Assembly: GCA_021772985.1 (NCBI GenBank)
Contig: JAJFKX010000049.1
Location: forward strand, 62,001 to 126,000
Source: Gammaproteobacteria bacterium
GTDB taxonomy: Bacteria > Pseudomonadota > Gammaproteobacteria > Xanthomonadales > Wenzhouxiangellaceae
Direction: 5' to 3'
DNA length: 64,000 nt
Shown here piece by piece: positions 1 to 64,000 of this stretch. Each line of letters starts with the position of its first letter. Positions within the stretch are counted from its first letter, which is position 1. The notes below the pieces were generated by a model. The model ran no database searches, had not been told where the DNA came from, and was given only the letters and a program-made list of their open reading frames with translations. A program made the position numbers and the translations under genes.

Positions 1-3
1 GCG

Positions 4-1098
4 GTGCGCCAACAAAACCTGTTTGATCTGGCTCCTGCTGCTATGGCCGATTGGTTTGAAAGTATTGGTGAGCGTGGCTTTCGGGCTCAACAGGTTTTGA
101 AGTGGGTATACCATCAGGGGGTTACCGACTTTTCGGCGATGCACAATCTGAGCCAGACTTTGCGAAATCAGTTACCAAGCCTGGCCAGCCTGGAGCTACC
201 TGCAATCCAAAGCCAGCAAGTGTCCAAAGACGGCACAATTAAATGGCTGTTTGATGTTGGCGGTGAGAATGCTATTGAAACCGTGTTTATCCCTGAATCC
301 GGGCGTGGCACATTGTGTGTTTCATCCCAGGTCGGCTGTGCATTGAATTGCTCATTCTGCGCCACCGGTGCGCAAGGCTTTAACCGCAACCTGAGCACGG
401 CAGAAATTATCGGCCAGGTGTGGCAGGCTGCCAGGGTGCTGGGGCATCAACGCAACGGTGAACGCAAAATCACCAATGTCGTCATGATGGGTATGGGTGA
501 GCCACTGTTAAACCTGGACGCGGTATTGCCTGCACTGGAATTAATGCGCGATGATCTGGGCTATGGTTTGGCCAGCCGCCGGGTAACGGTCAGTACAGCA
601 GGTTTGGTTCCAGCCATTGATGTGTTGAATCAGACACTTGATGTGGCACTGGCGGTATCTTTACATTCGCCGATTGATGAGTTGCGTAATGAACTGGTGC
701 CATTGAACAAAAAATACCCGATTGCAGAATTGATGGCTGCTTGTCAGCGTTTTGTGAAAGACAAGCATAAACGATCGGTTACCTTCGAATACACCTTGAT
801 TAATGGGGTAAATGATCACCCTGAACATGCCCGTCGGCTGATTAAGTTATTACGTCAGGTACCCAGTAAACTGAATTTGATTCCATTTAACCCGTTTCCC
901 GGTACCGCTTATCGTTGTTCAAAACCGGAAAGAATTGAACGGTTTCAGCAAATCATTATGCAGGGCAATATTATTGCTACGGTCAGAAAAACCCGTGGTG
1001 ATGATATCGATGCGGCCTGTGGCCAGCTGGCTGGTGATTTCAATGATCGGACCCGCCGCCGCCAGCGTATCCAACTGCAACTACAGGCTAATGCATGA
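4..1098 (+). CDS. rlmN: 23S rRNA (adenine2503-C2)/tRNA methyltransferase RlmN (5' end may lie outside)
   Basis: Radical-SAM enzyme that methylates C2 of A2503 in 23S rRNA and A37 of some tRNAs. The SAM cluster motif CxxxCxxC is at C112, C116 and C119. The two catalytic cysteines of the family are matched by C105 (seven residues before the cluster, as in E. coli) and C339 in DAACGQL. The reading frame opens at a GTG at the window edge and gives 364 residues against about 384 in E. coli, so the true start may lie upstream of base 1. Its stop overlaps the pilW start as ATGA, which indicates translational coupling in the rlmN-pilW-rodZ operon. Confidence 0.95.
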   Translation: MRQQNLFDLAPAAMADWFESIGERGFRAQQVLKWVYHQGVTDFSAMHNLSQTLRNQLPSLASLELPAIQSQQVSKDGTIKWLFDVGGENAIETVFIPESGRGTLCVSSQVGCALNCSFCATGAQGFNRNLSTAEIIGQVWQAARVLGHQRNGERKITNVVMMGMGEPLLNLDAVLPALELMRDDLGYGLASRRVTVSTAGLVPAIDVLNQTLDVALAVSLHSPIDELRNELVPLNKKYPIAELMAACQRFVKDKHKRSVTFEYTLINGVNDHPEHARRLIKLLRQVPSKLNLIPFNPFPGTAYRCSKPERIERFQQIIMQGNIIATVRKTRGDDIDAACGQLAGDFNDRTRRRQRIQLQLQANA

Positions 1099-1871
1099 TG
1101 CATTTTTTAATCATCGATAAACGTGTCCTGGCTATGTGTCTGCTGTTATTGGCAGGCTGCAGCAGTAACCCCAATCGTTCATCCTCACTGGGTGAACGCC
1201 GCACTGAAGCCGCTAAAGTGAATACTGAACTGGGAGCAGGGTATCTGCGCCGGGGTAATTTTGAATTGGCTATGGAAAAGCTTGAAAGAGCATTGGAATT
1301 TGATTCTAAATACGTGGTGGCACTAAGCACCATGGCGGTGCTGCATGAGCAGTTGGGTGATAACAAGCAGGCCGAAAAATTTCACAAAAGCGCCATTAAG
1401 GTAGCACCACAAGATGCCAGTACACAAAATAACTACGGTACTTTTCTTTGTAAAACCGGGCGCTATCGTGCTTCGGAAGAATACTTCATCAAGGCAGCCA
1501 GCAATGCCTTTTATCAGACACCTGAAGTGGCCCTGGTAAATGCAGGCCTGTGTGTGTCCCGAATCGACGACTGGGAGGCCGCCGAGCAGCATTTTCGTGA
1601 TGCGATACAGTTTCGCCCGGATTATCCGGATGCACTGTATGCATTATCTGAAATTAAATTTCGGGAACAGGACTACCTCACCGCACGTGCTTTTCTGCAG
1701 CGTTTTGAAGCAGGTGCAACAACTTCTGCTGCCAGTTTGTTACTGGGCTATAAAATTGAACAATCATTACAGCAGCCGGGCCAGGCTGCGAAATATGCCC
1801 GCAAACTGCAGCAGCAATTCCCCAATACCGCGCAAGCGACGGAACTAGAAAATGACAAACCAGCAAGTTGA
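1095..1871 (+). CDS. pilW: Type IV pilus biogenesis/stability lipoprotein PilW (PilF)
   Basis: Outer-membrane lipoprotein of the PilF/PilW family, which helps assemble or localise the PilQ secretin. The N-terminus is a short hydrophobic signal ending in the lipobox LLAGC, with the acylated Cys near residue 22. The rest is a run of TPR helices from roughly residue 45 (for example GAGYLRRGNFELAMEKLERA). At 258 residues the length is normal. It starts at the ATGA overlap with rlmN, and its last 20 bases overlap rodZ. This is the conserved gammaproteobacterial order and agrees with the PilZ protein at 28121. Confidence 0.93.
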   Translation: MMHFLIIDKRVLAMCLLLLAGCSSNPNRSSSLGERRTEAAKVNTELGAGYLRRGNFELAMEKLERALEFDSKYVVALSTMAVLHEQLGDNKQAEKFHKSAIKVAPQDASTQNNYGTFLCKTGRYRASEEYFIKAASNAFYQTPEVALVNAGLCVSRIDDWEAAEQHFRDAIQFRPDYPDALYALSEIKFREQDYLTARAFLQRFEAGATTSAASLLLGYKIEQSLQQPGQAAKYARKLQQQFPNTAQATELENDKPAS

Positions 1872-2829
1872 ACAGCCCGCACCTTCAATAGGGATGCAAT
1901 TACGTGCGGCCCGTGAACAACAGGGATTATCGCACAAGGAAGTAGGTCGGCAATTGAAATTGCCCGCCAGTTTGATTGAAACACTCGAAGACGATCGAAC
2001 TGAAGGTATAGCGCCGGTCTATCTGAAAGGTTACCTGCACAGCTATACCCGGTTGTTGGGATTGGATGAGCAGCAGGTCTGCGGTAACTTGGTCAAGGCC
2101 AAGCGCACACCTAGATTACAGCCAGCTCTACCGACGGGCAGAGGCTATTCCTGGTTGGAAAATGCCGGTAAGGTGGCAGGCTATCTGGTGGTGACAGCTT
2201 TTGTTGTTGCACCTTTGGTATGGTGGTTTACCCAAGGTGCGGTGCGCTTATCATTTGATGAAAGCCTGGTATCTGCTGATCAAAATGTGCCATTGTCGAT
2301 CAATGCACAAACGACTGATGACAGCACTAACGAACAAGCACAGGAAAATCAGCAAGCTGCTGGGGACACGCATCTGCAGGCATCTGCAGCGCCGTTTATT
2401 TCCTTACGTAACAGTGGTGTTGATGCCCACTCAACATCGGTGGAAACGCCTCCAGAAGACATTATATTAAGTGATGATGAGCAAGTTGACACAGTAGCGG
2501 ACCTTAATGATCCGGAACAGCAAAATACTGGTCAGACAATGACAATGTCGGATAATGATCAATTGCGATTGCATATGCTGAATGATTCGTGGGTTGAAAT
2601 TACCGATGCCGACGGCGAACGGCTGGAATATGATTTGCTCAATGCTGGAAGGGTGAGAAGCTATACAGGCAAAGCACCGTTCAGATTGTTGTTTGGACGC
2701 GCATCTGCGGTAGAGCTCTATCTGAATGACGAATATATCGATATGAGTCCTTTCACACGCGGTAATGTGGCCAATACCACGTTGGCCAGCAACCGTCCGG
2801 TAAGTGAAGAAGCGTTAACCCGCGAATAA
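1852..2829 (+). CDS. rodZ: Cytoskeleton protein RodZ (HTH and membrane anchor)
   Basis: RodZ-like bitopic membrane protein that links MreB to the elongasome and rod shape. Residues about 12-75 form an XRE-type helix-turn-helix (MQLRAAREQQGLSHKEVGRQ), the cytoplasmic MreB-binding part. A single transmembrane segment follows around residues 109-127 (AGYLVVTAFVVAPLVWW). Then come a Ser/Gln/Asp-rich spacer and a C-terminal DUF4115 beta domain containing WVEITDADGE. Total length is 325 residues. It overlaps pilW by 20 bp. In many relatives ispG follows; here hisS follows instead after a 99-bp gap. Confidence 0.92.
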   Translation: MTNQQVEQPAPSIGMQLRAAREQQGLSHKEVGRQLKLPASLIETLEDDRTEGIAPVYLKGYLHSYTRLLGLDEQQVCGNLVKAKRTPRLQPALPTGRGYSWLENAGKVAGYLVVTAFVVAPLVWWFTQGAVRLSFDESLVSADQNVPLSINAQTTDDSTNEQAQENQQAAGDTHLQASAAPFISLRNSGVDAHSTSVETPPEDIILSDDEQVDTVADLNDPEQQNTGQTMTMSDNDQLRLHMLNDSWVEITDADGERLEYDLLNAGRVRSYTGKAPFRLLFGRASAVELYLNDEYIDMSPFTRGNVANTTLASNRPVSEEALTRE

Positions 2830-2890
2830 CAACCGGATGGGTAACCTTCCCTGACGAGGGCAATATGCGCTCGGATGATGATTAACCGTG

Positions 2891-2910
2891 AATTACCCGT
2901 CAGGGTAATT
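2891..2910 (+). terminator. Hairpin between rodZ and hisS (possible weak terminator/attenuator)
   Basis: A perfect 8-bp stem, AATTACCC/GGGTAATT, encloses the 4-base loop GTCA and is followed by only TTCTC. The short U run argues against an efficient intrinsic terminator. It ends 18 bases before the hisS ATG, so it could instead tune readthrough or hisS translation. Confidence 0.4.
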
Positions 2911-2928
2911 TTCTCAAGCAGGTAATAA

Positions 2929-4203
2929 ATGTCAGAAAAAATCCAGAGTCTGCGCGGTATGCCGGACATTTTGCCCTTGGATGCGCCGGTTTGGCAGTAT
3001 CTAGAGCGTACTGCGGCTGCGGTGCTCTCCAGTTATGGGTATGCATACCTGGGTACTCCATTACTGGAGTCGACAGCATTGTTCACTCGATCTATCGGTG
3101 CGGCTACCGATATTATCGAGAAGGAAATGTATACCTTCGCAGACCGCAACAACGAAAGCGTCAGCTTACGCCCTGAAGGTACCGCCAGTGTGGTCCGCGC
3201 CATGTTGCAACATGGGCTGTTACAAACACCGGGTCAAAAAGTCTGGTATCAAGGGCCGATGTTTCGCTACGAGAAACCACAACGTGGCCGCAGCAGGCAA
3301 TTTCATCAAATTGGTGCTGAGGTTTTTGGGCTGGCCGGGCCTGATATTGACGCCGAGTTATTGGCAATGTCGGCCAGGCTGTGGGAAGTGCTCGGGATTT
3401 CCGGAAACTTGCGTTTGGAAATAAACAGTTTGGGAAGCGCGACAGAACGCCAACGTTATCGCCAGCATTTGCATGACTGGCTGGCGTTGCATAAGGCTGA
3501 GTTGGACGATGACAGCCTGCGGCGCTTAGAGACCAACCCGATGCGGATTCTGGACAGCAAAAACCCGGATATGCAAGCGTTAATTGGAGCTGCACCCAAG
3601 TTGTTCGATCACTTGGGAGATACCAGTCGTGAGCATTTTGATCAATTGATGGCAATCTTGGACTGCATGAATATCAGCTGGCAGCACAATCACCGGTTGG
3701 TGCGTGGTCTGGATTATTACACCCACACTGTATTCGAATGGGTGACTGATGATCTGGGAGCACAGGGTACGGTATGTGCAGGCGGACGCTACGATGGCCT
3801 GGTGGAATTGCATGGGGGCGCAGCCATTCCCGGTATTGGTTTTGCAATGGGGCAGGAACGGCTGGTTGCATTGCTGCAGCAGTTACCGCAGGATTTTGCC
3901 CGGCAGCCGGATGTTTATTTAATTATCGCTGATCAATCGCTGCAGCAGCAGGCAATCGTATTAGCAGAACAGTTGCGTGATCAATTGCCGGAGCTGCGCT
4001 TGCTTACCAATATGGGGGGCGGTAGTATGCGTGCCCAATTCAAGCGGGCTGATCGTTCCAAAGCACAAATTGCTTTGGTGCTGGGTGCTGATGAATGGGC
4101 AACTGATCAGATTACTGTAAAGTGGTTGCGCAACCAACAGGATCAGGTTGCTGTGTCATTACAAGAATTGGGTAAATGGTTACAGCAAAATCTAAATAGT
4201 TAA
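2929..4203 (+). CDS. hisS: Histidine--tRNA ligase
   Basis: Class II aminoacyl-tRNA synthetase that charges tRNA-His. The sequence shows the family opening (IQSLRGMPDILP), motif 2 (FRYEKPQRGRSRQFHQIGAE), the histidine-specific motif LDYYTHTVFE and a C-terminal anticodon-binding domain (VYLIIADQS onward). The length of 424 residues equals that of E. coli HisS. It lies between rodZ and yfgM as in other gammaproteobacteria, except that ispG is not between rodZ and hisS. Confidence 0.97.
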   Translation: MSEKIQSLRGMPDILPLDAPVWQYLERTAAAVLSSYGYAYLGTPLLESTALFTRSIGAATDIIEKEMYTFADRNNESVSLRPEGTASVVRAMLQHGLLQTPGQKVWYQGPMFRYEKPQRGRSRQFHQIGAEVFGLAGPDIDAELLAMSARLWEVLGISGNLRLEINSLGSATERQRYRQHLHDWLALHKAELDDDSLRRLETNPMRILDSKNPDMQALIGAAPKLFDHLGDTSREHFDQLMAILDCMNISWQHNHRLVRGLDYYTHTVFEWVTDDLGAQGTVCAGGRYDGLVELHGGAAIPGIGFAMGQERLVALLQQLPQDFARQPDVYLIIADQSLQQQAIVLAEQLRDQLPELRLLTNMGGGSMRAQFKRADRSKAQIALVLGADEWATDQITVKWLRNQQDQVAVSLQELGKWLQQNLNS

Positions 4204-4210
4204 GAGGTAT

Positions 4211-4252
4211 TTCAGATCACGATGAACCAAAACCACTTGGACTTGATCTGAA
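4211..4252. repeat. Inverted repeat between hisS and yfgM
   Basis: The 9-bp sequence TTCAGATCA (4211-4219) is repeated inverted as TGATCTGAA (4244-4252) with 24 bases between. It lies just after the hisS stop and before the yfgM leader. There is no T tract, so it may be a regulator site or a loose stem-loop. Confidence 0.35.
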
Positions 4253-4307
4253 TACAAATCATAATACCCAGTTAGCTATTCAATATATATAACAGGAGCA
4301 TGCCAGC

Positions 4308-5174
4308 ATGGCAGTTGAGCTTTACGACGATCACGAACAAGGCGAACGCGTCAAACAATGGATTAAGACAAATGGCGGCGGAATATTACTCGGGGTGGCT
4401 TTGGCCATGGGCGGGTTATTCGGTTACCGCTATTGGCAGGATCAGCAACAGCAACAGGGCTTCAATGCTGCGCAGCATTTTCAGGTAGTCAGTGATCAGC
4501 TGACTGTGTTGGCGGCCAATACCCAGACCCAGGTAGATAATGTTCAAAGCGCTGATGATGCAGATATAGCCAGTGATGCAGAAATGCTGGAAGCATTGGC
4601 CACATTACAAAACGATTATCCGGATAACCTGTATTCTGCTCTAGCGACATTGCAGGTAGCAGATCAAAAACTAGGTGGCGATGACCTGGAAGGCGCTATC
4701 CAACAGTATAGCTTTATCCTTGACAACAGCAGCAATGCAGAAATTCGTTCCATAGCGGTGATTAGATTGGCTCGCGCCCAGTTGGCCATGCAACAGCCTG
4801 AAGCCAGCCTGCAAACTTTAAATGGCCTACCTGCTGATTCGGCCCACACCAGCTTGTCTGCGCGTATCCGCGGTGAAGCTTATCTGGCTATGAATGACCG
4901 GGCACAGGCACTGCAGGCGTTTGAACAGGCTGAGCAGGAACTGGGTGGTACACCGGATCGGATGCTGGAACTGCGGCTTGCTGATTTACGCGATGTTGAT
5001 ATTGATGCATTACGGGAAGGCGCTGAACCGGTTCAAGCACCACCAATATTTTCCAACAACACAACGGTTAGTGATGGTGAACCTGTCAGCCTGGTTGTCG
5101 GGGCGCCTGATGATGACCAGAGCCAGTCTGATGTTGTTACTGAAGAGCCTACAGATACAGATGGTGATCAATAA
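4308..5174 (+). CDS. yfgM: YfgM family ancillary SecYEG translocon subunit (TPR)
   Basis: Inner-membrane protein with a periplasmic TPR region. In E. coli YfgM associates with PpiD and SecYEG and hands over secreted proteins. The N-terminus is cytoplasmic (YDDHEQGERVKQWIKTNG), followed by one transmembrane helix around residues 24-42 (GGGILLGVALAMGGLFGYR) and TPR-like helices. The extra C-terminal tail, about 50 residues, is very acidic. An ATG out of frame at 4300 is ignored. The 4308 ATG has AACAGGAG about 9 bases upstream. The stop overlaps the bamB start by one base. Confidence 0.9.
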   Translation: MAVELYDDHEQGERVKQWIKTNGGGILLGVALAMGGLFGYRYWQDQQQQQGFNAAQHFQVVSDQLTVLAANTQTQVDNVQSADDADIASDAEMLEALATLQNDYPDNLYSALATLQVADQKLGGDDLEGAIQQYSFILDNSSNAEIRSIAVIRLARAQLAMQQPEASLQTLNGLPADSAHTSLSARIRGEAYLAMNDRAQALQAFEQAEQELGGTPDRMLELRLADLRDVDIDALREGAEPVQAPPIFSNNTTVSDGEPVSLVVGAPDDDQSQSDVVTEEPTDTDGDQ

Positions 5175-6352
5175 TGATGGCATTGCCAGCTCGAGTGTGT
5201 TCAAGATTACTGATGCCAGCGCTGGCATTGGGCCTGTTGAGTGGTTGCAGTTGGTTTGACGGTGATGATGAAGATGTAAATGCGCCCGCTGAACTGGTTG
5301 AGTTTGATGCAACCGTTCCACTGGAGCTTGTTTGGCGAACTTCAGTTGGCGCATCTGCTGATCGTGTACCGGTGAATATTGCACCCGTTTATGCTGCTGG
5401 AAAAATATATGTAGCCGGACGTAAGGGGAGAATCAGTATCATCAATGCCGATACCGGTGCTATTGATAAGCAGATTGATTCAAAATTGCGGATTTCGGCC
5501 GGTCCGGGTGTAGCAGGCAATTTATTAATGGTCGGGACGCTTGATGGCGAAGTATTCGTTTTTGATACCGATAACGACGAGGTGTTATGGCGAGCGCCGG
5601 TTTCATCAGAAGTGCTGGCCAGGCCGGTTATGCACGATGGTCACATCATTGTACGTTGCATTGATGGCCGGGTTTTTGGATTTGCAGCACAAACCGGTAA
5701 TCGAGAATGGTTGTATGACCGGGGTGTGCCCTTATTGTCGCTGCGCGGCAGCAGTGATCCGGTAGTACGTGGCGGTGTCATCTATATTGGCTACGATGGT
5801 GGAGAAGTGGTGGCGTTACGGGCCAATGACGGTAGTGTGTTATGGGAGCAAACTGTCAGCGCACGTGAAGGGAAAACCGAGTTGGAGCGCTTGGCTGATA
5901 TCGATGGGGATATGGCGATTATAGCCAATGATCTGTATGTTACTTCCTCACGTGGCCGTTTGGCAGCATTGGCCGTGGATTCCGGGCGAATCTTATGGGT
6001 GAAGGATGCTGGATCGGCAAATGGTTTGACCGTGGCCCGTACCATGCTGGCATTGTCCGATCAGCAAAGCCATATATGGCTGGTGGACCGGATCAATTCA
6101 ACAACGCTGTGGAAACAGGATCAATTGGCTAACCGTGGTTTGACACGGCCGGCATTTTATTTAAATTATGTGGTGACCGCTGATGCAGAAGGGTACCTGC
6201 ACTTTGTCGATGCAGAAAGTGGGAATTTCGTTGCTCGAACCCGTATTGACAGTGCTGGAGTCAGAGCTGCGCCATTAGCGGTGGGCACTACATTGTACGT
6301 ATTGAGTGAAAGCGGGGCTTTAAATGCCTACCGTGCCGGCGCAGCTATATAA
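5174..6352 (+). CDS. bamB: Outer membrane assembly lipoprotein BamB
   Basis: Lipoprotein of the BAM complex that binds BamA and assists beta-barrel insertion. It has a signal peptide with lipobox LLSGC (Cys near residue 25) and then an eight-bladed beta-propeller with repeated PQQ-like strands such as VYAAGKIYVAGRKGRISIINADTG (shown in part: GKIYVAGRKG). Length is 392 residues, as in E. coli. The start codon overlaps the yfgM stop (TAATG), and a second in-frame ATG follows directly. Confidence 0.95.
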   Translation: MMALPARVCSRLLMPALALGLLSGCSWFDGDDEDVNAPAELVEFDATVPLELVWRTSVGASADRVPVNIAPVYAAGKIYVAGRKGRISIINADTGAIDKQIDSKLRISAGPGVAGNLLMVGTLDGEVFVFDTDNDEVLWRAPVSSEVLARPVMHDGHIIVRCIDGRVFGFAAQTGNREWLYDRGVPLLSLRGSSDPVVRGGVIYIGYDGGEVVALRANDGSVLWEQTVSAREGKTELERLADIDGDMAIIANDLYVTSSRGRLAALAVDSGRILWVKDAGSANGLTVARTMLALSDQQSHIWLVDRINSTTLWKQDQLANRGLTRPAFYLNYVVTADAEGYLHFVDAESGNFVARTRIDSAGVRAAPLAVGTTLYVLSESGALNAYRAGAAI

Positions 6353-6390
6353 TCGCGCTTGCTAATAAAACATAATCTAGGAATGATGAC

Positions 6391-7800
6391 ATGCTACCTG
6401 TGGTTACTATCGCAGGTCGGCCTAACGTCGGCAAATCCACACTGTTCAATGCGCTAACCCGCACACGTGATGCCATCGTAGCCGATCAGCCCGGGGTCAC
6501 CCGCGATCGGCAATATGGCGTTTGCACAACCGGCCAGGGCGATCCTTATTTACTGGTTGATACCGGAGGTATTGTTGCTGAGGCTGAAGGTTTGGATGCG
6601 CTGGCTCTTGAGCAGGTTAATCTGGCATTGGCTGAAGCCCAGCTGATTCTTTTCATGGTAGATGCACGTGCGGGGTTAATGGCCAGTGATCAGGACATAC
6701 TCGCCGATATCCGCCGCTATGGCACCAATGTATTACTGGTGGTCAATAAAACCGATGGTTTGGATTGGGAATCTGGTGCTGGAGACTGGTATCAGCTGGG
6801 CATTGGCGAACCACTGCCAATTGCAGCTTCGCACCGGCGTGGCGTGGAACAACTGGAAGACATTATCAATGAGCGTGTTGCCGAACTGGAGCAACAGGAT
6901 GAGAGCGCTGAGGATGACAATGACCAGAGTATTTCAATTGCCTTAATAGGCCGGCCGAACGTAGGTAAATCCACTTTGGTCAATCGGTTACTGGGTGAAC
7001 AGCGGGTGCTGGCCAGTGAAGTGCCAGGGACTACCCGGGACAGCATCCAGGTGCGGTTAACTCGGGATAATCAGGATTATGTATTAATTGATACCGCCGG
7101 TATTCGCCGTAAGGCAAAAGTCAATGAAGTGGTGGAAAAGATCAGCGTTATTAAAACACTGCAATCTGCTTCGCAGGCCAAAATTGCGCTCGTTATGCTG
7201 GATGCCCATCAAGGATTGGCAGATCAGGATAGCCGCTTGATCGGTCAGGTCTTACAGCTGGGGACGCCGTTGATCATCGCGATAAACAAGTGGGACGGCA
7301 TGCACCCGGATGCGCGGCAAAGAGTGAAAACTGAACTGGACCGGCGATTGAGTTTTGTGGAGTATGTCCAACAGGTCACCATATCGGCACTGCACGGCAG
7401 TGGTCTGAAAGAATTATTCCGCGCAATTCATCGGACACATCGTGCTGCGAACCAGGAAATCAGCAGCCACCGGTTAACCGAGGCGCTGTTAAAAGCTGCA
7501 GCAGATCATCCTCCGCCGTTGCGACATGGTAGAGCCGCCAGGTTACGTTATGCCCATCTGGGCGGGCGTTCACCGATGCGGTTGGTTATTCACGGTAGCC
7601 GGACTACATCTTTGCCGGGTAGTTACCAGCGTTTTTTACTGAATCGGATGCGCGCAGAATTTAAGCTGATCGGTGTTCCATTGCATTTAGAATTGCGGGA
7701 TGGAGCAAATCCGTTTGCTGGTCGCAAGAATAAGCTGACCGATCGACAGGTAAACAAGCGTAAACGCTTGAAACGTCATCTGAAAGGCAAGCGCCGATGA
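6391..7800 (+). CDS. der: Ribosome-assembly GTPase Der (EngA)
   Basis: Essential GTPase with two tandem G domains needed for 50S subunit maturation. Two P-loops with the identical core GRPNVGKST lie near residues 7-15 and 187-195. Each domain also has a switch II (DTGG and DTAG) and an NKxD motif (NKTDG, NKWDG). The KH-like C-terminal domain follows, with a basic tail ending KRLKRHLKGKRR. Length is 469 residues. It ends the rlmN-der cluster. No terminator is evident in the 80-bp gap that follows, which holds a short TACCAG/CTGGTA hairpin at 7850-7866. Confidence 0.97.
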   Translation: MLPVVTIAGRPNVGKSTLFNALTRTRDAIVADQPGVTRDRQYGVCTTGQGDPYLLVDTGGIVAEAEGLDALALEQVNLALAEAQLILFMVDARAGLMASDQDILADIRRYGTNVLLVVNKTDGLDWESGAGDWYQLGIGEPLPIAASHRRGVEQLEDIINERVAELEQQDESAEDDNDQSISIALIGRPNVGKSTLVNRLLGEQRVLASEVPGTTRDSIQVRLTRDNQDYVLIDTAGIRRKAKVNEVVEKISVIKTLQSASQAKIALVMLDAHQGLADQDSRLIGQVLQLGTPLIIAINKWDGMHPDARQRVKTELDRRLSFVEYVQQVTISALHGSGLKELFRAIHRTHRAANQEISSHRLTEALLKAAADHPPPLRHGRAARLRYAHLGGRSPMRLVIHGSRTTSLPGSYQRFLLNRMRAEFKLIGVPLHLELRDGANPFAGRKNKLTDRQVNKRKRLKRHLKGKRR

Positions 7801-7880
7801 GTAGCATAAGCGAAATGCATATTTTACTGTCATCATCACATTGAAGAAGTACCAGTGAGGCTGGTATAGAGAACACGGAC

Positions 7881-9005
7881 TTGCAGCAAAAAGCTGAAAA
7901 AATGATCACAGAAGTTGATATTTCAACTGCCTGGCAATTGCTGCAGGCCGGCAGCGTTTTGATTGATGTGCGAGCCGCTGAACAATGGCAATCCGGTATG
8001 CCGGAGCCTGCTTCAGGAATTTCGCGGGCGCTGTTGAAATCAGAAATACCCAAACGATACCCTGATAAACATCAGCCATTACTGGTGATTTGTGCGCAAG
8101 GTAAACAATCTCTATTAGCTGCTGAGGATATTAAGTCGTTTGGCTACTTCAATGTGCAAAGCGTGCAGGGTGGTTTTGCTGCATGGCAGGCTGCGGGTCT
8201 GCCGATTGGTTTGCCGGTGGACAGCACGCTCAGTGCATCTCAGCAGGAGCGCTATGCGAGGCACTTAACACTGCCTGAAATTGGATTAGACGGCCAACAA
8301 AAATTGCTGGAAAGTAAAGTGCTATTGATTGGTGCTGGTGGATTAGGCAGTCCAGCAGCACTGTACCTGACAGCGGCTGGTATCGGTACGCTGGCAATTG
8401 TTGATGATGATCGGGTAGAACGGTCTAATTTGCAGCGTCAGGTTTTGCACAGTGAGGATACCTGCGGTTCAAAAAAAATCGATTCCGCACAACGCCGATT
8501 ACATGCTTTAAACAGCGATACCCGGGTAATTGCAATCGACCAGCGATTATCAGCCGCCAATGCCTGTGATTTGATAGCTGCTTATGACGTAATCATTGAT
8601 GGCAGTGATAATTTTGCCACTCGCTATGCCGTCAATCAGGCCTGTGTGGCTGCTGACAAGCCAATGGTTTATGCGGCAGTTGAAGGTTTCCAGGCGCAGT
8701 TGTCGGTATTTTGGCCGGGAAATGACCGACAACGACACTTGCCCTGTTATCACTGCTTATTTCCTCAGCCGGGTGATGGCCCAGGTTGTGTCGAAGCCGG
8801 CGTACTGGGTGTGGTGCCAGGGATTGCGGGCATGCTGCAAGCTGCTGAAGCACTAAAGTTATGTCTTGGTATCGGTCAGCCGATGGTAGGCCGTTTGATG
8901 CGTATCGATACTTTGTCCATGCGTATTACTGAGTCGCAGATTCAGGCAGATCCGGATTGCCCGGTGTGTTCAGAGTCGCAGAAATATGTGATCATGCATA
9001 GATGA
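7881..9005 (+). CDS. Rhodanese-ThiF/MoeB fusion (E1-like adenylyltransferase)
   Basis: The N-terminal third is a rhodanese domain (IDVRAAEQW; active-site loop ICAQGKQS). The remainder is an E1-like MoeB/ThiF/HesA domain that adenylates the C-terminus of a ubiquitin-like sulfur carrier. It has the ATP site GAGGLGSPAA, DRVERSNLQRQ and two zinc-binding pairs (CYHC and CPVC). It probably serves molybdopterin or thiamine sulfur transfer, but the sequence does not say which carrier. The rhodanese comes first, whereas MOCS3-type fusions carry it last. The open frame starts at TTG 7881; ATG 7902 (residue 8) is an equally good start. The stop overlaps folD as ATGA. Confidence 0.85.
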   Translation: MQQKAEKMITEVDISTAWQLLQAGSVLIDVRAAEQWQSGMPEPASGISRALLKSEIPKRYPDKHQPLLVICAQGKQSLLAAEDIKSFGYFNVQSVQGGFAAWQAAGLPIGLPVDSTLSASQQERYARHLTLPEIGLDGQQKLLESKVLLIGAGGLGSPAALYLTAAGIGTLAIVDDDRVERSNLQRQVLHSEDTCGSKKIDSAQRRLHALNSDTRVIAIDQRLSAANACDLIAAYDVIIDGSDNFATRYAVNQACVAADKPMVYAAVEGFQAQLSVFWPGNDRQRHLPCYHCLFPQPGDGPGCVEAGVLGVVPGIAGMLQAAEALKLCLGIGQPMVGRLMRIDTLSMRITESQIQADPDCPVCSESQKYVIMHR

Positions 9006-9850
9006 ATACTCCAGGCATTTTAGATGGCAAAGCTTTGTCATTAATGATCCGACAACGGATCAAGAAACAGATAACCAACTATATCGCACAAGGTGGACAA
9101 CAGCCTGGCCTGGCAGTGGTTTTGGTTGGTGATAACCCGGCATCAAAGGTTTATGTTCGCAATAAACATCAGGCCTGCGCGGATACCGGAATATACTCCC
9201 GGCAAATTGAATTGCCGGCCAGTACTACAACAGCAGAGCTGATCGATACAGTTGATGAGTTGAATGCAGATGATTCTATTCACGGCATTTTGGTGCAATT
9301 GCCATTGCCTGAAAGGGTCGATAGTCAGCAGGTTCTGGAAAGGATAGATGTCAATAAAGATGTGGATGGCTTTAACGCCATGAACATGGGGCGTCTGGTA
9401 TTGCGTGACCCGGGAATTCGGCCATGTACACCGAGGGGTGTGATGGCATTGCTGCATCATCATGGTATCGACACCAAAGGCAAGCACGCCGTGGTGGTGG
9501 GCGCTTCCAATATTGTTGGTCGACCGATGGCCCTGGAGTTATTGCTGGATGGTGCAACAGTCACAATATGCCACCGGTTTACGCAAGGTCTGCAGGCGCA
9601 TGTGCAACGGGCCGAAGTGTTGGTAACTGCAGTGGGCAATCGGCATGTGGTTGATGCCAACTGGATACAACCGGGCTGTATTGTGGTGGATGTGGCGATG
9701 AACCGGTCATCCGAAGGTGTTTTGTGTGGCGACCTGGATGCTGAAATCGTTCAGCAAAAAGCCAGCTGGTTTACACCGATACCCGGTGGAGTAGGGCCGA
9801 TGACGGTTGCAATGTTATTGCAAAATACCGTTGAAGCGGCGGGATTGTAA
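9002..9850 (+). CDS. folD: Bifunctional methylene-THF dehydrogenase / methenyl-THF cyclohydrolase
   Basis: Interconverts 5,10-methylene-THF, 5,10-methenyl-THF and 10-formyl-THF with NADP. Signature sequences are present: VGDNPASKVYVRNKHQAC carrying the catalytic Tyr and Lys, the VQLPLPE loop, DVDGFN, and the Rossmann segment VVVGASNIVGRP, ending in PIPGGVGPMTVAML. At 282 residues the length is typical. It is translationally coupled to the rhodanese-ThiF gene. FolE2, PabB and PabC elsewhere in the window are in the same folate network. Confidence 0.97.
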   Translation: MNTPGILDGKALSLMIRQRIKKQITNYIAQGGQQPGLAVVLVGDNPASKVYVRNKHQACADTGIYSRQIELPASTTTAELIDTVDELNADDSIHGILVQLPLPERVDSQQVLERIDVNKDVDGFNAMNMGRLVLRDPGIRPCTPRGVMALLHHHGIDTKGKHAVVVGASNIVGRPMALELLLDGATVTICHRFTQGLQAHVQRAEVLVTAVGNRHVVDANWIQPGCIVVDVAMNRSSEGVLCGDLDAEIVQQKASWFTPIPGGVGPMTVAMLLQNTVEAAGL

Positions 9851-9861
9851 ACTCGAATTGG

Positions 9862-9893
9862 CAGGGCGCGGCTTGCGAGTACGCCGCACCCTG
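9862..9893. terminator. Hairpin between convergent folD and sulfatase genes
   Basis: CAGGGCGCGGC (9862-9872) pairs with GCCGCACCCTG (9883-9893) through an 11-bp GC-rich stem with one mismatch and a 10-base loop. It is followed on the plus strand by TTTATGG. Its place between convergent genes suits a terminator, although the T run is short. Confidence 0.5.
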
Positions 9894-9927
9894 TTTATGG
9901 TCTCGATAATTACTTAATTGACGGCAT

Positions 9928-11595
9928 TTAATCTGAGGTTTGCGGTGTCGGCAGTAACCGTTTTTTACGTCGCTGCTCAACCATAATCACCTGCAATGCC
10001 TTGATGATGGATTGGTGTGCCTGCAGTTGGCTGCAAGTGCCGGCCAGATTGGTTTTTTCCAACGGGTCAGCAGTCAGGTTATACAGCTCAAATTCTGCCG
10101 GTCCGCCTTCCGGCTGCGGCGTGAAAGCCTGATCCGGATTGCTGGGGCTGGACCAGAACCGAGGATTGCTGAAATAGCGGCTGTATTTCCACAATTGCCG
10201 TTCACCATTTTCATCCGGCATATGAGTAATAATCGTTTCCAGGTGATTGGGCTCAGTAATCGGTGTATACGGATTGCCACGCGGATTGACATCGGTCAGT
10301 CCTTCACTGACTTCATCATCGGTCATAAAATACAGCACCTCATCGCTATCACCTGATTCACCATTATTGCGCACCAGCTCTGATAAATCGGCGCCAACCA
10401 GGGGGCGGGTTTCAGAATGGCTGGGCTGTAGTTTGCGAGCGGCGGTTTTTTGGTCAATATCGGCCAGCCCCATCAGGGTAGGCACGATATCAACATGGCT
10501 GGTTAAGGCATCAGTATGTGATTGGCCACTGAACAGTGTTGGATTGGAAATAATAAACGGTACATGCAAGGCTTCTTCGTAAGCGTTGTACCATTTTTGA
10601 TGCATACCACCATGAGCGCCCAGCAGGTCACCGTGATCGGATGTATAAATTACAATGGTGTTTTCAAAAAACCGGCTTTGCTGCAGTTTTTTATAAACTT
10701 TGTGTATTTCCTGGTCGACCAAGTATTGTAAATAGTAATACAACTGGAAATATTGCGGAATGGTGGGGTTACGGAAAAACATTTCACCATATTTATCCAC
10801 ATAGTCCTGTTGGCACTTGGGCTTGCTGGATAAATCCTCACAGCGGGTAGGCGGCATGCTGATATCCAGCTTTTTGATGAATTCAGGGAAATCATAGTTA
10901 TAGCCAAATGATAACCATGGCGTACCAAAAAACACCACGTCATGAGGGTTGGTGAATGAGGCAACGGTTAACCAGGGTTGGTCGCTTTCTTCAGCCTCCA
11001 ATGCATCCAGCAATTGGATGGTTTGATTGGCAAAGCCCGGGTCTCGGTTTACCCCCATATTTGCTTTATCTGCACCATGCGGGTCCGGGCCAATCCAGCC
11101 ATCAAAACCATGCTCCTGCAATCGATTGGCAGCATGGTACAACTGTTCCGCCCGAGCAATAGGTTGTCCCTCTGAGGTTGTGCTCAATAATGGGTTCTTA
11201 GTGCCGGGCAACACTATATCCGGATAAGAAAGGTGCCACTTGCCACGGTAAAAAGTGCGGTAGCCACCACTCTGAAAATAATCACCCAGTGTCGGTACGG
11301 TATTCGGGTCCAAGTAAAACATATCCGGGTCATACCATAGTTTGGCCATCCCCGAGGTTTGAGTAACGCCATGTAATGATGGGTATTGACCAGTATAAAT
11401 ACTGGTTCTGCTGGGGCTGCAAGCTGTACTGGCGGCGTAATGCCGGTGAAACTCCAGACTGTTCTGGCGAATGGCGGCCTGCCCGGATAAGTACTGTTGG
11501 CGAAACTGATTGATGCTCTCGTTTTCATACACCGGAGGGTAGCGTTCCTCATCGGTGGTGATGATCAGAAAATTCCACTTGGTTTTGGCTTGCAT
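9928..11595 (-). CDS. Sulfatase family hydrolase (formylglycine type, CxPxR)
   Basis: Member of the alkaline-phosphatase-like sulfatase family that hydrolyses sulfate (or phosphonate) esters. The formylglycine signature CSPSR is at C59, with metal-ligand segments TTDEE near the N-terminus and TSDHGDLLGAHGG later. Length is 555 residues. Activation normally needs a formylglycine-generating enzyme, which is not in this window. The N-terminus (MQAKTKWNFLIITTDEE) enters the domain directly and has no signal peptide, so a cytoplasmic location is inferred. Substrate unknown. It is transcribed convergently with folD. Confidence 0.85.
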   Translation of the reverse strand: MQAKTKWNFLIITTDEERYPPVYENESINQFRQQYLSGQAAIRQNSLEFHRHYAASTACSPSRTSIYTGQYPSLHGVTQTSGMAKLWYDPDMFYLDPNTVPTLGDYFQSGGYRTFYRGKWHLSYPDIVLPGTKNPLLSTTSEGQPIARAEQLYHAANRLQEHGFDGWIGPDPHGADKANMGVNRDPGFANQTIQLLDALEAEESDQPWLTVASFTNPHDVVFFGTPWLSFGYNYDFPEFIKKLDISMPPTRCEDLSSKPKCQQDYVDKYGEMFFRNPTIPQYFQLYYYLQYLVDQEIHKVYKKLQQSRFFENTIVIYTSDHGDLLGAHGGMHQKWYNAYEEALHVPFIISNPTLFSGQSHTDALTSHVDIVPTLMGLADIDQKTAARKLQPSHSETRPLVGADLSELVRNNGESGDSDEVLYFMTDDEVSEGLTDVNPRGNPYTPITEPNHLETIITHMPDENGERQLWKYSRYFSNPRFWSSPSNPDQAFTPQPEGGPAEFELYNLTADPLEKTNLAGTCSQLQAHQSIIKALQVIMVEQRRKKRLLPTPQTSD

Positions 11596-11899
11596 TGGTT
11601 GTTTCTCCCTAAGTATCTGCGCTGACAGCCCGGATTGTCCCGATTATTGTTGTTCAGGCAGATGTTTGTTGTTTATTAGCATTGGTCAGGTGCAAATCCT
11701 GGGTTGCTGCCGCAATTAAGACGGCAGCAATTAAAACAGTGATTTGAACATCGGCCGCCCTTATTAATTGTGTAAAAAATCCCCCGTTTGGTCGCCAGAT
11801 TATTACTCTGGCTTAACCTTCAGGCTACTATTCCCTTGATAATAGGGCTAAAAGATTAGCATAAATTTATTGGATGTGGGTGACAGACCTGGGATGGGA
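11596..11899. other. 304-bp intergenic region with inverted repeats
   Basis: No coding sequence is apparent. It contains a perfect 9-bp inverted repeat TTGCTGCCG/CGGCAGCAA (11704-11712 and 11722-11730). A second hairpin, GCCAGA/TCTGGC, is at 11794-11812. Reading on the minus strand, that hairpin is followed after about 15 bases by GGGGGATTTTTT. These may end the DUF4919 transcript and lead into the sulfatase leader. Confidence 0.45.
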
Positions 11900-12538
11900 T
11901 TACGGCTTGCTGTCTGTAGCAGCCCAGTTGGCCTGTTGGGTAATATCAAATGTCACTTCGGATAGTTCACCTGTTTCCTGATTTTTGACCTGGACGGTAT
12001 CAAATGATTTACCATCTGTTTCGATGACTAAATGCTCAACAATTTCCAGGCCCTGAAAGCCGAGAAATGCTACTGTTTCAGCATTGCTGATCATTACATA
12101 GGCGGTTTCTTTGGATTGGCCATTGCCGCTGTTTCGAATTGAATCTATCAGGCCTTTCAGGACGTAACGGTGATATTCAGCGGGAACCTGATTGCCGGAG
12201 TCTTCATTGCATACCCATGCAGAGTAGTGAGCATTCAGACTGGTGTAATCAAAGGCCAGCAAGTTATCAGCCTGACGTATACATTCAGAATAGTTTTTGG
12301 TTCCCAATGCCTTGAAAAGTAAAGGACCGTATTGGTCAGCCGTTTCGCTAATAGGGGTATATTCATCAGTATTGGTATATGCCATCCGCAACCCAAGAAA
12401 ATCTGCATCGGGTGATTGGGATTTGATCAGCTCAATATGTTGCAGATAACTCAACTGGCGTTGTTCAGCGGAATAGCCGGTGATTGGGCTGAGAGCACAG
12501 CTGATAAAAAATACAGCAAATAAAAAAAGATAAGGCAT
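11900..12538 (-). CDS. Secreted DUF4919-like protein
   Basis: Exported protein of 212 residues with a clear signal peptide (LFLFAVFFISCALSPITGYS, cleavage predicted after YSA). The mature part resembles DUF4919 proteins in the segment DADFLGLRMAYTNTDEYTPI and in a helical middle with two Cys (YSECIRQADN and WVCNEDSG). No catalytic motif is seen and the function is unknown. The family assignment is from recall of the motif. It starts 27 bp after the ppk2 stop on the same strand and is probably the last gene of the fadJ-fadI-ppk2 transcript. Confidence 0.7.
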   Translation of the reverse strand: MPYLFLFAVFFISCALSPITGYSAEQRQLSYLQHIELIKSQSPDADFLGLRMAYTNTDEYTPISETADQYGPLLFKALGTKNYSECIRQADNLLAFDYTSLNAHYSAWVCNEDSGNQVPAEYHRYVLKGLIDSIRNSGNGQSKETAYVMISNAETVAFLGFQGLEIVEHLVIETDGKSFDTVQVKNQETGELSEVTFDITQQANWAATDSKP

Positions 12539-12565
12539 TGGTTACTTTCCAGGGTAATGATGGTG

Positions 12566-13429
12566 CTATGACTGTTGCAATAGCGATTGTGTTTCATCTA
12601 AATCAAAATCAGCTTCCGGCCAGCCCAATGCCATTGTCTGCAATGCATTGGCGACTGTTTCAGCAATCTGCCAGCGGGCATAATCTTTATTATCTGCAGG
12701 TATCGCAAACCAGGGCGCATGCTCACAGGTAGTAGCCAGCAGCGCCGAATGATAGGCCTGTTGATAGGCATCCCAATAGGGGCGCTGGCTTAAATCATCA
12801 GCATTAAATTTCCAGCGTTTTTCGGGCTTGTCCAAGCGCCGCTGGAAACGGCGTTTCTGCTCGTCTTTCGACAGGTTCAACCAGAACTTTAAGACGATCG
12901 TCCGGCTGTTGGCGAGTTGCTGTTCAAAGCCATTAATAGCGGCAAAGCGCTGCTGCCAGAATGCATCCATATCCTGCAGTTCGGCAGGCTTGTTACCAGG
13001 ATACTGTCCGCCCAGGTATTCGGGGTGCACGCGCACTGTAGTGACTTCTTCATAGTGACTGCGGTTAAAGATGACTACTTCGCCCCGGGCAGGTAATACC
13101 CGTGCACAGCGCCAGATAAAATCATGCCTCAGCTCGATTGGAGTAGGTCGTTTGAAGGCTTCGGTGCGGATTGCATTGACATTGACTTCAGTAAACACTT
13201 CGCGAATTGCGCTGTCTTTACCCGCTGCATCGGTGGCTTGCAGTATCACCAGCAATGAATGGCTGCGGCTTGCCTGAAGTTTTGCGGTTTCTGCAGCCAG
13301 CAGGCTACGGGCTCTTTTCAGGCTCTTTTCATATTTGCCAGTGCTGTCCGGAGCAGTTGGCCAACTGGCCAACTGGCTATCTGAGTTTACCTGCCACGGA
13401 GAAATATTCTTAAAATTTGCGATTGTCAT
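12566..13429 (-). CDS. ppk2: Polyphosphate kinase 2 family protein
   Basis: Phosphorylates nucleotides from polyphosphate. The PPK2 fold is shown by a Walker A (LQATDAAGKDSAIREVF), the lid and Walker B region (RPTPIELRHDFIWR, then IFNRSHYEEVTTVRVHP) and a conserved basic stretch (KDEQKRRFQRRLDKPEKRWKF). At 287 residues it is a single-domain enzyme. Whether it prefers AMP, ADP or GDP cannot be read from the sequence. Upstream is fadI, 42 bp away. An RNA hairpin fills that gap and leaves no Shine-Dalgarno visible. Confidence 0.92.
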   Translation of the reverse strand: MTIANFKNISPWQVNSDSQLASWPTAPDSTGKYEKSLKRARSLLAAETAKLQASRSHSLLVILQATDAAGKDSAIREVFTEVNVNAIRTEAFKRPTPIELRHDFIWRCARVLPARGEVVIFNRSHYEEVTTVRVHPEYLGGQYPGNKPAELQDMDAFWQQRFAAINGFEQQLANSRTIVLKFWLNLSKDEQKRRFQRRLDKPEKRWKFNADDLSQRPYWDAYQQAYHSALLATTCEHAPWFAIPADNKDYARWQIAETVANALQTMALGWPEADFDLDETQSLLQQS

Positions 13430-13430
13430 G

Positions 13431-13460
13431 ATTCTGAGCTTGCCTGTACAAGCCCAGAAT
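13431..13460 (-). promoter_or_regulatory. Hairpin abutting the ppk2 start codon
   Basis: In the minus-strand RNA, ATTCTGGGCTTG pairs with CAAGCTCAGAAT through 12 pairs including one G-U, with the 6-base loop TACAGG. On the plus strand the same position is an A-C mismatch, so the fold favours the ppk2-sense RNA. It ends one base before the ppk2 ATG (13429) and leaves no room for an exposed ribosome site. Confidence 0.5.
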
Positions 13461-13471
13461 ATTAACTAATT

Positions 13472-14770
13472 TCAGGCTTTTTCCAAAATTGCGGTGACGC
13501 CCATGCCGCCGGCGGTACAAACGGAGATCACACCTCGGCTAACGGTTTTGCCCTTGCGTTTGCTGGCCAGCATTTCTGCCAGCGTGGACACAATCCTGCC
13601 ACCAGTTGCAGCAAATGGGTGCCCGACCGCGAGGCTGCTGCCATTGATGTTCAGTTTTTCAGGGTCAATTTTACCCATGGCAGCATCCAGTCCCAGCCGA
13701 TTTTTACAATAGGTATCCGATTCCCAGGCTTTTAAAGTGCATAACAATTGCGCGGCAAAAGCTTCATGGATTTCATAGAAGTCGAAATCCTGCAAACTTA
13801 ATTCGGCCTGCTGTAGCATTTCAGCCATCGCTACAGTAGGTGCCATCAACAGGCCTTCATCATTGACAAAATCGACTGAAGCACTGCGACCGTGGGTCAG
13901 ATAGGCTAACACCGGCAACTTATGTTGCTCTGCATATTGTTCAGAGCACAACATTACCGCAGATGCGCCGTCGGTTAGTGGTGTGCTGTTGGCAGCGGTC
14001 AAGGTGCCCAGGCCGGATTTTTTGTCAAAAACCGGCTTTAATGTGGCCATTTTTTCCAAGCTGCTGTCCGGCCGGATATTGTTATCTCGGATAACCCCTT
14101 CAAATGGCACCACCATGTCGTCAAAAAAGCCCGAGTCCCAGGCCCTGGATGCATTTTGGTGGCTGTGGTACGCCAGTTGATCCTGTGCTTCGCGGGTGAT
14201 GGCCCATTCTCTGGCCATGCGCTCACAATGTTGCCCCATGGATAGTCCGGTGCGTGGTTCTCCATTGGCAGGCGGCAGCGGACCTAATTCGGCCGGGCTG
14301 AAGCCCTTGAATAATTTCAGCTTCTGGCCGAGAGATTTGGCGCGGGGCAGCTTAATCAAACGCTGCGCCAACCTACGAGATACCACCAGCGGTGCGTCAC
14401 TGGTGGTGTCGGCACCACAGGCAATAAAGCTCTCAATCTGTCCGGTAGCAATTTTTGCACCGCCAATCAATGCCGCCTGCAGGCTGGTGCCGCAGGCCTG
14501 CTGCAAGGTAATGCCGGTGGTCAAGGGTGATAAATTGGTACTCAATACTGCTTCACGCGCTAGATTCCAGTCCTTGCTGTGGGTGGTGACTGCGCCGCCG
14601 ATTACTTCATCGATCTGTTTGCCTTGCAAACCGTAACGATCGACCAGTCCCTGCAGGCTGGCTGACAGCATATCCAGGTTGGTAGCATCGGCATACATGG
14701 TGTTGGAACGGCAAAAAGGGATGCGCACCCCGCCGACGATGGCAACTCTGCGTGTGGTTTGACCGTTCAT
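13472..14770 (-). CDS. fadI: Acetyl-CoA C-acyltransferase (thiolase) FadI-like
   Basis: Beta-oxidation thiolase that cleaves 3-ketoacyl-CoA. The nucleophile is C93 in QQACGTSLQAAL. The catalytic His is in GHPFAATGGRIV and the second Cys in VCTAGGMG near the C-terminus. Length is 432 residues, close to E. coli FadI (436). Its start overlaps the fadJ stop by 4 bases, so the two subunits are co-translated, which fits an alpha/beta trifunctional complex. The gene order is fadJ then fadI, the reverse of E. coli. Confidence 0.9.
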   Translation of the reverse strand: MNGQTTRRVAIVGGVRIPFCRSNTMYADATNLDMLSASLQGLVDRYGLQGKQIDEVIGGAVTTHSKDWNLAREAVLSTNLSPLTTGITLQQACGTSLQAALIGGAKIATGQIESFIACGADTTSDAPLVVSRRLAQRLIKLPRAKSLGQKLKLFKGFSPAELGPLPPANGEPRTGLSMGQHCERMAREWAITREAQDQLAYHSHQNASRAWDSGFFDDMVVPFEGVIRDNNIRPDSSLEKMATLKPVFDKKSGLGTLTAANSTPLTDGASAVMLCSEQYAEQHKLPVLAYLTHGRSASVDFVNDEGLLMAPTVAMAEMLQQAELSLQDFDFYEIHEAFAAQLLCTLKAWESDTYCKNRLGLDAAMGKIDPEKLNINGSSLAVGHPFAATGGRIVSTLAEMLASKRKGKTVSRGVISVCTAGGMGVTAILEKA

Positions 14771-16782
14771 ACGGCTTCTCCTGAAACTTGGTTGTTAAGG
14801 TAGTGCATCGGGCCACCCCGGAAGGGCGCAAAACCTGTTCCGAAAATCAGTCCTGCATCCAGCAGATCATTGTTGGCGACAATTTTATCTTTGCAGCAGG
14901 CAACACATTCATCCAGATACGGTTGCAACAATTCACGGGCGATATTGTCCAGGTCATGACCTTCAATTTTGGCGCTGTCGCGTTTGGGCTTGCCTTTTTC
15001 CCAGGTGTAAAACCCTTGGCCGGTTTTTTTGCCCAGGTTGCCGGCATCAACATACTTCTGGAGGAATTTGCCTTTGGCGCCGTCGTCATCTATGCCTACG
15101 GTTTTGATTACCGACAAGCCGACATCCAAGCCAACCGTATCAGCCAGTTCCACCGGCCCCATGGGCATTCCAAATTGTACTGCGGCTTTGTCTATGGCCT
15201 CCTTGGGCATGCCTTGCTGGTATAGCTCCATGGCTTTGGCCATGTAGGGCGCTAATACCCGGTTGACCAGAAAGCCGGGGCTGGATTTTGTAGGCAATGG
15301 GAACTTTCCAATCTGTTTGGCAAAGCTGGCGCCTTTTTTCACCCAATCAGCTTTGGTTAAATCCGGATCGGAAACAATTTCAACCAAGGGCATTTTTGCA
15401 ACCGGGTTGAAGTAATGCAGACCAATCAATCTTTCCGGCTTTTTCAGAACACTGGCCAGCTCTTTTAAAGGCAAGGCTGATGTGTTGGTCGCCAGTATCG
15501 TATGTTTTTGTAATCGGGGTTCCAGTTCCCGAAATAATTGTTGCTTGGCTTCCAGGTTTTCAAATATCGCTTCAATAATCACATCTGCCCGGGCAACGCC
15601 GGTGCCTTCGACATCCGGCCGTAAACGCGCCAGTGCCGCCTTGACCTTGGCGTCGGTGCGTAATTTCTTGCGGAATAGAGATTTGGCACGTTTGATTGCC
15701 GGTTCGATGTATTTCATCTCACGGTCCTGCAGGGTCACTTCCAGACCCTTTACCACACACCATGCGGCGATATCACCGCCCATCACTCCGGCGCCGATAA
15801 CATGTACTCGCCGGGCGTTAAAATCACTGGCTTTGCCTTGCGCTTTGAGTTCTTCCATCAAGCGGAACACCCGTCGGAGGTTACGTGAGGTATCACCGAT
15901 CAGTAATTCCGGAACATTTTCGATTTCAGCACGCAGCATGGCTGTTTGATCGTCACCGTAATCTTCCCAGGCATCTATCAGCTTGTAAGGAGCAGGGTAG
16001 TGATCAGGCCGAGCCTTGGCAGCTGTTTTTTTACGCATGATATTGGCCAGAATCTTTCTGCCGGGGCCGGTATTGGTCAGTTTGCCAAAAATGCCGGCGC
16101 CTTTGTGCTTGCGTTTACTCAATACCGCCCGCCTTGCAGCCCAGCGCAGGGTTTGATGCTTATTGACTAACTGGTCGACCAGGCCGCTGGCTCTGGCAGC
16201 TCCAGCGCGAAGCATCCGGCCGGTAAGCATGATTTCCATGGCTTTCTGGCCTCCCATTCGCCGTGGTGAGCGAGCTGAGCCGCCGAACCCTGGATAGATG
16301 CCAAGGTTGACTTCGGGAAAGCCGATCCGGGTTTTATCTGTGTTTTTGGCAATAATCCAGTCAAAACACAGTGCTAACTCCAAGCCACCACCCAGGCAAT
16401 AGCCCTCAAACGCTACTGCAGTAGGAAAGGGTAGTTTTTCAATCCGGGTAAACAAATCGTGAATTTCACCCAGAAACTGGCGGCCTGCACTTAAGTCGGT
16501 CACTTGATCAAACTCACCAACATCTGCACCAACGATGAATTGATTATCTTTGCCGGACATTAATACCAGACCAGCTGGAGGGGTTTGCTCCAGACCACTG
16601 ACAATGGTATCCAGTTCTGCCAGAACCGCACGGCTTAAGGCATTGGTCGATTCACCGGCCCGGTCAATAGTCAGCCAGGTGATATTATCGATATCACTTT
16701 GCAGACGCCAATGCTGGTATTTGCTGGCGGTTTTGCGAGCAGTTTTTTTGGCCGTCTTTTTCTTGGTCGTCTTTTTGTTCAT
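14767..16782 (-). CDS. fadJ: Enoyl-CoA hydratase / 3-hydroxyacyl-CoA dehydrogenase (FadJ-like) with Lys-rich tail
   Basis: Multifunctional beta-oxidation subunit of 671 residues. The N-terminal crotonase domain carries both catalytic glutamates (YCLGGGLELAL and FPEVNLGIYPGFGGS). The dehydrogenase domain begins at VHVIGAGVMGGDIAAW and has the catalytic HYFNP motif. A duplicated C-terminal domain follows. Residues 2-21 are an unusual histone-like basic tail (KKTTKKKTAKKTARK), ahead of a normal domain start. It sits directly upstream of fadI with a 4-bp overlap. The 77-bp gap to maf holds its leader. Confidence 0.9.
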   Translation of the reverse strand: MNKKTTKKKTAKKTARKTASKYQHWRLQSDIDNITWLTIDRAGESTNALSRAVLAELDTIVSGLEQTPPAGLVLMSGKDNQFIVGADVGEFDQVTDLSAGRQFLGEIHDLFTRIEKLPFPTAVAFEGYCLGGGLELALCFDWIIAKNTDKTRIGFPEVNLGIYPGFGGSARSPRRMGGQKAMEIMLTGRMLRAGAARASGLVDQLVNKHQTLRWAARRAVLSKRKHKGAGIFGKLTNTGPGRKILANIMRKKTAAKARPDHYPAPYKLIDAWEDYGDDQTAMLRAEIENVPELLIGDTSRNLRRVFRLMEELKAQGKASDFNARRVHVIGAGVMGGDIAAWCVVKGLEVTLQDREMKYIEPAIKRAKSLFRKKLRTDAKVKAALARLRPDVEGTGVARADVIIEAIFENLEAKQQLFRELEPRLQKHTILATNTSALPLKELASVLKKPERLIGLHYFNPVAKMPLVEIVSDPDLTKADWVKKGASFAKQIGKFPLPTKSSPGFLVNRVLAPYMAKAMELYQQGMPKEAIDKAAVQFGMPMGPVELADTVGLDVGLSVIKTVGIDDDGAKGKFLQKYVDAGNLGKKTGQGFYTWEKGKPKRDSAKIEGHDLDNIARELLQPYLDECVACCKDKIVANNDLLDAGLIFGTGFAPFRGGPMHYLNNQVSGEAV

Positions 16783-16859
16783 GCAAGGGTTCCGGATGTG
16801 GAATGATTGAAACAGAGATATGCTTAGATATCAGGGCAGAAACATTGGTTGCAATTATA

Positions 16860-17465
16860 TCAGGGAATTTGCAATCCAAATGTGCGTAAAGCCATGGTTA
16901 TGGCAATCATTGGCAGGCCAATTAATGCGGTTGGGTCATCACTGCGCAAGGCAGAGAACAAACTGATTCCCAGCGATTCCGACTTGAATGCGCCGGCACA
17001 ATCCAAGGCCGGCTCGCGTTCGATATAGCGGTTGATTTCTGCGCTGCTCAGTTCCCTGAAACACACTTCCGTCGGTACCATGCCGGTTACCAGTTCGCCC
17101 TGCTGGCTGTGCCAAAGGCAATAGCCACAATAAAAGAACACGCTTTTACCAGAGCAGCGGCTGAGCATACTGTGTGCTTTATCAACTGTGCCGGGTTTAC
17201 CCAAAATTTCCCCATCCAGAACCAGTGTCTGATCTGAGCCGATGACCAGGGCGTTGTCAGTGCTGGTCAACTCCGCTCCCACCCGCGCCTTTTCTCTGGA
17301 CAGGCGTTTGACATAGTCAACCGGCGGTTCATCTAGCTGCGGTGTTTCGTCGATATCAGGGACCACCGTCTGGAAATTGAGTTGCAGGCGCTGCAGTAGT
17401 TTTTTGCGGTATGGCGAGGAGGAAGCCAGTACCAGTCTGGCTGTCGATGGGTGTGTGTCAGTCAT
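16860..17465 (-). CDS. yceF: Maf/YceF family nucleotide pyrophosphatase
   Basis: Maf-fold house-cleaning pyrophosphatase; the YceF branch acts on m7GTP. Recognised by LVLASSSPYRKKLLQRL, DETP, LSREKA and GSDQTLVLDGEILGKP. The ATG at 17465 is preferred because it precedes the family N-terminus by 10 residues. A longer frame from 17501 is open but lacks homology. The gene lies head-to-head with yceD, the arrangement known from E. coli yceF/yceD. A TACAAT at 17477-17472 could serve as its -10. Confidence 0.9.
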   Translation of the reverse strand: MTDTHPSTARLVLASSSPYRKKLLQRLQLNFQTVVPDIDETPQLDEPPVDYVKRLSREKARVGAELTSTDNALVIGSDQTLVLDGEILGKPGTVDKAHSMLSRCSGKSVFFYCGYCLWHSQQGELVTGMVPTEVCFRELSSAEINRYIEREPALDCAGAFKSESLGISLFSALRSDDPTALIGLPMIAITMALRTFGLQIP

Positions 17466-17602
17466 TGCGGTATTGTAAATCAACACAACGCATTCCAACA
17501 TACACTAATGCCGATAACCCATGTCGCCTCCATCAACTTGTTGGTAGCGGATTTTCAAACCTATCCAGCATGGCGGCCATGTCAGAAAACAATCCACAAA
17601 CC

Positions 17603-17631
17603 GTGACAGTGAAAAAAATACTGGTTATAAT
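17603..17631 (+). promoter_or_regulatory. Strong sigma70 promoter for yceD-rpmF-fab operon
   Basis: GTGACA (17603-17608) and a perfect TATAAT (17626-17631) are separated by 17 bp. Transcription would begin around 17638, only about three bases before the yceD ATG at 17641, so the message would be almost leaderless. No Shine-Dalgarno is possible on such a transcript. Confidence 0.7.
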
Positions 17632-17640
17632 CGACCGCTT

Positions 17641-18165
17641 ATGTCCGCGAAGCGCACAGTGAATGCACGCAAACTGGCAGCTAATCGAGCTGAGTTGCAA
17701 GGAAGCGTTCAAATACAAGCACTTACAGGTGCTCATGATCGCTTGGCTGAGCCCGATGGCGTGCTGGAATATAGCATGGCTTTTGGCTTCACAAAGGACG
17801 GTGAAGATTCACTGGCGGTGATCAACCTTGAGCTGCAGGCTGAAGTAAGTCTGAGGTGCCAACGATCACTCCAGCCATTTAGACAGGTTACCAGGTCTAA
17901 GTCGCAGGTGGTGCTGGTAGCGGATGTAGCACAGGCTGAGCTGATGTCGGAGGATTATGAGCCATTTGCCTGTGCGGATATTGAACTGAATATTGAAGAC
18001 TTGCTGACAGAAGAGTTGTTACTGGCGTTGCCGCTGGTAGCGATTGATCCGGAATCTGAAAAGTTTCGGTCAGCAAATGATGAACAAACAAACGTTGGTG
18101 AACAGGATCAGCATCCGTTTGCCGGCCTGGCAGCTTTGAAAAAAGATCTGGCTGCCAAACAATGA
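17641..18165 (+). CDS. yceD: YceD family (DUF177) 23S rRNA accumulation protein
   Basis: DUF177 protein, linked in bacteria and chloroplasts to 23S rRNA accumulation. Recognisable parts are the middle segment VSLRCQRSLQPF, the acidic ADIELNIEDLLTEELLLALPLVAI and the C-terminal NPF-like HPFAGLAALKKDL. The second Cys of the common CxRC pair is replaced by Ser here. Length is 174 residues. The start at 17641 follows the promoter almost immediately. rpmF begins 19 bp downstream, the universal pairing of these genes. Confidence 0.92.
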   Translation: MSAKRTVNARKLAANRAELQGSVQIQALTGAHDRLAEPDGVLEYSMAFGFTKDGEDSLAVINLELQAEVSLRCQRSLQPFRQVTRSKSQVVLVADVAQAELMSEDYEPFACADIELNIEDLLTEELLLALPLVAIDPESEKFRSANDEQTNVGEQDQHPFAGLAALKKDLAAKQ

Positions 18166-18184
18166 TTAATCAGGAGAATTTGTA

Positions 18185-18382
18185 ATGGCTGTTCAAAAAA
18201 GTCGTAAAACCCCATCACGTCGTGGTATGCGTCGTTCACATGATGCTATCAAGATGCCGACTTTGTCGACCGATCCGACCAGCGGCGAAATCCATATACG
18301 TCATCACATCACACCGGAAGGCTTTTATAAAGGCCGTCGGGTGGTGCCTGAAGTTGTTGTTGAAGAACTCGACGACGAATAA
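18185..18382 (+). CDS. rpmF: 50S ribosomal protein L32
   Basis: Small zinc-ribbon-family ribosomal protein of 65 residues, starting [20 protein letters not shown] as in other L32 proteins. This version has no CxxC pairs, so it is the zinc-free type common in gammaproteobacteria. An AGGAG lies about 9 bases before the ATG. It follows yceD. The next gene is fabH rather than plsX. Confidence 0.97.
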
Positions 18383-18403
18383 CGCCATAGCTAATCCACT
18401 CGG

Positions 18404-18446
18404 CAGCCCAGCAATTTTGGGCTGTAGTGCCTGTATGAGGCATAAT
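18404..18446 (+). promoter_or_regulatory. Hairpin and possible secondary promoter before fabH
   Basis: CAGCCCA/TGGGCTG (18404-18410 and 18418-18424) forms a perfect 7-bp stem without a T tract. TTGGGC (18417-18422) and CATAAT (18441-18446), 18 bp apart, could form a weak promoter for fabH. This is a sequence match only. Confidence 0.3.
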
Positions 18447-18478
18447 GTGGGCCTTACCATCGCCTAGAATTATAAGAT

Positions 18479-19450
18479 ATGCGATATTCCAGAATTATCG
18501 GAACAGGTAGCGCGTTACCAGAAAAGGTTGTGACCAATCATGACCTGGAAAAAATACTGGACACCAGCGACACCTGGATTCGGGAGCGTACCGGTATCTG
18601 TGAGCGCCGGATTGCGGCCGATGATCAGACCACCTGCGATTTAGCTGAGGAAGCCTGTCGTCAGGTGTTTGAACGTACCGGCATCGATCCCCAGAGTATC
18701 GACTTAGTGGTGGTAGGCACCACCACGCCCGATCTGATTTTTCCCAGCACTGCCTGTTTGCTGCAGCATCGCTTGGGCATGACGGAATGCGGTGCGTTTG
18801 ATGTTAATGCTGCTTGTTCCGGATTTATTTATGCTTTGTCGGTTGCCGACAAATTTATTCGCACGGGAAGCATCAAGCGGGCACTGGTAGTGGGTGCTGA
18901 AACCTTGACCCGGATGGTGGATTGGTCAGATCGCGGCACTGCTGTGCTGTTTGCGGATGGCGCCGGTGTTGTGATTCTGGAAGCAAGCGACGAACCAGGC
19001 ATACTCTCAACCCATATCCACGCGAATGGTGGACACGCTGATTTGCTGTGTGCGGATGTGGGTGTTTCTAAAGGTTTTAAACCAGGTGAGCCAAATGCTG
19101 GTGTTAAAGTGTTTATGACCGGCAATGAAGTTTTCAAGGTTGCTGTGCGCACCTTGGGAAGAATTGTTGACGAAACCCTGGAAGCCAATAACATGGAAAA
19201 GTCAGATATCGACTGGCTGATTCCGCACCAGGCCAATCTGCGTATTATCCAGGCGACCGCCAAAAAGCTGAATATGCCGATGGAGCGGGTAATCGTGACG
19301 GTGCATAAGCACGGCAATACTTCCTCGGCTTCAGTACCTCTGGCACTGGATGAAGCAGTCACCAGTGGTCAGGTCAAACGTGGCGAGAATTTGCTGCTGG
19401 AAGCATTTGGCGGTGGATTCACCTGGGGCTCAGCCCTGATCAAATATTAA
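18479..19450 (+). CDS. fabH: Beta-ketoacyl-ACP synthase III
   Basis: Starts fatty-acid synthesis by condensing acetyl-CoA with malonyl-ACP. The catalytic triad is visible: C113 in NAACSGF, His in IPHQANLRI and Asn in KHGNTSSASV. Length is 323 residues, near the E. coli value of 317. It is the first fab gene of the run fabH-fabD-fabG-acpP-fabF and follows rpmF with a 96-bp gap. Confidence 0.97.
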   Translation: MRYSRIIGTGSALPEKVVTNHDLEKILDTSDTWIRERTGICERRIAADDQTTCDLAEEACRQVFERTGIDPQSIDLVVVGTTTPDLIFPSTACLLQHRLGMTECGAFDVNAACSGFIYALSVADKFIRTGSIKRALVVGAETLTRMVDWSDRGTAVLFADGAGVVILEASDEPGILSTHIHANGGHADLLCADVGVSKGFKPGEPNAGVKVFMTGNEVFKVAVRTLGRIVDETLEANNMEKSDIDWLIPHQANLRIIQATAKKLNMPMERVIVTVHKHGNTSSASVPLALDEAVTSGQVKRGENLLLEAFGGGFTWGSALIKY

Positions 19451-19477
19451 ATTTCTGTAGTAGATACTCATTTAGCA

Positions 19478-20431
19478 ATGCAAAACACCGCTTTTCTTTT
19501 CCCCGGACAGGGTTCGCAATCGGTTGGTATGCTGGCTGAACTGGCGGCAGCATACCCACAAGTTCAGCAGAGCTTTGCCGAAGCCAGTGATGTCTTGGGT
19601 TATGACTTGTGGGAGTTAACTCAACAAGATCCGAATGATCGCCTGAATACTACTGAATACACTCAGCCGGCCTTATTAACTGCTGGTGTTGCCGCCTGGC
19701 GGGCATGGTGTTCGTTAAGCGAAGCTCGCCCACGATTATTGGCAGGTCACAGCCTGGGTGAATACACTGCGCTGGTTTGTGGCGGAGCATTAGGCTTTGC
19801 CGATGCGGTAAGACTGGTGGCACTGCGTGGGCAATTGATGCAGCAGGCGGTGCCTCAAGGCAAGGGTGGCATGGCCGCTGTGTTGGGGCTTGATGATCAG
19901 CAGGTGATCGGCCTGTGTGAACAGGTTACTGCATTAAAAGATGATGATGACTGGCTGGTATCAGCTGCCAATTTCAATTCTCCAGGTCAGGTAGTGGTCG
20001 CAGGCCAGGCAGATGCGGTCAATCAATTAATTGAACAGGCGCGGGAAGCTGGTGCCCGCCGTGCACAGGCGCTGCCGGTCAGTGTGCCGTCGCACTGCGA
20101 ATTAATGCGACCGGCCGCTAAGCAATTACAACAGGCGATGCTGGAATATGCGTGGCAGTTGCCACAAATTCCAATCGTACAGAACGTGGATGCTGTAATA
20201 CACCATGATGTCGACGAAATGCAGCGCGCATTGGCAGCCCAGCTGTACCAGCCGGTTCGCTGGACCGACAGTGTTTTGGCTTTGCAGACAGCCGGTATCG
20301 AAAGTTACGCAGAATGCGGCCCCGGGAAAGTATTGGCAGGCCTGGTTAAACGTATTGGTAATGGCCGCGGTGCCCCCATGTTTGGGTTGGCGCAGCCAGG
20401 CGGTCTGCAAGAACTCGCAGCCGCTTGCTAA
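19478..20431 (+). CDS. fabD: Malonyl-CoA:ACP transacylase
   Basis: Loads malonyl groups onto acyl carrier protein. Shows the N-terminal FPGQGSQSVGM, the nucleophile motif GHSLGEYTALV, the Arg in ALRGQLMQ and the catalytic His in SVPSHCELM. Length is 317 residues. It starts 27 bp after fabH at an ATG without a strong ribosome site. Confidence 0.96.
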   Translation: MQNTAFLFPGQGSQSVGMLAELAAAYPQVQQSFAEASDVLGYDLWELTQQDPNDRLNTTEYTQPALLTAGVAAWRAWCSLSEARPRLLAGHSLGEYTALVCGGALGFADAVRLVALRGQLMQQAVPQGKGGMAAVLGLDDQQVIGLCEQVTALKDDDDWLVSAANFNSPGQVVVAGQADAVNQLIEQAREAGARRAQALPVSVPSHCELMRPAAKQLQQAMLEYAWQLPQIPIVQNVDAVIHHDVDEMQRALAAQLYQPVRWTDSVLALQTAGIESYAECGPGKVLAGLVKRIGNGRGAPMFGLAQPGGLQELAAAC

Positions 20432-20502
20432 AATACCGATAGGGAATCGGGAACAATGACGACCAACAGTCCGGATTTGCCGGCAGTTATTTCGGAAAAA
20501 CA

Positions 20503-21267
20503 ATGACAATCAACAGTTCTGATAATTTTGTCAGCCGGGTTGCACTGGTTACCGGCGCAAGCCGTGGCATTGGTGCCGCGATTGCCGATCATTTGGCACA
20601 CACCGGGCACAGCGTATTTGGCACCGCAACTTCAGCAGCTGGTGCTGAGTCGATCAGTGCACGCTTGCAACAGATATGCAGCAACTGTCATGGTTTGCAG
20701 CTGGATGTAAACGATGCTGAACAAATCAGCACAGCTATGGCCAGCATTACTGAACAGGCTGGATCTGTGCCGGTGATACTGGTGAATAATGCAGGTATTA
20801 CCCGTGATCAGCTGTTGTTACGGCTGGGCGAGGATGACTGGGATGCAGTCATCAACACCAATTTACGCTCGGTATATCGAATGACCAAAGCTTGCGCACG
20901 CGGTATGATGAAGGCGCGCTGGGGCCGGGTGATTTCGATTACCTCTGTCATTGGCAGTATGGGTAACGCCGGGCAAGCCAATTATGCTGCTGCCAAAGCA
21001 GGCATAACAGCTTTTTCCAAATCCATTGCCCGTGAGATTGGCAGCCGCGGTATCACGGTTAATGTGATCGCACCTGGTTTTATTGAAACGGATATGACCG
21101 ATGCACTGGATGAAGCGCAGCGTAGCAGTTTGTTGAAGGACATCCCCGTCAATCGCCTGGGGCAGCCGGATGATATTGCCGCTGCTGTCGACTTTTTGTG
21201 CTCTGAGGGCGCCGGTTACATTACCGGTAGCACATTGCACGTTAACGGCGGAATGTACATGAGCTAG
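20503..21267 (+). CDS. fabG: 3-oxoacyl-ACP reductase
   Basis: NADPH-dependent short-chain dehydrogenase that reduces 3-ketoacyl-ACP. The nucleotide site is TGASRGIGAAIA, and the catalytic Ser, Tyr and Lys lie in ITSVIGSMGNAGQANYAAAK. The C-terminus GYITGSTLHVNGGMYMS is characteristic of FabG. Length is 254 residues. A 71-bp gap separates it from fabD. Confidence 0.96.
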   Translation: MTINSSDNFVSRVALVTGASRGIGAAIADHLAHTGHSVFGTATSAAGAESISARLQQICSNCHGLQLDVNDAEQISTAMASITEQAGSVPVILVNNAGITRDQLLLRLGEDDWDAVINTNLRSVYRMTKACARGMMKARWGRVISITSVIGSMGNAGQANYAAAKAGITAFSKSIAREIGSRGITVNVIAPGFIETDMTDALDEAQRSSLLKDIPVNRLGQPDDIAAAVDFLCSEGAGYITGSTLHVNGGMYMS

Positions 21268-21350
21268 ACGTACTTATAACCAATAGTCAGCAGCTGAATA
21301 GTTGATAACAGGTTGTACGTCTGGCAGTAACCACAGCAGTTCACTACAAT
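21266..21350 (+). promoter_or_regulatory. Long stem-loop and candidate acpP promoter
   Basis: AGACGTAC (21266-21273) pairs perfectly with GTACGTCT (21315-21322); inside it AACC pairs with GGTT, and a TCAGC/CTGA core follows. The stem begins inside the fabG stop codon. After it, TGGCAG (21322-21327) and TACAAT (21345-21350), 17 bp apart, may form an acpP promoter. A separate acpP promoter would fit the high demand for ACP. Confidence 0.45.
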
Positions 21351-21398
21351 ATGCTGCTGATCATTTAACCATTGCAACTGAAATAGGAAGCAAAACTT

Positions 21399-21635
21399 AT
21401 GAGCAACATTGAAGAACGCGTAACAAAGATTGTTATTGAACAACTGGGCGTTAAGGAAGATGAAGTAACGCTGAGTGCATCTTTTGTTGATGATCTGGGT
21501 GCGGATTCTCTGGACACCGTTGAACTGGTAATGGCGCTTGAAGAGGAATTTGAATGCGAAATTCCGGATGAGGAAGCTGAAAAAATCACCAATGTTCAGC
21601 AAGCGATTGATTACGTCAAAAATAACGCTGCCTAA
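21399..21635 (+). CDS. acpP: Acyl carrier protein
   Basis: Small acidic carrier for acyl intermediates. The phosphopantetheine attachment site is S37 in [19 protein letters not shown]. Length is 78 residues, as in E. coli. Ribosome site AGGAAG lies upstream of the ATG. It sits between fabG and fabF as in nearly all gammaproteobacteria. Confidence 0.98.
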
Positions 21636-21664
21636 GCGCAGCTGACTTTCAGATACCAGCCATT

Positions 21665-22912
21665 ATGCGTAATGCACGTCGGATAGCGGTTACCGGTCTG
21701 GGAATTATTTCCCCGGTCGGTAACGAAGTTGAAGTTGCCTGGGACAATATTGTGAACGGCCGCAGCGGCATAACTTCGCTGACCGAATTCACTGATGATG
21801 CCCTGATCAGCCAGATTGCAGGCGAAATCAAGGATTTTGACCCACTCCAATGGCTTGGGCCGAAGGACGTGCGTAAATACGACACCTTCATCCACTATGG
21901 AATGGCGGCCAGTATTCAGGCGATTACCGACTCTGGGATTGATTTCAGTCAGCATGACACTGAACGGGTAGGGGCTTTGATTGGGGCAGGTATCGGTGGT
22001 CTAAAAACAATCGAAGATACCCATAAAGCTTATTTGCAAGGCACTGCGCGGCGGGTATCACCATTCTTTGTGCCGGCGACCATTGTCAATATGATTGCTG
22101 GTCTGGTATCGATCAAATACAACCTGAAAGGTCCTACCTTCAGCATTGTTTCGGCGTGTACCACCGCCAATCACAATATTGGTCAGGCTGCACGGATGAT
22201 TGCTTATGGCGATGCGGATGTAATGGTGGCCGGTGGAGCAGAATACGCGACCACACCAACTGCGATGGGTGGGTTTGCTTCGGCCAAGGCGTTGTGTTCA
22301 GCATTTAATGCTGATCCCCAGGCTGCCAGCCGACCTTGGGATCAGGATCGGGCGGGCTTTGTGCTCGGCAACGGTGCAGGGGTGATGGTGCTGGAAGAGT
22401 TGGAATTCGCACGTCGGCGAGGTGCTGATATTTATGCGGAACTGGTGGGTTTTGGTATGAGCAGTGATGCACACCATATTACCCAGCCGCCGGAAGGTGG
22501 TGAAGGTGCTGCACGCAGTATGCGCAATGCGTTGCGTGATGCAGGTGCCAACGCTGAAGAAGTTGATTACATCAATGCGCACGGTACTTCCACCCCGCTG
22601 GGTGACCAGGCTGAAAGTGATGCGGTAAAAACCTGCTTTGGAGAGCACGCATATAAGCTTGCGGTCAGTTCCAGTAAGTCCATGACAGGGCACCTGCTGG
22701 GTGCGGCCGGTGGTATTGAGGCGGTTTTCACCGTGCTGGGCATGCGTGACAATATTGCCATGCCTACCATCAATTTGGACAAACCCAGCGAGGGTTGTGA
22801 TTTGGACTATGTGGCCAATACCGCACAACAGCGGGAGATTAATATTGCCATGTCCAATTCGTTCGGGTTTGGTGGCACCAACGGCACATTACTATTCAAA
22901 AAGCTGGATTAA
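21665..22912 (+). CDS. fabF: Beta-ketoacyl-ACP synthase II
   Basis: Elongating condensing enzyme, important for cis-vaccenate synthesis and temperature control of membrane fluidity. The catalytic Cys is in VSACTTANHNIG. The two His are in INAHGTSTPLGD and KSMTGHLLGAAGG, and the C-terminal loop is NSFGFGGTNGTL. Length is 415 residues. It ends 18 bp before a foldback repeat that separates it from pabB. Confidence 0.97.
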   Translation: MRNARRIAVTGLGIISPVGNEVEVAWDNIVNGRSGITSLTEFTDDALISQIAGEIKDFDPLQWLGPKDVRKYDTFIHYGMAASIQAITDSGIDFSQHDTERVGALIGAGIGGLKTIEDTHKAYLQGTARRVSPFFVPATIVNMIAGLVSIKYNLKGPTFSIVSACTTANHNIGQAARMIAYGDADVMVAGGAEYATTPTAMGGFASAKALCSAFNADPQAASRPWDQDRAGFVLGNGAGVMVLEELEFARRRGADIYAELVGFGMSSDAHHITQPPEGGEGAARSMRNALRDAGANAEEVDYINAHGTSTPLGDQAESDAVKTCFGEHAYKLAVSSSKSMTGHLLGAAGGIEAVFTVLGMRDNIAMPTINLDKPSEGCDLDYVANTAQQREINIAMSNSFGFGGTNGTLLFKKLD

Positions 22913-22930
22913 CTTCCCGGAACCCGGTAC

Positions 22931-23197
22931 TAGTACTCCTTCAATGTGATTGATGTCGGGTTCAGTTGGTTTATCAGTGTCTGTGGTAAGGCGCGCCTCG
23001 CCGTAAATGGCATGTCCCTTGCAACAGGCGCAACACAGTCCACGGGCACTGATAAACTAACCCGGTGGGTGCTTCCGTGATGTTCCACAGCTGCTTTACA
23101 ACGCTCGAAAAGGGCATGCCATTCGCTTCGCGCTGCGCCTTACTGCAAAACATCACGGGAACGCTGATCTCGGCATTATCAGATTGAAGGAGTACTA
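22931..23197. repeat. Foldback/MITE-like repeat, copy A (267 bp)
   Basis: Perfect 15-bp terminal inverted repeats (TAGTACTCCTTCAAT at 22931-22945, complement at 23183-23197) flank two internal hairpins. Arm 1 has the 11-bp stem GTTTATCAGTG/CACTGATAAAC (22969-22979 and 23047-23057). Arm 2 has the 10-bp stem CCGTGATGTT/AACATCACGG (23075-23084 and 23149-23158). The ends plus two arms make a three-way junction. No transposase and no clear target duplication are seen. Homologous copies are at 33614-33877 and 54587-54687. A frame on the minus strand is open across the whole element and ends at 22974. Confidence 0.85.
23187..23192 (+). promoter_or_regulatory. pabB Shine-Dalgarno lying inside the repeat terminus
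   Basis: AAGGAG, a full-strength ribosome site, is part of the right terminal inverted repeat of copy A. It stands 9 bases before the ATG at 23202 and selects that codon over the TTG at 23184, which would overlap the site itself. Confidence 0.7.
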
Positions 23198-23201
23198 CAC
23201 A

Positions 23202-24623
23202 ATGCGGACTAGCTCGATCAGGCGCTGCCGCGATAATCACCGCAGTGATGACAACTGGTTCAGCTGTGAGCTACAGACCTCTGCAGGTCTGATCGAGATT
23301 CATCAGCAACACCCTGAGCAATTCCCGTTTTTGCTGGAAACAGCGGTTGATACCCATGGTCAGCACCGTTATTCAATGCTGTTTGCCGGGACTGATGAAA
23401 CACCGATCAGTCTGTCATTAGAGCAGTTGCAGGCGGCTGATCAAAAACCTTTTCTGAAACAACTGGATAGTGCTTATTTAAATGAGCAGCAATCAGATAG
23501 CAGTGGATTACCATTTATTGGTGGCTGGTTTTTGTTACTCGGTTATGAATTGGCAGCGCAAGTAGAGCCCAGCCTGGAGCTTGGTGCGCCGGCACAGGCT
23601 CAGCCGGTAGCAATGGCCTGGCGATGTGATGCAGCTATCATTATTGACCACCAGCAAAAAAGCCGGTGTTTGATTGCTGAAAGCCGATCCCGATTGAATG
23701 AGCTACGCACCCGGGTTGAGCAAACCCCGGCGTTCCATTCTGCTTCAATTGTTTCACCTGAATGGCAGATTCAGGCAGATTCTGGAGAGGACTTTTGTAA
23801 TGGTGTGCGACGTATTCAGGAATATATTCGGGCCGGCGACGTTTTCCAGGTCAATTTATCACGTGGCTGGCATGCTGTGCCTGATCAAAAAGAGGTGCAT
23901 GATCAAGCCTTTGGGGTGGAAATATACCGAGCCTTGCGGCAGGCCAATGCGGCACCTTTTGCAGGTATGGCCAGATTCAATGACAGTGTGTTGCTGAGTT
24001 CATCGCCGGAACGGCTGTTGGAAATTGATAACAGCTGGGTGCAAACCCGGCCGATTGCCGGTACCCGGCCGCGAGGGCGAAATGCGGCTGATGATTTACG
24101 CCTATCCAGGGAATTGCTGAACCATCCCAAAGAGCGTGCGGAACATATCATGCTGATAGACTTGGAACGTAATGACCTGGGCAGAGTATGTGTGCCTGGC
24201 AGTATTGAAGTAGACGAATTGATGGTTCAGGAAAGTTACTCATCTGTACACCATATTGTTTCTAATGTGCGTGGAAAGCTGCGTCCGGAAATCAATCCGG
24301 GACAGGCAATTGCTGCGATTTTCCCTGGTGGCACCATAACCGGTTGCCCCAAAGTACGGTGCATGGAAATAATCGCCGAACTGGAAAACACGGGACGTGG
24401 TTTGTATACCGGTGCAATGGGTTATCTAAGCCGCCATGGTCGTTTGGATTTGAATATTCTGATTCGCAGTATGTTATGGCAAAACGGCAGTCTGCATTGG
24501 CGTACCGGTTGTGGAATTGTGGCTGATTCCGTAGCTGCTGATGAACTATCCGAAACCGAACACAAGGCGGCTGGAATACTACAGGCATTAACAGTTATCG
24601 GTCAGTCAGGGAACCTCGCGTAA
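23202..24623 (+). CDS. pabB: Aminodeoxychorismate synthase component I (PabB)
   Basis: Chorismate-utilising enzyme that, with a glutaminase subunit, makes 4-amino-4-deoxychorismate for folate. Typical motifs are DVFQVNLSRG, SSSPERLLEI, MLIDLERNDLGRV and FPGGTITGCPKVRCMEIIAELE. The active-site segment reads PIAGT (Ala286), where E. coli PabB has PIKGT; PIAGT is also the TrpE form. The assignment as PabB therefore leans on the overlapping pabC downstream. Start ATG 23202 is chosen for its AAGGAG; a TTG at 23184 is also in frame. Length is 473 residues. Confidence 0.87.
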   Translation: MRTSSIRRCRDNHRSDDNWFSCELQTSAGLIEIHQQHPEQFPFLLETAVDTHGQHRYSMLFAGTDETPISLSLEQLQAADQKPFLKQLDSAYLNEQQSDSSGLPFIGGWFLLLGYELAAQVEPSLELGAPAQAQPVAMAWRCDAAIIIDHQQKSRCLIAESRSRLNELRTRVEQTPAFHSASIVSPEWQIQADSGEDFCNGVRRIQEYIRAGDVFQVNLSRGWHAVPDQKEVHDQAFGVEIYRALRQANAAPFAGMARFNDSVLLSSSPERLLEIDNSWVQTRPIAGTRPRGRNAADDLRLSRELLNHPKERAEHIMLIDLERNDLGRVCVPGSIEVDELMVQESYSSVHHIVSNVRGKLRPEINPGQAIAAIFPGGTITGCPKVRCMEIIAELENTGRGLYTGAMGYLSRHGRLDLNILIRSMLWQNGSLHWRTGCGIVADSVAADELSETEHKAAGILQALTVIGQSGNLA

Positions 24624-25423
24624 TGCTATTGATGAATGGCAAGCCGGTTGATCAGCCCGTTTGGAATAGGGGTTTGGCGTTCGGTGACGGGGTATTTGAA
24701 ACCGTTACTTTCCGGCAGCAGCGGGCGGCATTATGGAAATGGCATATGCAACGCCTTGAAAAGGCATGTCGACAATTGCAGATTGAGCCGCCTGCGAGCA
24801 GTGAGCTACATCATCAGTGTCTGCAATTATTACCGAAGCCTGATGGAATCATTCGAATTAACCTGGTCCGCAGGCACAGCCATAGCGAAAACCCAAATCT
24901 GGCTGCTTATGGCCCAGCGCCCGGTGTGAATGCCGCTGACAGCATTTTGGTTTATCGGCCCATGCCAAGTGTTTCGGCAACAAGTCTAATTACAAACTGG
25001 GGCCAGCTGCGGCTCAGCCGGCAACCACTGACGGCGGGTCTGAAACATTTAAACCGCCTTGAACAGGTTCTCGCGGCCCGTGAAGCAGATCTTCAGGGTG
25101 TTGATGAGTTGTTATTAAAAGACACTGATGGCAATGTTATTGAAGCGATCAGCAGCAATCTGCTGGTATATGACGGGTCAATATGGATAACGCCTTGTCT
25201 GCACGATTCCGGCGTTGCCGGCGTGATGCGCCAGTGGTTGCTTGATCACCAGTTAATCAATGAACAGGCTATCCTGGAACAGGATGTTACCCAGGCCCGG
25301 GCATTGGCGGTTTGCAATTCGGTGCGGGGTGTCCGCGCCATTGAACAGCATGCCGGGCAGGCTTATTCGCATGCCGAAGTGATTGGGTTACAACAGGCAG
25401 TTATTGCACTTGGATTGAGTTAA
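24623..25423 (+). CDS. pabC: Aminodeoxychorismate lyase
   Basis: PLP enzyme of fold type IV that releases pyruvate from aminodeoxychorismate to give 4-aminobenzoate. Family features are RGLAFGDGVFETV near the N-terminus, GLKHLNRLEQVLA with the PLP lysine, and EAISSNLLVYDG. Length is 266 residues. Its ATG overlaps the last base of the pabB stop (TAATG), which couples the two steps of PABA synthesis. Confidence 0.94.
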   Translation: MLLMNGKPVDQPVWNRGLAFGDGVFETVTFRQQRAALWKWHMQRLEKACRQLQIEPPASSELHHQCLQLLPKPDGIIRINLVRRHSHSENPNLAAYGPAPGVNAADSILVYRPMPSVSATSLITNWGQLRLSRQPLTAGLKHLNRLEQVLAAREADLQGVDELLLKDTDGNVIEAISSNLLVYDGSIWITPCLHDSGVAGVMRQWLLDHQLINEQAILEQDVTQARALAVCNSVRGVRAIEQHAGQAYSHAEVIGLQQAVIALGLS

Positions 25424-25431
25424 GCTTAAGT

Positions 25432-26511
25432 ATGCGTTGGTTGTTTAGTATTTTGATTGCCGGACTGTTGATCGTTGCGTTATTGGCAGTTTGGGCCTGG
25501 CATGACTATCAGGCATTTCTGGAGAGTCCATTACAGCTTGGTCCGGAACCTGACCAGACATTTATTCTGACAGCTGGAACCAGTTATCCGGCCATGGTTG
25601 AGCAGTTACATGCGGCAGGTTATACCGGGCGCAGCTGGCATTGGCGTGTGTTGGGTAAGCTACAGCAACCGGTGCTTAAGGCTGGTGAATACCGGATCAT
25701 TGCAGCTACCACGCCATTGAGCTGGTTAGAGCAGTTGCAGCGTGGTCAAGTGATCCAGCATCAATTCACCATCATTGAAGGCTGGACCAGCAGAGATTTA
25801 CTGGCTAAGTTAGCAGCAGAACCTTTATTGCAGCCAGACAGTCAGGGTTTGACAGCAGCACAAATACTGGCCGAGGTCAGTACACCGGATACCTCCAGCT
25901 GGTTATTGAATGGCGCACGGCAGCTTGACCAGGAACTGCCTGAATATGTGATTCTGGAGGGGATGTTTTTGCCGGAAACTTATAGTTTCCAACGGGGCGA
26001 AAGTGATTTGGCTTTGCTGCGCCGTGCCCACCAGGCTTTACTACGCATTGTTGAATCTGCATGGACGGAGGTGGATGTTGCGAAAACGCCGTTGGAACAC
26101 CCGTATCAATTGCTGATATTGGCTTCTATCATAGAAAAAGAGACCGGCTGGGCTGCTGAGCGTGAGCAAATAGCGGGCGTTTTTGCCAGACGCTTGCAAC
26201 TTGGCATGTTGCTGCAAACCGATCCAACCGTGATTTATGGAATTGGGGAGCAATATGACGGTAATATTCGGCGTCGTGATCTGGAAACCGATACCGCTTA
26301 TAACACCTACACCAGAGCAGGCTTGCCGCCGACTCCGATTGCACTGGCAGGTGCGGCTGCTATTCAGGCAGCAGCCAACCCTGCGTCAGGCAGTGCCTTG
26401 TATTTTGTTGCCAGTGGTGATGGTGGACATGTGTTTTCTGATACTTTGGTGGAGCATAATCGAGCGGTGCAGCGTTATCTTGAAAAATTGCGGTCGAGCA
26501 ACAGGCCATAG
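25432..26511 (+). CDS. mltG: Endolytic peptidoglycan transglycosylase MltG
   Basis: Inner-membrane lytic transglycosylase (YceG) that cleaves nascent glycan strands. One N-terminal transmembrane segment (LFSILIAGLLIVALLAVWAW) is followed by a LysM-like part and the catalytic domain. Marker motifs are LASIIEKETG with the catalytic Glu, QTDPTVIYGIG, YNTYTRAGLPPTPI and a C-terminal YFVASGDGGHVFS. Length is 359 residues. It follows pabC by 8 bp and precedes tmk by 3 bp. Confidence 0.95.
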   Translation: MRWLFSILIAGLLIVALLAVWAWHDYQAFLESPLQLGPEPDQTFILTAGTSYPAMVEQLHAAGYTGRSWHWRVLGKLQQPVLKAGEYRIIAATTPLSWLEQLQRGQVIQHQFTIIEGWTSRDLLAKLAAEPLLQPDSQGLTAAQILAEVSTPDTSSWLLNGARQLDQELPEYVILEGMFLPETYSFQRGESDLALLRRAHQALLRIVESAWTEVDVAKTPLEHPYQLLILASIIEKETGWAAEREQIAGVFARRLQLGMLLQTDPTVIYGIGEQYDGNIRRRDLETDTAYNTYTRAGLPPTPIALAGAAAIQAAANPASGSALYFVASGDGGHVFSDTLVEHNRAVQRYLEKLRSSNRP

Positions 26512-26514
26512 CTG

Positions 26515-27141
26515 ATGACAACAGGAACATTTATCACCCTGGAGGGCGGAGAAGGTGCCGGCAAAACCACTTTGTTGCTACATATCACCAGTTGGCTCAT
26601 ACAGCGACAAATAAAGTTTATTACCACCCGCGAACCTGGCGGTACCCGGTTGGCTGAACAGGTGCGCAATATACTATTGCATCAACAGGAGCTGCCGGTT
26701 ACGCCACAGGCGGAGTTGTTGTTGATGTTTGCAGCACGGGCACAGAATTTAGCGGAAACTATCCGGCCGGCTCTGGCAGCCGGGAGGGTTGTATTGTGTG
26801 ATCGTTTTACCGATGCCAGTTTTGCCTACCAGGGTGGTGGTCGCAAACTTGGTTCAGCCATGGTGGCGCAGCTGGAGGCAGTGGTGCACCCGGACCTGCA
26901 GCCTGATCTGACCCTGCTGCTGGACTTGCCGGCGGCTACCGGCATGGCGCGTAAGCATGCTGATCAACCGGACCGGATTGAAAGCGAGCAAGCGGCGTTT
27001 TTTCAGCGGGTGCGTGACGCTTATCTGCAGCGTGCGGCGGAAGCTCCAGGCAGGATAAAAATTATCAATGCTGAGCAAACTGAAAAGAAAGTGGCCAGCT
27101 CAGCAATCGAACATATAGAAAAATTATTTAAATCAAAGTGA
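26515..27141 (+). CDS. tmk: Thymidylate kinase
   Basis: Phosphorylates dTMP to dTDP. The P-loop is EGGEGAGKTT, the DR motif is CDRFTDASFAYQGGGR, and TREPGGT binds the nucleotide. Length is 208 residues. It is packed between mltG and holB, and the holB start overlaps its end by 4 bases. Confidence 0.97.
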   Translation: MTTGTFITLEGGEGAGKTTLLLHITSWLIQRQIKFITTREPGGTRLAEQVRNILLHQQELPVTPQAELLLMFAARAQNLAETIRPALAAGRVVLCDRFTDASFAYQGGGRKLGSAMVAQLEAVVHPDLQPDLTLLLDLPAATGMARKHADQPDRIESEQAAFFQRVRDAYLQRAAEAPGRIKIINAEQTEKKVASSAIEHIEKLFKSK

Positions 27142-28118
27142 TTAAAGACTTAGTTAATGTTAAATATAGCTGGCTGGCCGGTAGCTGGGAGCAATTTTAC
27201 CAGCAGTATTTAGGTGCGCAGGCGGTTGCTGGTATGCCACATGCATTGCTGCTGACAGGCGCTGCCGGTATCGGCAAGTTATCTTTAGCTGTACGGATCG
27301 CACAGAAACTGCTGTGCCAGCAGCATGATCAGACTGAAAATGCCTGCGGTCAGTGCAAGGCTTGTCGGATGTTGGCCGGAGGCGGTCACCCGGATCTGGC
27401 ATTGCTGCAAAATGAAGAGGACAGCCAACAGATCAAAGTCGACCAGGTGCGGGAACTTATTCACAGCCTGAATCTGACTGCGGGGATGTCTGGTTATCGG
27501 GTGGCATTGATTAAAGACGCTGAGCGGATGAACACCAATGCAGCCAATGCGCTATTGAAAACCCTGGAAGAACCGGGCGATAAAACCGTGTTAATCCTGT
27601 GCTCAGCACAACCGGGACGGTTACCGGCTACCATCCGCAGCCGTTGTCAGTTATTGCATGTGCCATTGCCGGATAGTGATTCTGCAGTGCAATACCTGCA
27701 AACTATCGATGATTATTCAATCGATGATATACAGCTGGCGTTACAATTGGCGGGTGAAGCACCTTTGCTGGCGGCAGAACTGCTGGGCAGTGATAAATTG
27801 CAGTGTGTGCGTAACATTTATAGCCAACTGGATGGATTGGTGGCCGGCGGGCAGAGCATCTCGGCGATTACCAGCGACTGGCAGGAATATGCGCCTGGCG
27901 ATTACTGGCAATGGATATTATTCTGGTTGCATCAAGGTATCACCGGTCGCACCCGATGGCCGATATTGCTGAAAATCAGCGCCCGCAAGCAACAGGATTT
28001 ATATATGTCTGCATTGCGTGGCTGGCGGCGCTCCGGCAGTGGCTTGCGACATGATCTTCAATTTCAGGAATGGTTGCTACAATGGCAATCTGTGGCAGCT
28101 CAAGCAGGACGAACCTAA
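27138..28118 (+). CDS. holB: DNA polymerase III delta' subunit
   Basis: Clamp-loader subunit. The N-terminal AAA+ domain has a P-loop-like GAAGIGKLSLA that departs from GxxGxGK[ST], as expected for a non-hydrolysing delta' subunit. A zinc module of four Cys (CQQH...CGQCKACRML) follows, then the SRC motif in TIRSRCQLL. Length is 326 residues. It starts with GTG in a GTGA overlap with tmk. Confidence 0.94.
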   Translation: MIKDLVNVKYSWLAGSWEQFYQQYLGAQAVAGMPHALLLTGAAGIGKLSLAVRIAQKLLCQQHDQTENACGQCKACRMLAGGGHPDLALLQNEEDSQQIKVDQVRELIHSLNLTAGMSGYRVALIKDAERMNTNAANALLKTLEEPGDKTVLILCSAQPGRLPATIRSRCQLLHVPLPDSDSAVQYLQTIDDYSIDDIQLALQLAGEAPLLAAELLGSDKLQCVRNIYSQLDGLVAGGQSISAITSDWQEYAPGDYWQWILFWLHQGITGRTRWPILLKISARKQQDLYMSALRGWRRSGSGLRHDLQFQEWLLQWQSVAAQAGRT

Positions 28119-28120
28119 AC

Positions 28121-28462
28121 ATGGCTCAACAAGGTATTCTCAACACAACCCTACGGGATAAGGACTCACTCTACCGCGCTTATATGTCATTTGTGCATGG
28201 CGGTGGTTTGTTTGTGGCGACCACTAAAGAATTTGATCTGGGTGATGATGTGTTTGTGCTCGCTACCCTGGAAGATATTGATGAACGACTTCCGATTCCT
28301 GGAAAGGTTGTATGGATAACGCCGCCAGGCGCACAAGGTAACCGTAGAGCGGGCATTGGTATCCGTTTTTCGGAGAGCGCCGATGGTGTGCATGCACGTA
28401 AAGTGATTGAATCACACTTGGCAGGTTTGCTGAATAGGGATACTCGTACAGAAACCATGTAG
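28121..28462 (+). CDS. pilZ: Type IV pilus protein PilZ
   Basis: PilZ-domain protein needed for type IV pilus assembly. The ATG at 28121, two bases after the holB stop, gives MAQQGILNTTLRDKDSLYRAYM, the normal PilZ opening; longer starts inside holB are less likely. It shows GGLFVATTKEFDLGDDVFVL and PIPGKVVWITP. The RxxxR motif that binds cyclic di-GMP is absent, as in other pilus-type PilZ proteins. Length is 113 residues. tatD, its usual next neighbour in Pseudomonas, is not present. Confidence 0.93.
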   Translation: MAQQGILNTTLRDKDSLYRAYMSFVHGGGLFVATTKEFDLGDDVFVLATLEDIDERLPIPGKVVWITPPGAQGNRRAGIGIRFSESADGVHARKVIESHLAGLLNRDTRTETM

Positions 28463-28746
28463 ATTTTCCTACAAGCTTTTACCTAAAACGATAGATAATA
28501 TTCAACAATATCAGCATAAAACTGTACAGTTAAATAACAACAAGAATTAATTAATAGTTTGGTTTTAGCTGTAATATCAGTAAGTTGGCAGGTAAGTTTT
28601 CAGTAGAAACTATCAATAGTCTGCTTCCCAACGTCAACTTGAATGGTTGTTACAGATGAATTATAGAGTTGATCTGCAACAGCAGTGGTTTGTGTGGGAG
28701 ATGTACCGGATTGAGTTGTCCGGCACAGAGCAAATAGAGAATAAAA

Positions 28747-29118
28747 ATGCAAAACTCAAAAAATGGCTGGTTCGCAGCGGCAGCAGCGGCACTGTTAGGG
28801 TTGTTGGTTTGTCTCAGTCTGATCATCATAACCGGGGGAGAGATTGCCTGGGATTCAAACCTGTATTACTTCATCGGCACTCCGGTAATGACTTTTCTGG
28901 CCTACATGCTCGGTTACAGTTTTCCCGAAAGCCCCTGGCGTTGGGTGGTGTGTATGGCTTTGGGCCAATTCGGGTCGGTAATCTTTGTTGAAGATGCAAT
29001 GGAATTCTGGTGGCTGACATTGGGTTTTCTGCTAATGGTGTCGATCCCTCAGTTTGTCAGCGCCTATATTGGTTCCAATGTGGCCTGGAACCGCTCCAGG
29101 CCGAAGCGCAGAATGTAG
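28747..29118 (+). CDS. Small multi-pass membrane protein, function unknown
   Basis: Predicted inner-membrane protein of 123 residues with about four hydrophobic segments (WFAAAAAALLGLLVCLSLII, LYYFIGTPVMTFLAYMLGY, WVVCMALGQFGSVIFV and WLTLGFLLMVSIPQFVSAY) and a basic C-terminus. No family recognised. It is preceded by a 284-bp AT-rich gap in which no gene or RNA is evident. The ribosome site is weak. Confidence 0.65.
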   Translation: MQNSKNGWFAAAAAALLGLLVCLSLIIITGGEIAWDSNLYYFIGTPVMTFLAYMLGYSFPESPWRWVVCMALGQFGSVIFVEDAMEFWWLTLGFLLMVSIPQFVSAYIGSNVAWNRSRPKRRM

Positions 29119-29177
29119 ATAATATTTGGATACAGGCATAATACATCTGTGTTCAGCTATATGAACGATGGTCACCG

Positions 29178-29456
29178 ATGCAAAACAGCTACTGGCGAGC
29201 GCTGCTATTTGGGTCAATAATCCCATGCCTGATTGCTACAGCGGGGTTTGCTACTTTATTTTTTTTTGGAACTAACTGGATACCCCTGATTGCGCTGGTG
29301 TTTGGCATGTATTCGCTGCCGTTTGCGTTAATTATCACCATGCTGATATCTTTGCTTGGAATGCGCGGACAGAAATATTGGATTCAAATGGTAACCGGGC
29401 TGTTGCTCTGCGCAGTTTGTATTGGCATTACAGCCTGGATTCTGGATCAGCAATAA
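29178..29456 (+). CDS. Small three-pass membrane protein, function unknown
   Basis: A 92-residue hydrophobic protein with three likely transmembrane helices: one in the first third, one around LIALVFGMYSLPFALIITML and one at VTGLLLCAVCIGITAWIL. Like its upstream neighbour it begins MQNS. It lies 59 bp after that gene and 19 bp before the c-type protein gene, so an operon is likely. No catalytic residues seen. Confidence 0.6.
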   Translation: MQNSYWRALLFGSIIPCLIATAGFATLFFFGTNWIPLIALVFGMYSLPFALIITMLISLLGMRGQKYWIQMVTGLLLCAVCIGITAWILDQQ

Positions 29457-29475
29457 TCACCAACAGGAGGGTGGT

Positions 29476-31014
29476 ATGAAAACCTGGATAAAAACTCTGA
29501 TTTGCCTGCAGCTGCTGATGGGAACGATAGCAGCAGTCAATGCACAGGATAACCAATCCAGGCCGGCATATGTGCTGCCGGTAGTTAATTTCGATCAGGA
29601 TGCTGAAGGTTTTTTTGTTAATAAATCTGATGAGTTTTACCTGCGCTATATGTGGGAATCGTTTGTTGCGCTTAGCTGGGCCAACACCCCTGGTGCACGC
29701 GGTTTGGCTGATCCACGGGTCGGTGTGCCGGGTAGCCGTTCGCCACTGGTTTGGGAAACACTGCCACAGGCTCAGGAAGTGTTCTTGTTGCCTGAGCAAT
29801 GGGATGACTACCCCGATTGGGACAATATTCCGTACCTGCCGGCAGGTATGACAGTCGCGCAGACAGAAAAACTGTGTGAGGGCTTTGATGTTGCCCGCGA
29901 TATTGTGTTGTATGACATCAACCAGCCAAATATCACCATCAAGGATGGGCCGGTAGCACCATTAATTGATCAATATGGGCGTTACGTACGCTATCAGGTA
30001 ACCCTTAACCGGACCTATTTTGAATACGTCAGGGAACACGAGTATTACAATGCCCAAACCCAACTGAAAGCGGTTGCAGTGAGTGAGCAGGCCCAATTTG
30101 CGCAGCAGTCCAAAGCCCCTCAAGGGGCCTTTGTTGGGATACCGGTAGATCACGGTAAACAACCCGGTATGTTGGAAACCAAAGCGGCCTGGCGGGTGCT
30201 GGATCCAGAATTCGATGATCCAGTCCGTTACTACACCCGACCGGGGTTTGTGTTGAACCCTGATAGAACCAGTTGTGTACGGGCAACCGCCGGGGTGGCG
30301 CTGGTGGCATTGCATATCCACAGGATCACAAAGCTAAGCCATGTGGCAACCACATTTGAGCAGGTCGATAACCTAGCCATTCTCGACCCGCAGACTCCTG
30401 TGCATATTCAACCTTCATTTAACCCAGGCACCAGCAACCTGGTGCAACAGGACATATGGCCACCTTACGGCAACCGTGGTTTTGCCGGTAACCTGCCACC
30501 GGTGATCACAGCAAAAGATAATCTGCCGCCATTGCAGCGGCGGCAACCCAACAACATTTCCAGGGCAACTCCAATTCCTGATGCAGTACGTGCCATAAAC
30601 CGGGAATTTCAGCAGCGTTACAGCAATTCTGTATTACGCTATTACCAGATGATCAATGTCCAGCACGCACGTGCAGAATGCAAAATGCGTGAAACCGGAA
30701 ACTTCTCCAAACCACAGCAATGGGAGCCTGTCACCTGTCCACAGCCCAATGAGGGGCGGCTGATTAATTCTGCACTGGAATCGTATACCCAGCTGGTCAA
30801 TCCGTTTACCAATCAGCCTTACAATTACAGCTGTCAGGATTGCCATGCGCATGCCCGGCCCTGTGGATTTGTTGATGTCAGCAAAAACCGCTTAACCTTC
30901 CGGCCCGATTTCATGGTGATGAGTTACTTGCTGAGCAAAGCCAAGTTTGCCAAGCAGCTGGAGGTTCCGGACGGGTATTCCTGTAATAATCCGGCTACGC
31001 AGCCGTTTCATTGA
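29476..31014 (+). CDS. Secreted monohaem c-type cytochrome-like protein
   Basis: Exported protein of 512 residues with a signal peptide (TLICLQLLMGTIAAVNAQ). A single haem-attachment motif CQDCH lies near the C-terminus (YNYSCQDCHAHARPCG). Earlier parts include YMWESFVALSWAN, a motif I associate with uncharacterised cytochrome-like proteins, and several extra Cys. Start chosen at ATG 29476 because CAGGAGGGTGG stands just upstream and the signal peptide follows directly. The electron partner and substrate are unknown. An intrinsic-terminator-like hairpin follows. Confidence 0.72.
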   Translation: MKTWIKTLICLQLLMGTIAAVNAQDNQSRPAYVLPVVNFDQDAEGFFVNKSDEFYLRYMWESFVALSWANTPGARGLADPRVGVPGSRSPLVWETLPQAQEVFLLPEQWDDYPDWDNIPYLPAGMTVAQTEKLCEGFDVARDIVLYDINQPNITIKDGPVAPLIDQYGRYVRYQVTLNRTYFEYVREHEYYNAQTQLKAVAVSEQAQFAQQSKAPQGAFVGIPVDHGKQPGMLETKAAWRVLDPEFDDPVRYYTRPGFVLNPDRTSCVRATAGVALVALHIHRITKLSHVATTFEQVDNLAILDPQTPVHIQPSFNPGTSNLVQQDIWPPYGNRGFAGNLPPVITAKDNLPPLQRRQPNNISRATPIPDAVRAINREFQQRYSNSVLRYYQMINVQHARAECKMRETGNFSKPQQWEPVTCPQPNEGRLINSALESYTQLVNPFTNQPYNYSCQDCHAHARPCGFVDVSKNRLTFRPDFMVMSYLLSKAKFAKQLEVPDGYSCNNPATQPFH

Positions 31015-31022
31015 ATATGCTT

Positions 31023-31046
31023 GAAAGAGATTCGAGTGTCTCTTTC
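31023..31046 (+). terminator. Terminator after the c-type protein gene
   Basis: GAAAGAGA (31023-31030) and TCTCTTTC (31039-31046) form a perfect 8-bp stem with an 8-base loop, followed by TTTGT. It stands 9 bases after the stop codon and before a convergent gene. Confidence 0.55.
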
Positions 31047-31122
31047 TTTGTAGAACAGACTGAACTGAGGAAGTCGATCGATTAAAGTATCGGCATATTT
31101 GTGCAGGTTGACACTGGGCACG

Positions 31123-32265
31123 TCATTCAGTCTGGCTGGCCAGAATTTCATCGATATGCTGGAGTGCTGTATCGAGCAACGCAGTGCTCTGATAAAAATG
31201 CGGAGACAGTCGTAAACCTTCTCCCCGCAAAGCAGTAATCACGTCGACTTTACGTAAATCCCGATATAACGCAGCGGGTAATACCCCCAAAGGCCGAAAA
31301 TTAACGATAGCACTGCACCGTTCCGGTGCGGTGTTGCCCAATAGCTCAATATTGTCTCGTTGTGATAGTTGATTACGCAGATAATCGCCATTGGCCATGG
31401 CCCGTTGTGCAACGGTATCCATGCCAATCTCCAGCAACATCCCCAAAGCTGCATGCGTGGCCACAATACCCAACATATTAGGGCTGCCTGCTTCAAACCG
31501 GCGTCCGGTTTTGGACGGTTCCCAGGAATTACGGTGAAACTGGAACGGATTGTCCATCTGGCGCCAGCCGGATTGGGTTAATGTCAGTTGTTCGCGCACA
31601 TCCGGGTGGGTATAAAACACCGCCAGACCTTCCGGTCCCAGCATCCATTTGTGTGCATCCGCGCTGAGGAAGTCGATATGACAGGCCTGTACATCCAGCG
31701 GCAGCATGCCGACCTGTTGAATGGCATCAACACAAAACAAAACCTGGTTGGCTTGGCAGAAACGGCCGAGTTTGTCCAAATGCAGGCGTAAGCCATCTGC
31801 ATATTGCACGGCACTGACAGCCAGTAATCGGGTGTTTTCATCGCAGGCTGCCTGCAGTGCCTGTTCCGGATCATTAACATGAATAGCCACACTGCGTACT
31901 GCAACACCGAGCGATTCCAATTGTACCCAGGGCAATCGGTTGGATGGGAACTCACAATCGGGAATCACGATGTTGTCACCGGCCTTCCAGGGCAGGCCCT
32001 GCGCCACCACCGATAAACCTTCAGTGGTATTTTTCAATAATGCTATATCATCTGCCTGAGCGTTCAATAACCGGGCGAACCTTTCCCGGCAGTCATTTTC
32101 CCGCTGCATCCAGGTATCGTAATCACGCGCACCGATGCGCGCATTTTCTTCTGCAAACGACTGCACTGCTTCACTCACCAGGGTGGGCCAGGGCGCCATT
32201 GCGGCGTGATTCAAATAGCATAGCTCGTTGGTGCTGGGAAACAATTGTTGAAAGGAGTTGCTCAT
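31123..32265 (-). CDS. Class V aminotransferase / cysteine desulfurase-like protein
   Basis: PLP enzyme of fold type I, class V. The Schiff-base lysine is K206 in SADAHKWMLGPEG, with VDAIQQVG before it as the cofactor aspartate. YLNHAAMAP near the N-terminus is typical of isopenicillin-N-epimerase and desulfurase-like members. No conserved active-site cysteine loop of IscS or SufS can be recognised, so a desulfurase role is unproven. Length is 380 residues. Its neighbours (convergent c-type protein gene, divergent dinB) give no hint of the substrate. Confidence 0.8.
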   Translation of the reverse strand: MSNSFQQLFPSTNELCYLNHAAMAPWPTLVSEAVQSFAEENARIGARDYDTWMQRENDCRERFARLLNAQADDIALLKNTTEGLSVVAQGLPWKAGDNIVIPDCEFPSNRLPWVQLESLGVAVRSVAIHVNDPEQALQAACDENTRLLAVSAVQYADGLRLHLDKLGRFCQANQVLFCVDAIQQVGMLPLDVQACHIDFLSADAHKWMLGPEGLAVFYTHPDVREQLTLTQSGWRQMDNPFQFHRNSWEPSKTGRRFEAGSPNMLGIVATHAALGMLLEIGMDTVAQRAMANGDYLRNQLSQRDNIELLGNTAPERCSAIVNFRPLGVLPAALYRDLRKVDVITALRGEGLRLSPHFYQSTALLDTALQHIDEILASQTE

Positions 32266-32430
32266 TGTTTACAGTTAATGTTCAAGAAGCCAAATTGTAA
32301 CGTAATCCGGTTTGAAGTGATGCTGAACATGGTTGTCTGACCAGTGAAACATGCAGCCTGTCGCAAGCTTGACTGACCGGTATAAGCTAGTAGGTGTTAA
32401 AGCCATAAAAAGCCGTTACAGTGCCAAACT

Positions 32431-33546
32431 ATGGGTGGTAAAAACTCACAAACAAAGCCCGAAGAGAGTCTTCAGCGCACGGTCATTCATGTGGATATGG
32501 ATGCTTTTTATGCGGCCATTGAGCAATTGGACAATCCCAGACTGAAAGGCCGGCCGGTGATTGTCGGTGGTCTGGGGCATCGCGGGGTGGTCTCAACCGC
32601 CAGTTACGAGGCCCGCAGGTATGGCGTGCATTCGGCGATGCCGATGACACGAGCCCGGGCATTGTGCCGACATGCCAGTTTTGTCCGGCCACGGATGGGG
32701 CGCTATAAAGAAATCTCGCGTGAAATATTTGGTATTTTTTATCGTTTTACGCCGCTGGTAGAAGGCCTGTCCATGGATGAGGCCTTCCTTGAAATGTCTG
32801 ATTGTCTGCCGGGTAAGCATGCTCGCGCCGACGAATTGCGTGCCGCCGGCCGCAGCCTGCAACAGGCAATATACGCCAACACCGGTTTGACGGCATCGGT
32901 GGGGATGGCGCATAACAAATTGCTGGCCAAGCTGGGTTCTGATTACCGCAAACCACGCGGGCGTACCTATATTGCTTCTGACAAGGTGCATTTGTTTTTG
33001 GACCCATTGCCGGTAGGCCGGTTATGGGGAATTGGCCGGCAAACACTGCCGCGAATACAACAGGCTGGTATTTTAACCATCGGGCAATTGCGTAAAACCG
33101 AACCGGAACGACTGGAAACCCTGCTGGGCAAGCGTTGGCGCCATTATCACCGACTTTCGCAAGGAATAGACCACCGGCAGGTCAAGTCGGAACGGGCGGA
33201 TAAATCGATCAGCCGCGAAACCACCTTCAGCCAGGATATTGATGCCCAGGAGCCATTGCTGGAAACGCTGCATTTGCACGCGGCCGAGGTGGCTCAACGG
33301 GCCACCGCCAAAGCATTATTGGGGCGAACGGTGACGGTTAAGCTGCGAGATCGCAATTTTGTCACCATTTCCCGTTCGAAGACCTTGCAGCATGGTATTA
33401 ACAGTACCGATGAAATTTACACCCAGGCTAAACAATTGTTTCAAAACTGGTGTGACAGCAGCGGGTTCCCGGCAATACGCCTGATTGGTGTTGGTATCAG
33501 TAATCTGCAGGCGTTTGATGAACAACCAGGTAACGAGCTGCTATAG
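32431..33546 (+). CDS. dinB: DNA polymerase IV (Y family)
   Basis: Lesion-bypass polymerase. Catalytic carboxylates are in VIHVDMDAFYAAIEQ and SMDEAFLEMSD. The HhH segment (LWGIGRQTLPRIQQAGILTIGQL) and little-finger domain follow. Length is 371 residues. The N-terminus is about 14 residues longer than E. coli DinB; there is no later Met before the catalytic core. No LexA box was recognised upstream. The C-terminus lacks an evident QLxLF clamp-binding motif. A foldback repeat follows 67 bp downstream. Confidence 0.93.
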   Translation: MGGKNSQTKPEESLQRTVIHVDMDAFYAAIEQLDNPRLKGRPVIVGGLGHRGVVSTASYEARRYGVHSAMPMTRARALCRHASFVRPRMGRYKEISREIFGIFYRFTPLVEGLSMDEAFLEMSDCLPGKHARADELRAAGRSLQQAIYANTGLTASVGMAHNKLLAKLGSDYRKPRGRTYIASDKVHLFLDPLPVGRLWGIGRQTLPRIQQAGILTIGQLRKTEPERLETLLGKRWRHYHRLSQGIDHRQVKSERADKSISRETTFSQDIDAQEPLLETLHLHAAEVAQRATAKALLGRTVTVKLRDRNFVTISRSKTLQHGINSTDEIYTQAKQLFQNWCDSSGFPAIRLIGVGISNLQAFDEQPGNELL

Positions 33547-33613
33547 TGTTGCTATTGCATTTATTAACAGATTAATTCTGCATGCATTGCAGCGCTGAAT
33601 ACGCTATCCAGGC

Positions 33614-33877
33614 AGTACTCTATCCATCTAATAATCACGGGTTCAGTGGGTTTGTCAGTGCTCGTGGCTAGGCGCGATTGGCCGGTAATGGTCAGCCCTT
33701 GCCAACAATCGCAACGCAGTCAACGGGTGCTGACAAATCCACCCCAAGGGCGCTGCTGTGCTGCTCCGCCACGTTGTTACAGCACTTGATAATGGCTGGC
33801 CATTGTCTGCGAGCTGTGCCTGCTGGCGAAACAGCACAGCAACGCTGAATCCGTTATTATTAGATGGATAGAGTACT
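33614..33877. repeat. Foldback/MITE-like repeat, copy B (264 bp)
   Basis: Perfect 22-bp terminal inverted repeats, beginning AGTACTCTATCCATCTAATA, lie at 33614-33635 and 33856-33877. Inner stems correspond to those of copy A: TTTGTCAG/CTGACAAA (33651-33658 and 33730-33737) and TGCTGTGCTG/CAGCACAGCA (33754-33763 and 33832-33841). It aligns with copy A without gaps over the 73-codon frame, yet many stem bases differ in compensated pairs. It fills most of the 386-bp gap between dinB and the DUF6580 gene. The minus-strand frame is also open here and ends at 33655. Confidence 0.82.
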
Positions 33878-33932
33878 AGTTTATTGCCACACACACTTTA
33901 TAATTGTGCCAACCAACAGGTCGAATATTGTC

Positions 33933-34523
33933 ATGTCATCTGAATTGAATAAGGATTCCACACTGAAGATTAACCAAACGCTGGTTCCCTGGATTGTATT
34001 AGTGATTATAGTGGCCGCATTAAGCCGACTATTGCCACATCCCTGGAATGTGACCCCGGTAGGTGCAATGGCGCTGTTTGGTGGTGCTTATCTAGGTGAC
34101 CGTAAACTGGCGTTGATCGTGACATTGGCGGCACTTTGGTTAAGTGATTTACTGCTTAATAATCTGGTTTATGGCGCGTATTTTGATGGTTTCGCCTGGA
34201 CCTACCAGGATGCTTTCTGGACCTACGGTGCGTTTGCCCTGGTGGTGTTGCTGGGTGATGCGGTATTACATAGGCGCAAAACAGTGGTGCGGGTTGCTGC
34301 CTGTAGTGTGCTGGCATCCAGTTTGTTTTTTCTGGTATCAAATTTTGGCGTATGGGCCAGCGGCCAGCTATATCCACAGACTTGGTCGGGATTAATCACC
34401 TGCTATGTCGCTGGATTGCCGTTTTACGGCAATAACCTGTTGGGTGATTTATTTTATTGCAGTTTGTTATTTGGTGGTTTTGCGCTGGCATGCAGACACT
34501 GGGGCCGGTTGCGGGTCGCCTGA
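33933..34523 (+). CDS. DUF6580 family membrane protein
   Basis: Integral membrane protein of 196 residues with about five hydrophobic segments. The family hallmark NVTPVGAMALFGGAYLGDRK follows the first helix, and a second conserved part is LPFYGNNLLGDLFYC. These features recall ECF-type substrate-binding S components, but that link is inference. ATG 33933 is preferred; the longer frame from 33864 would begin inside the terminal repeat of copy B. The mgtE gene follows. Confidence 0.72.
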   Translation: MSSELNKDSTLKINQTLVPWIVLVIIVAALSRLLPHPWNVTPVGAMALFGGAYLGDRKLALIVTLAALWLSDLLLNNLVYGAYFDGFAWTYQDAFWTYGAFALVVLLGDAVLHRRKTVVRVAACSVLASSLFFLVSNFGVWASGQLYPQTWSGLITCYVAGLPFYGNNLLGDLFYCSLLFGGFALACRHWGRLRVA

Positions 34524-34613
34524 TCCGGCTTGCCTATAATTTAAAAGCTTTTGGCTGGCTGTTGGCAGTCAGCCTATTGCATAATGCCCATCAGCAGGAA
34601 CCGGAGTCCGGTC

Positions 34614-35972
34614 ATGACTGAAGTCGTCTTCGAAGAACATCACGCTCGACAGATACATCGCATAACAGAAGCGTTGGATACAGGCACGTTAGCACGTGTT
34701 CGGCGCATGATCGCTACATTATCAGGCGCAGAAATTGCTGAGCTGCTGGAGTCATTGCCACCGGTCAAACGTTTGGCTGTATGGGAACTGGTCGATCCTG
34801 AGCATGATGGTGAAGTGCTGGTTGAAGTTAATGATGAAGTTCGGGTGCAACTTATCCGGGATATGGATGAGACCGAACTGGTCACTGCGATTGGCAGCCT
34901 GGATATCGATGATGTTGCCGATATTCTGGAAGATGTGCCGGATGCAGTGGTACGCGAAGTTCTGTCATCCATGGATCGCCAGAACCGTGATCGCCTGGTG
35001 CAGGTGCTGCAGTACGATGAGGATTCCGCCGGTGGTTTGATGAACCCGGATTTGGTCACGGTTCGCCAGGATGTCAGCCTTGATGTAGTACAGCGGTATC
35101 TACGTGCGCGCGGTGAACTACCGGAAATGTTGGATCAATTGTTTGTGGTTAACCGCAACGGAAAATACCTCGGCACACTCAGCCTGGTTGATCTGTTGAC
35201 CAAAGATCCAGAGCAATCGGTAGCAGACACCATTAACCTGGATATACAAGCAATTCCGGTGACTCTATCAGCGAATGCGGTAGCCCGTGAATTTACCCAC
35301 TTTGATTTAATTTCAGCGCCGGTAGTGGATGCGGAGAACAACCTGCTGGGACGGATTACCATTGATGACGTGGTCGATGTTATTCGAGATGAGGCTGAGC
35401 ATTTGGTGTTGGCGGTGGCTGGTTTGGATGAAGAAGAGGATATGTTTGCACCGGTGATCAAAACCACATTGCGGCGCACCATCTGGCTGGGAGTTAACCT
35501 GCTGACTGCTTTTCTGGCGGCCTGGGTGATTGGTAATTTTGAAGCGACGCTGGATAAAGTGGTGGCATTGGCGATTCTGATGCCGGTGGTTGCCAGCATG
35601 GGAGGCATTGCCGGAACACAAACACTGACATTGATGATCCGCGGGATGGCATTGGGGCAAATTGGTTCAGCCAATTCGGTTTATATGTTGCGGAAGGAAT
35701 TGGCCGTAGCCTTGTTGAACGGTTTGATCTGGTCAATGGTGGTTGGATTGGTCGCGGTGTTGTGGTTTGACGATTGGTCGTTAGGACTGGTGATCGGCTG
35801 CGCAATCGCAATTAATTTAATTTGTGGCGCATTTGCCGGTGTAGTGGTGCCAATGGTGCTTAAACGCTTATCAATTGATCCGGCACTTGCCGGTGGGGTG
35901 GTGTTGACTACGGTTACTGACGTGATTGGCTTTCTGGCATTTCTGGGTCTGGGGACACTGCTGCTGTTGTAA
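34614..35972 (+). CDS. mgtE: Magnesium transporter MgtE
   Basis: Homodimeric Mg2+ channel. An N-terminal superhelical domain (ELLESLPPVKRLAVWELV) is followed by a CBS pair (MNPDLVTVRQDVSLDVVQRYLR onward) that senses Mg2+. Five transmembrane helices begin about residue 290, including the pore segment MPVVASMGGIAGTQTL. Start ATG 34614 has GGAG upstream. A frame from 34551 adds 21 residues without homology. Length is 452 residues. The stop overlaps the glycosyltransferase start. Confidence 0.92.
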   Translation: MTEVVFEEHHARQIHRITEALDTGTLARVRRMIATLSGAEIAELLESLPPVKRLAVWELVDPEHDGEVLVEVNDEVRVQLIRDMDETELVTAIGSLDIDDVADILEDVPDAVVREVLSSMDRQNRDRLVQVLQYDEDSAGGLMNPDLVTVRQDVSLDVVQRYLRARGELPEMLDQLFVVNRNGKYLGTLSLVDLLTKDPEQSVADTINLDIQAIPVTLSANAVAREFTHFDLISAPVVDAENNLLGRITIDDVVDVIRDEAEHLVLAVAGLDEEEDMFAPVIKTTLRRTIWLGVNLLTAFLAAWVIGNFEATLDKVVALAILMPVVASMGGIAGTQTLTLMIRGMALGQIGSANSVYMLRKELAVALLNGLIWSMVVGLVAVLWFDDWSLGLVIGCAIAINLICGAFAGVVVPMVLKRLSIDPALAGGVVLTTVTDVIGFLAFLGLGTLLLL

Positions 35973-38584
35973 TGAAAATATTATTGATAACCCTCGAGCC
36001 CCCGTTGGAGGCTGAATTGGCTGCGCGTGGCAATATGGTGCGTGCAGCACATCTGGTGCAGGCTTTATTGGCACATGGCCATCAGCTGACGCAAGTGTTT
36101 CGGCAACCCTATGACAAGTCGCCGGTACCTGATATCCGTGCCATGTATCGCAATACCGATGAGCTTGCCCGGTACATTGAGCAAGCCCAGCCTGACGTTA
36201 TTATTCTTGGCTATTGGATGCTGATAGCAGATTTGCCGGTTGATCTTGATATTCCACTGGTGCTGGACTTTATCGCGCCCCGGCCGCTGGAAGCATTGTA
36301 TGAACCAGCAGATTCCAGGGATTTGTCTTTACAAAAATTACTGGATTGCCTGACCAAGGTGGATTTTTTTCTGGTTGGGAACCAGCGCCAGGCGGATTTG
36401 CTGATACCGTATCTTATTCAGGCTGGCCTGGATGTGCGCAAGCGGATACCGATAGGTGTGGTGCCGATCGCTGCTGAACCTGCAGTTAAGCAAGCAAAAG
36501 AATTACCGGTGGATCATTGCTTGCTGGTCGGTGGCGGAGTCGAATGGCCGTGGCGGATTCAACAAACTTACATTGATGAATTAAGGCAGTGGTTAGTCCG
36601 GCATAATTCCATCGCAGGCAGCTCAGCCCACCTGATGATGTTCGGAGGTGATTATCCGAAAATTCAGGATGTCGGCGAGGATGCACTGACCGGGCTGCAA
36701 TTAACCCAGCCGGTGCACAGCATGGCCTTGCATAGCTACGCTGATTACACCCGGTTCCTTGAGCAACGTGGGCATGTCGGCATTGAATTGGCTGAATTTA
36801 ATGTTGAGCGCTATTTCAGTCAGTCATTTCGGGCGATGGAATTTTTGCGTCATGGTATGCCGATAATCTGTAATGACTTTATTAATCTGGCTGGTTACGT
36901 GGATGAGTACCAGGCCGGCTGGTTGATTTCACAGCCGGAAGAATTGCCGGAAGTGTTGGATGAAATTGTGGGTGACCCACAAGCTTATCTGGTACGCTCT
37001 GCCAATGCATTGCGTTTGGTCAGCGAGCAGTTTGAACCGGCTGATAGTATTCAGGAACTACTCGATTACCTTGGCAACCCACTGCGGATAGGGCATCTGG
37101 AGCAGGCTGACGTGATCACCGAAGGCGGTGGGGGACTGGGTGTGGCTGGTGACAAGCCTGTTGAGACTGAAAGGTCACCACCACCGGCGGTTGAAGCCGA
37201 GGTTGGTTCATACAATAATTTTAATGCAACTGCTGGTTTGGGGCGTCCCAGGCTCGGTGCATTGTATCAACAGATCAGGGCGCGCATACCGTACCCGTTT
37301 CCATTGCGTCAGCTGCCTAAACATCTGATCGGCGTGGTTGAAATCAAACTGGCCAGGCTGCTCTCCCGGCAAGTTAAAACAGAGCAGCCTGAAAATGTTG
37401 TCATTGTCACCCGTGCTGATTTATATCCAACCGACCATGGTGGTGCGGTAAAGATTGTGGAAACCGCCAAAGCTTTATCGCTGACCGGGCGAGATGTTGC
37501 AATTGTGACCAGTGAGCGGAATCGCTATTGGTTATACCGGGAAGGCCAGCGGATAGAAAAGAAACTGCCGTTCTGGCTGAAATTTATCAGCTTGCCTGAA
37601 CGATTCAGTATGTTGTTGCATTATGCCCGTGCGGTACCTCGCAGCAATGCTTTTTTGTATTTGCCTCTCAGTGATAACAGTTTTTTGTGGCGTACTTTGC
37701 ATGTGGCCAAAAAAATCAAAGCCAATATCTATCAGGCGGAGTTTCCCGCTTATGTCAGGCCCTGCAGATTTGTCCAGCGGGTGCGTGGCGGTCGGGTGGT
37801 GCTGGTGCAGCACAACGTCGAATATGAGCGTTTGAAAAGTCAGGAAAAGAGCCTTACTGATGATCAGTACCAGCGCCTGAAGCAAATAGAAATCGATTTT
37901 TGTAATTTATCCGATGCGGTTATTTGTGTCTCTGACAATGACCGTGAAAAACTTGAAGCAGATGGTGTGCAGCGCAAGTTGTTACATCTGATCCCACATG
38001 GTGTTGATCTTGCAACGTTTGATCAGGCACAGGCAGTTGATGTACGCAGAGAATATGGCTGGCAGCCTGATGATAAGGTATTGGTTTATCACGGGACTTA
38101 CGAGTATCCGCCTAATTTAACCGCTATCAAGGTGATGGCAACAGAAATCTTGCCGCGTCTGCATGCCCGTGGGTGGAAGCCGAAAGTGCTGGCTGTCGGG
38201 AAGCGAGCTCCCAAGCAATCCATGCATCAAGATATCCGGTTCAGCGGCAGTGTGGAGGTTGTGGCTGAATACCTGAAAGCTGCTGATGTGGCGGTTGTGC
38301 CATTGCTTGATGGTGGCGGCACCCGGATGAAAATTATTGATTATTTTGCCTGTGGAATACCGGTGGTGAGTACCAGCAAGGGTATTGAAGGTATTCCAGC
38401 CCGCCCCGGTCTGGAAGCATTTATTGATGATGACTGGGATCTGCTTACCGATCATATTGCCAGCTTGTTTGAGCAGCCAAGACTGTATGACAAACTGTCC
38501 AATGCCGGGCGAAAATATGCACAGCAGCTGGACTGGAAAGAATTGGCCAAAGATTATGTCAATGTATTTGCAGGTACTAAGTAA
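35972..38584 (+). CDS. Double-domain glycosyltransferase (two GT-B modules)
   Basis: An 870-residue protein made of two glycosyltransferase-like modules. Residues 1 to about 370 look like a GT-B fold with a degenerate N-terminal half (ITLEPPLEAELAARGNMVRAAHLV; later SQSFRAMEFLRHGMPIICNDF). A Gly/Pro-rich linker spans about 380-430. From about 475 a GT4-type enzyme follows: LYPTDHGGAVKIVETAKAL, YHGTYEYPPNLTAIK and PLLDGGGTRMKIIDYFACGIPVVST. No signal peptide. The product, possibly a surface polysaccharide or glycolipid, cannot be inferred. The start overlaps the mgtE stop (TAATG); pldA follows 23 bp later. Confidence 0.8.
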   Translation: MKILLITLEPPLEAELAARGNMVRAAHLVQALLAHGHQLTQVFRQPYDKSPVPDIRAMYRNTDELARYIEQAQPDVIILGYWMLIADLPVDLDIPLVLDFIAPRPLEALYEPADSRDLSLQKLLDCLTKVDFFLVGNQRQADLLIPYLIQAGLDVRKRIPIGVVPIAAEPAVKQAKELPVDHCLLVGGGVEWPWRIQQTYIDELRQWLVRHNSIAGSSAHLMMFGGDYPKIQDVGEDALTGLQLTQPVHSMALHSYADYTRFLEQRGHVGIELAEFNVERYFSQSFRAMEFLRHGMPIICNDFINLAGYVDEYQAGWLISQPEELPEVLDEIVGDPQAYLVRSANALRLVSEQFEPADSIQELLDYLGNPLRIGHLEQADVITEGGGGLGVAGDKPVETERSPPPAVEAEVGSYNNFNATAGLGRPRLGALYQQIRARIPYPFPLRQLPKHLIGVVEIKLARLLSRQVKTEQPENVVIVTRADLYPTDHGGAVKIVETAKALSLTGRDVAIVTSERNRYWLYREGQRIEKKLPFWLKFISLPERFSMLLHYARAVPRSNAFLYLPLSDNSFLWRTLHVAKKIKANIYQAEFPAYVRPCRFVQRVRGGRVVLVQHNVEYERLKSQEKSLTDDQYQRLKQIEIDFCNLSDAVICVSDNDREKLEADGVQRKLLHLIPHGVDLATFDQAQAVDVRREYGWQPDDKVLVYHGTYEYPPNLTAIKVMATEILPRLHARGWKPKVLAVGKRAPKQSMHQDIRFSGSVEVVAEYLKAADVAVVPLLDGGGTRMKIIDYFACGIPVVSTSKGIEGIPARPGLEAFIDDDWDLLTDHIASLFEQPRLYDKLSNAGRKYAQQLDWKELAKDYVNVFAGTK

Positions 38585-38607
38585 TCGTTCATTGATTACA
38601 ATGGGGC

Positions 38608-39816
38608 ATGAATATGACAGGCAGTAAATATTTGGCTTGCCTGCTGGTCGCTGCGGGGACTTTGATTTGTACAATGATCCAGGCGCAACCGCTGATTGTG
38701 ATCCCGCCGGAGCAGCCGGTGGCGGCCGGTGATCAGGTAGCAGTAACCGTTTATTTCCAGGCTGGGCATTTGGTTCAGGCAAAATCAGCTCAGGCACCGG
38801 ACGAATTAAGTATTGAATTAACCAATGGCGAGCGCAAGCAGCAGCTTGTATTACATAAACTGCCTGATCCATCAGCATCAGTCAGATTACCGGCAGGTGT
38901 GGTTCAGGCGCAGTATCGATTGTTGCTACCGAGTGATATTACTGAGGGGGCACTGAGGTTGCAGGTTTTATCATTTACAGCACCACCGGTATACATGCTG
39001 GCGTATCAATCACCGACAGAACCGGTTGCAGAACAACCGACACTGCAAATGGTATCGGTTGATGACAGTAAAGATGAAGATCTGATTTTAAATGATTTTC
39101 TAGGCAGTATTTATGGCTACCATCCGACCTATTTTATAGCTGGTGCAAATCCTACGGATGCCAAGCTGCAACTCAGCTTTAAATATCGATTTATCAACAG
39201 GAACAGCCAACTGGCTGAGCAGCATGAATGGCTGGGGGGCTTTTATTTTGCTTACACCCAGCTATCGTTATGGGATTTGAGCAGTGAGTCTTTTCCCTTT
39301 GAAGATACCAACTTTCTGCCTGAGTTGTTTTATCAGTTCAACGATCTCACACCAATCCTGAATGCCGCAACGCACGCTGACTTGCAACTGGGGTTGTTAC
39401 ATGAATCCAATGGCCGTGACGGCGATGATTCGCGCAGTCTGAATGTTGCTTATCTGGAGCCGGGAATGCATTTTGACTTGGCCGGTGAATATCAATTATC
39501 GCTGACGCCGAGGGTATGGGCATATTTTGGCAGCAAAAGCGGCAATGAAAACATCCAGGATTTTCGGGGTAATGCCAGTCTGACGGCAACTTATGGTCGG
39601 CGCAATGGATTTCAGTTGGAAGCGTATTTACGAGGTAATCCGGGTACCGGCAAAGGCGCCATGCAATTGGATTTTACTTATCCATTGACCAGAATCACCA
39701 ATGATGTACTGGGCTTGTACCTGCATGCACAATTATTCCGTGGCTTTGGTGAAAGTCTGCTGGAGTTTGACCAGCGGGACACGCGTTTTCGCATAGGTCT
39801 TGGGTTGGTCAGGTAA
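38608..39816 (+). CDS. pldA: Outer membrane phospholipase A (OMPLA)
   Basis: Beta-barrel phospholipase of the outer membrane. The active-site segment GLLHESNGRDGDDSRS (His near residue 264, then Ser) matches the OMPLA HxSNGR...SRS motif. A signal peptide (LACLLVAAGTLICTMIQAQ) precedes an N-terminal region of about 120 residues rich in beta structure. The barrel part starts near FLGSIYGYHPTYFIAG and ends with the terminal Arg of FRIGLGLVR. At 402 residues it is longer than E. coli PldA (289) because of the N-terminal region. Confidence 0.88.
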   Translation: MNMTGSKYLACLLVAAGTLICTMIQAQPLIVIPPEQPVAAGDQVAVTVYFQAGHLVQAKSAQAPDELSIELTNGERKQQLVLHKLPDPSASVRLPAGVVQAQYRLLLPSDITEGALRLQVLSFTAPPVYMLAYQSPTEPVAEQPTLQMVSVDDSKDEDLILNDFLGSIYGYHPTYFIAGANPTDAKLQLSFKYRFINRNSQLAEQHEWLGGFYFAYTQLSLWDLSSESFPFEDTNFLPELFYQFNDLTPILNAATHADLQLGLLHESNGRDGDDSRSLNVAYLEPGMHFDLAGEYQLSLTPRVWAYFGSKSGNENIQDFRGNASLTATYGRRNGFQLEAYLRGNPGTGKGAMQLDFTYPLTRITNDVLGLYLHAQLFRGFGESLLEFDQRDTRFRIGLGLVR

Positions 39817-39861
39817 TTAGGGCGCGTCAGATTTAATCTGAGGTACTTAGCAAGAAGATAA

Positions 39862-40323
39862 TTATCGGATATACAGATCTTCGCGGCCAGACAGGCACAT
39901 CATAGTGCCAACCATATGTGCTACAGGTTTTTGTTGTTCACCTATCAACATATAGGCATCTCCCTGGCAAATGGTCAGGTTGCGTCCTGATTTAATAACC
40001 TGGCCCACAGCAATTAACTTGTCGCCTTTGGCGGGGGCCAGCAGGTTGATTTTAAATTCTACTGATAATACCTCGGCGTCAGCAGGCATCAGTGTAAATG
40101 CAGCATAACCACAGGCTGAATCAAGCACTGTGGCGATCATGCCGGCATGCAAAAAACCGTGTTGTTGGGTCAATTTCGACTGGTATGGCAACGCTATGCT
40201 TAACTTGCCCGGCTCGATTGTCTGCAGGGTTGCGCCCAGCGTTTGCATTGCCTGCTGAGCAGCAAAACTGTTAACGATACGTTGCCTGTAGTCAGGGTTT
40301 TCAGGAGTAAACGGACTCGCCAT
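39862..40323 (-). CDS. PaaI-like hotdog-fold thioesterase
   Basis: Acyl-CoA thioesterase family member of 153 residues. The hotdog core shows HGFLHAGMIATVLDSACGYAAFTLMP with the conserved HGG/D-like region and VEFKINLLAPAKGDKLIAVGQV. Substrate not determinable. It is convergent with pldA and sits downstream of the zinc-protease gene on the same strand, with 79 bp between them. Confidence 0.85.
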   Translation of the reverse strand: MASPFTPENPDYRQRIVNSFAAQQAMQTLGATLQTIEPGKLSIALPYQSKLTQQHGFLHAGMIATVLDSACGYAAFTLMPADAEVLSVEFKINLLAPAKGDKLIAVGQVIKSGRNLTICQGDAYMLIGEQQKPVAHMVGTMMCLSGREDLYIR

Positions 40324-40402
40324 ATTTATGCGATTACATCTGAATAATAAACAAAGTCCATGCTTGGCATCCTATATCTGAGACTATTTTGAATATCAAA
40401 TT

Positions 40403-41503
40403 TTAATACATCATTACAGCAGACTGACCAGACAAATGGCTGTGATATAACCGGGCGCGCAATATATATTCACGGCCACGATGCAGATGTACCTTGATCA
40501 AGGCATTGCGATCGAAGCCACTATCGTCATCACCAGCCACAAACTGAGGTTCTCCATCAATAACCTCAAACAGCACAATAATTGTATCGGCATAACCGAA
40601 AGACTGAATAGTGTATTCACGTGAGTAGTCCGGGCGAATGTAAAAGTTCTTTTGCTCACCAGGCTCAATCGATAAGCGTTGAGAGTCAAAAATTTTTAAT
40701 TCAGGGTATTGGTTGGAATGCAATGCAGGATAAAATTGCCTGACGCTTTCAATATCCTGCGCTGATAACCCTGGTTCGGGCTGTAGTCCGTTTTGGTATG
40801 CAGCGGGGGCATTAATCAACCCCGCCGGAAACCAATACTGCATAATCGAGTTTGGGTCCCACTCAGAGCCTTCCACTTCAGCAGCACTTAATTTATTCAA
40901 TACATTCCAGCGTGTGGTTTCTTCAGGCCAAAAATTGGGTGAGCTTGCAAAGTGATTTAGCACCGCCTGCTCATTCCAATCGATACCTGAAAACGGATTT
41001 TGATGCGCGTGTGGAAACCCCAGGCTGTGACCGATTTCATGCAATGCAGTGTCATAGCCATAAGTGGTGGTCAAATCCCAGCCGAAATTCATAGTACGCT
41101 GACCAGGGTCGGGCACCAGGTCGATAATGTCACGACCTAGATAAGACCAGGAACCATCGGTTTGATCAAAGCCGATACGTATTTCTGCTTCTGCACGTTC
41201 TGATACTTCTTTGAATTCCAGGCCTATGCCCAGATCTTTCCACTCCTGAAAAGCATTACGTACTGCTTCACGTTGGGGTTCGGGTGCTACCCATGCGCCT
41301 TGAGAACCATCATTTTTGTCATCGAAAAAATAATAGTGTAAGACAGTCCCATTTACCCATTTCTTTTCAACCTGACGGATAAGTCGCAGCCGGTTTGGAT
41401 TGGAGTTGAATGGCAATGGTCGTAATTCAACCTTGGGCTGGGTACAGGCGTGCAAGGCAGAATTTGTTTTAGCATACTCTTTTGTAGAAGTTGTTATGGC
41501 CAC
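40403..41503 (-). CDS. Metzincin-type zinc protease with PPC-like C-terminal domain
   Basis: Zinc endopeptidase with the full signature HEIGHSLGFPHAH (around residues 154-166), three His plus the catalytic Glu. SIMQYWFPA supplies the Met-turn. The last 90 residues (LKIFDSQRLSIEPGEQKNFYI onward) resemble a bacterial pre-peptidase C-terminal beta domain. The GTG at 41503 is preferred because AAGGAGG stands 6 bases before it; the ATG-like start at 41542 has none. No signal peptide is visible, so secretion would need another route. Length is 366 residues. Confidence 0.78.
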   Translation of the reverse strand: MAITTSTKEYAKTNSALHACTQPKVELRPLPFNSNPNRLRLIRQVEKKWVNGTVLHYYFFDDKNDGSQGAWVAPEPQREAVRNAFQEWKDLGIGLEFKEVSERAEAEIRIGFDQTDGSWSYLGRDIIDLVPDPGQRTMNFGWDLTTTYGYDTALHEIGHSLGFPHAHQNPFSGIDWNEQAVLNHFASSPNFWPEETTRWNVLNKLSAAEVEGSEWDPNSIMQYWFPAGLINAPAAYQNGLQPEPGLSAQDIESVRQFYPALHSNQYPELKIFDSQRLSIEPGEQKNFYIRPDYSREYTIQSFGYADTIIVLFEVIDGEPQFVAGDDDSGFDRNALIKVHLHRGREYILRARLYHSHLSGQSAVMMY

Positions 41504-41626
41504 CTTGAACCTCCTTGGTAGGTGAATGTTGGCACGCAGCACTGTCGCACTGCATATATATTTTCGACGGAGCAGTCAAAAATACCATAAGTCGTCATGT
41601 CATCGGTTAAGTACTATCTTGGTTAG

Positions 41627-42286
41627 TCAAAATGTGTGAACACCTGCGGTGCTGCCGACCAGCACTTTATCAGCACTGCGTTGAGCAAACAGACCAACGG
41701 TAACCACGCCGGTAATGGCATTGATTTGTTGTTCCATACCAGTTGGATCAACTATATCCATTCTGTGCACATCCAAAATCCAATTGCCATTATCGGTGAC
41801 AAACCCATCGCGCCAGACTGGTTCGCCACCCAGTTGCACCAGTTGCCGCGCCACCTGGCTGCGCGCCATAGGTATTACTTCTACCGGCAATGGGAACTTA
41901 CCCAGAACATCAACCCGCTTACTGCTGTCAATAATGCAGATAAATTGCCGACTACATGCAGCAATGATTTTTTCACGTGTCAGTGCGCCTCCACCACCTT
42001 TGATCAGGCGCCGGTGCGGATCACATTCATCCGCCCCATCGATATACACTTGCAACGGTCCGGCAGTATTTAATTCAACCACCTGGTAGCCATACCCTTG
42101 TAACCGCTCTGTGGTTGCTTCTGAACTGGAAACGCAAGCTTGCAGCGGAATGCGGCGCTCGTGTAAAAGATCGATCAGTGCATTCACGGTACTGCCGGTG
42201 CCAACCCCTAAAACATCATCTTGCGATACGTATTCCAGGGCAGCTTCAGCGACCTGACGTTTAAGTTGATCCTGATTCATGCTCAT
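41627..42286 (-). CDS. rpiA: Ribose-5-phosphate isomerase A
   Basis: Interconverts ribose-5-phosphate and ribulose-5-phosphate in the pentose phosphate pathway. Motifs: [23 protein letters not shown] with catalytic Asp, and [12 protein letters not shown] with the lysine. Length is 219 residues, as in E. coli. The start overlaps the EVE-protein stop by 4 bases, and both follow fau on the same strand. Confidence 0.97.
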
Positions 42287-42738
42287 TCCAAACCTGCCAG
42301 GTATTCCCAGTGTTGCTTATCGACCGGCATAATCGATAACCGGCTGCCTTTCCGGATTAAAACCAAGCCATCCAATTGTTCAAAATGCTGTTTGATTTCG
42401 TCCAGGGAAATCAATCGTTTCAATTTGCGGATAAATTTGATATTCACCAGTTGCCAGCGCGGGTCATCCGGATTACTGCTGGCATCAAAGTATTTACTGT
42501 TGCTGTCGAACTGGGTGTGATCAGGGTAGGGCTTACTGGCAACTTCGCCTATACCAGCGATACCTGGTGGTTTGCAATTTGAGTGGTAAATCAACACTGG
42601 GTCACCAATGGTCATATCATCACGCATAAAATTGCGTGCCTGGTAATTACGAATGCCATCCCAGGGTTCGGTGCCGGCACGCTCCAGATCATCAATGCTG
42701 AAAGCTTCGGGTTCGGTTTTCATTAGCCAATATTGCAT
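42283..42738 (-). CDS. EVE domain protein (possible modified-base reader)
   Basis: A PUA-fold EVE protein of 151 residues, the family of human THYN1. It opens with [17 protein letters not shown] and contains [27 protein letters not shown] and [17 protein letters not shown] domains bind modified cytosine in DNA or RNA; the target here is unknown. It lies between fau and rpiA with a 4-bp overlap to rpiA. In Pseudomonas-type genomes EVE genes are often found near the zapA-6S-fau block. Confidence 0.88.
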
Positions 42739-42752
42739 GTTGGTTTATTTTC

Positions 42753-43346
42753 CTAAGGTATACAGTCAATCACGCCTTGATCGGTGATCACTTTGCTCAG
42801 CGGTTGATCCATTTTATCGAAAGGGATACTTGATTGTTGCTGCCAGTTGTAAGCTATGCCGATTCGTTCAGGTTTGGTCAGGTCTACCGACATTAGCCAA
42901 CGATCATAATAACCACCACCCATACCCAGTCGATTACCGATATTATCGAAGCCTACCAGCGGCATCAGCAAAACATCAAACTCATCTGCAGCCAGTGGTT
43001 TCGGATTATTCGTTAAGTCGGGTTCAGCGATGCCAAACCGGTTGGATAGTAATTTGGCTTCAGGATGCCAGCAGTAAAATTTCATCGTTGCTGTTGGGTT
43101 GGATTCAATCACCGGTATAGCCAGGCGGTGGCCGTATTGTTGTAATTGCTGCATGCCGGCAGTGATATCCAGTTCATGATCAAACGCCAGGTAGGCACCG
43201 ATAGTTGATGGTGGATAACTCGACAGGTAACCCAATAAATTTTCAATAGCTTTTTTAGACGAATTAACTCTATGCGCAGAAGACAGCTTTCTTCTGCGCG
43301 CAATCAGTTGCTGCCTTAAAGTGATTTTACTGTTGATGATAGACAA
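42753..43346 (-). CDS. fau: 5-formyltetrahydrofolate cyclo-ligase (start uncertain)
   Basis: ATP-dependent conversion of 5-formyl-THF to 5,10-methenyl-THF. The first conserved part is LRQQLIARRRKLSS; later DVLLMPLVGFDNIGNRLGMGGGYYDRWL, the classic signature, and IGIAYNWQQQ. There is no ATG or GTG in frame near the expected start. TTG 43346 gives LSIINSKITLRQQL and 198 residues; TTG 43400 would start inside 6S RNA. The 6S RNA-fau order is typical of gammaproteobacteria, where fau (ygfA) follows ssrS. Confidence 0.88.
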   Translation of the reverse strand: MSIINSKITLRQQLIARRRKLSSAHRVNSSKKAIENLLGYLSSYPPSTIGAYLAFDHELDITAGMQQLQQYGHRLAIPVIESNPTATMKFYCWHPEAKLLSNRFGIAEPDLTNNPKPLAADEFDVLLMPLVGFDNIGNRLGMGGGYYDRWLMSVDLTKPERIGIAYNWQQQSSIPFDKMDQPLSKVITDQGVIDCIP

Positions 43347-43375
43347 GAAATTTAAGCAACAGGAAAGTTGAAAAG

Positions 43376-43562
43376 GCGTCCTCCACCAATGCCGCTGCAA
43401 AATCGGTGACCTTGAACCAAAGGTTCAGGTGGGTTGGAACTTGCAGCCATCAGGCTTTTCGCGCCAGGGCGAACATGCTCACCGGCTGTTCAGTTACCGT
43501 CCCGAGGTCGACGTATAGGGACAAGGCATCTGTGACGTTACTGGCGTACATCGCAGAGGACG
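43376..43562 (-). ncRNA. ssrS: 6S RNA
   Basis: Regulatory RNA that binds the sigma70 RNA polymerase holoenzyme. The minus-strand sequence matches conserved 6S blocks: opening CCTCTGCGATGTACGCC, the central GCCGGTGAGCATGTTCG, the 3' arm ACCTTTGGTTCAAGG and closing GCGGCATTGGTGGAGG, which pairs with the 5' end. Length about 187 nt against 184 in E. coli. Ends are approximate to within five bases. It stands between zapA and fau. Confidence 0.9.
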
Positions 43563-43572
43563 CACACCCAGT

Positions 43573-43887
43573 CTAGCGCTCTGGAGCACCGGCATCAAGG
43601 TGCCGGCTTAGACGATCAGTAAGATTGTGAAGTCGATCATCCACATTTTCGCTGCGTAACTTCAGTTCTGACTGGGCTTTCAGCAGACTGTCACTGATAT
43701 TCAGGGCAGTCATAATGGTGAGTTTATCCAGGCTGAGATTGGGGCCGTGATCACGCGCATCGCGCAAACGCAGGTCTAAATAGCGTGCCGCGTCCAGCAG
43801 GCTCTCACGTTCATCCTCGCTGCAGTTAATTCGAAATTCGCGATCGAGTATTCGGATACTGGTGGGCTCGCTTTGTTTTGGCATCAA
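43573..43887 (-). CDS. zapA: Cell division protein ZapA
   Basis: FtsZ-bundling Z-ring protein of 104 residues. Family parts include SIRILDREFRINCSEDERESLLDAARYLDLRL (in pieces) and LTIMTALNISDSLLKAQSEL, a coiled-coil C-terminus. It begins 18 bp downstream of the coiled-coil gene and runs toward 6S RNA. Confidence 0.92.
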   Translation of the reverse strand: MMPKQSEPTSIRILDREFRINCSEDERESLLDAARYLDLRLRDARDHGPNLSLDKLTIMTALNISDSLLKAQSELKLRSENVDDRLHNLTDRLSRHLDAGAPER

Positions 43888-43904
43888 TAGTCTCCCTTTG
43901 GGAT

Positions 43905-44126
43905 TTACGCTTGTTCCAGCGATTTCAGGCGATTAATCATCGCTTCGACCCGTATCCGTGCCTGTTCGTTCTTGGCCAGCAGGCCAGCACGTTCTGATAC
44001 CAGTGTTTCTTGTCTGGCCATCAGTGAACTGTTTTCTTTCTCTAATTTATTATTACGATCCACCATGCGGGTGATCAAACTTTCCAATTGCTTCATGGTA
44101 TTGGCTGCAATGGTTGTTGCACTCAT
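43905..44126 (-). CDS. TIGR02449-type coiled-coil protein (ZapB-like)
   Basis: Short coiled-coil protein of 73 residues with regular heptads (LITRMVDRNNKLEKENSSLM). It is of the type that pairs with zapA in Pseudomonas-like genomes. The ATG at 44126 has AAGGAA six bases upstream and replaces the TTG two codons earlier. A division role is inferred from neighbourhood and ZapB-like architecture only. Confidence 0.75.
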   Translation of the reverse strand: MSATTIAANTMKQLESLITRMVDRNNKLEKENSSLMARQETLVSERAGLLAKNEQARIRVEAMINRLKSLEQA

Positions 44127-44243
44127 ACGCAATTCCTTGGTTATATCCCTGATTGTTATTCGTAGCTATTAAGTTGGATAATACCACCTGATTGCTGATT
44201 CGAAAAACAAAATTTGCCAAAGATTGTGTCAGATATTAACAAC

Positions 44244-44819
44244 ATGCATAAGAAACTGCAGGATTTACTAAAACTAACCGGTGACGAACAATTCCCAGAT
44301 AGCAGCGAATTGCATGGGGTTTTGTGCGCGCATTCACTAAAACTGAAAATGGCTGATAACTCAGCTGCGGATGAATTGGCACGCTGGTTGGACCTGACAA
44401 ACGTGCAGGTCAATATCCTGGTCGATGCATTGCATGAGGAACACGGTGCTTTGTTATCAGATGATATGGATTATCAACTATACCTGCCATTGGATAGCAC
44501 TGATTTAAGCTTGAGGACCCAATCACTGGCTGCCTGGTGTGGTGGTTTTGTCAGTGGTATCGGTGTCTATGAGGATTGGCTGCCGGAAGCACCATCAACG
44601 ACAACCGATGTTGCCAACAGTAATGATGCTGAGGTTCGAGAGGCGATTGCCGATCTCAGCCAGATAGCCAAGGCAGGATTGGATAATGAGCAAGGTAGTC
44701 AGGAACAGGAACAGGCATTTGTGGAAATTGTTGAATATGTAAGGGTGGCCGTGTTGTTGATCCAGGATGCGTTGAATCAGCCAGCCCCAAGCCCGGCTGA
44801 ACAACCGGTTTTGCATTAA
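44244..44819 (+). CDS. ygfB: UPF0149/YgfB family protein
   Basis: YgfB-family helical protein. Conserved parts are SSELHGVLCAHSLK near the start, SLAAWCGGFVSGIG in the middle and IVEYVRVAVLLIQDAL at the end. It lies divergent from the coiled-coil/zapA pair and 7 bp before pepP, the same order as in Pseudomonas. In pseudomonads YgfB can repress a peptidoglycan amidase gene; that role is not shown here. ATG 44244 is used; TTG 44214 would add ten residues. Confidence 0.85.
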   Translation: MHKKLQDLLKLTGDEQFPDSSELHGVLCAHSLKLKMADNSAADELARWLDLTNVQVNILVDALHEEHGALLSDDMDYQLYLPLDSTDLSLRTQSLAAWCGGFVSGIGVYEDWLPEAPSTTTDVANSNDAEVREAIADLSQIAKAGLDNEQGSQEQEQAFVEIVEYVRVAVLLIQDALNQPAPSPAEQPVLH

Positions 44820-44826
44820 GCAGCGC

Positions 44827-46131
44827 ATGGATAATCGATTACACAAAGAGTGTCGGCGCCGCCGTGCAGATTTGATGGGCATGATTGGTAATCAGGCAGC
44901 AGCCATCATTCCAGGTGCGAGCCTGAAAATCCGTAATAACGATGTGCATTATCCATTTCGACAGGACAGTGATTTCTGGTACCTGACTGGTTTTAACGAG
45001 CCGGATGCCATTTTGGTATTACTGCCCGATAATGCCCGCTCACGGGGTATTTTGTTTTGCCGTGAGCGCAATTTGGAACGTGAGCAATGGGATGGGCCGC
45101 GGGCCGGCCTGGAAGGCGCTGTAGAAGAATATGGTCTTGATGATGCGTTCCCGGTAACCGATATCGATGATATTCTGCCCGGCCTGCTGGAAGGCAGGGA
45201 GCAGGTCCATTTCCCGCTCGGGCGCGATGGCGAATTTGATCAAAGGGTGATTGCCTGGTCGCGCTATCAACGCAAACAACACTTGATGCCGGAAGAACTG
45301 GTCTCAATCACCCATTTATTGCATGAGTTGCGGTTGATAAAAAGCAACTATGAACAACAGGCTATGCGTCGTGCCGGTGAAATTTCCGCCACAGCACATG
45401 TGCGGGCGATGCGCACAGTCAAACAGCTTGGCAATGAATGTGAGTTGATGGCCGAGTTGTTGCACGAGTACACCCGTGCAGGTTGCCAAACAGCCTATGA
45501 GCCGATTGTTGCAGCGGGTGCGAATACATGTGTGCTGCACTATATCAGCAATGACCAACCGCTTGATCAGGATGGTCTGGTACTTATCGATTCTGCCTGC
45601 GAATATGCAAATTATGCCGCTGATATAACCCGAACTTTTCCAGCCGGTGGCCGTTTCAGCAGCGAACAAAAGGCCGTTTACGAGATTGTTCTAGAGGCCC
45701 AGGCCGCAGCAATATCCAAGGCCACCGTAAAGCATAACTGGGATGCTGTGCATGCGGCGGCGCAGGCCGTCATCATTGATGGTTTGTTGGAGATAGGGCT
45801 CTTGTCAGGCAACCACGCTGAAGTACTGGCCAGTGGCAGTTACCAGCGCTTTTTCATGCATAAAACCGGGCATTGGCTGGGGCTGGATGTTCACGATGTT
45901 GGTGATTACCGGGTAGACAGGCTGTCCCGTCAGCTGGAACCGGGGATGGTGATGACGGTTGAACCAGGTATTTATATAGCTGCTGATGACCAGACAGTTG
46001 AGCAGCGATGGCGCGGAATTGGTGTTCGAATTGAGGACGATATTCTGGTGACCAAAAATGAGCCGGACATTCTGACTGATTTGGTCCCCAGGCAAATCGA
46101 TGAGATTGAAGCACTGGTGCAGGGTGGATGA
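44827..46131 (+). CDS. pepP: Xaa-Pro aminopeptidase (aminopeptidase P)
   Basis: Removes N-terminal residues before proline; M24 family with a dinuclear Mn site. Metal ligands appear in DSACEYANYAADITRTFPAGG (two Asp), HKTGHWLGLDVHDVG (His), VEPGIYI (Glu) and GVRIEDD (Glu). Length is 434 residues, near the E. coli 441. Its stop overlaps the ubiH start by 4 bases in the pepP-ubiH-ubiI operon. Confidence 0.96.
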   Translation: MDNRLHKECRRRRADLMGMIGNQAAAIIPGASLKIRNNDVHYPFRQDSDFWYLTGFNEPDAILVLLPDNARSRGILFCRERNLEREQWDGPRAGLEGAVEEYGLDDAFPVTDIDDILPGLLEGREQVHFPLGRDGEFDQRVIAWSRYQRKQHLMPEELVSITHLLHELRLIKSNYEQQAMRRAGEISATAHVRAMRTVKQLGNECELMAELLHEYTRAGCQTAYEPIVAAGANTCVLHYISNDQPLDQDGLVLIDSACEYANYAADITRTFPAGGRFSSEQKAVYEIVLEAQAAAISKATVKHNWDAVHAAAQAVIIDGLLEIGLLSGNHAEVLASGSYQRFFMHKTGHWLGLDVHDVGDYRVDRLSRQLEPGMVMTVEPGIYIAADDQTVEQRWRGIGVRIEDDILVTKNEPDILTDLVPRQIDEIEALVQGG

Positions 46132-47315
46132 GTAAGTCGCAACCCCGACAAGTTGATATTGCTATTGTGGGAGGCGGGTTGGTGGGTGCCAGCCTGGCAC
46201 TGGCATTGCGTGGCAGTGGATTGTGCATAGCTGTGATCGAGGCTTTTACGCCCACCGCGCCGGAGCACCCATCTTATGACGATCGTACCCTGGTATTGAA
46301 CCCGGTATCGTGTCAGATCTTAAGTCGATTGGGTATCGCTGCTTCATTAGAGCAATACGGCGTGCCTATCAATAGTATTCATGTCTCGGATCGAGGGCAT
46401 TTTGGTCGGGTATTACTGCAGGCCCGCCAGCATGGACTGGAGTGGTTTGGTCGGGTCATGGAAGCCTGGCGTCTGGGACAGGCATTATTGCAGCAGGCAC
46501 AAAATTGTGAGCAGGTTCATTGGTTAAGTCCGGTCAGATTGAACACCATTCGGTCGTTTGATGGTGGTATCGAGTTGGCATTGGATGGCGCGGATAAACT
46601 GACCACCAGGTTGTTGGTGGGAGCAGATGGCGCCGGTTCCAGAGTGCGGGAACTATTGCATTTGCCGGCGACTCAGCATGACTATCAACAGACTGCAATT
46701 ATTTGTAATGCCACGCCCAGCAAAGCACATAATGGAATGGCTTATGAACGGTTTACAGATACCGGGCCATTGGCACTATTGCCACAAGCCGGCCAGCGGG
46801 TTGGTGTGGTCTGGACAGTGGCAACTGACCAGGCAGGCAGTTTATTGACGTTAAGCGACAGTGAGTTTCTGGATGGCCTTCAGCGTCGGTTTGGTCATCG
46901 CTTAGGTGAGTTTCAGCGGGTTGGTAAACGTGCGAATTACCCATTAAAGCTGGTCAGGGCAGAAACCAATACGGCGCACCGCAGTGTGTTAATCGGCAAT
47001 GCATCACATACCATTCACCCCATTTCTGCACAGGGTTTCAATTTGGGCTTACGCGATGCTTCAACCTTGGCCAATCAGTTGAGCAACCAGACCGACCCTG
47101 GGACGGCTGATTTGTTGCAGGCTTATCAGCTGCGACGTCAGCCTGATCAAGATGAAACCATCCGCTATACCGATAGTTTGGCCCGCTTGTACAGCAATGA
47201 CAGCATCACCGGGAAGTTGCTGAGAACCTCGGGATTGCTGGCCCACCAGTTTATTCCTGCATTACAGCGTCGGCTGGTATTGAATGCCATGGGCTACCGT
47301 GATCATGTCGGCTGA
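46128..47315 (+). CDS. ubiH: 2-octaprenyl-6-methoxyphenol hydroxylase (UbiH)
   Basis: FAD monooxygenase of ubiquinone ring hydroxylation. FAD site VGGGLVGASLALALRG, the DG motif in VGADGAGSRVRE, and the second FAD motif in GNASHTIHPISAQGFNLGLRDAS. Length is 395 residues. Assignment to UbiH rather than another family member rests on the gene order pepP-ubiH. Overlaps ubiI by 11 bases. Confidence 0.9.
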   Translation: MSKSQPRQVDIAIVGGGLVGASLALALRGSGLCIAVIEAFTPTAPEHPSYDDRTLVLNPVSCQILSRLGIAASLEQYGVPINSIHVSDRGHFGRVLLQARQHGLEWFGRVMEAWRLGQALLQQAQNCEQVHWLSPVRLNTIRSFDGGIELALDGADKLTTRLLVGADGAGSRVRELLHLPATQHDYQQTAIICNATPSKAHNGMAYERFTDTGPLALLPQAGQRVGVVWTVATDQAGSLLTLSDSEFLDGLQRRFGHRLGEFQRVGKRANYPLKLVRAETNTAHRSVLIGNASHTIHPISAQGFNLGLRDASTLANQLSNQTDPGTADLLQAYQLRRQPDQDETIRYTDSLARLYSNDSITGKLLRTSGLLAHQFIPALQRRLVLNAMGYRDHVG

Positions 47316-48495
47316 ACGTGTAGTTGACATAGCGGTTGTCGGTGGCGGGCTGGTTGGGGCTGCTGCTGCTGCGCTGTTGGCACAGCAGGGGCGTCAGGTA
47401 CTATTGCTGGATCGCAGCCGTCCAGTAGCCTGGAATAGGGATATGCCACGTGATCTGCGGGTTTTTGCCATTTCCCCCGGGAGTGCCAAAATATTGGATA
47501 GTTGTCAGGTGTGGGATGCAATAAGCGCAGCCCGGGCCAGTGCTTATCAGACAATGCAGGTGACTACCACAGCTGGTGGTGAATTAACTTTCCACGCACA
47601 TCAACATGGCTTGTCGCAGTTGGGCTGGATTGTGGAAAACAAGCTTATTCAGAGCCAGCTATGGTTGCATCTGGAACAGCAGGTGGAGCTTGCTGCGCCA
47701 ACTGAAATCTCTAAATTAACTCCTGGCAAACGCCATACTTTACTCGAATTAGCCGATGGTTCCCGGGTTCGGGCAGGCTTGTTACTGGCTGCTGATGGTG
47801 CACGTTCGCTGGTGCGGGGAGAACTCGGCATATCCACCAGTACCAGAGATTACCAGCAGCGGGCTTTGGTAGCTGAGCTGGAAACAGAAATTCCGAATCA
47901 AGGCGTGGCCTGGCAAGTGTTTTTGCAAGCCGGACCACTGGCGTTGTTGCCATTGGGTGATGGGCGTTCATCCATGGTCTGGTCATTGCCGACAGCTCAG
48001 GCGGAAGCGGCCACTGGATGGGATAAGCATCGCTTAAGTGCAGAATTGACTCTGGCGAGTAATGGGCGGTTCGGGCAGATCAAAGTGGTCAGCCAGGTAG
48101 CAGCTTTTCCGTTGCGGTTGTTGTTGGCAAAACAAATGCGTCAAAACAGAATATTATTGCTGGGTGATGCTGCGCATCAAATGCATCCATTGGCAGGACA
48201 GGGAGTGAATTTAGGCTTTCAGGACGCCGCTGCCTTAGCCCAACAATTAGCCGACATTGACTTGCAGGATCAACAAGCTTTGGATGTTGCATTGGATAAG
48301 TTTGAACGTTGGCGTCTCAGTGAAAACACCCTGATGACAAGAGGGGTAGACGGCATTCAACGGGTATTCTCCAGCCAACCGGGACTTGCTGGAATAGGCT
48401 TAAGCGCGGTACAGCGATTATGGCCGTTAAAAGACCGGTTCATGCAACAAGCCTGCGGCATACATGCCAATGCACCACTGATTTGTCGCTCGTGA
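47305..48495 (+). CDS. ubiI: UbiI/VisC-type ubiquinone hydroxylase
   Basis: Second FAD monooxygenase of the UbiH/UbiF/VisC family, expected to catalyse another ring hydroxylation. FAD site VVGGGLVGAAAAALLA, DG motif AADGARSLVRGELG, and GDAAHQMHPLAGQGVNLGFQDA. ATG 47305 (MSAERVVDIAV) fits the family start better than the upstream ATG 47284. Length is 396 residues. Gene symbol is by position after ubiH; the exact carbon hydroxylated is not determinable. Overlaps the next gene by 4 bases. Confidence 0.87.
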   Translation: MSAERVVDIAVVGGGLVGAAAAALLAQQGRQVLLLDRSRPVAWNRDMPRDLRVFAISPGSAKILDSCQVWDAISAARASAYQTMQVTTTAGGELTFHAHQHGLSQLGWIVENKLIQSQLWLHLEQQVELAAPTEISKLTPGKRHTLLELADGSRVRAGLLLAADGARSLVRGELGISTSTRDYQQRALVAELETEIPNQGVAWQVFLQAGPLALLPLGDGRSSMVWSLPTAQAEAATGWDKHRLSAELTLASNGRFGQIKVVSQVAAFPLRLLLAKQMRQNRILLLGDAAHQMHPLAGQGVNLGFQDAAALAQQLADIDLQDQQALDVALDKFERWRLSENTLMTRGVDGIQRVFSSQPGLAGIGLSAVQRLWPLKDRFMQQACGIHANAPLICRS

Positions 48496-49382
48496 AACGC
48501 CATACCGCCATTGGGCAGGTCACCATGGGGGCGGTTTTTATCAGTTTTTCCGCGCCATTTGCAGGTATGGTCAGTGTCTCGGCATCAACCTCAGCGTTTT
48601 ACCGCATGGCATTTGGTTCGGTGGGATTATTAATGCTGTTGTTATTGGTGCCTGCCTGGCGTAAGGATTTTTCAACCAATCGATGGCAAGGCTGGCGAGC
48701 ATCCTTGTTGATTGGGGCGTTTTTCGCACTGGATTTATGGTTGTGGCATCGCAGTATCCAATGGATAGGTCCGGGACTGGCAACCTTATTGGGGAATTTT
48801 CAGGTGTTTGCGATGACCCTGGCGGGTTTGCTGATCTATGGCGAGCGGCCAGGCTGGCGCTTTATGACCGGCTTATTGCTGGCCTTGGTCGGGTTATGGT
48901 TGTTGATTGTGCAGCATTGGCCGGGGCTGGATAACCAGCAACAATGGGGTGTGGTGTTCGGCTTGCTGACAGCATTGGCCTATTCAGGTTATATGTTGAC
49001 ATTACGCCAGGCGCAATCCAATGCCGGCAAACTGAATGGCGTGCTTCGCTTGTTCCAGGTTTCGCTATGTACTTCACTGTTGTTAGTGATGATGAATTTG
49101 CTGGAAGGCCACAGTTTTGTTATTCCCAATCTTCGTGACCTGTGGATTCTGATCGCCTATGGCGTGCTTTGTCAGGTGTTAGGCTGGCTATTAATCACCC
49201 AGGGGTTGCCTGGGTTGGCGGCTGGATTAGCGGGTTTACTGTTGTTGCTGCAACCGACCTTGTCGGTTACCTGGGATATGCTGTTTTTTGATCTGCAATT
49301 GAGTACCGGACAATGGTTGGGCTTATTGTTGGCGGTCACGGGTATTTATTTCGGGAGCTTGCGGGGGTTTCGCCGGAAATAG
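48492..49382 (+). CDS. EamA/DMT-family transporter
   Basis: Ten-helix drug/metabolite transporter family protein with two EamA repeats. Hydrophobic segments are spaced throughout (for example LATLLGNFQVFAMTLAGLLIY, then GLAAGLAGLLLLLQPTLSV). The GTG at 48492 overlaps the ubiI stop in GTGA and is preferred over an in-frame start at 48420, which would lie deep in ubiI. Length is about 296 residues. Substrate unknown. Confidence 0.82.
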   Translation: MKRHTAIGQVTMGAVFISFSAPFAGMVSVSASTSAFYRMAFGSVGLLMLLLLVPAWRKDFSTNRWQGWRASLLIGAFFALDLWLWHRSIQWIGPGLATLLGNFQVFAMTLAGLLIYGERPGWRFMTGLLLALVGLWLLIVQHWPGLDNQQQWGVVFGLLTALAYSGYMLTLRQAQSNAGKLNGVLRLFQVSLCTSLLLVMMNLLEGHSFVIPNLRDLWILIAYGVLCQVLGWLLITQGLPGLAAGLAGLLLLLQPTLSVTWDMLFFDLQLSTGQWLGLLLAVTGIYFGSLRGFRRK

Positions 49383-49554
49383 AAAATTGCAGTTATTACA
49401 CTTGGCTTCCGGGTATCGGCTATGCTGCTACGGTTGTGCCAACAGCGTGACCATAAAAAGAATCAACATAAATCTATGCTGATTGGTAATAGTATTTATC
49501 TGTCCGGCACGTTAATCTTGTCGTTTATTTCAGTATACCTTCGGGGCTATCAAC

Positions 49555-50496
49555 ATGATTCATAACAGTATTATCGATACCATTGGTAAAACACCAGTGG
49601 TTAAAATCAATCGCATTGCACCTCAGGGCATGCACTTCTATGCCAAATTGGAAGCATTTAATCCGATGGCATCAGTTAAGGACCGACTGGCCTGGGCGAT
49701 TATCAATGAAGCGGAAAAAAGCGGTGAATTAAAACCCGGACAAACTGTTGTTGAAGCGACCTCAGGCAACACCGGTATTGCGCTGGCGATGGTATGTGCG
49801 GCACGTGGTTACCCGTTTGTGGCAACCATGGCGGAATCTTTCTCGATAGAACGACGTAAGCTGATGCGCGCCCTGGGTGCCAGGGTAGTGTTGACGCCTA
49901 AAGAAGAAAAAGGCAGCGGCATGGTCAGAAGGGCCAAAGAGCTGGCGGAAAAGCACGGTTGGTTCTGGGCCAGCCAATTCGAAAATCCGGCCAACCCTGC
50001 TTACCACAGGCAGACCACCGGGCCGGAAATCCTCAGTGATTTTGCTGGTAAGCCGCTGGATTATTTTGTGACCGGTTATGGTACCGGCGGCACCATGACC
50101 GGTGCCGGTCAGGTGCTGAAGCTGGCACGCCCGGATATTCAGGTGATTGTTACCGAACCGGCAGGCGCTTCATTATTGGCCGGTAATGAATGGCAACCAC
50201 ATAAAATTCAGGGCTGGACACCGGATTTTATTCCTGGGGTGCTGGATCGGGATATCTTTGATCAGAATATTCCGGTTACTGACGATGATGCTATTCACTG
50301 GTCTCAGCAGTTAGCCAGTCAGGAAGGCATATTCTGTGGAATTTCATCAGGTGGAACTTTCGCTGCCGCGGTAAAACTGGCTGAATCGATTCCTGCAGGT
50401 AGTCATGTGTTGATTATGTTGCCGGATACTGGTGAGCGGTATTTCAGTACGCCATTGTGGGCGGATTTGAATGAAGGTTCTGATGATGTGGATTAA
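49555..50496 (+). CDS. cysM: Cysteine synthase (O-acetylserine sulfhydrylase family)
   Basis: PLP fold-type II enzyme of 313 residues that makes cysteine from O-acetylserine. The PLP lysine lies in NPMASVKDRLAWAI, the Asn loop in EATSGNTGIALAMVCAARG and the phosphate loop in GYGTGGTMTGAG. C-terminal LIMLPDTGERYFSTPLW fits the family. It could be CysK or CysM; the segment IQGWTPDFIPGVLD resembles the CysK-type loop, so cysM is tentative. A 172-bp gap upstream has no evident gene. Confidence 0.85.
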   Translation: MIHNSIIDTIGKTPVVKINRIAPQGMHFYAKLEAFNPMASVKDRLAWAIINEAEKSGELKPGQTVVEATSGNTGIALAMVCAARGYPFVATMAESFSIERRKLMRALGARVVLTPKEEKGSGMVRRAKELAEKHGWFWASQFENPANPAYHRQTTGPEILSDFAGKPLDYFVTGYGTGGTMTGAGQVLKLARPDIQVIVTEPAGASLLAGNEWQPHKIQGWTPDFIPGVLDRDIFDQNIPVTDDDAIHWSQQLASQEGIFCGISSGGTFAAAVKLAESIPAGSHVLIMLPDTGERYFSTPLWADLNEGSDDVD

Positions 50497-50584
50497 TCAC
50501 TAATCAAATAAAATAGGGTGAGCTTTCAAATCGGATTGCTCACTAGACTGCTGGAGTAGTTACCGTAAGGCTCAACCCAGGCTG

Positions 50585-53500
50585 ATGACCTGCAGCTTAG
50601 CAAGAGATCGTCAAGCGGTTCAATATTTGAGACAATTCCGCGCCATGCACCAGCGTGTCCGCAAACAACCTGTGATTGCTTCCTTTGCTGCCGATTCTGT
50701 GCTGCAAAGCGATTGGTCATGGGCGATGCGCCAGCAGGCTCGGCTGAAACGTGGGCAGGGTAAGCGTCAGCAAATTGAACAGCAGCTTGAACAACGGTTA
50801 AAAGATTCAGCCGAACGGTTTAATCGCCGCCAGGCCAGTGTGCCTGCTATTCATTGTGATCAGCAATTACCAATCAGCTCACACGCTCAGGAAATTACTG
50901 AGGCCATTCAGCAGCATCAGGTGATTGTAGTAGCTGGTGATACCGGTTCGGGTAAATCTACCCAGTTACCCAAGTTATGTCTGGCAGCGGGTAGGGGAAC
51001 CAGGGGCTTGATCGGCTGTACCCAGCCACGCCGGATTGCGGCGCGCAGCGTGGGTTCCCGGGTGGCTGAAGAGTTGCAAGTGAAGTTGGGTGGTTTGGTT
51101 GGCTTTCAGGTTCGCTTTACCGATCAAACCGACAGCCAGACACTGATCAAGTTCATGACTGATGGCATTCTTTTGGCGGAAGCTCAGGTTGACCGTTACT
51201 TTGATGCGTATGACACCATCATCATAGATGAAGCTCACGAACGTAGCCTGAATGTTGATTTTCTGCTCGGCTTGTTAAAACAGGTTCTGCCCAAACGCCC
51301 GGACCTGCGGGTCATTGTTACTTCCGCCACCATAGATACCAAACGGTTTGCTGAATATTTTGATGATGCCTTGATCATCAATGTTGAAGGTCGTACCTAC
51401 CCGGTGGACATTCGATACCGACCGTTACCGGAAGAGCGTGGTGAGCGCGGAATGTACCTGGGTATTGCTGAAGCAGTGGATGAATTGAGCCGAATTGATA
51501 AACACGGAGACATGTTGATATTTTTGCCGGGGGAACGTGAAATTCGAGATACTGCCAATTACCTGCGGCGCAGGAACCTGAGGTTTACCGAAATATTGCC
51601 GTTATATGCCCGTCTAAGCGCTAAAGCGCAGATGGAAGTATTCAAGCCCGGCAACCAGCGCCGCATAGTTTTGGCGACCAATGTGGCAGAAACATCGCTA
51701 ACGGTGCCCCGGATTAAATTTGTGATTGACCCTGGTTTAGCCCGAATTGGTCGATACTCTCATCGCAGCAGGGTACAGCGCTTGCCGATTGAACCGGTAT
51801 CACAAGCCAGCGCTAATCAGCGTAGTGGACGTTGTGGACGGTTGGGACCCGGTATAGCTATTCGGTTATATGACGAGCAGGATTTTGCCTTACGCGAAGA
51901 ATTCACCGAGCCGGAAATATTTCGTACTTCGCTGGCAACCGTCATTTTGCGAATGCTGGATATGCGCTTGGGTAAAATTGAGCATTTTCCGTTTATCGAG
52001 CCGCCGGCGCAGGTGATGATCAGCGATGCCATGCAGTTGCTGCGTGAATTGCAGGCGATCGAGTCAGCCGGTGAAGACCAGCAGCGTTTGACGGCGATTG
52101 GCCGGCAACTCGCCAGGTTGCCGATTGATGTGCGCATGGCGCGGATGCTGGTGGAAGGGCATCGATTGGATTGTTTGGCTGAGATATTGATTTTAACCGC
52201 CATATTAAGCATTCAGGATCCGCGTGAGCGGCCGCTGGAACAGGCTCAGGCTGCTGATCAGGCACATGCGGCTGTTGCACACCCGCAATCAGATTTCATG
52301 AGCTATTTGAAGCTATGGGCAACTTTTCACCAGCAAAAACAAGTGCAGGGTAGTGCCGCCTTGCGCCGCTGGTGTGAGCGAAATTTTTTATCATGGGTAA
52401 GGATGCGGGAATGGCTGGATTTGCATCGTCAACTGCAACACCATGCGGCGGCACTTGGCTGGAAGGCAAAGCCCAAGCTTGAATGGAACGCAACAGAGCA
52501 GGCTCAAATTCACCAGGCACTGCTCAGCGGCATGCTCAGCATGGCAGGTTTACGTGATGATGACGAAGGCAAATCGGGGAAAAGCAAAAAATCTATAAAG
52601 AGCTATTTGGGAGCACGTGCCAGGCGGTTTTATATTTTCCCAGGCTCAGCGCTGGTTAAAACCAGCCCACGTTGGTTGATGACAGCAGAATTGGTTGAAA
52701 CCAGTAGGGTATTTGCCCGGGTTTGCGCAGCTATTAAACCGGAATGGCTGGAGCAACAGGCGGCACATGTTCTCAAGCACCAGTATTTTGACCCCTTCTG
52801 GGATAGCAAAAGCGGACGGGTCATGGGGTACTTGCAATCAACACTATATGGTTTGCCGATTGTAGAAAGACGCAAAGTTCATTACGGGCCTCACGACCCT
52901 GTTACCGCAAGACGAATATTCATTGAGCATGCGTTGGTGAATGCCGAAGTGGATATTCCAGCTGGAAAAACACCAGTTTTCATGTTGAAAAACCGGCTAT
53001 TGGTGGAAAGTTTGCAACAGGCTGAACACAAGCGTCGGCGCCACGATGTGCTGGAAAGAGTACAGTCGCGGATTCAGTTCTTTTCTGATCAGATCCCAAT
53101 ATCTATTCATTCAGTGAAGGATTTTTTGCAGTGGCATAAAACCCAAAAAAATACCGACCAGTTGGTGTACCCCTATGCAGTGTTATTGCGAGATGAAGCA
53201 TTTCTGGATGAACAGGCGGCTTACCCGGATCAGTATTTATGCCAGGGGCAGCGCTTTGAATTGAATTATCAATTTCAACCAGATCAGACTGATGATGGAG
53301 TAACCATCAAAGTTCCACTGGTTCATTTGAATATTCTGGACCCTGCGCAATTATCCTGGCTGGTGCCGGGTTTGCTGGAAGATCGTCTGGCGGCATTGAT
53401 CAATTCGCTGCCAAAGCCGCAGCGCAGAATATTTTCCCCGGCTAAACACTTTGCCCATGCAGTATTTGAGAGATTATGCTGGCCGGACGCTGGCAACGAT

Positions 53501-54589
53501 CAGAAATTCCGGCCGATCACCGAAGTGCTGGCGACAGAACTGGCCAGTCTGACCGGAAATAGGGGCGATAATTTACTTTGGGATGAATCAGTGCTGCCGG
53601 CGCATTTGCGGATGCGTATACAGTTGATGGATGAGCATGGAAAAGAGCTGGCCAGCAGCCGTAACCTGGATGCATTACGCAGCCGGTTTGGCAACCAGGC
53701 ACAGCAGGTATTCATGCGTGATCAGGGTCGCGACTTCGAGCGTAATGGCATTGCCAACTGGGATTTTGGCGATTTGCCTGACACTGTTATCACGCCATCA
53801 GGGGTCAAAGCCTGGCCGGCATTAACCGACCAGGGAGATGTTTGTGGGTTGCGATTATTCGACAACCCCGATGAGGCCTGGACGAGTCAGCAGGCAGGTC
53901 TGCAGATTCTGGTGCAAAAAGCACTACAACAAAAAGTCAGCTATATCCACAAAAGTCACGGTTTTACACGGGATATGCAATTACAGGCGCAACGATTGGG
54001 TGGCTGGCAGAATCTGAGAGATGATTTGCTGCATTCGGTTTTTAGCACTTTGCTACTCGAATACGATGTCGGAACACAAGCAGAATATGAGCAAATGGTG
54101 GAACAGCTGCAGGTGGTTCTGGTCACAGCATGGCAGCAGCGAGTCAAATTGATGCAGCCGGTGTTGAACTATTATCAGCAAGCCAATAGATGCTTAAGCA
54201 AAGCCTTTGCGAGTAAGTATCCGACCGCTTGGAATGATGCCCGAGGCCAAGTTGACGACCTGGTTTATCCAGGTGTATTTCGTGACTTGGGCTGGCATGC
54301 CTTACAGCATTACCCACGTTATCTTCAGGCGTTGGTTGAGCGTTTGCAACGCTTACCGGTGGATCCGCAGAAAGACCGCGAACGCCAGCAACAGGTTGAG
54401 CAATATTGGCAACATTATTTGGATTTTCTGGAACAGGGTGGCGAATATACCGATGAATTGGATCGATACCGTTGGTTGCTCGAAGAATTTCGGGTATCGT
54501 TATTTGCTCAACAGCTGGGCACAAATGGAAAGGTCTCAGTGCAGCGATTGCAAAAAGCGTGGCAACAGGTGCTGCTAAACAATGGCTAG
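50585..54589 (+). CDS. hrpA: ATP-dependent RNA helicase HrpA
   Basis: DEAH-box helicase involved in ribosome rescue and RNA processing. Motifs: GDTGSGKSTQLPK, CTQPRRIAARSV, DEAHERSLNVDF, TSATIDTKRFAEYF and NQRSGRCGRLGPG. DUF3418 and OB-like C-terminal regions follow. Length is 1334 residues, near the E. coli value of 1300. The start ATG 50585 follows an intergenic gap of 88 bp. The stop codon TAG (54587-54589) is also the first three bases of repeat copy C. Confidence 0.95.
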   Translation: MTCSLARDRQAVQYLRQFRAMHQRVRKQPVIASFAADSVLQSDWSWAMRQQARLKRGQGKRQQIEQQLEQRLKDSAERFNRRQASVPAIHCDQQLPISSHAQEITEAIQQHQVIVVAGDTGSGKSTQLPKLCLAAGRGTRGLIGCTQPRRIAARSVGSRVAEELQVKLGGLVGFQVRFTDQTDSQTLIKFMTDGILLAEAQVDRYFDAYDTIIIDEAHERSLNVDFLLGLLKQVLPKRPDLRVIVTSATIDTKRFAEYFDDALIINVEGRTYPVDIRYRPLPEERGERGMYLGIAEAVDELSRIDKHGDMLIFLPGEREIRDTANYLRRRNLRFTEILPLYARLSAKAQMEVFKPGNQRRIVLATNVAETSLTVPRIKFVIDPGLARIGRYSHRSRVQRLPIEPVSQASANQRSGRCGRLGPGIAIRLYDEQDFALREEFTEPEIFRTSLATVILRMLDMRLGKIEHFPFIEPPAQVMISDAMQLLRELQAIESAGEDQQRLTAIGRQLARLPIDVRMARMLVEGHRLDCLAEILILTAILSIQDPRERPLEQAQAADQAHAAVAHPQSDFMSYLKLWATFHQQKQVQGSAALRRWCERNFLSWVRMREWLDLHRQLQHHAAALGWKAKPKLEWNATEQAQIHQALLSGMLSMAGLRDDDEGKSGKSKKSIKSYLGARARRFYIFPGSALVKTSPRWLMTAELVETSRVFARVCAAIKPEWLEQQAAHVLKHQYFDPFWDSKSGRVMGYLQSTLYGLPIVERRKVHYGPHDPVTARRIFIEHALVNAEVDIPAGKTPVFMLKNRLLVESLQQAEHKRRRHDVLERVQSRIQFFSDQIPISIHSVKDFLQWHKTQKNTDQLVYPYAVLLRDEAFLDEQAAYPDQYLCQGQRFELNYQFQPDQTDDGVTIKVPLVHLNILDPAQLSWLVPGLLEDRLAALINSLPKPQRRIFSPAKHFAHAVFERLCWPDAGNDQKFRPITEVLATELASLTGNRGDNLLWDESVLPAHLRMRIQLMDEHGKELASSRNLDALRSRFGNQAQQVFMRDQGRDFERNGIANWDFGDLPDTVITPSGVKAWPALTDQGDVCGLRLFDNPDEAWTSQQAGLQILVQKALQQKVSYIHKSHGFTRDMQLQAQRLGGWQNLRDDLLHSVFSTLLLEYDVGTQAEYEQMVEQLQVVLVTAWQQRVKLMQPVLNYYQQANRCLSKAFASKYPTAWNDARGQVDDLVYPGVFRDLGWHALQHYPRYLQALVERLQRLPVDPQKDRERQQQVEQYWQHYLDFLEQGGEYTDELDRYRWLLEEFRVSLFAQQLGTNGKVSVQRLQKAWQQVLLNNG

Positions 54590-54687
54590 TACTCCTTCAA
54601 TGTAATAAAGTCCGCTTCAGTGTTTTTGTGATGTTTTGCAGTAAGGCGCAACGCGAAAGCTGACATTATTACATTGAAGGATTACTA
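54587..54687. repeat. Foldback/MITE-like repeat, copy C (101 bp, internally deleted)
   Basis: Terminal inverted repeats of 21 bp with one mismatch (54587-54607 and 54667-54687), beginning TAGTACTCCTTCAATGTAAT. The inner 28 bases GTGATGTTTTGCAGTAAGGC onward match the complement of copy A's arm 2 (23131-23158 region) with one difference per about 30 bases. It therefore appears to be copy A's right end in inverted orientation joined to the opposite terminus after an internal deletion. It overlaps the hrpA stop codon and ends 15 bp before relA. Confidence 0.85.
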
Positions 54688-54702
54688 ATAGGATATCCAG
54701 TA

Positions 54703-56826
54703 ATGTCTCATTTACCTGCCAAAATCCAGGCCTGGGTGCGTAATTATCAAGCCCGGTTCGGGCATTCAGTGACTGTTTGTGAGCAGGCGCTGAAAATGGC
54801 TTTAAGCAGCAACCAGGAAAGCGAAACCATAACGCTGGAACGTTTGGACTTGATGTTGTTGTTGTCTGCGGATGAAACCACTGTTTGCTGTGCGGTGTTA
54901 TCGCCACTGTTGGTGCAACCCGATGTTGATTTCAGTGCTTTTCCGGATGCCGTACAGCAGCAGCTTATCCAGTTGCATACCTTGCGGACTTATGAAGCAG
55001 TGGTGGATGCGGATACCGCCAAACGTGCTGAGAGTTTGCGGCGGCTGTTATTGGCGCTGGCACATGATGTCAGGGTGGTATTGGTGGCCCTGGTGGACCA
55101 GTTGCTGGCGTTGCGGCATGCCCTGGATGACGATCATGCAACCCAGCAGAAACTGGCGGAAGAAACCCGCCTGATTCACGCGCCACTGGCCAATCGCCTG
55201 GGTATCTGGCAGCTTAAATGGGAATTGGAAGACCTGGCTTTTCGGTTTGCAGAACCAGAGATGTATAACCGCATTTCCAAGCTGATAGCTGAGCGTCGCA
55301 GCGAGCGCGAAGCTTTTATTCAACAATTCATAGCTGATTTAAGTGGGCATCTGAAGTCGGCGGGTATTACCGCAGAGGTTTCCGGCCGACCCAAGCATAT
55401 CTTCAGTATCTGGCGAAAAATGCAACACAAGAATCTGGGGTTTGACGAACTGTTTGATATTCGTGCAGTGCGGGTGCTGGTCGAAAAAATGCATGACTGT
55501 TACACGGTATTAGGTTTGGCACATATGCATTGGACACCTGTGCCGGGGGAATTCGACGACTATATCCGAGTACCCAAAGGTAATAATTATCAGTCATTGC
55601 ATACTGCTGTAGCTGATGATCAGGGACGGGTGGTAGAAGTGCAGATTCGTACCCATCAGATGCATCAGCATGCTGAACTGGGGGTGGCCGCACATTGGCG
55701 CTATAAAGAAGGCGGGCCTGGTGATGGCAGTTTTGAGCGCAAGATACTGGTCATGCGGCAATTGCTTGAAGCCGGTGAAGATGCTCTGGATGATCAAAGT
55801 CTGTTAGACAGTTTTCATAATTTGACCACCGATGACCGGGTCTATGTGCTAACCCCGCGAGGCGAAGTCATGGATATGGCCTCGGGTTCAACCGTACTGG
55901 ATTTTGCCTACCAGGTGCATACCAATGTCGGCCACCGTTGTCGGGGCGCAAAAGTAAATGGCCGGATTGTGCCATTAACGCATACCTTGAAGACCGGTGA
56001 ACGCGCTGAAATTCTGACTGGAAAACAGGCCAAGCCCAGCCGCGACTGGCTCAGCAAGGAATATCTACACAATGCGCGTTCACGCAATAAAGTGCGGCAA
56101 TGGTTCAGACATGCGGATTACGATCAAAACTTTCGTGCCGGTAAAGATGCATTGGAAGCTGAGCTGGCCCGCACAGGGTTGGATAGTGGCGATCTCCCTG
56201 CAGTATTGAAACAGTTTCATGCCAAAGACCCGGAGGGGTTGATGGCAATGATTGGCGCCGGTGAATTTACCACAGTACAGGTAGCCAGTGCGTTAGCACG
56301 ACATAGCGGTAGTTTACAAAGCCAGCCGAATATTCTTGTGCGTCGGCGCGGACAGCAAAAACGCAAGCAAAAACCAGACAGCATTCACATAGAAGGTGTG
56401 GGTAATTTGTTACATCAGATTGCAAAATGTTGCCAGCCTTTGCCGGGTGACCCGATAACCGGGTATATCACCCAGACACGTGGAGTCAGCATTCACCGCC
56501 AGGATTGTCCCAGTGTATTGCGTTTGGCACAACAGTCACCTGAGCGGGTGATGTTGGTTAACTGGGGTAACCAGGCGGGGAATGAGTATCTGGTTAAGAT
56601 TGAGATTTTGGCATATGACAGGAAAACGCTGCTGAAGGATATATCGGCGGTAATTGCAGGCCAGGATCTATCGGTAGCAGACATGCACACAGCTGAAACC
56701 GGTGATGAAGGTATCCGGCAAATGTTGTTAACACTACGGGTTAGAGAGTATTCTCAACTAAGCGAATTGCTTAGCAAACTACACGCGATTCCAAATATCA
56801 TCAAAGCGGTCAGGGTGAAACATTAA
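54703..56826 (+). CDS. relA: RelA-type (p)ppGpp synthetase
   Basis: Stringent-response enzyme of 707 residues. The synthetase domain contains SGRPKHIFSIWRKMQHKNLGFDELFDIRAVRV (in parts) and the EFDD motif (PGEFDDYI, near residue 282) that marks monofunctional RelA, not the RxKD of bifunctional SpoT. The N-terminal hydrolase-like region lacks the HD pair. TGS (VYVLTPRGEVMDM), zinc-finger-like (IAKCCQPLPGD) and ACT (LVKIEILAYDRKTLLKDI) domains follow. hrpA lies upstream with the repeat between them. Confidence 0.95.
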   Translation: MSHLPAKIQAWVRNYQARFGHSVTVCEQALKMALSSNQESETITLERLDLMLLLSADETTVCCAVLSPLLVQPDVDFSAFPDAVQQQLIQLHTLRTYEAVVDADTAKRAESLRRLLLALAHDVRVVLVALVDQLLALRHALDDDHATQQKLAEETRLIHAPLANRLGIWQLKWELEDLAFRFAEPEMYNRISKLIAERRSEREAFIQQFIADLSGHLKSAGITAEVSGRPKHIFSIWRKMQHKNLGFDELFDIRAVRVLVEKMHDCYTVLGLAHMHWTPVPGEFDDYIRVPKGNNYQSLHTAVADDQGRVVEVQIRTHQMHQHAELGVAAHWRYKEGGPGDGSFERKILVMRQLLEAGEDALDDQSLLDSFHNLTTDDRVYVLTPRGEVMDMASGSTVLDFAYQVHTNVGHRCRGAKVNGRIVPLTHTLKTGERAEILTGKQAKPSRDWLSKEYLHNARSRNKVRQWFRHADYDQNFRAGKDALEAELARTGLDSGDLPAVLKQFHAKDPEGLMAMIGAGEFTTVQVASALARHSGSLQSQPNILVRRRGQQKRKQKPDSIHIEGVGNLLHQIAKCCQPLPGDPITGYITQTRGVSIHRQDCPSVLRLAQQSPERVMLVNWGNQAGNEYLVKIEILAYDRKTLLKDISAVIAGQDLSVADMHTAETGDEGIRQMLLTLRVREYSQLSELLSKLHAIPNIIKAVRVKH

Positions 56827-56859
56827 TCCTGGTTAAGATTTAATTGAAAGGAGGTCAGG

Positions 56860-57276
56860 ATGAATCATTGCGAATTTGTCGGTCATTGGTTTGAGCAATT
56901 ATGGTGTGCAAAAAACTGCCAGGTGATTGATCAAATGATGAGTGCTGAAGTACAAATGCATGGGTTGGCACCCGGAGGCTCACTTGGACGGGAGGATTTT
57001 CGCGCATTTCATGCGCACTTTTGCCGGCAATTTCCAAATATCAAGGTTACCGTTATAGAAGCTATTGAGCACGCTGACAGAGTGGCTATCTTTGCAACAG
57101 TCAGTGGTAATCACTACAGCAATGGAAAGGCGATTGAAATGTCAGGTTGCGGTATAGCGCGAATCGATGAGGGGCAAATTGTAGAAACCTGGGAAAGCTG
57201 GGATCTATTATCTGTTTTGGTTCAGCTGGGTGAAGTACCGGAACAAAAGCTGTCTATTCTGTTTGGTGAAAAATGA
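56860..57276 (+). CDS. SnoaL-like polyketide-cyclase-fold protein
   Basis: A 138-residue alpha+beta barrel protein of the SnoaL/NTF2-like type, recognised by the pattern HWFEQLWCAKNCQVIDQMM, FRAFHAHFCRQFPN and FRAR-like end VETWESWDLLSVLVQLGEVP. Such proteins act as isomerases, cyclases or small binders; no substrate is implied. It has a strong GAAAGGAGG ribosome site but no obvious promoter. It lies 33 bp after relA. Confidence 0.7.
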   Translation: MNHCEFVGHWFEQLWCAKNCQVIDQMMSAEVQMHGLAPGGSLGREDFRAFHAHFCRQFPNIKVTVIEAIEHADRVAIFATVSGNHYSNGKAIEMSGCGIARIDEGQIVETWESWDLLSVLVQLGEVPEQKLSILFGEK

Positions 57277-57367
57277 TCATAAGGTTAAAAACAACAAGAT
57301 CATAGTTTAGAGCATTAATGTCCGTTTTCAGCTAGTTTTTTATTATTCAGAGGGCTAGCATGGATGT

Positions 57368-58831
57368 ATGCATAAAGATCAATTTCATCCTGATATCTGT
57401 GAGCAGGCTCGATTAACCCGCGATCGGCGTTTTGATGGCCTGTTTTTTACCGGTGTATTAACCACAGGTATATTTTGCCGGCCAATTTGCCCGGCACCTG
57501 CACCTAAACCCGCTAATGTTCGGTACTTCAGAACAGCGGCCGCAGCTTTCCAGGCAGGCCTTCGTCCATGCCTGCGCTGCCGACCGGAAGCAGCGCCGGG
57601 AAGTCTGGCCTGGAATAGCGTGGAGCCGTTGCTGGAAGCCGCTGTAAAGATGATTGAAGCAGGGTATCTTCAACAACAACCAGTGGTTGGCCTGGCTGAT
57701 AGGCTGGGCATCAGCAGCCGTCATCTGCGCCGGTTATTTCAGCAGTATCTGGGCACTACCCCGTTGGCCTATGCACGGATGCAACAAACGCTGTTTGCCA
57801 AACAGCTGTTGACCGAAAGTGACCTGCCGGTAACCGAGATAGCCATGGCCGCTGCGTTTGGCAGTATCCGGCGATTTAATGATCATTTTAAAAATGTCTA
57901 TGGGCGTAGCCCACAGGAATTGCGTAACAATATGCGTCGATCTGAATCACAGCCCAGTGGATGTCAGCTGTATCTGCCTTACCGTAAGCCTTATCATTTT
58001 GTTGGGATATTGCAGTTTTATGCGCAACGGGCGATACCCGGAATAGAGCAGGTCAGTGCGAACAGTTATGCACGGACCTTTCAGTTTGAACAAACTCAAG
58101 GCTGGTTTGAAGTTGTTGATGTGCCAACAAAACAGGCCTTGAAAATTAACTTGAACTGCAACCGTTATGATCAATTGCAGGCTGTTATACAACGTATCCG
58201 ACAAATGCTGGATACTGATGCCGACCCGCAAGCCATTCAACAGCACTTAAGCCGAGACCCGATACTAATGCCAATTATTAAGCGTGAGCCTGGTTTGCGA
58301 ATACCAGGTTGTTGGTCAATCAGCGAGGCCTGTATACGAGCGGTTCTGGGGCAGCGTGTCAGTTTACAGGCATCGATTGCGATGTTGGGGCGGTTAGCAC
58401 ATCGCTATGGTCTTGAACTCCCGGATACGATGGCGGAGCAACGCCATCCAGACTTAAGCCAATTGTTTCCTGATTTTAGTCAACTGAAAAATATTGATGC
58501 CAAAGCGGTCAGAATTGGTGCTCAGCAAGCAGCAACTATCGGGCGTTTAAGTAGTATTGAAACAAACGCCTATACCACCGCCTCAGAATTATATAAGCAG
58601 TTAATCAGTGTTAAGGGCGTTGGTGATTGGACCGCCCAATATGCTTTACTTCGAGGGCTTTGTTTTCCTGATGCATGGCTGGCAGGGGACGTGGTTGTTC
58701 AGACTGCGCTGAAGAAATTGTATAACGAAAGTCAGGCTGAGATTGATCAGCAATGGCGTCCCTGGCGTGGTTATAGCTTATTGTATTTATGGCAGGCTGC
58801 TAAGGAGTTAAAAAATGTCGATGCAGGATAA
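57368..58831 (+). CDS. Ada-like regulator / AlkA glycosylase fusion
   Basis: Alkylation-damage protein of 487 residues. N-terminal Ada metal-site domain with four Cys at C37, C41, C68 and C71 (TTGIFCRPIC and PCLRCRPE). An AraC-type helix-turn-helix follows (about 100-190), then an AlkA N-terminal domain and HhH-GPD glycosylase with GVKGVGDWTAQYALLRG and catalytic Asp in AGDVVVQ. It thus joins the sensor/regulator half of Ada to 3-methyladenine glycosylase. ogt follows with a 17-bp overlap and supplies the methyltransferase. Confidence 0.88.
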   Translation: MHKDQFHPDICEQARLTRDRRFDGLFFTGVLTTGIFCRPICPAPAPKPANVRYFRTAAAAFQAGLRPCLRCRPEAAPGSLAWNSVEPLLEAAVKMIEAGYLQQQPVVGLADRLGISSRHLRRLFQQYLGTTPLAYARMQQTLFAKQLLTESDLPVTEIAMAAAFGSIRRFNDHFKNVYGRSPQELRNNMRRSESQPSGCQLYLPYRKPYHFVGILQFYAQRAIPGIEQVSANSYARTFQFEQTQGWFEVVDVPTKQALKINLNCNRYDQLQAVIQRIRQMLDTDADPQAIQQHLSRDPILMPIIKREPGLRIPGCWSISEACIRAVLGQRVSLQASIAMLGRLAHRYGLELPDTMAEQRHPDLSQLFPDFSQLKNIDAKAVRIGAQQAATIGRLSSIETNAYTTASELYKQLISVKGVGDWTAQYALLRGLCFPDAWLAGDVVVQTALKKLYNESQAEIDQQWRPWRGYSLLYLWQAAKELKNVDAG

Positions 58832-59312
58832 CAGTCGTTTACATAGTTTGGTGATGTCATCTCCAATAGGTGAATTAACCCTGGTTGCCGATCAGGACAG
58901 TATTTATGAAATTCGTTTTGGCCATGATGATTGTGCAACAGTGCCAAGAACTAATGCCATACTGGAACTGGCAAAGCAGCAACTGGAACAGTATTTTGTC
59001 GGTGGCCGTCAACACTTTGATTTGAGTATGCGCCCACAAGGCACGCTGTTCCAGCAGCAGGTATGGCGTGAGTTATTAATGGTTGGCTATGGAGAACTGG
59101 CCAGTTACCAGGATATCGCCATAGCGATAGGCAACCCCAAAGCGGTACGTGCAGTTGGAGCAGCCAATGGGCGAAACCCGATTCCGATCGTAATACCATG
59201 CCATAGAATTATTGGCAGCAATGGTAAATTGACCGGATATGCCGGTGGGCTAAGGATTAAAGAACAATTGCTTGGTTTGGAAAATGCCGGTAGTAAAGGG
59301 GGTTTGCTTTAG
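58815..59312 (+). CDS. ogt: O6-methylguanine-DNA methyltransferase (Ogt/MGMT)
   Basis: Suicide repair enzyme of 165 residues that moves methyl groups from O6-methylguanine to its own Cys in IPCHRII. The helix-turn-helix and Asn hinge are seen in VGAANGRNPIPIV. A short N-terminal beta domain precedes them. It overlaps the Ada-AlkA gene by 17 bases and is probably induced with it. Confidence 0.93.
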   Translation: MSMQDNSRLHSLVMSSPIGELTLVADQDSIYEIRFGHDDCATVPRTNAILELAKQQLEQYFVGGRQHFDLSMRPQGTLFQQQVWRELLMVGYGELASYQDIAIAIGNPKAVRAVGAANGRNPIPIVIPCHRIIGSNGKLTGYAGGLRIKEQLLGLENAGSKGGLL

Positions 59313-59327
59313 CCGTGCATAATCGGC

Positions 59328-60008
59328 TTAAAAATCCAGATCAAGAGCAGCGCATAAGTAATCCACCATCGGAGATGCTGTTTTGCAGTGCTGCATAAAT
59401 ATCGGTTTGAATTGATCGGATAATATCTGCTGGTTGGTCAAACGGGTTGACACCACAAAGTCTTTACGCTTCAGGTCTTCCAGCAGTGGATGGTCAGGGT
59501 CAAAACCACGTGGGGAACGCTTCAGTGAGCTGCCACCAAATTCAAAAGTCTGTTGAAATGCCCGGTTGGATTTAAACTTTTTCCAGCTGCGAGGGTTATT
59601 ATGAATAAATTCACGCAACCGGTTAACCACTGGAGAGGCTGGGTGCCAGATGCCACAGCCCATGAAATTATTTCCCGGCTGGATGTGCAGGTAAAAAACG
59701 GGTGCTGTCTGGGTGCCGCTGTCACGGTGTTTGAAGCGTGCGCCGGCCCAGGGTTTGTAAGGGGTTTTATCTTTGGAAAACCGTATATCACGGTAAATCC
59801 GAAAAAGTGAGCCGCCATTGGCCCGTGAATCACCATAATAATGCGGGCTTATTTTGGGCAAGTCCTTATCAACATCGCTGATAAATGCCAGAAACGGGTC
59901 TCTGACATGTTCGATATAGCGTTGCTTGTTTTGAGCAAACCAATCACGCTCATTATTGGCGCTTAAGTCTTTAAAAAACTTGAAGGTGTGCGTGTTGAAA
60001 TAATTCAT
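59328..60008 (-). CDS. DUF2461 family protein
   Basis: Conserved protein of 226 residues (TIGR02453 family). Recognised by LSANNERDWFAQNKQRY, SLFRIYRDIRFSKDKTPYKPWAGARF and GCGIWHPASPVVNRLREFI. The function is unknown. It converges with ogt and diverges from the GT2 gene. Its start at 60008 lies within the reading frame upstream of that gene, so the two share a compact divergent region. Confidence 0.88.
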   Translation of the reverse strand: MNYFNTHTFKFFKDLSANNERDWFAQNKQRYIEHVRDPFLAFISDVDKDLPKISPHYYGDSRANGGSLFRIYRDIRFSKDKTPYKPWAGARFKHRDSGTQTAPVFYLHIQPGNNFMGCGIWHPASPVVNRLREFIHNNPRSWKKFKSNRAFQQTFEFGGSSLKRSPRGFDPDHPLLEDLKRKDFVVSTRLTNQQILSDQFKPIFMQHCKTASPMVDYLCAALDLDF

Positions 60009-60101
60009 AGAAGCAGTTTAGCGAGAATTTTCGAGCAAGTCATGCAAGCAGAACCGAGTCATTCGTTTCATATTAAGGATAAAACAATTTTCGTTGGAAC
60101 C

Positions 60102-60845
60102 ATGTTGGAAGGAAAAACAATCGGCGCAGTTATTCCTGCGCACAATGAAGCGCAAGCTATCGGTAAAGTTGTGCTTGGCTTGCAACGACTGTCGATTCAC
60201 AAGCAGTCGCTGATAGATCGTATTGTGGTTTGTAACAACGCATCCACGGATCACACCAAGGCCTGTGCTCAACAGGCAGGTGCCGAGGTGGTTGATGAAG
60301 CACGGCCTGGATATGGGTATGCCTGTCTGGCTGGGATAGCCCATTTAAATGATACAGACATCATTTTGTTTGTTGACGGTGATCATTCTGTTGACTACGC
60401 GGGAATTCCGCTGCTGTTAAGCAGTATTTTGAATGGCGCTGATCTATGTATTGGCTCCCGGACCCTGGCGAATAGCGAACCAGGCGCATTAGCGCCTCAG
60501 CAACTGTTGGGAAATCGACTGGCTACCTGGATGATCAATAGCCTGTGGCAGACAAAAGTGACGGACCTGGGGCCGTTACGTGCGATTCGGCGTAGCACAA
60601 TCGAGTTGCTGGATATGCAATCCAAAACCTTTGGTTGGACGGTTGAAATGCAGGTCAAAGCGATTATTCAGGGTATGAATATCCAGGAAGTGCCGGCGGT
60701 CTGCCGACGGCGAATCGGGCAATCGAAAATCAGTGGAACCTGGAAAGGCACATTGCTGGCAGGTTACGGGATTATCAGTACTATTATCAGGTTATATCGT
60801 TTGTCTCGCAGGCAGGTGAAAGTTGCCGGGCAAGCAGATGCCTGA
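60102..60845 (+). CDS. Family 2 glycosyltransferase (dolichol-phosphate-mannose synthase-like)
   Basis: GT-A glycosyltransferase. GAVIPAHNEAQAIGKVV begins the nucleotide domain and FVDGDHSVDYAG holds the metal-binding D-x-D-like segment. QVKAIIQGMNIQEVPAVCRRRIGQSKISGT is typical of DPM1-like enzymes. The ATG at 60102 starts two residues before this domain; ATG 60042 or 59988 would add 20 or 38 residues. Length is 247 residues. No transmembrane tail evident except a hydrophobic patch LLAGYGIISTIIRLYRL. It overlaps the flavoprotein gene by 8 bases. Confidence 0.8.
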   Translation: MLEGKTIGAVIPAHNEAQAIGKVVLGLQRLSIHKQSLIDRIVVCNNASTDHTKACAQQAGAEVVDEARPGYGYACLAGIAHLNDTDIILFVDGDHSVDYAGIPLLLSSILNGADLCIGSRTLANSEPGALAPQQLLGNRLATWMINSLWQTKVTDLGPLRAIRRSTIELLDMQSKTFGWTVEMQVKAIIQGMNIQEVPAVCRRRIGQSKISGTWKGTLLAGYGIISTIIRLYRLSRRQVKVAGQADA

Positions 60846-62562
60846 AGCACCAGAATGCAGTAACAATTACGATTGTGACGTTGCCATTATCGGCAGCGGC
60901 ATTGCTGGTGGCATGCTGGCTTGTATATTAGCCCGGCATGGAATCAGCGTAATGCTATTCGAAGCAGGCAGTCATCCTAAGTTTGCTATCGGTGAATCGA
61001 TGATTCTGGAAACCTCTGAAATCATGCGTTCACTGGCGACTGTTTTTGATATACCGGAGCTGGAGTACTTTAGTGCTGAACATTTTTTGCCGGTGATCGG
61101 CAGTTCGCACGGTGTGAAACGTCATTTCAGTTATTTACATCATGTCGCAGACCGGCCACAAAAGCCCAGCGATGTCCTGCAAGCGGTGATTCCCAGCCGG
61201 CCATATGGTCATGAGTTACACATCTATCGGCAGGACAGTGATTATTATTATGCTGGCCTGGCAGTCAGTTATGGCGCCAGGCTGTTGCCCAATACGCCTG
61301 TCAGAGAAATAGATATTGATCACCGGCAGGTTTCTCTGAGCACTGCGTCAGGTAAGCGGTTCAAGGCAAAGTGTGTCATAGATGCAGGCGGTTTTCGCTC
61401 GCTGATTGCAGAAAAATATCAGCTGCGAGATTTTACTCAACAGACCCATACCCGTGGTATTTTTACCCATATGACCAAGGTGCCCAGTTATCACAAACTG
61501 GGTGCAACCCGGTCCTCCATGGGTATTCCTTATTCATTGACAGAAGGCACTCTGCATCACATTTTCAAGGGTGGTTGGATGTGGGTTATTCCGTTTAATA
61601 ACCACAGCCAGGCCAGTAATCCATTTTGTAGTGTGGGTTTGATGTTGGATCCACGTGTATATCCACAGGACCAATCGATCACCGGCGAACTGGAGTTTTG
61701 GCGTTTTGTGCGTCGCTATCCCGGCATACAGCAACATCTGCAGGGCGCCAGTGCAGTTCGGGGCTGGGTTGATGCTGGCCGCATCCAGTATTCCAGTCAA
61801 CGTATTGCCGGAGATCGTTATTGTCTGCTGGGGCATGCAGCTGGATTTATCGACCCGCTATTTTCAAAGGGTTTGTACACCACATTGGCATCAATTTTAC
61901 AGCTAGGCCGAAGCCTGATTAGAGCGCATCGTGAAAATGATTATAGTGCCCACCAATTTGCTGACGTCGAGCGTTGTACTTTGGATTATGTGAAAGCCAA
62001 TGACCGGTTGGTGGCCAATGCGATTAAGAGCTTTGCTGACCCGGGTCTGTGGCAGCAATACAGTGTATTGTGGATATTGGGTGCGTATCTGGAACTGGTG
62101 AAATTAACCACCACCAGAATCCACTGGCAAAGGGCGCAACTGGCATCACAATCAGCATCCTTTGAATGGCCGAATTTACGTTTGGTTGGTGGCGGCTATC
62201 AGCGATTTGATGAATTAGCTGAAAGTGTCAATGGCATTGTTGAACAGCTGGATGTTAACAACCGCCAGGCAGTGCAAAGAAGTATTCAACAACTATGTAA
62301 ACTATATCGGCAAAACAATTGGATTCCCTATAGTTTTCGACAGCTGATAAATGGTAAAAATCACTTGCCAAAAAACAAATTCAGCTGGCGGTTGCTGATG
62401 AACGAGGGGGGGATTTTAGGGCCTGTAGATTATCGCCAACATTTTTTTCAGGACATTTCCTTGGTTCAGTTGGGGCACTTTATGTTGTCGGAAAAACAAC
62501 GTTATTCCAGACAAAACATTTCCAGGCAAAAACTAAAGGCTTTCGGTCGCAGTATGATCTAA
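60838..62562 (+). CDS. FAD-dependent oxidoreductase of the halogenase-like family
   Basis: Flavoprotein of 574 residues. Dinucleotide-binding IIGSGIAGGMLACILARHG is at residues about 18-36, and FAIGESMILETSEIMRSL matches the GES-containing segment of tryptophan-halogenase-like proteins. GGWMWVIPF (about 245-253) resembles the WxWxIP motif of flavin-dependent halogenases; LLGHAAGFIDPLFSKG is the second FAD contact. Whether it halogenates, hydroxylates or reduces a lipid is not shown. ATG 60838 overlaps the GT2 stop; the pair is probably one transcript. Confidence 0.78.
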   Translation: MPEAPECSNNYDCDVAIIGSGIAGGMLACILARHGISVMLFEAGSHPKFAIGESMILETSEIMRSLATVFDIPELEYFSAEHFLPVIGSSHGVKRHFSYLHHVADRPQKPSDVLQAVIPSRPYGHELHIYRQDSDYYYAGLAVSYGARLLPNTPVREIDIDHRQVSLSTASGKRFKAKCVIDAGGFRSLIAEKYQLRDFTQQTHTRGIFTHMTKVPSYHKLGATRSSMGIPYSLTEGTLHHIFKGGWMWVIPFNNHSQASNPFCSVGLMLDPRVYPQDQSITGELEFWRFVRRYPGIQQHLQGASAVRGWVDAGRIQYSSQRIAGDRYCLLGHAAGFIDPLFSKGLYTTLASILQLGRSLIRAHRENDYSAHQFADVERCTLDYVKANDRLVANAIKSFADPGLWQQYSVLWILGAYLELVKLTTTRIHWQRAQLASQSASFEWPNLRLVGGGYQRFDELAESVNGIVEQLDVNNRQAVQRSIQQLCKLYRQNNWIPYSFRQLINGKNHLPKNKFSWRLLMNEGGILGPVDYRQHFFQDISLVQLGHFMLSEKQRYSRQNISRQKLKAFGRSMI

Positions 62563-62666
62563 ACAAGCTTTGGTTGATTAAATCAAAAGTTGACTGAATA
62601 ACTAGCAAAGCATTCAGATTGTAGATGCTTCCAGTTTGCATTTAATGTTAAACTAGTCGATTAGTT

Positions 62667-62743
62667 CGGAGCGTGGCGCAGCCTGGTAGCGCACCACACT
62701 GGGGGTGTGGGGGTCGGAGGTTCGAATCCTCTCGCTCCGACCA
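62667..62743 (+). tRNA. tRNA-Pro (anticodon GGG)
   Basis: A 77-nt cloverleaf with encoded CCA. The acceptor stem CGGAGCG pairs with CGCTCCG. The anticodon stem CCACA/TGTGG encloses CTGGGGG, giving the anticodon GGG for CCC/CCU codons. The T arm is GGAGGTTCGAATCCTC. Confidence 0.96.
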
Positions 62744-62839
62744 TTCGAAACATTCTCAAATTCACTGGAAAAACTCGCTAATCACCTATACTTATAGTAG
62801 TTCTCGTATGCCTTTTTAATCCAAACAGTAGAATCTAGG

Positions 62840-63802
62840 ATGAACAAACCCAACAACGTCAGTGTAATGCCGGATATCGCTAATGAGGTCAGCGCCAAAG
62901 TAGCTGGAACTCTGGATTGGGTCGGCATGAATGAGATCGAGATGCCGGTGCGGGTGGAAACAGCGGAGGGAGACATTATTCATTGCCCGGCGCGAATAAC
63001 CGCATTTGTTAATCTGGCTGATCCGGATGTACAGGGTATTCATATGTCCCGGCTGTATCTGCATTTAGATCAGATGCTGGCTCATCAAACAGTGACTCCT
63101 GAAACACTGAAAGCACTGGTAAAAACATTTCTGGAATCTCACCAGGGTTTAAGTGATCAGGCGATGCTGCGGATAGACTTTGATTACCTTATTCGTCGCC
63201 CAGCGCTGGTCAGTGATAATTCCGGTTGGCGGCGTTATCCGGTCAGCGTTATCGGTCAGATGAAAGATCAGATATTTAGCCTGGAAATGTCGTTGCAAGT
63301 GTTGTATTCAAGTACTTGCCCTTGTTCGGCTGCGCTTGCCAGGCAACTGATTCAGCAGCAGTTTGAGCACGATTTTGCCGGCAATACGACACTAAACCGC
63401 ACCACAGTGAGTGACTGGTTGCGAACTGAAGAGGGCATTATGGCAACGCCACACAGTCAACGCAGCTCCACGGATATGCGGGTGCGTCTGATTGATGATT
63501 TGAGTGCTTTTCCGTTGGTTGATTTAATTGACCTGGCTGAAGACGCTTTACAAACGCCGGTGCAAACTGCGGTTAAGCGTGAAGATGAGCAAGCATTTGC
63601 CCGTCTGAATGGCGCCAATCTGATGTTTTGCGAAGACGCCGGTCGCCGCATCAAACAGGCGCTGAACAGTGATCAGAGAATTGCAGATTTTTGGGCGCGC
63701 TGTCAGCACTTTGAAAGCCTGCATCCGCACAATGCAGTATCGGTGGTGACAAAGGGTGTTAGCGGCGGGTTTGCTCCGATAGATCGCTGCCATCGGCAGT
63801 AA
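62840..63802 (+). CDS. folE2: GTP cyclohydrolase FolE2 (type IB)
   Basis: Makes dihydroneopterin triphosphate for folate. The FolE2-type motif STCPCS (YSSTCPCSAALARQL) carries the metal-binding Cys; unlike FolE it can work with Mn or Fe under low zinc. Other parts are VNLADPDVQGIHMSRLYL and ATPHSQRSSTDMRV. Length is 320 residues. No Zur operator was recognised upstream. It lies 96 bp after the tRNA-Pro gene. Confidence 0.93.
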   Translation: MNKPNNVSVMPDIANEVSAKVAGTLDWVGMNEIEMPVRVETAEGDIIHCPARITAFVNLADPDVQGIHMSRLYLHLDQMLAHQTVTPETLKALVKTFLESHQGLSDQAMLRIDFDYLIRRPALVSDNSGWRRYPVSVIGQMKDQIFSLEMSLQVLYSSTCPCSAALARQLIQQQFEHDFAGNTTLNRTTVSDWLRTEEGIMATPHSQRSSTDMRVRLIDDLSAFPLVDLIDLAEDALQTPVQTAVKREDEQAFARLNGANLMFCEDAGRRIKQALNSDQRIADFWARCQHFESLHPHNAVSVVTKGVSGGFAPIDRCHRQ

Positions 63803-63839
63803 CTAAGCTTAATTACTGCTGCTCCCAATGCCAGGATGA

Positions 63840-64000
63840 TCAGTCGTCCTGGAGGTGTTCCATGCCGACTTGCAGCCAGCCCAGGTTAATGCCGATGCGG
63901 GGTGAATTGGCACTTGACCACGCATATGCAATTTGCCTGCCGCTGCTGACTTCTACTACTGCCAACCGCAATACTTCAGGCTGATCGGCACGATAAACGA
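63840..64000 (-). CDS. 3' end of an unidentified minus-strand gene (cut by window edge)
   Basis: The last 53 codons of an open frame, entering from the right edge and ending in TGA at 63842-63840. It reads YRADQPEVLRLAVVEVSSG, then RQIAYAWSSANSPRIGINLG and a tail ending EHLQDD. No family recognised. Codon usage resembles the neighbours and the frame has no internal stop. It converges with folE2, and a stem CCAGGATGA/TCGTCCTGG (63831-63852) spans its stop. Confidence 0.6.
   Translation of the reverse strand, partial: VYRADQPEVLRLAVVEVSSGRQIAYAWSSANSPRIGINLGWLQVGMEHLQDD

Follow-up and report, generated by a model that had tools for sequence, protein, structure and literature searches.

Bacterial MITEs are usually regarded as decayed, locally distributed transposons. 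The RUP, Correia/NEMIS and ERIC repeats, which are small, non-coding, folding sequences with TA tips, are mostly about 100–200 bp long and form one long stem-loop, and RUP has been proposed to be moved by IS630-Spn1, as the ends and TA targets of the two agree (PMC2229807; this and the other sources cited were available in part, and statements about them are limited accordingly). The elements described here are likewise small, folding and TA-tipped, but they are 265–270 bp long and three-armed, and they have an inverted module that recurs across genera and ends that are specific to sub-families. The CIR repeats of Caulobacter are similar in having two arms joined by a linker and a structure conserved between species; however, they are about 110 bp long, belong to α-proteobacteria and contain a GANTC motif, and the excerpt available lists no terminal inverted repeat and no such outer stem (PMC2229807). 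REPINs of the REP-RAYT systems also consist of an inverted hairpin pair at a fixed spacing with compensatory change (PMC3116915, PMC3733652), yet REP hairpins are 20–40 bp long and tagged by GTAG, whereas the present elements have modules of about 84 nt, CTAG tips, no Y1 link and a 2-bp duplication. In the gammaproteobacterium Coxiella, QMITE1 and QMITE2 are multi-copy folding MITEs of similar size; for QMITE1 the part of the source available reports no orthologues elsewhere, and QMITE2 makes duplications of 7–11 nt (PMC5896051). MITEPsy1 of Pseudomonas syringae shares the CTAG or YTAA target, but has 100 nt, a 4-nt duplication and ends that link it to ISPsy2, and an IS5-type origin has been suggested for it (PMC3189936). 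The repeats of Thiomargarita, with 10-bp direct repeats or TATAG ends in the portion of the source available (PMC4853749), do not fit the present elements and were rejected.

We did not find the family described in the literature searched, which comprised open-licence PMC papers only. It is a mobile, non-coding, MITE-like family, whose members are short, multi-copy, bounded by inverted ends and devoid of an internal transposase gene.

Copies in the window and in related genomes

The window, i.e. the whole stretch of 64,000 nucleotides analysed here, contains three copies, and the repeat family that the initial annotation recognised in it is upheld by the sequences as read and by their folds, which beat 200 of 200 shuffles for each copy (z-scores of -6.2 for copy 1 with DNA parameters, and of -12.8 and -7.4 for copies 2 and 3 with RNA parameters). 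Copy 1 (22931–23197, + strand), complete from TA to TA, starts with TAGTACTCC, ends with GGAGTACTA and lies between beta-ketoacyl synthase and chorismate-binding genes. The left strand of its outer stem, starting with TA (22931–22972, +), is followed by the arm A hairpin module (22973–23055, +; 65.0 bits and E 9.7e-13 with the covariance model R1), then, 19 nt further on, by arm B, the module inverted (23075–23156, -; 65.8 bits, E 6.3e-13), and by the right strand of the outer stem with TA at its end (23157–23197, +). Copy 2, between the genes for a DinB-type polymerase (IMS) and a DUF6580 protein, is also complete, with CA in place of the left TA; its arm A (33654–33736, +; 70.2 bits, E 5.7e-14) is again separated by 19 nt from an inverted arm B (33756–33837, -; 54.9 bits, E 2.2e-10). 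The limits first given for it, 33614–33877, are better extended by one base on each side to 33613–33878 (+; CA...TA), and those of the other two copies stand. Copy 3 (54587–54687, +; 101 bp) lies between HrpA-type helicase and RelA-SpoT genes of the same strand, its initial TAG being the stop codon of the helicase. It retains the outer stem and part of one arm, has no match to R1 and is an internally deleted relative of the long elements.

The same-strand genes on both sides of each copy are as had been noted. Both long copies form three-way junctions of an outer stem and two hairpin arms, the fold already proposed for them, and in both arm B is in addition a diverged inverted copy of arm A, so that R1 detects four modules in the window, two in each long copy. 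The copies of the window are best explained as older, diverged insertions. A 6S RNA (43376–43562, -) and a tRNA gene (62667–62740, +) are also found in the window.

BLAST with copy 1 against its own genome returned 16 matches, seven of them near full length, the query included; as this search overlooked the second copy of the window, copy counts are lower bounds. The count of further copies that had been suggested as a check gives at least eight full copies of 266–268 bp once copy 2 is added, with more in relatives. These eight align over 270 columns with a mean column identity of 83% and pairwise identities of 62–97% (mean 76.5%). The end pattern, allowing up to three mismatches, matches 17 times in this genome against none in the reversed control, R1 matches 22 times, and other internally deleted forms are present beside the 101-bp copy of the window (L032). 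In copies with ends of the GTACTCC type at L005, L009 and L013 the right end bears AAGGAG or a similar sequence directly before a start codon, which, judged by eye, may be a ribosome-binding site. The copies at L002 and L004 sit within an inverted repeat of their flanks that, again by eye, may be a terminator hairpin.

A DNA search finds the family in 18 of 61 genomes, its own included, and R1 detects the module in 39 of 61 genomes (own and relatives), with up to 67 matches in one of them. The relatives are inferred to belong to Wenzhouxiangellaceae, since the module coordinates in G028:C82 coincide with those of L198, a Wenzhouxiangella record. In a sample of the class the module is present in 109 of 369 genomes and 87 of 274 genera; at most 12 candidates were scored per genome here, so that counts per genome are lower bounds, and the negative set for R1 consists only of the 260 genomes without a match, with no shuffled-sequence control. 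A degenerate-pattern search of genome contigs yielded at least 112 stretches, the matches listed including Wenzhouxiangella, Lysobacterales, Chromatiales, Thiodiazotropha, Sedimenticola and many gammaproteobacterial MAGs. From these stretches 53 distinct full-length elements of 244–311 bp were drawn, partial and contig-edge matches being excluded. The one-contig genome G022 has nine copies that are 94.8–100% identical, which we count as support for recent amplification, while two records (L252 and L176) have an element at apparently the same place, which implies that some insertions are old and inherited. Rfam 15 gives no match at its gathering score (the best match of the element at a lax threshold has E 0.97), and two GTACTCC-type, one GTGGGCC and one GTGTCC element have no match in plasmid and phage collections, each of the four having been run against one collection only.

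Architecture of the element and covariation of its module

A typical element is about 265–270 bp long, with an outer stem of about 41 nt on each side. In all, 114 of 128 modules form 57 convergent pairs, spaced by exactly 19 nt in 45 of the 57 and by 20–35 nt in the others. Most modules lie 41 nt from the TA tip; where the inner TA of GTAC is chosen, the figure is 38 nt. The left and right ends of one element match on average at 22.9 of 24 positions (34 of the 57 elements, those with TA at both chosen tips), whereas the agreement between left ends taken from different elements is 11.0 of 24, against 11.1 for shuffled flanks; the best offset, often the inner TA of GTAC, was chosen for each element, and the null was treated identically. 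TA is missing at one or both chosen tips in the remaining 23 elements, and four elements have a poor end match of 10–14 of 24 (L200, L195 at 2494, L288 and L291). The sequence of the outer stem drifts while its self-complementarity is kept, and a single plan is combined with unrelated outer stems, among them the GTACTCC, GTGGTCC, GTGGGCC, GTGTACC and GTGTCC types.

In G022, 29 end pairs of the same type lie 270–273 bp apart, CTAG to CTAG (9 GTGGTCC, 11 GTGGGCC and 9 GTGTACC). The exceptions are pairs spaced by 40, 166 and 338 bp, a mixed composite of 111 bp and ends without a partner. The short end pattern by itself is not enriched in this genome (89 matches against 147 in the reversed control), and only the fixed-length pairing counts. 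Some elements have chimeric ends, such as L095 of G022 with one TTAACCCGGC end and one GTGGTCC end, and likewise L383, L392 and L394. A second CTAG-tipped palindromic repeat (CTAGCCCGCATTATTCATGAAT...ATTCATGAATAATGCGGGCTAG) adjoins or is fused with elements of G022 at L094/L095, L383, L384, L387, L392 and L394.

The module itself has 84 nt and, in both arms, comprises GC-AAGGCGC, a variable stem, an apical AATGGC...CCTT hairpin, CAAG and AACGC. An alignment of 26 modules (out of 31 that fit the motif, five having been removed by hand) has 96.6% of its cells paired and 19 of 28 pairs changed on both sides, a result equalled by none of 500 shuffles. Some of the variation of helix 1 in it stems from the difference between modules of arm A and arm B type, and helix 3 varies independently. 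A larger alignment of 128 matches from 60 hand-chosen sources is 94.6% paired, with 26 of 28 pairs double-changed and again none of 500 shuffles equal to it, against 31–41% paired in slid controls; as its rows were fitted to the R1 model, its pair counts are biased towards that model. The fold is kept by compensatory change over many genera. Short extra insertions occur at fixed places in the arms, e.g. of about 66 bp in L165 (6992–7328), and the arms of L227, L231 and L247 bear at fixed places a 22-nt extra piece with AGTAGGCGCTTTAGGCG.

The complementarity of the stems could in principle be a product of mutation alone, with replication slippage perfecting palindromes and the core unselected. 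Such a process would yield near-perfect but unrelated stems, and the outer stems, near-perfect though unrelated between elements, are just what it predicts; but it would not keep the unpaired bases, the imperfections, the spacing and the tip distance that the arms retain, and we regard it as unlikely.

Wobble pairs give the module a direction. When each arm is read in the module's own orientation, G.T pairs exceed A.C pairs over the whole arms (112 vs 30 and 114 vs 36), and also in helix 3, whose sequence is not conserved (25 vs 0 and 19 vs 2). Helix 2 has the opposite bias (0 vs 22 and 2 vs 23), so that its drawn pairing may be wrong in part. One arm being inverted relative to the other, there is one favoured hairpin on either strand of the element; this fits either single-stranded DNA read on each strand or an RNA that works irrespective of direction, and a fixed RNA whose two arms are equivalent does not fit the wobble bias. 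It is therefore conceivable that the core is an orientation-proof RNA, the first arm of which would always form a correctly oriented hairpin that stabilises, terminates or regulates a transcript, with mobility merely spreading the element. The excess of G.T over A.C in both arms and the strong RNA folds of copies 2 and 3 are compatible with this, as is the gene context: of the 53 elements, 46 have 400-base flanks on both sides, and after 15 without a near open reading frame are dropped, 21 of the 31 scorable ones lie between co-directional genes, 7 between convergent and 3 between divergent ones. However, these convergent and divergent gaps are occupied too, one insertion lies inside a reading frame, no Rfam family corresponds to the element and there are no expression data, so that we consider this reading improbable, if less so than the palindrome-perfecting one. 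Among the 21 co-directional cases arm A comes first in 10 and arm B in 11, and this lack of preference, together with the spread over all three kinds of gap, weakens the structured regulatory repeat, which the initial annotation had kept as an alternative, as a primary cause; a secondary effect on neighbouring genes is not excluded.

Insertion sites and the search for a transposase

For four sites of G008 the joined flanks were sought in the congeneric genome G004, which yielded two of them, both as empty sites. At the first, G008 has CACC-TG-[element]-TG-GCAGC and G004 CACC-AA-GCAGC, and the target is not seen as TA (AA in the empty site, TG in the filled one). At the second, TAT-TA-[element]-TA-GGTGTAT in G008 corresponds to TAT-CA-GGTGTAT in G004, where the site lies within an open frame of 661 codons, the insertion in G008 leading to a stop right after the same residues (ENY). 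A nested copy in G051 supplies a third comparison, with GCGCT-TA-[element]-TG-ACCCCAGGG in L300 and L301 and GCGCC-TA-ACTCCAGGG in L298. Together these filled and empty sites indicate that insertion duplicates two bases (TA/TA, TG/TG and TA/TG), which is how IS630/Tc1-mariner elements behave. The absence of a clear target duplication asserted in the initial annotation does not hold: 2 bp are duplicated at the tips, and this was hidden because TA forms part of the apparent end.

In G001, of the window's genus, the element is absent from the pstB/phoU gap and from the fabF/pabB gap, the latter being one of the orthologous gaps in which the initial annotation suggested looking for an empty site; one module lies further downstream (L097). 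A rubredoxin gene adjoins one insertion of G022, and 22 loci with that gene have no module. Both the G001 gaps and the rubredoxin loci are too diverged for an exact joint. A conserved gene leader is rejected, since the genes next to the copies are unrelated and no copy occupies the orthologous gaps that were checked; the outcome that would have pointed to it, no further copies and the same places occupied in every relative, did not occur. With the additional copies, the nine near-identical ones of G022 and two empty sites with a 2-bp duplication, the inference of a non-autonomous mobile element made at the outset is substantiated.

The tips are mostly CTAG, with two TTAA-like flanks among the cases scored. 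As MITEPsy1 targets CTAG or YTAA and has the table entry 'IS5?' in the portion of the source available (PMC3189936), mobilisation by an IS5-type transposase with such targets, as proposed for that element, comes into question and is not ruled out on gene content. Against it, MITEPsy1 duplicates 4 nt, while the present sites fit two, and the second G008 site argues against a 4-bp duplication because it has T as the outer base on the left but C in front of the TA on the right; there is in our estimate little chance that it is correct. For IS630, duplication of TA is described (PMC2170065), and a preference for CTAG is known to us from a title in the reference list of the same paper.

DDE_3 transposases were found in one of six genomes searched, namely G022, which has four copies with TTAACCCGGC ends, and the one copy that was classified belongs to the IS630 family. 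No DDE_3 gene was found in the window's own genome, G007, G008, G029 or G031, though these have copies of the element, which implies that the mover was lost, is of another family or was missed. The TTAACCCGGC ends also bound elements with modules: L195 combines the two ends with two modules and L239 combines them with a single module, and L162, L170, L311 and L318 have one such end beside a module. Over the 12 bases of the IS630 left end that follow the ten search bases, L095, L311 and L318 match at 10, L239 at 8, L162 and L170 at 6 and L195 at 3, with 8 for the right end of IS630 itself. As far as these terminal sequences go, the TTAACCCGGC sub-family shares its ends with the intact IS630 copies of G022, though L239, L162, L170 and L195 match poorly beyond the search bases; IS630 as mover of the end type of the window remains an inference. 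An IS630 copy of G022 lies between two blocks (L072, 515–908 and 2121–3358) of a tandem array with a period of 70–71 and a constant 37-bp part (GTCTTAATCCC...) that has a CRISPR-like look.

End patterns revealed no transposase with the end type of the window (GTACTCC/GTGGTCC) in its own genome or G022, nor did the 17 unpaired ends of G022 that were read reveal an autonomous version; against element lengths of 244–311 bp, no long transposase-bearing version was found. A scan of 376 loci for inverted TAG/CTA ends 600–4000 bases apart, loci below 1500 being skipped, returned only REP-type pairs at five Y1_Tnp loci. These are L333, L335, L336, L341 and L347, which have inverted TAGGTCGG... or TAGGGTGCC... 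flanking repeats of the ordinary REP type.

The same genes bear on whether the family is REPIN-like, in which case a Y1 tyrosine transposase (RAYT) would recognise the module and mobilise the inverted hairpin pair in single-stranded DNA form. REPINs are, in the part of the source available, inverted hairpin pairs with compensatory changes (PMC3116915), the wobble pairs in each arm of the module favour one strand, and Y1_Tnp genes occur in 19 of 43 genomes of the taxonomic family. But genomes rich in modules lack a Y1_Tnp match (G008 with 67 module matches, G021 with 25, and G020 and G002 with 20 each), and of 35 Y1_Tnp matches in all, 30 loci were fetched and only one (L318) has a module nearby. 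The repeats at the five loci above differ in sequence from the module; moreover, two bases are duplicated at insertion, which Y1 insertion is not known to do. A REPIN-like origin thus appears quite unlikely.

Proposed mechanism and meaning

We consider it likely, though by no means certain, that these elements form a structure-conserved superfamily of IS630-type MITEs. The element would insert at TA, mostly within CTAG, with duplication of two bases, a step observed at three sites with the enzyme inferred. Inside the tips, as seen in the alignments, there would follow the drifting self-complementary outer stem and two inverted 84-nt modules, usually 19 nt apart. The outer ends may be exchanged to fit the available transposase while the core is kept; this inferred exchange seems likely because the ends differ by sub-family and one sub-family matches an intact IS630. 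The core most likely aids propagation by folding into a hairpin of single-stranded DNA on each strand, but this is inferred and only weakly supported. A bolder proposal, which we put forward tentatively as a possibility that is probably not correct in full, is a class-wide superfamily defined by its shape, with inverted modules maintained by selection across many genera at a fixed spacing, transposases borrowed through exchange of the outer ends, hairpins, one for each strand, read in single-stranded form by a host or transposition protein, and the core as the heritable unit.

What distinguishes this family is the conserved three-armed core and its class-wide spread, on top of what is otherwise the behaviour of an IS630-type MITE: one plan and one module recur across 109 of 369 genomes of the class, with ends that are wholly different between sub-families. 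The R1 model accounts for many unannotated intergenic repeats of environmental Gammaproteobacteria, some of them at contig ends. If the core is the heritable unit and its terminal repeats are replaceable, this would be the reverse of an ordinary MITE. If the core is selected, the family would show how a non-autonomous element survives the loss of any single transposase, and the module would be a starting point for identifying its reader protein.
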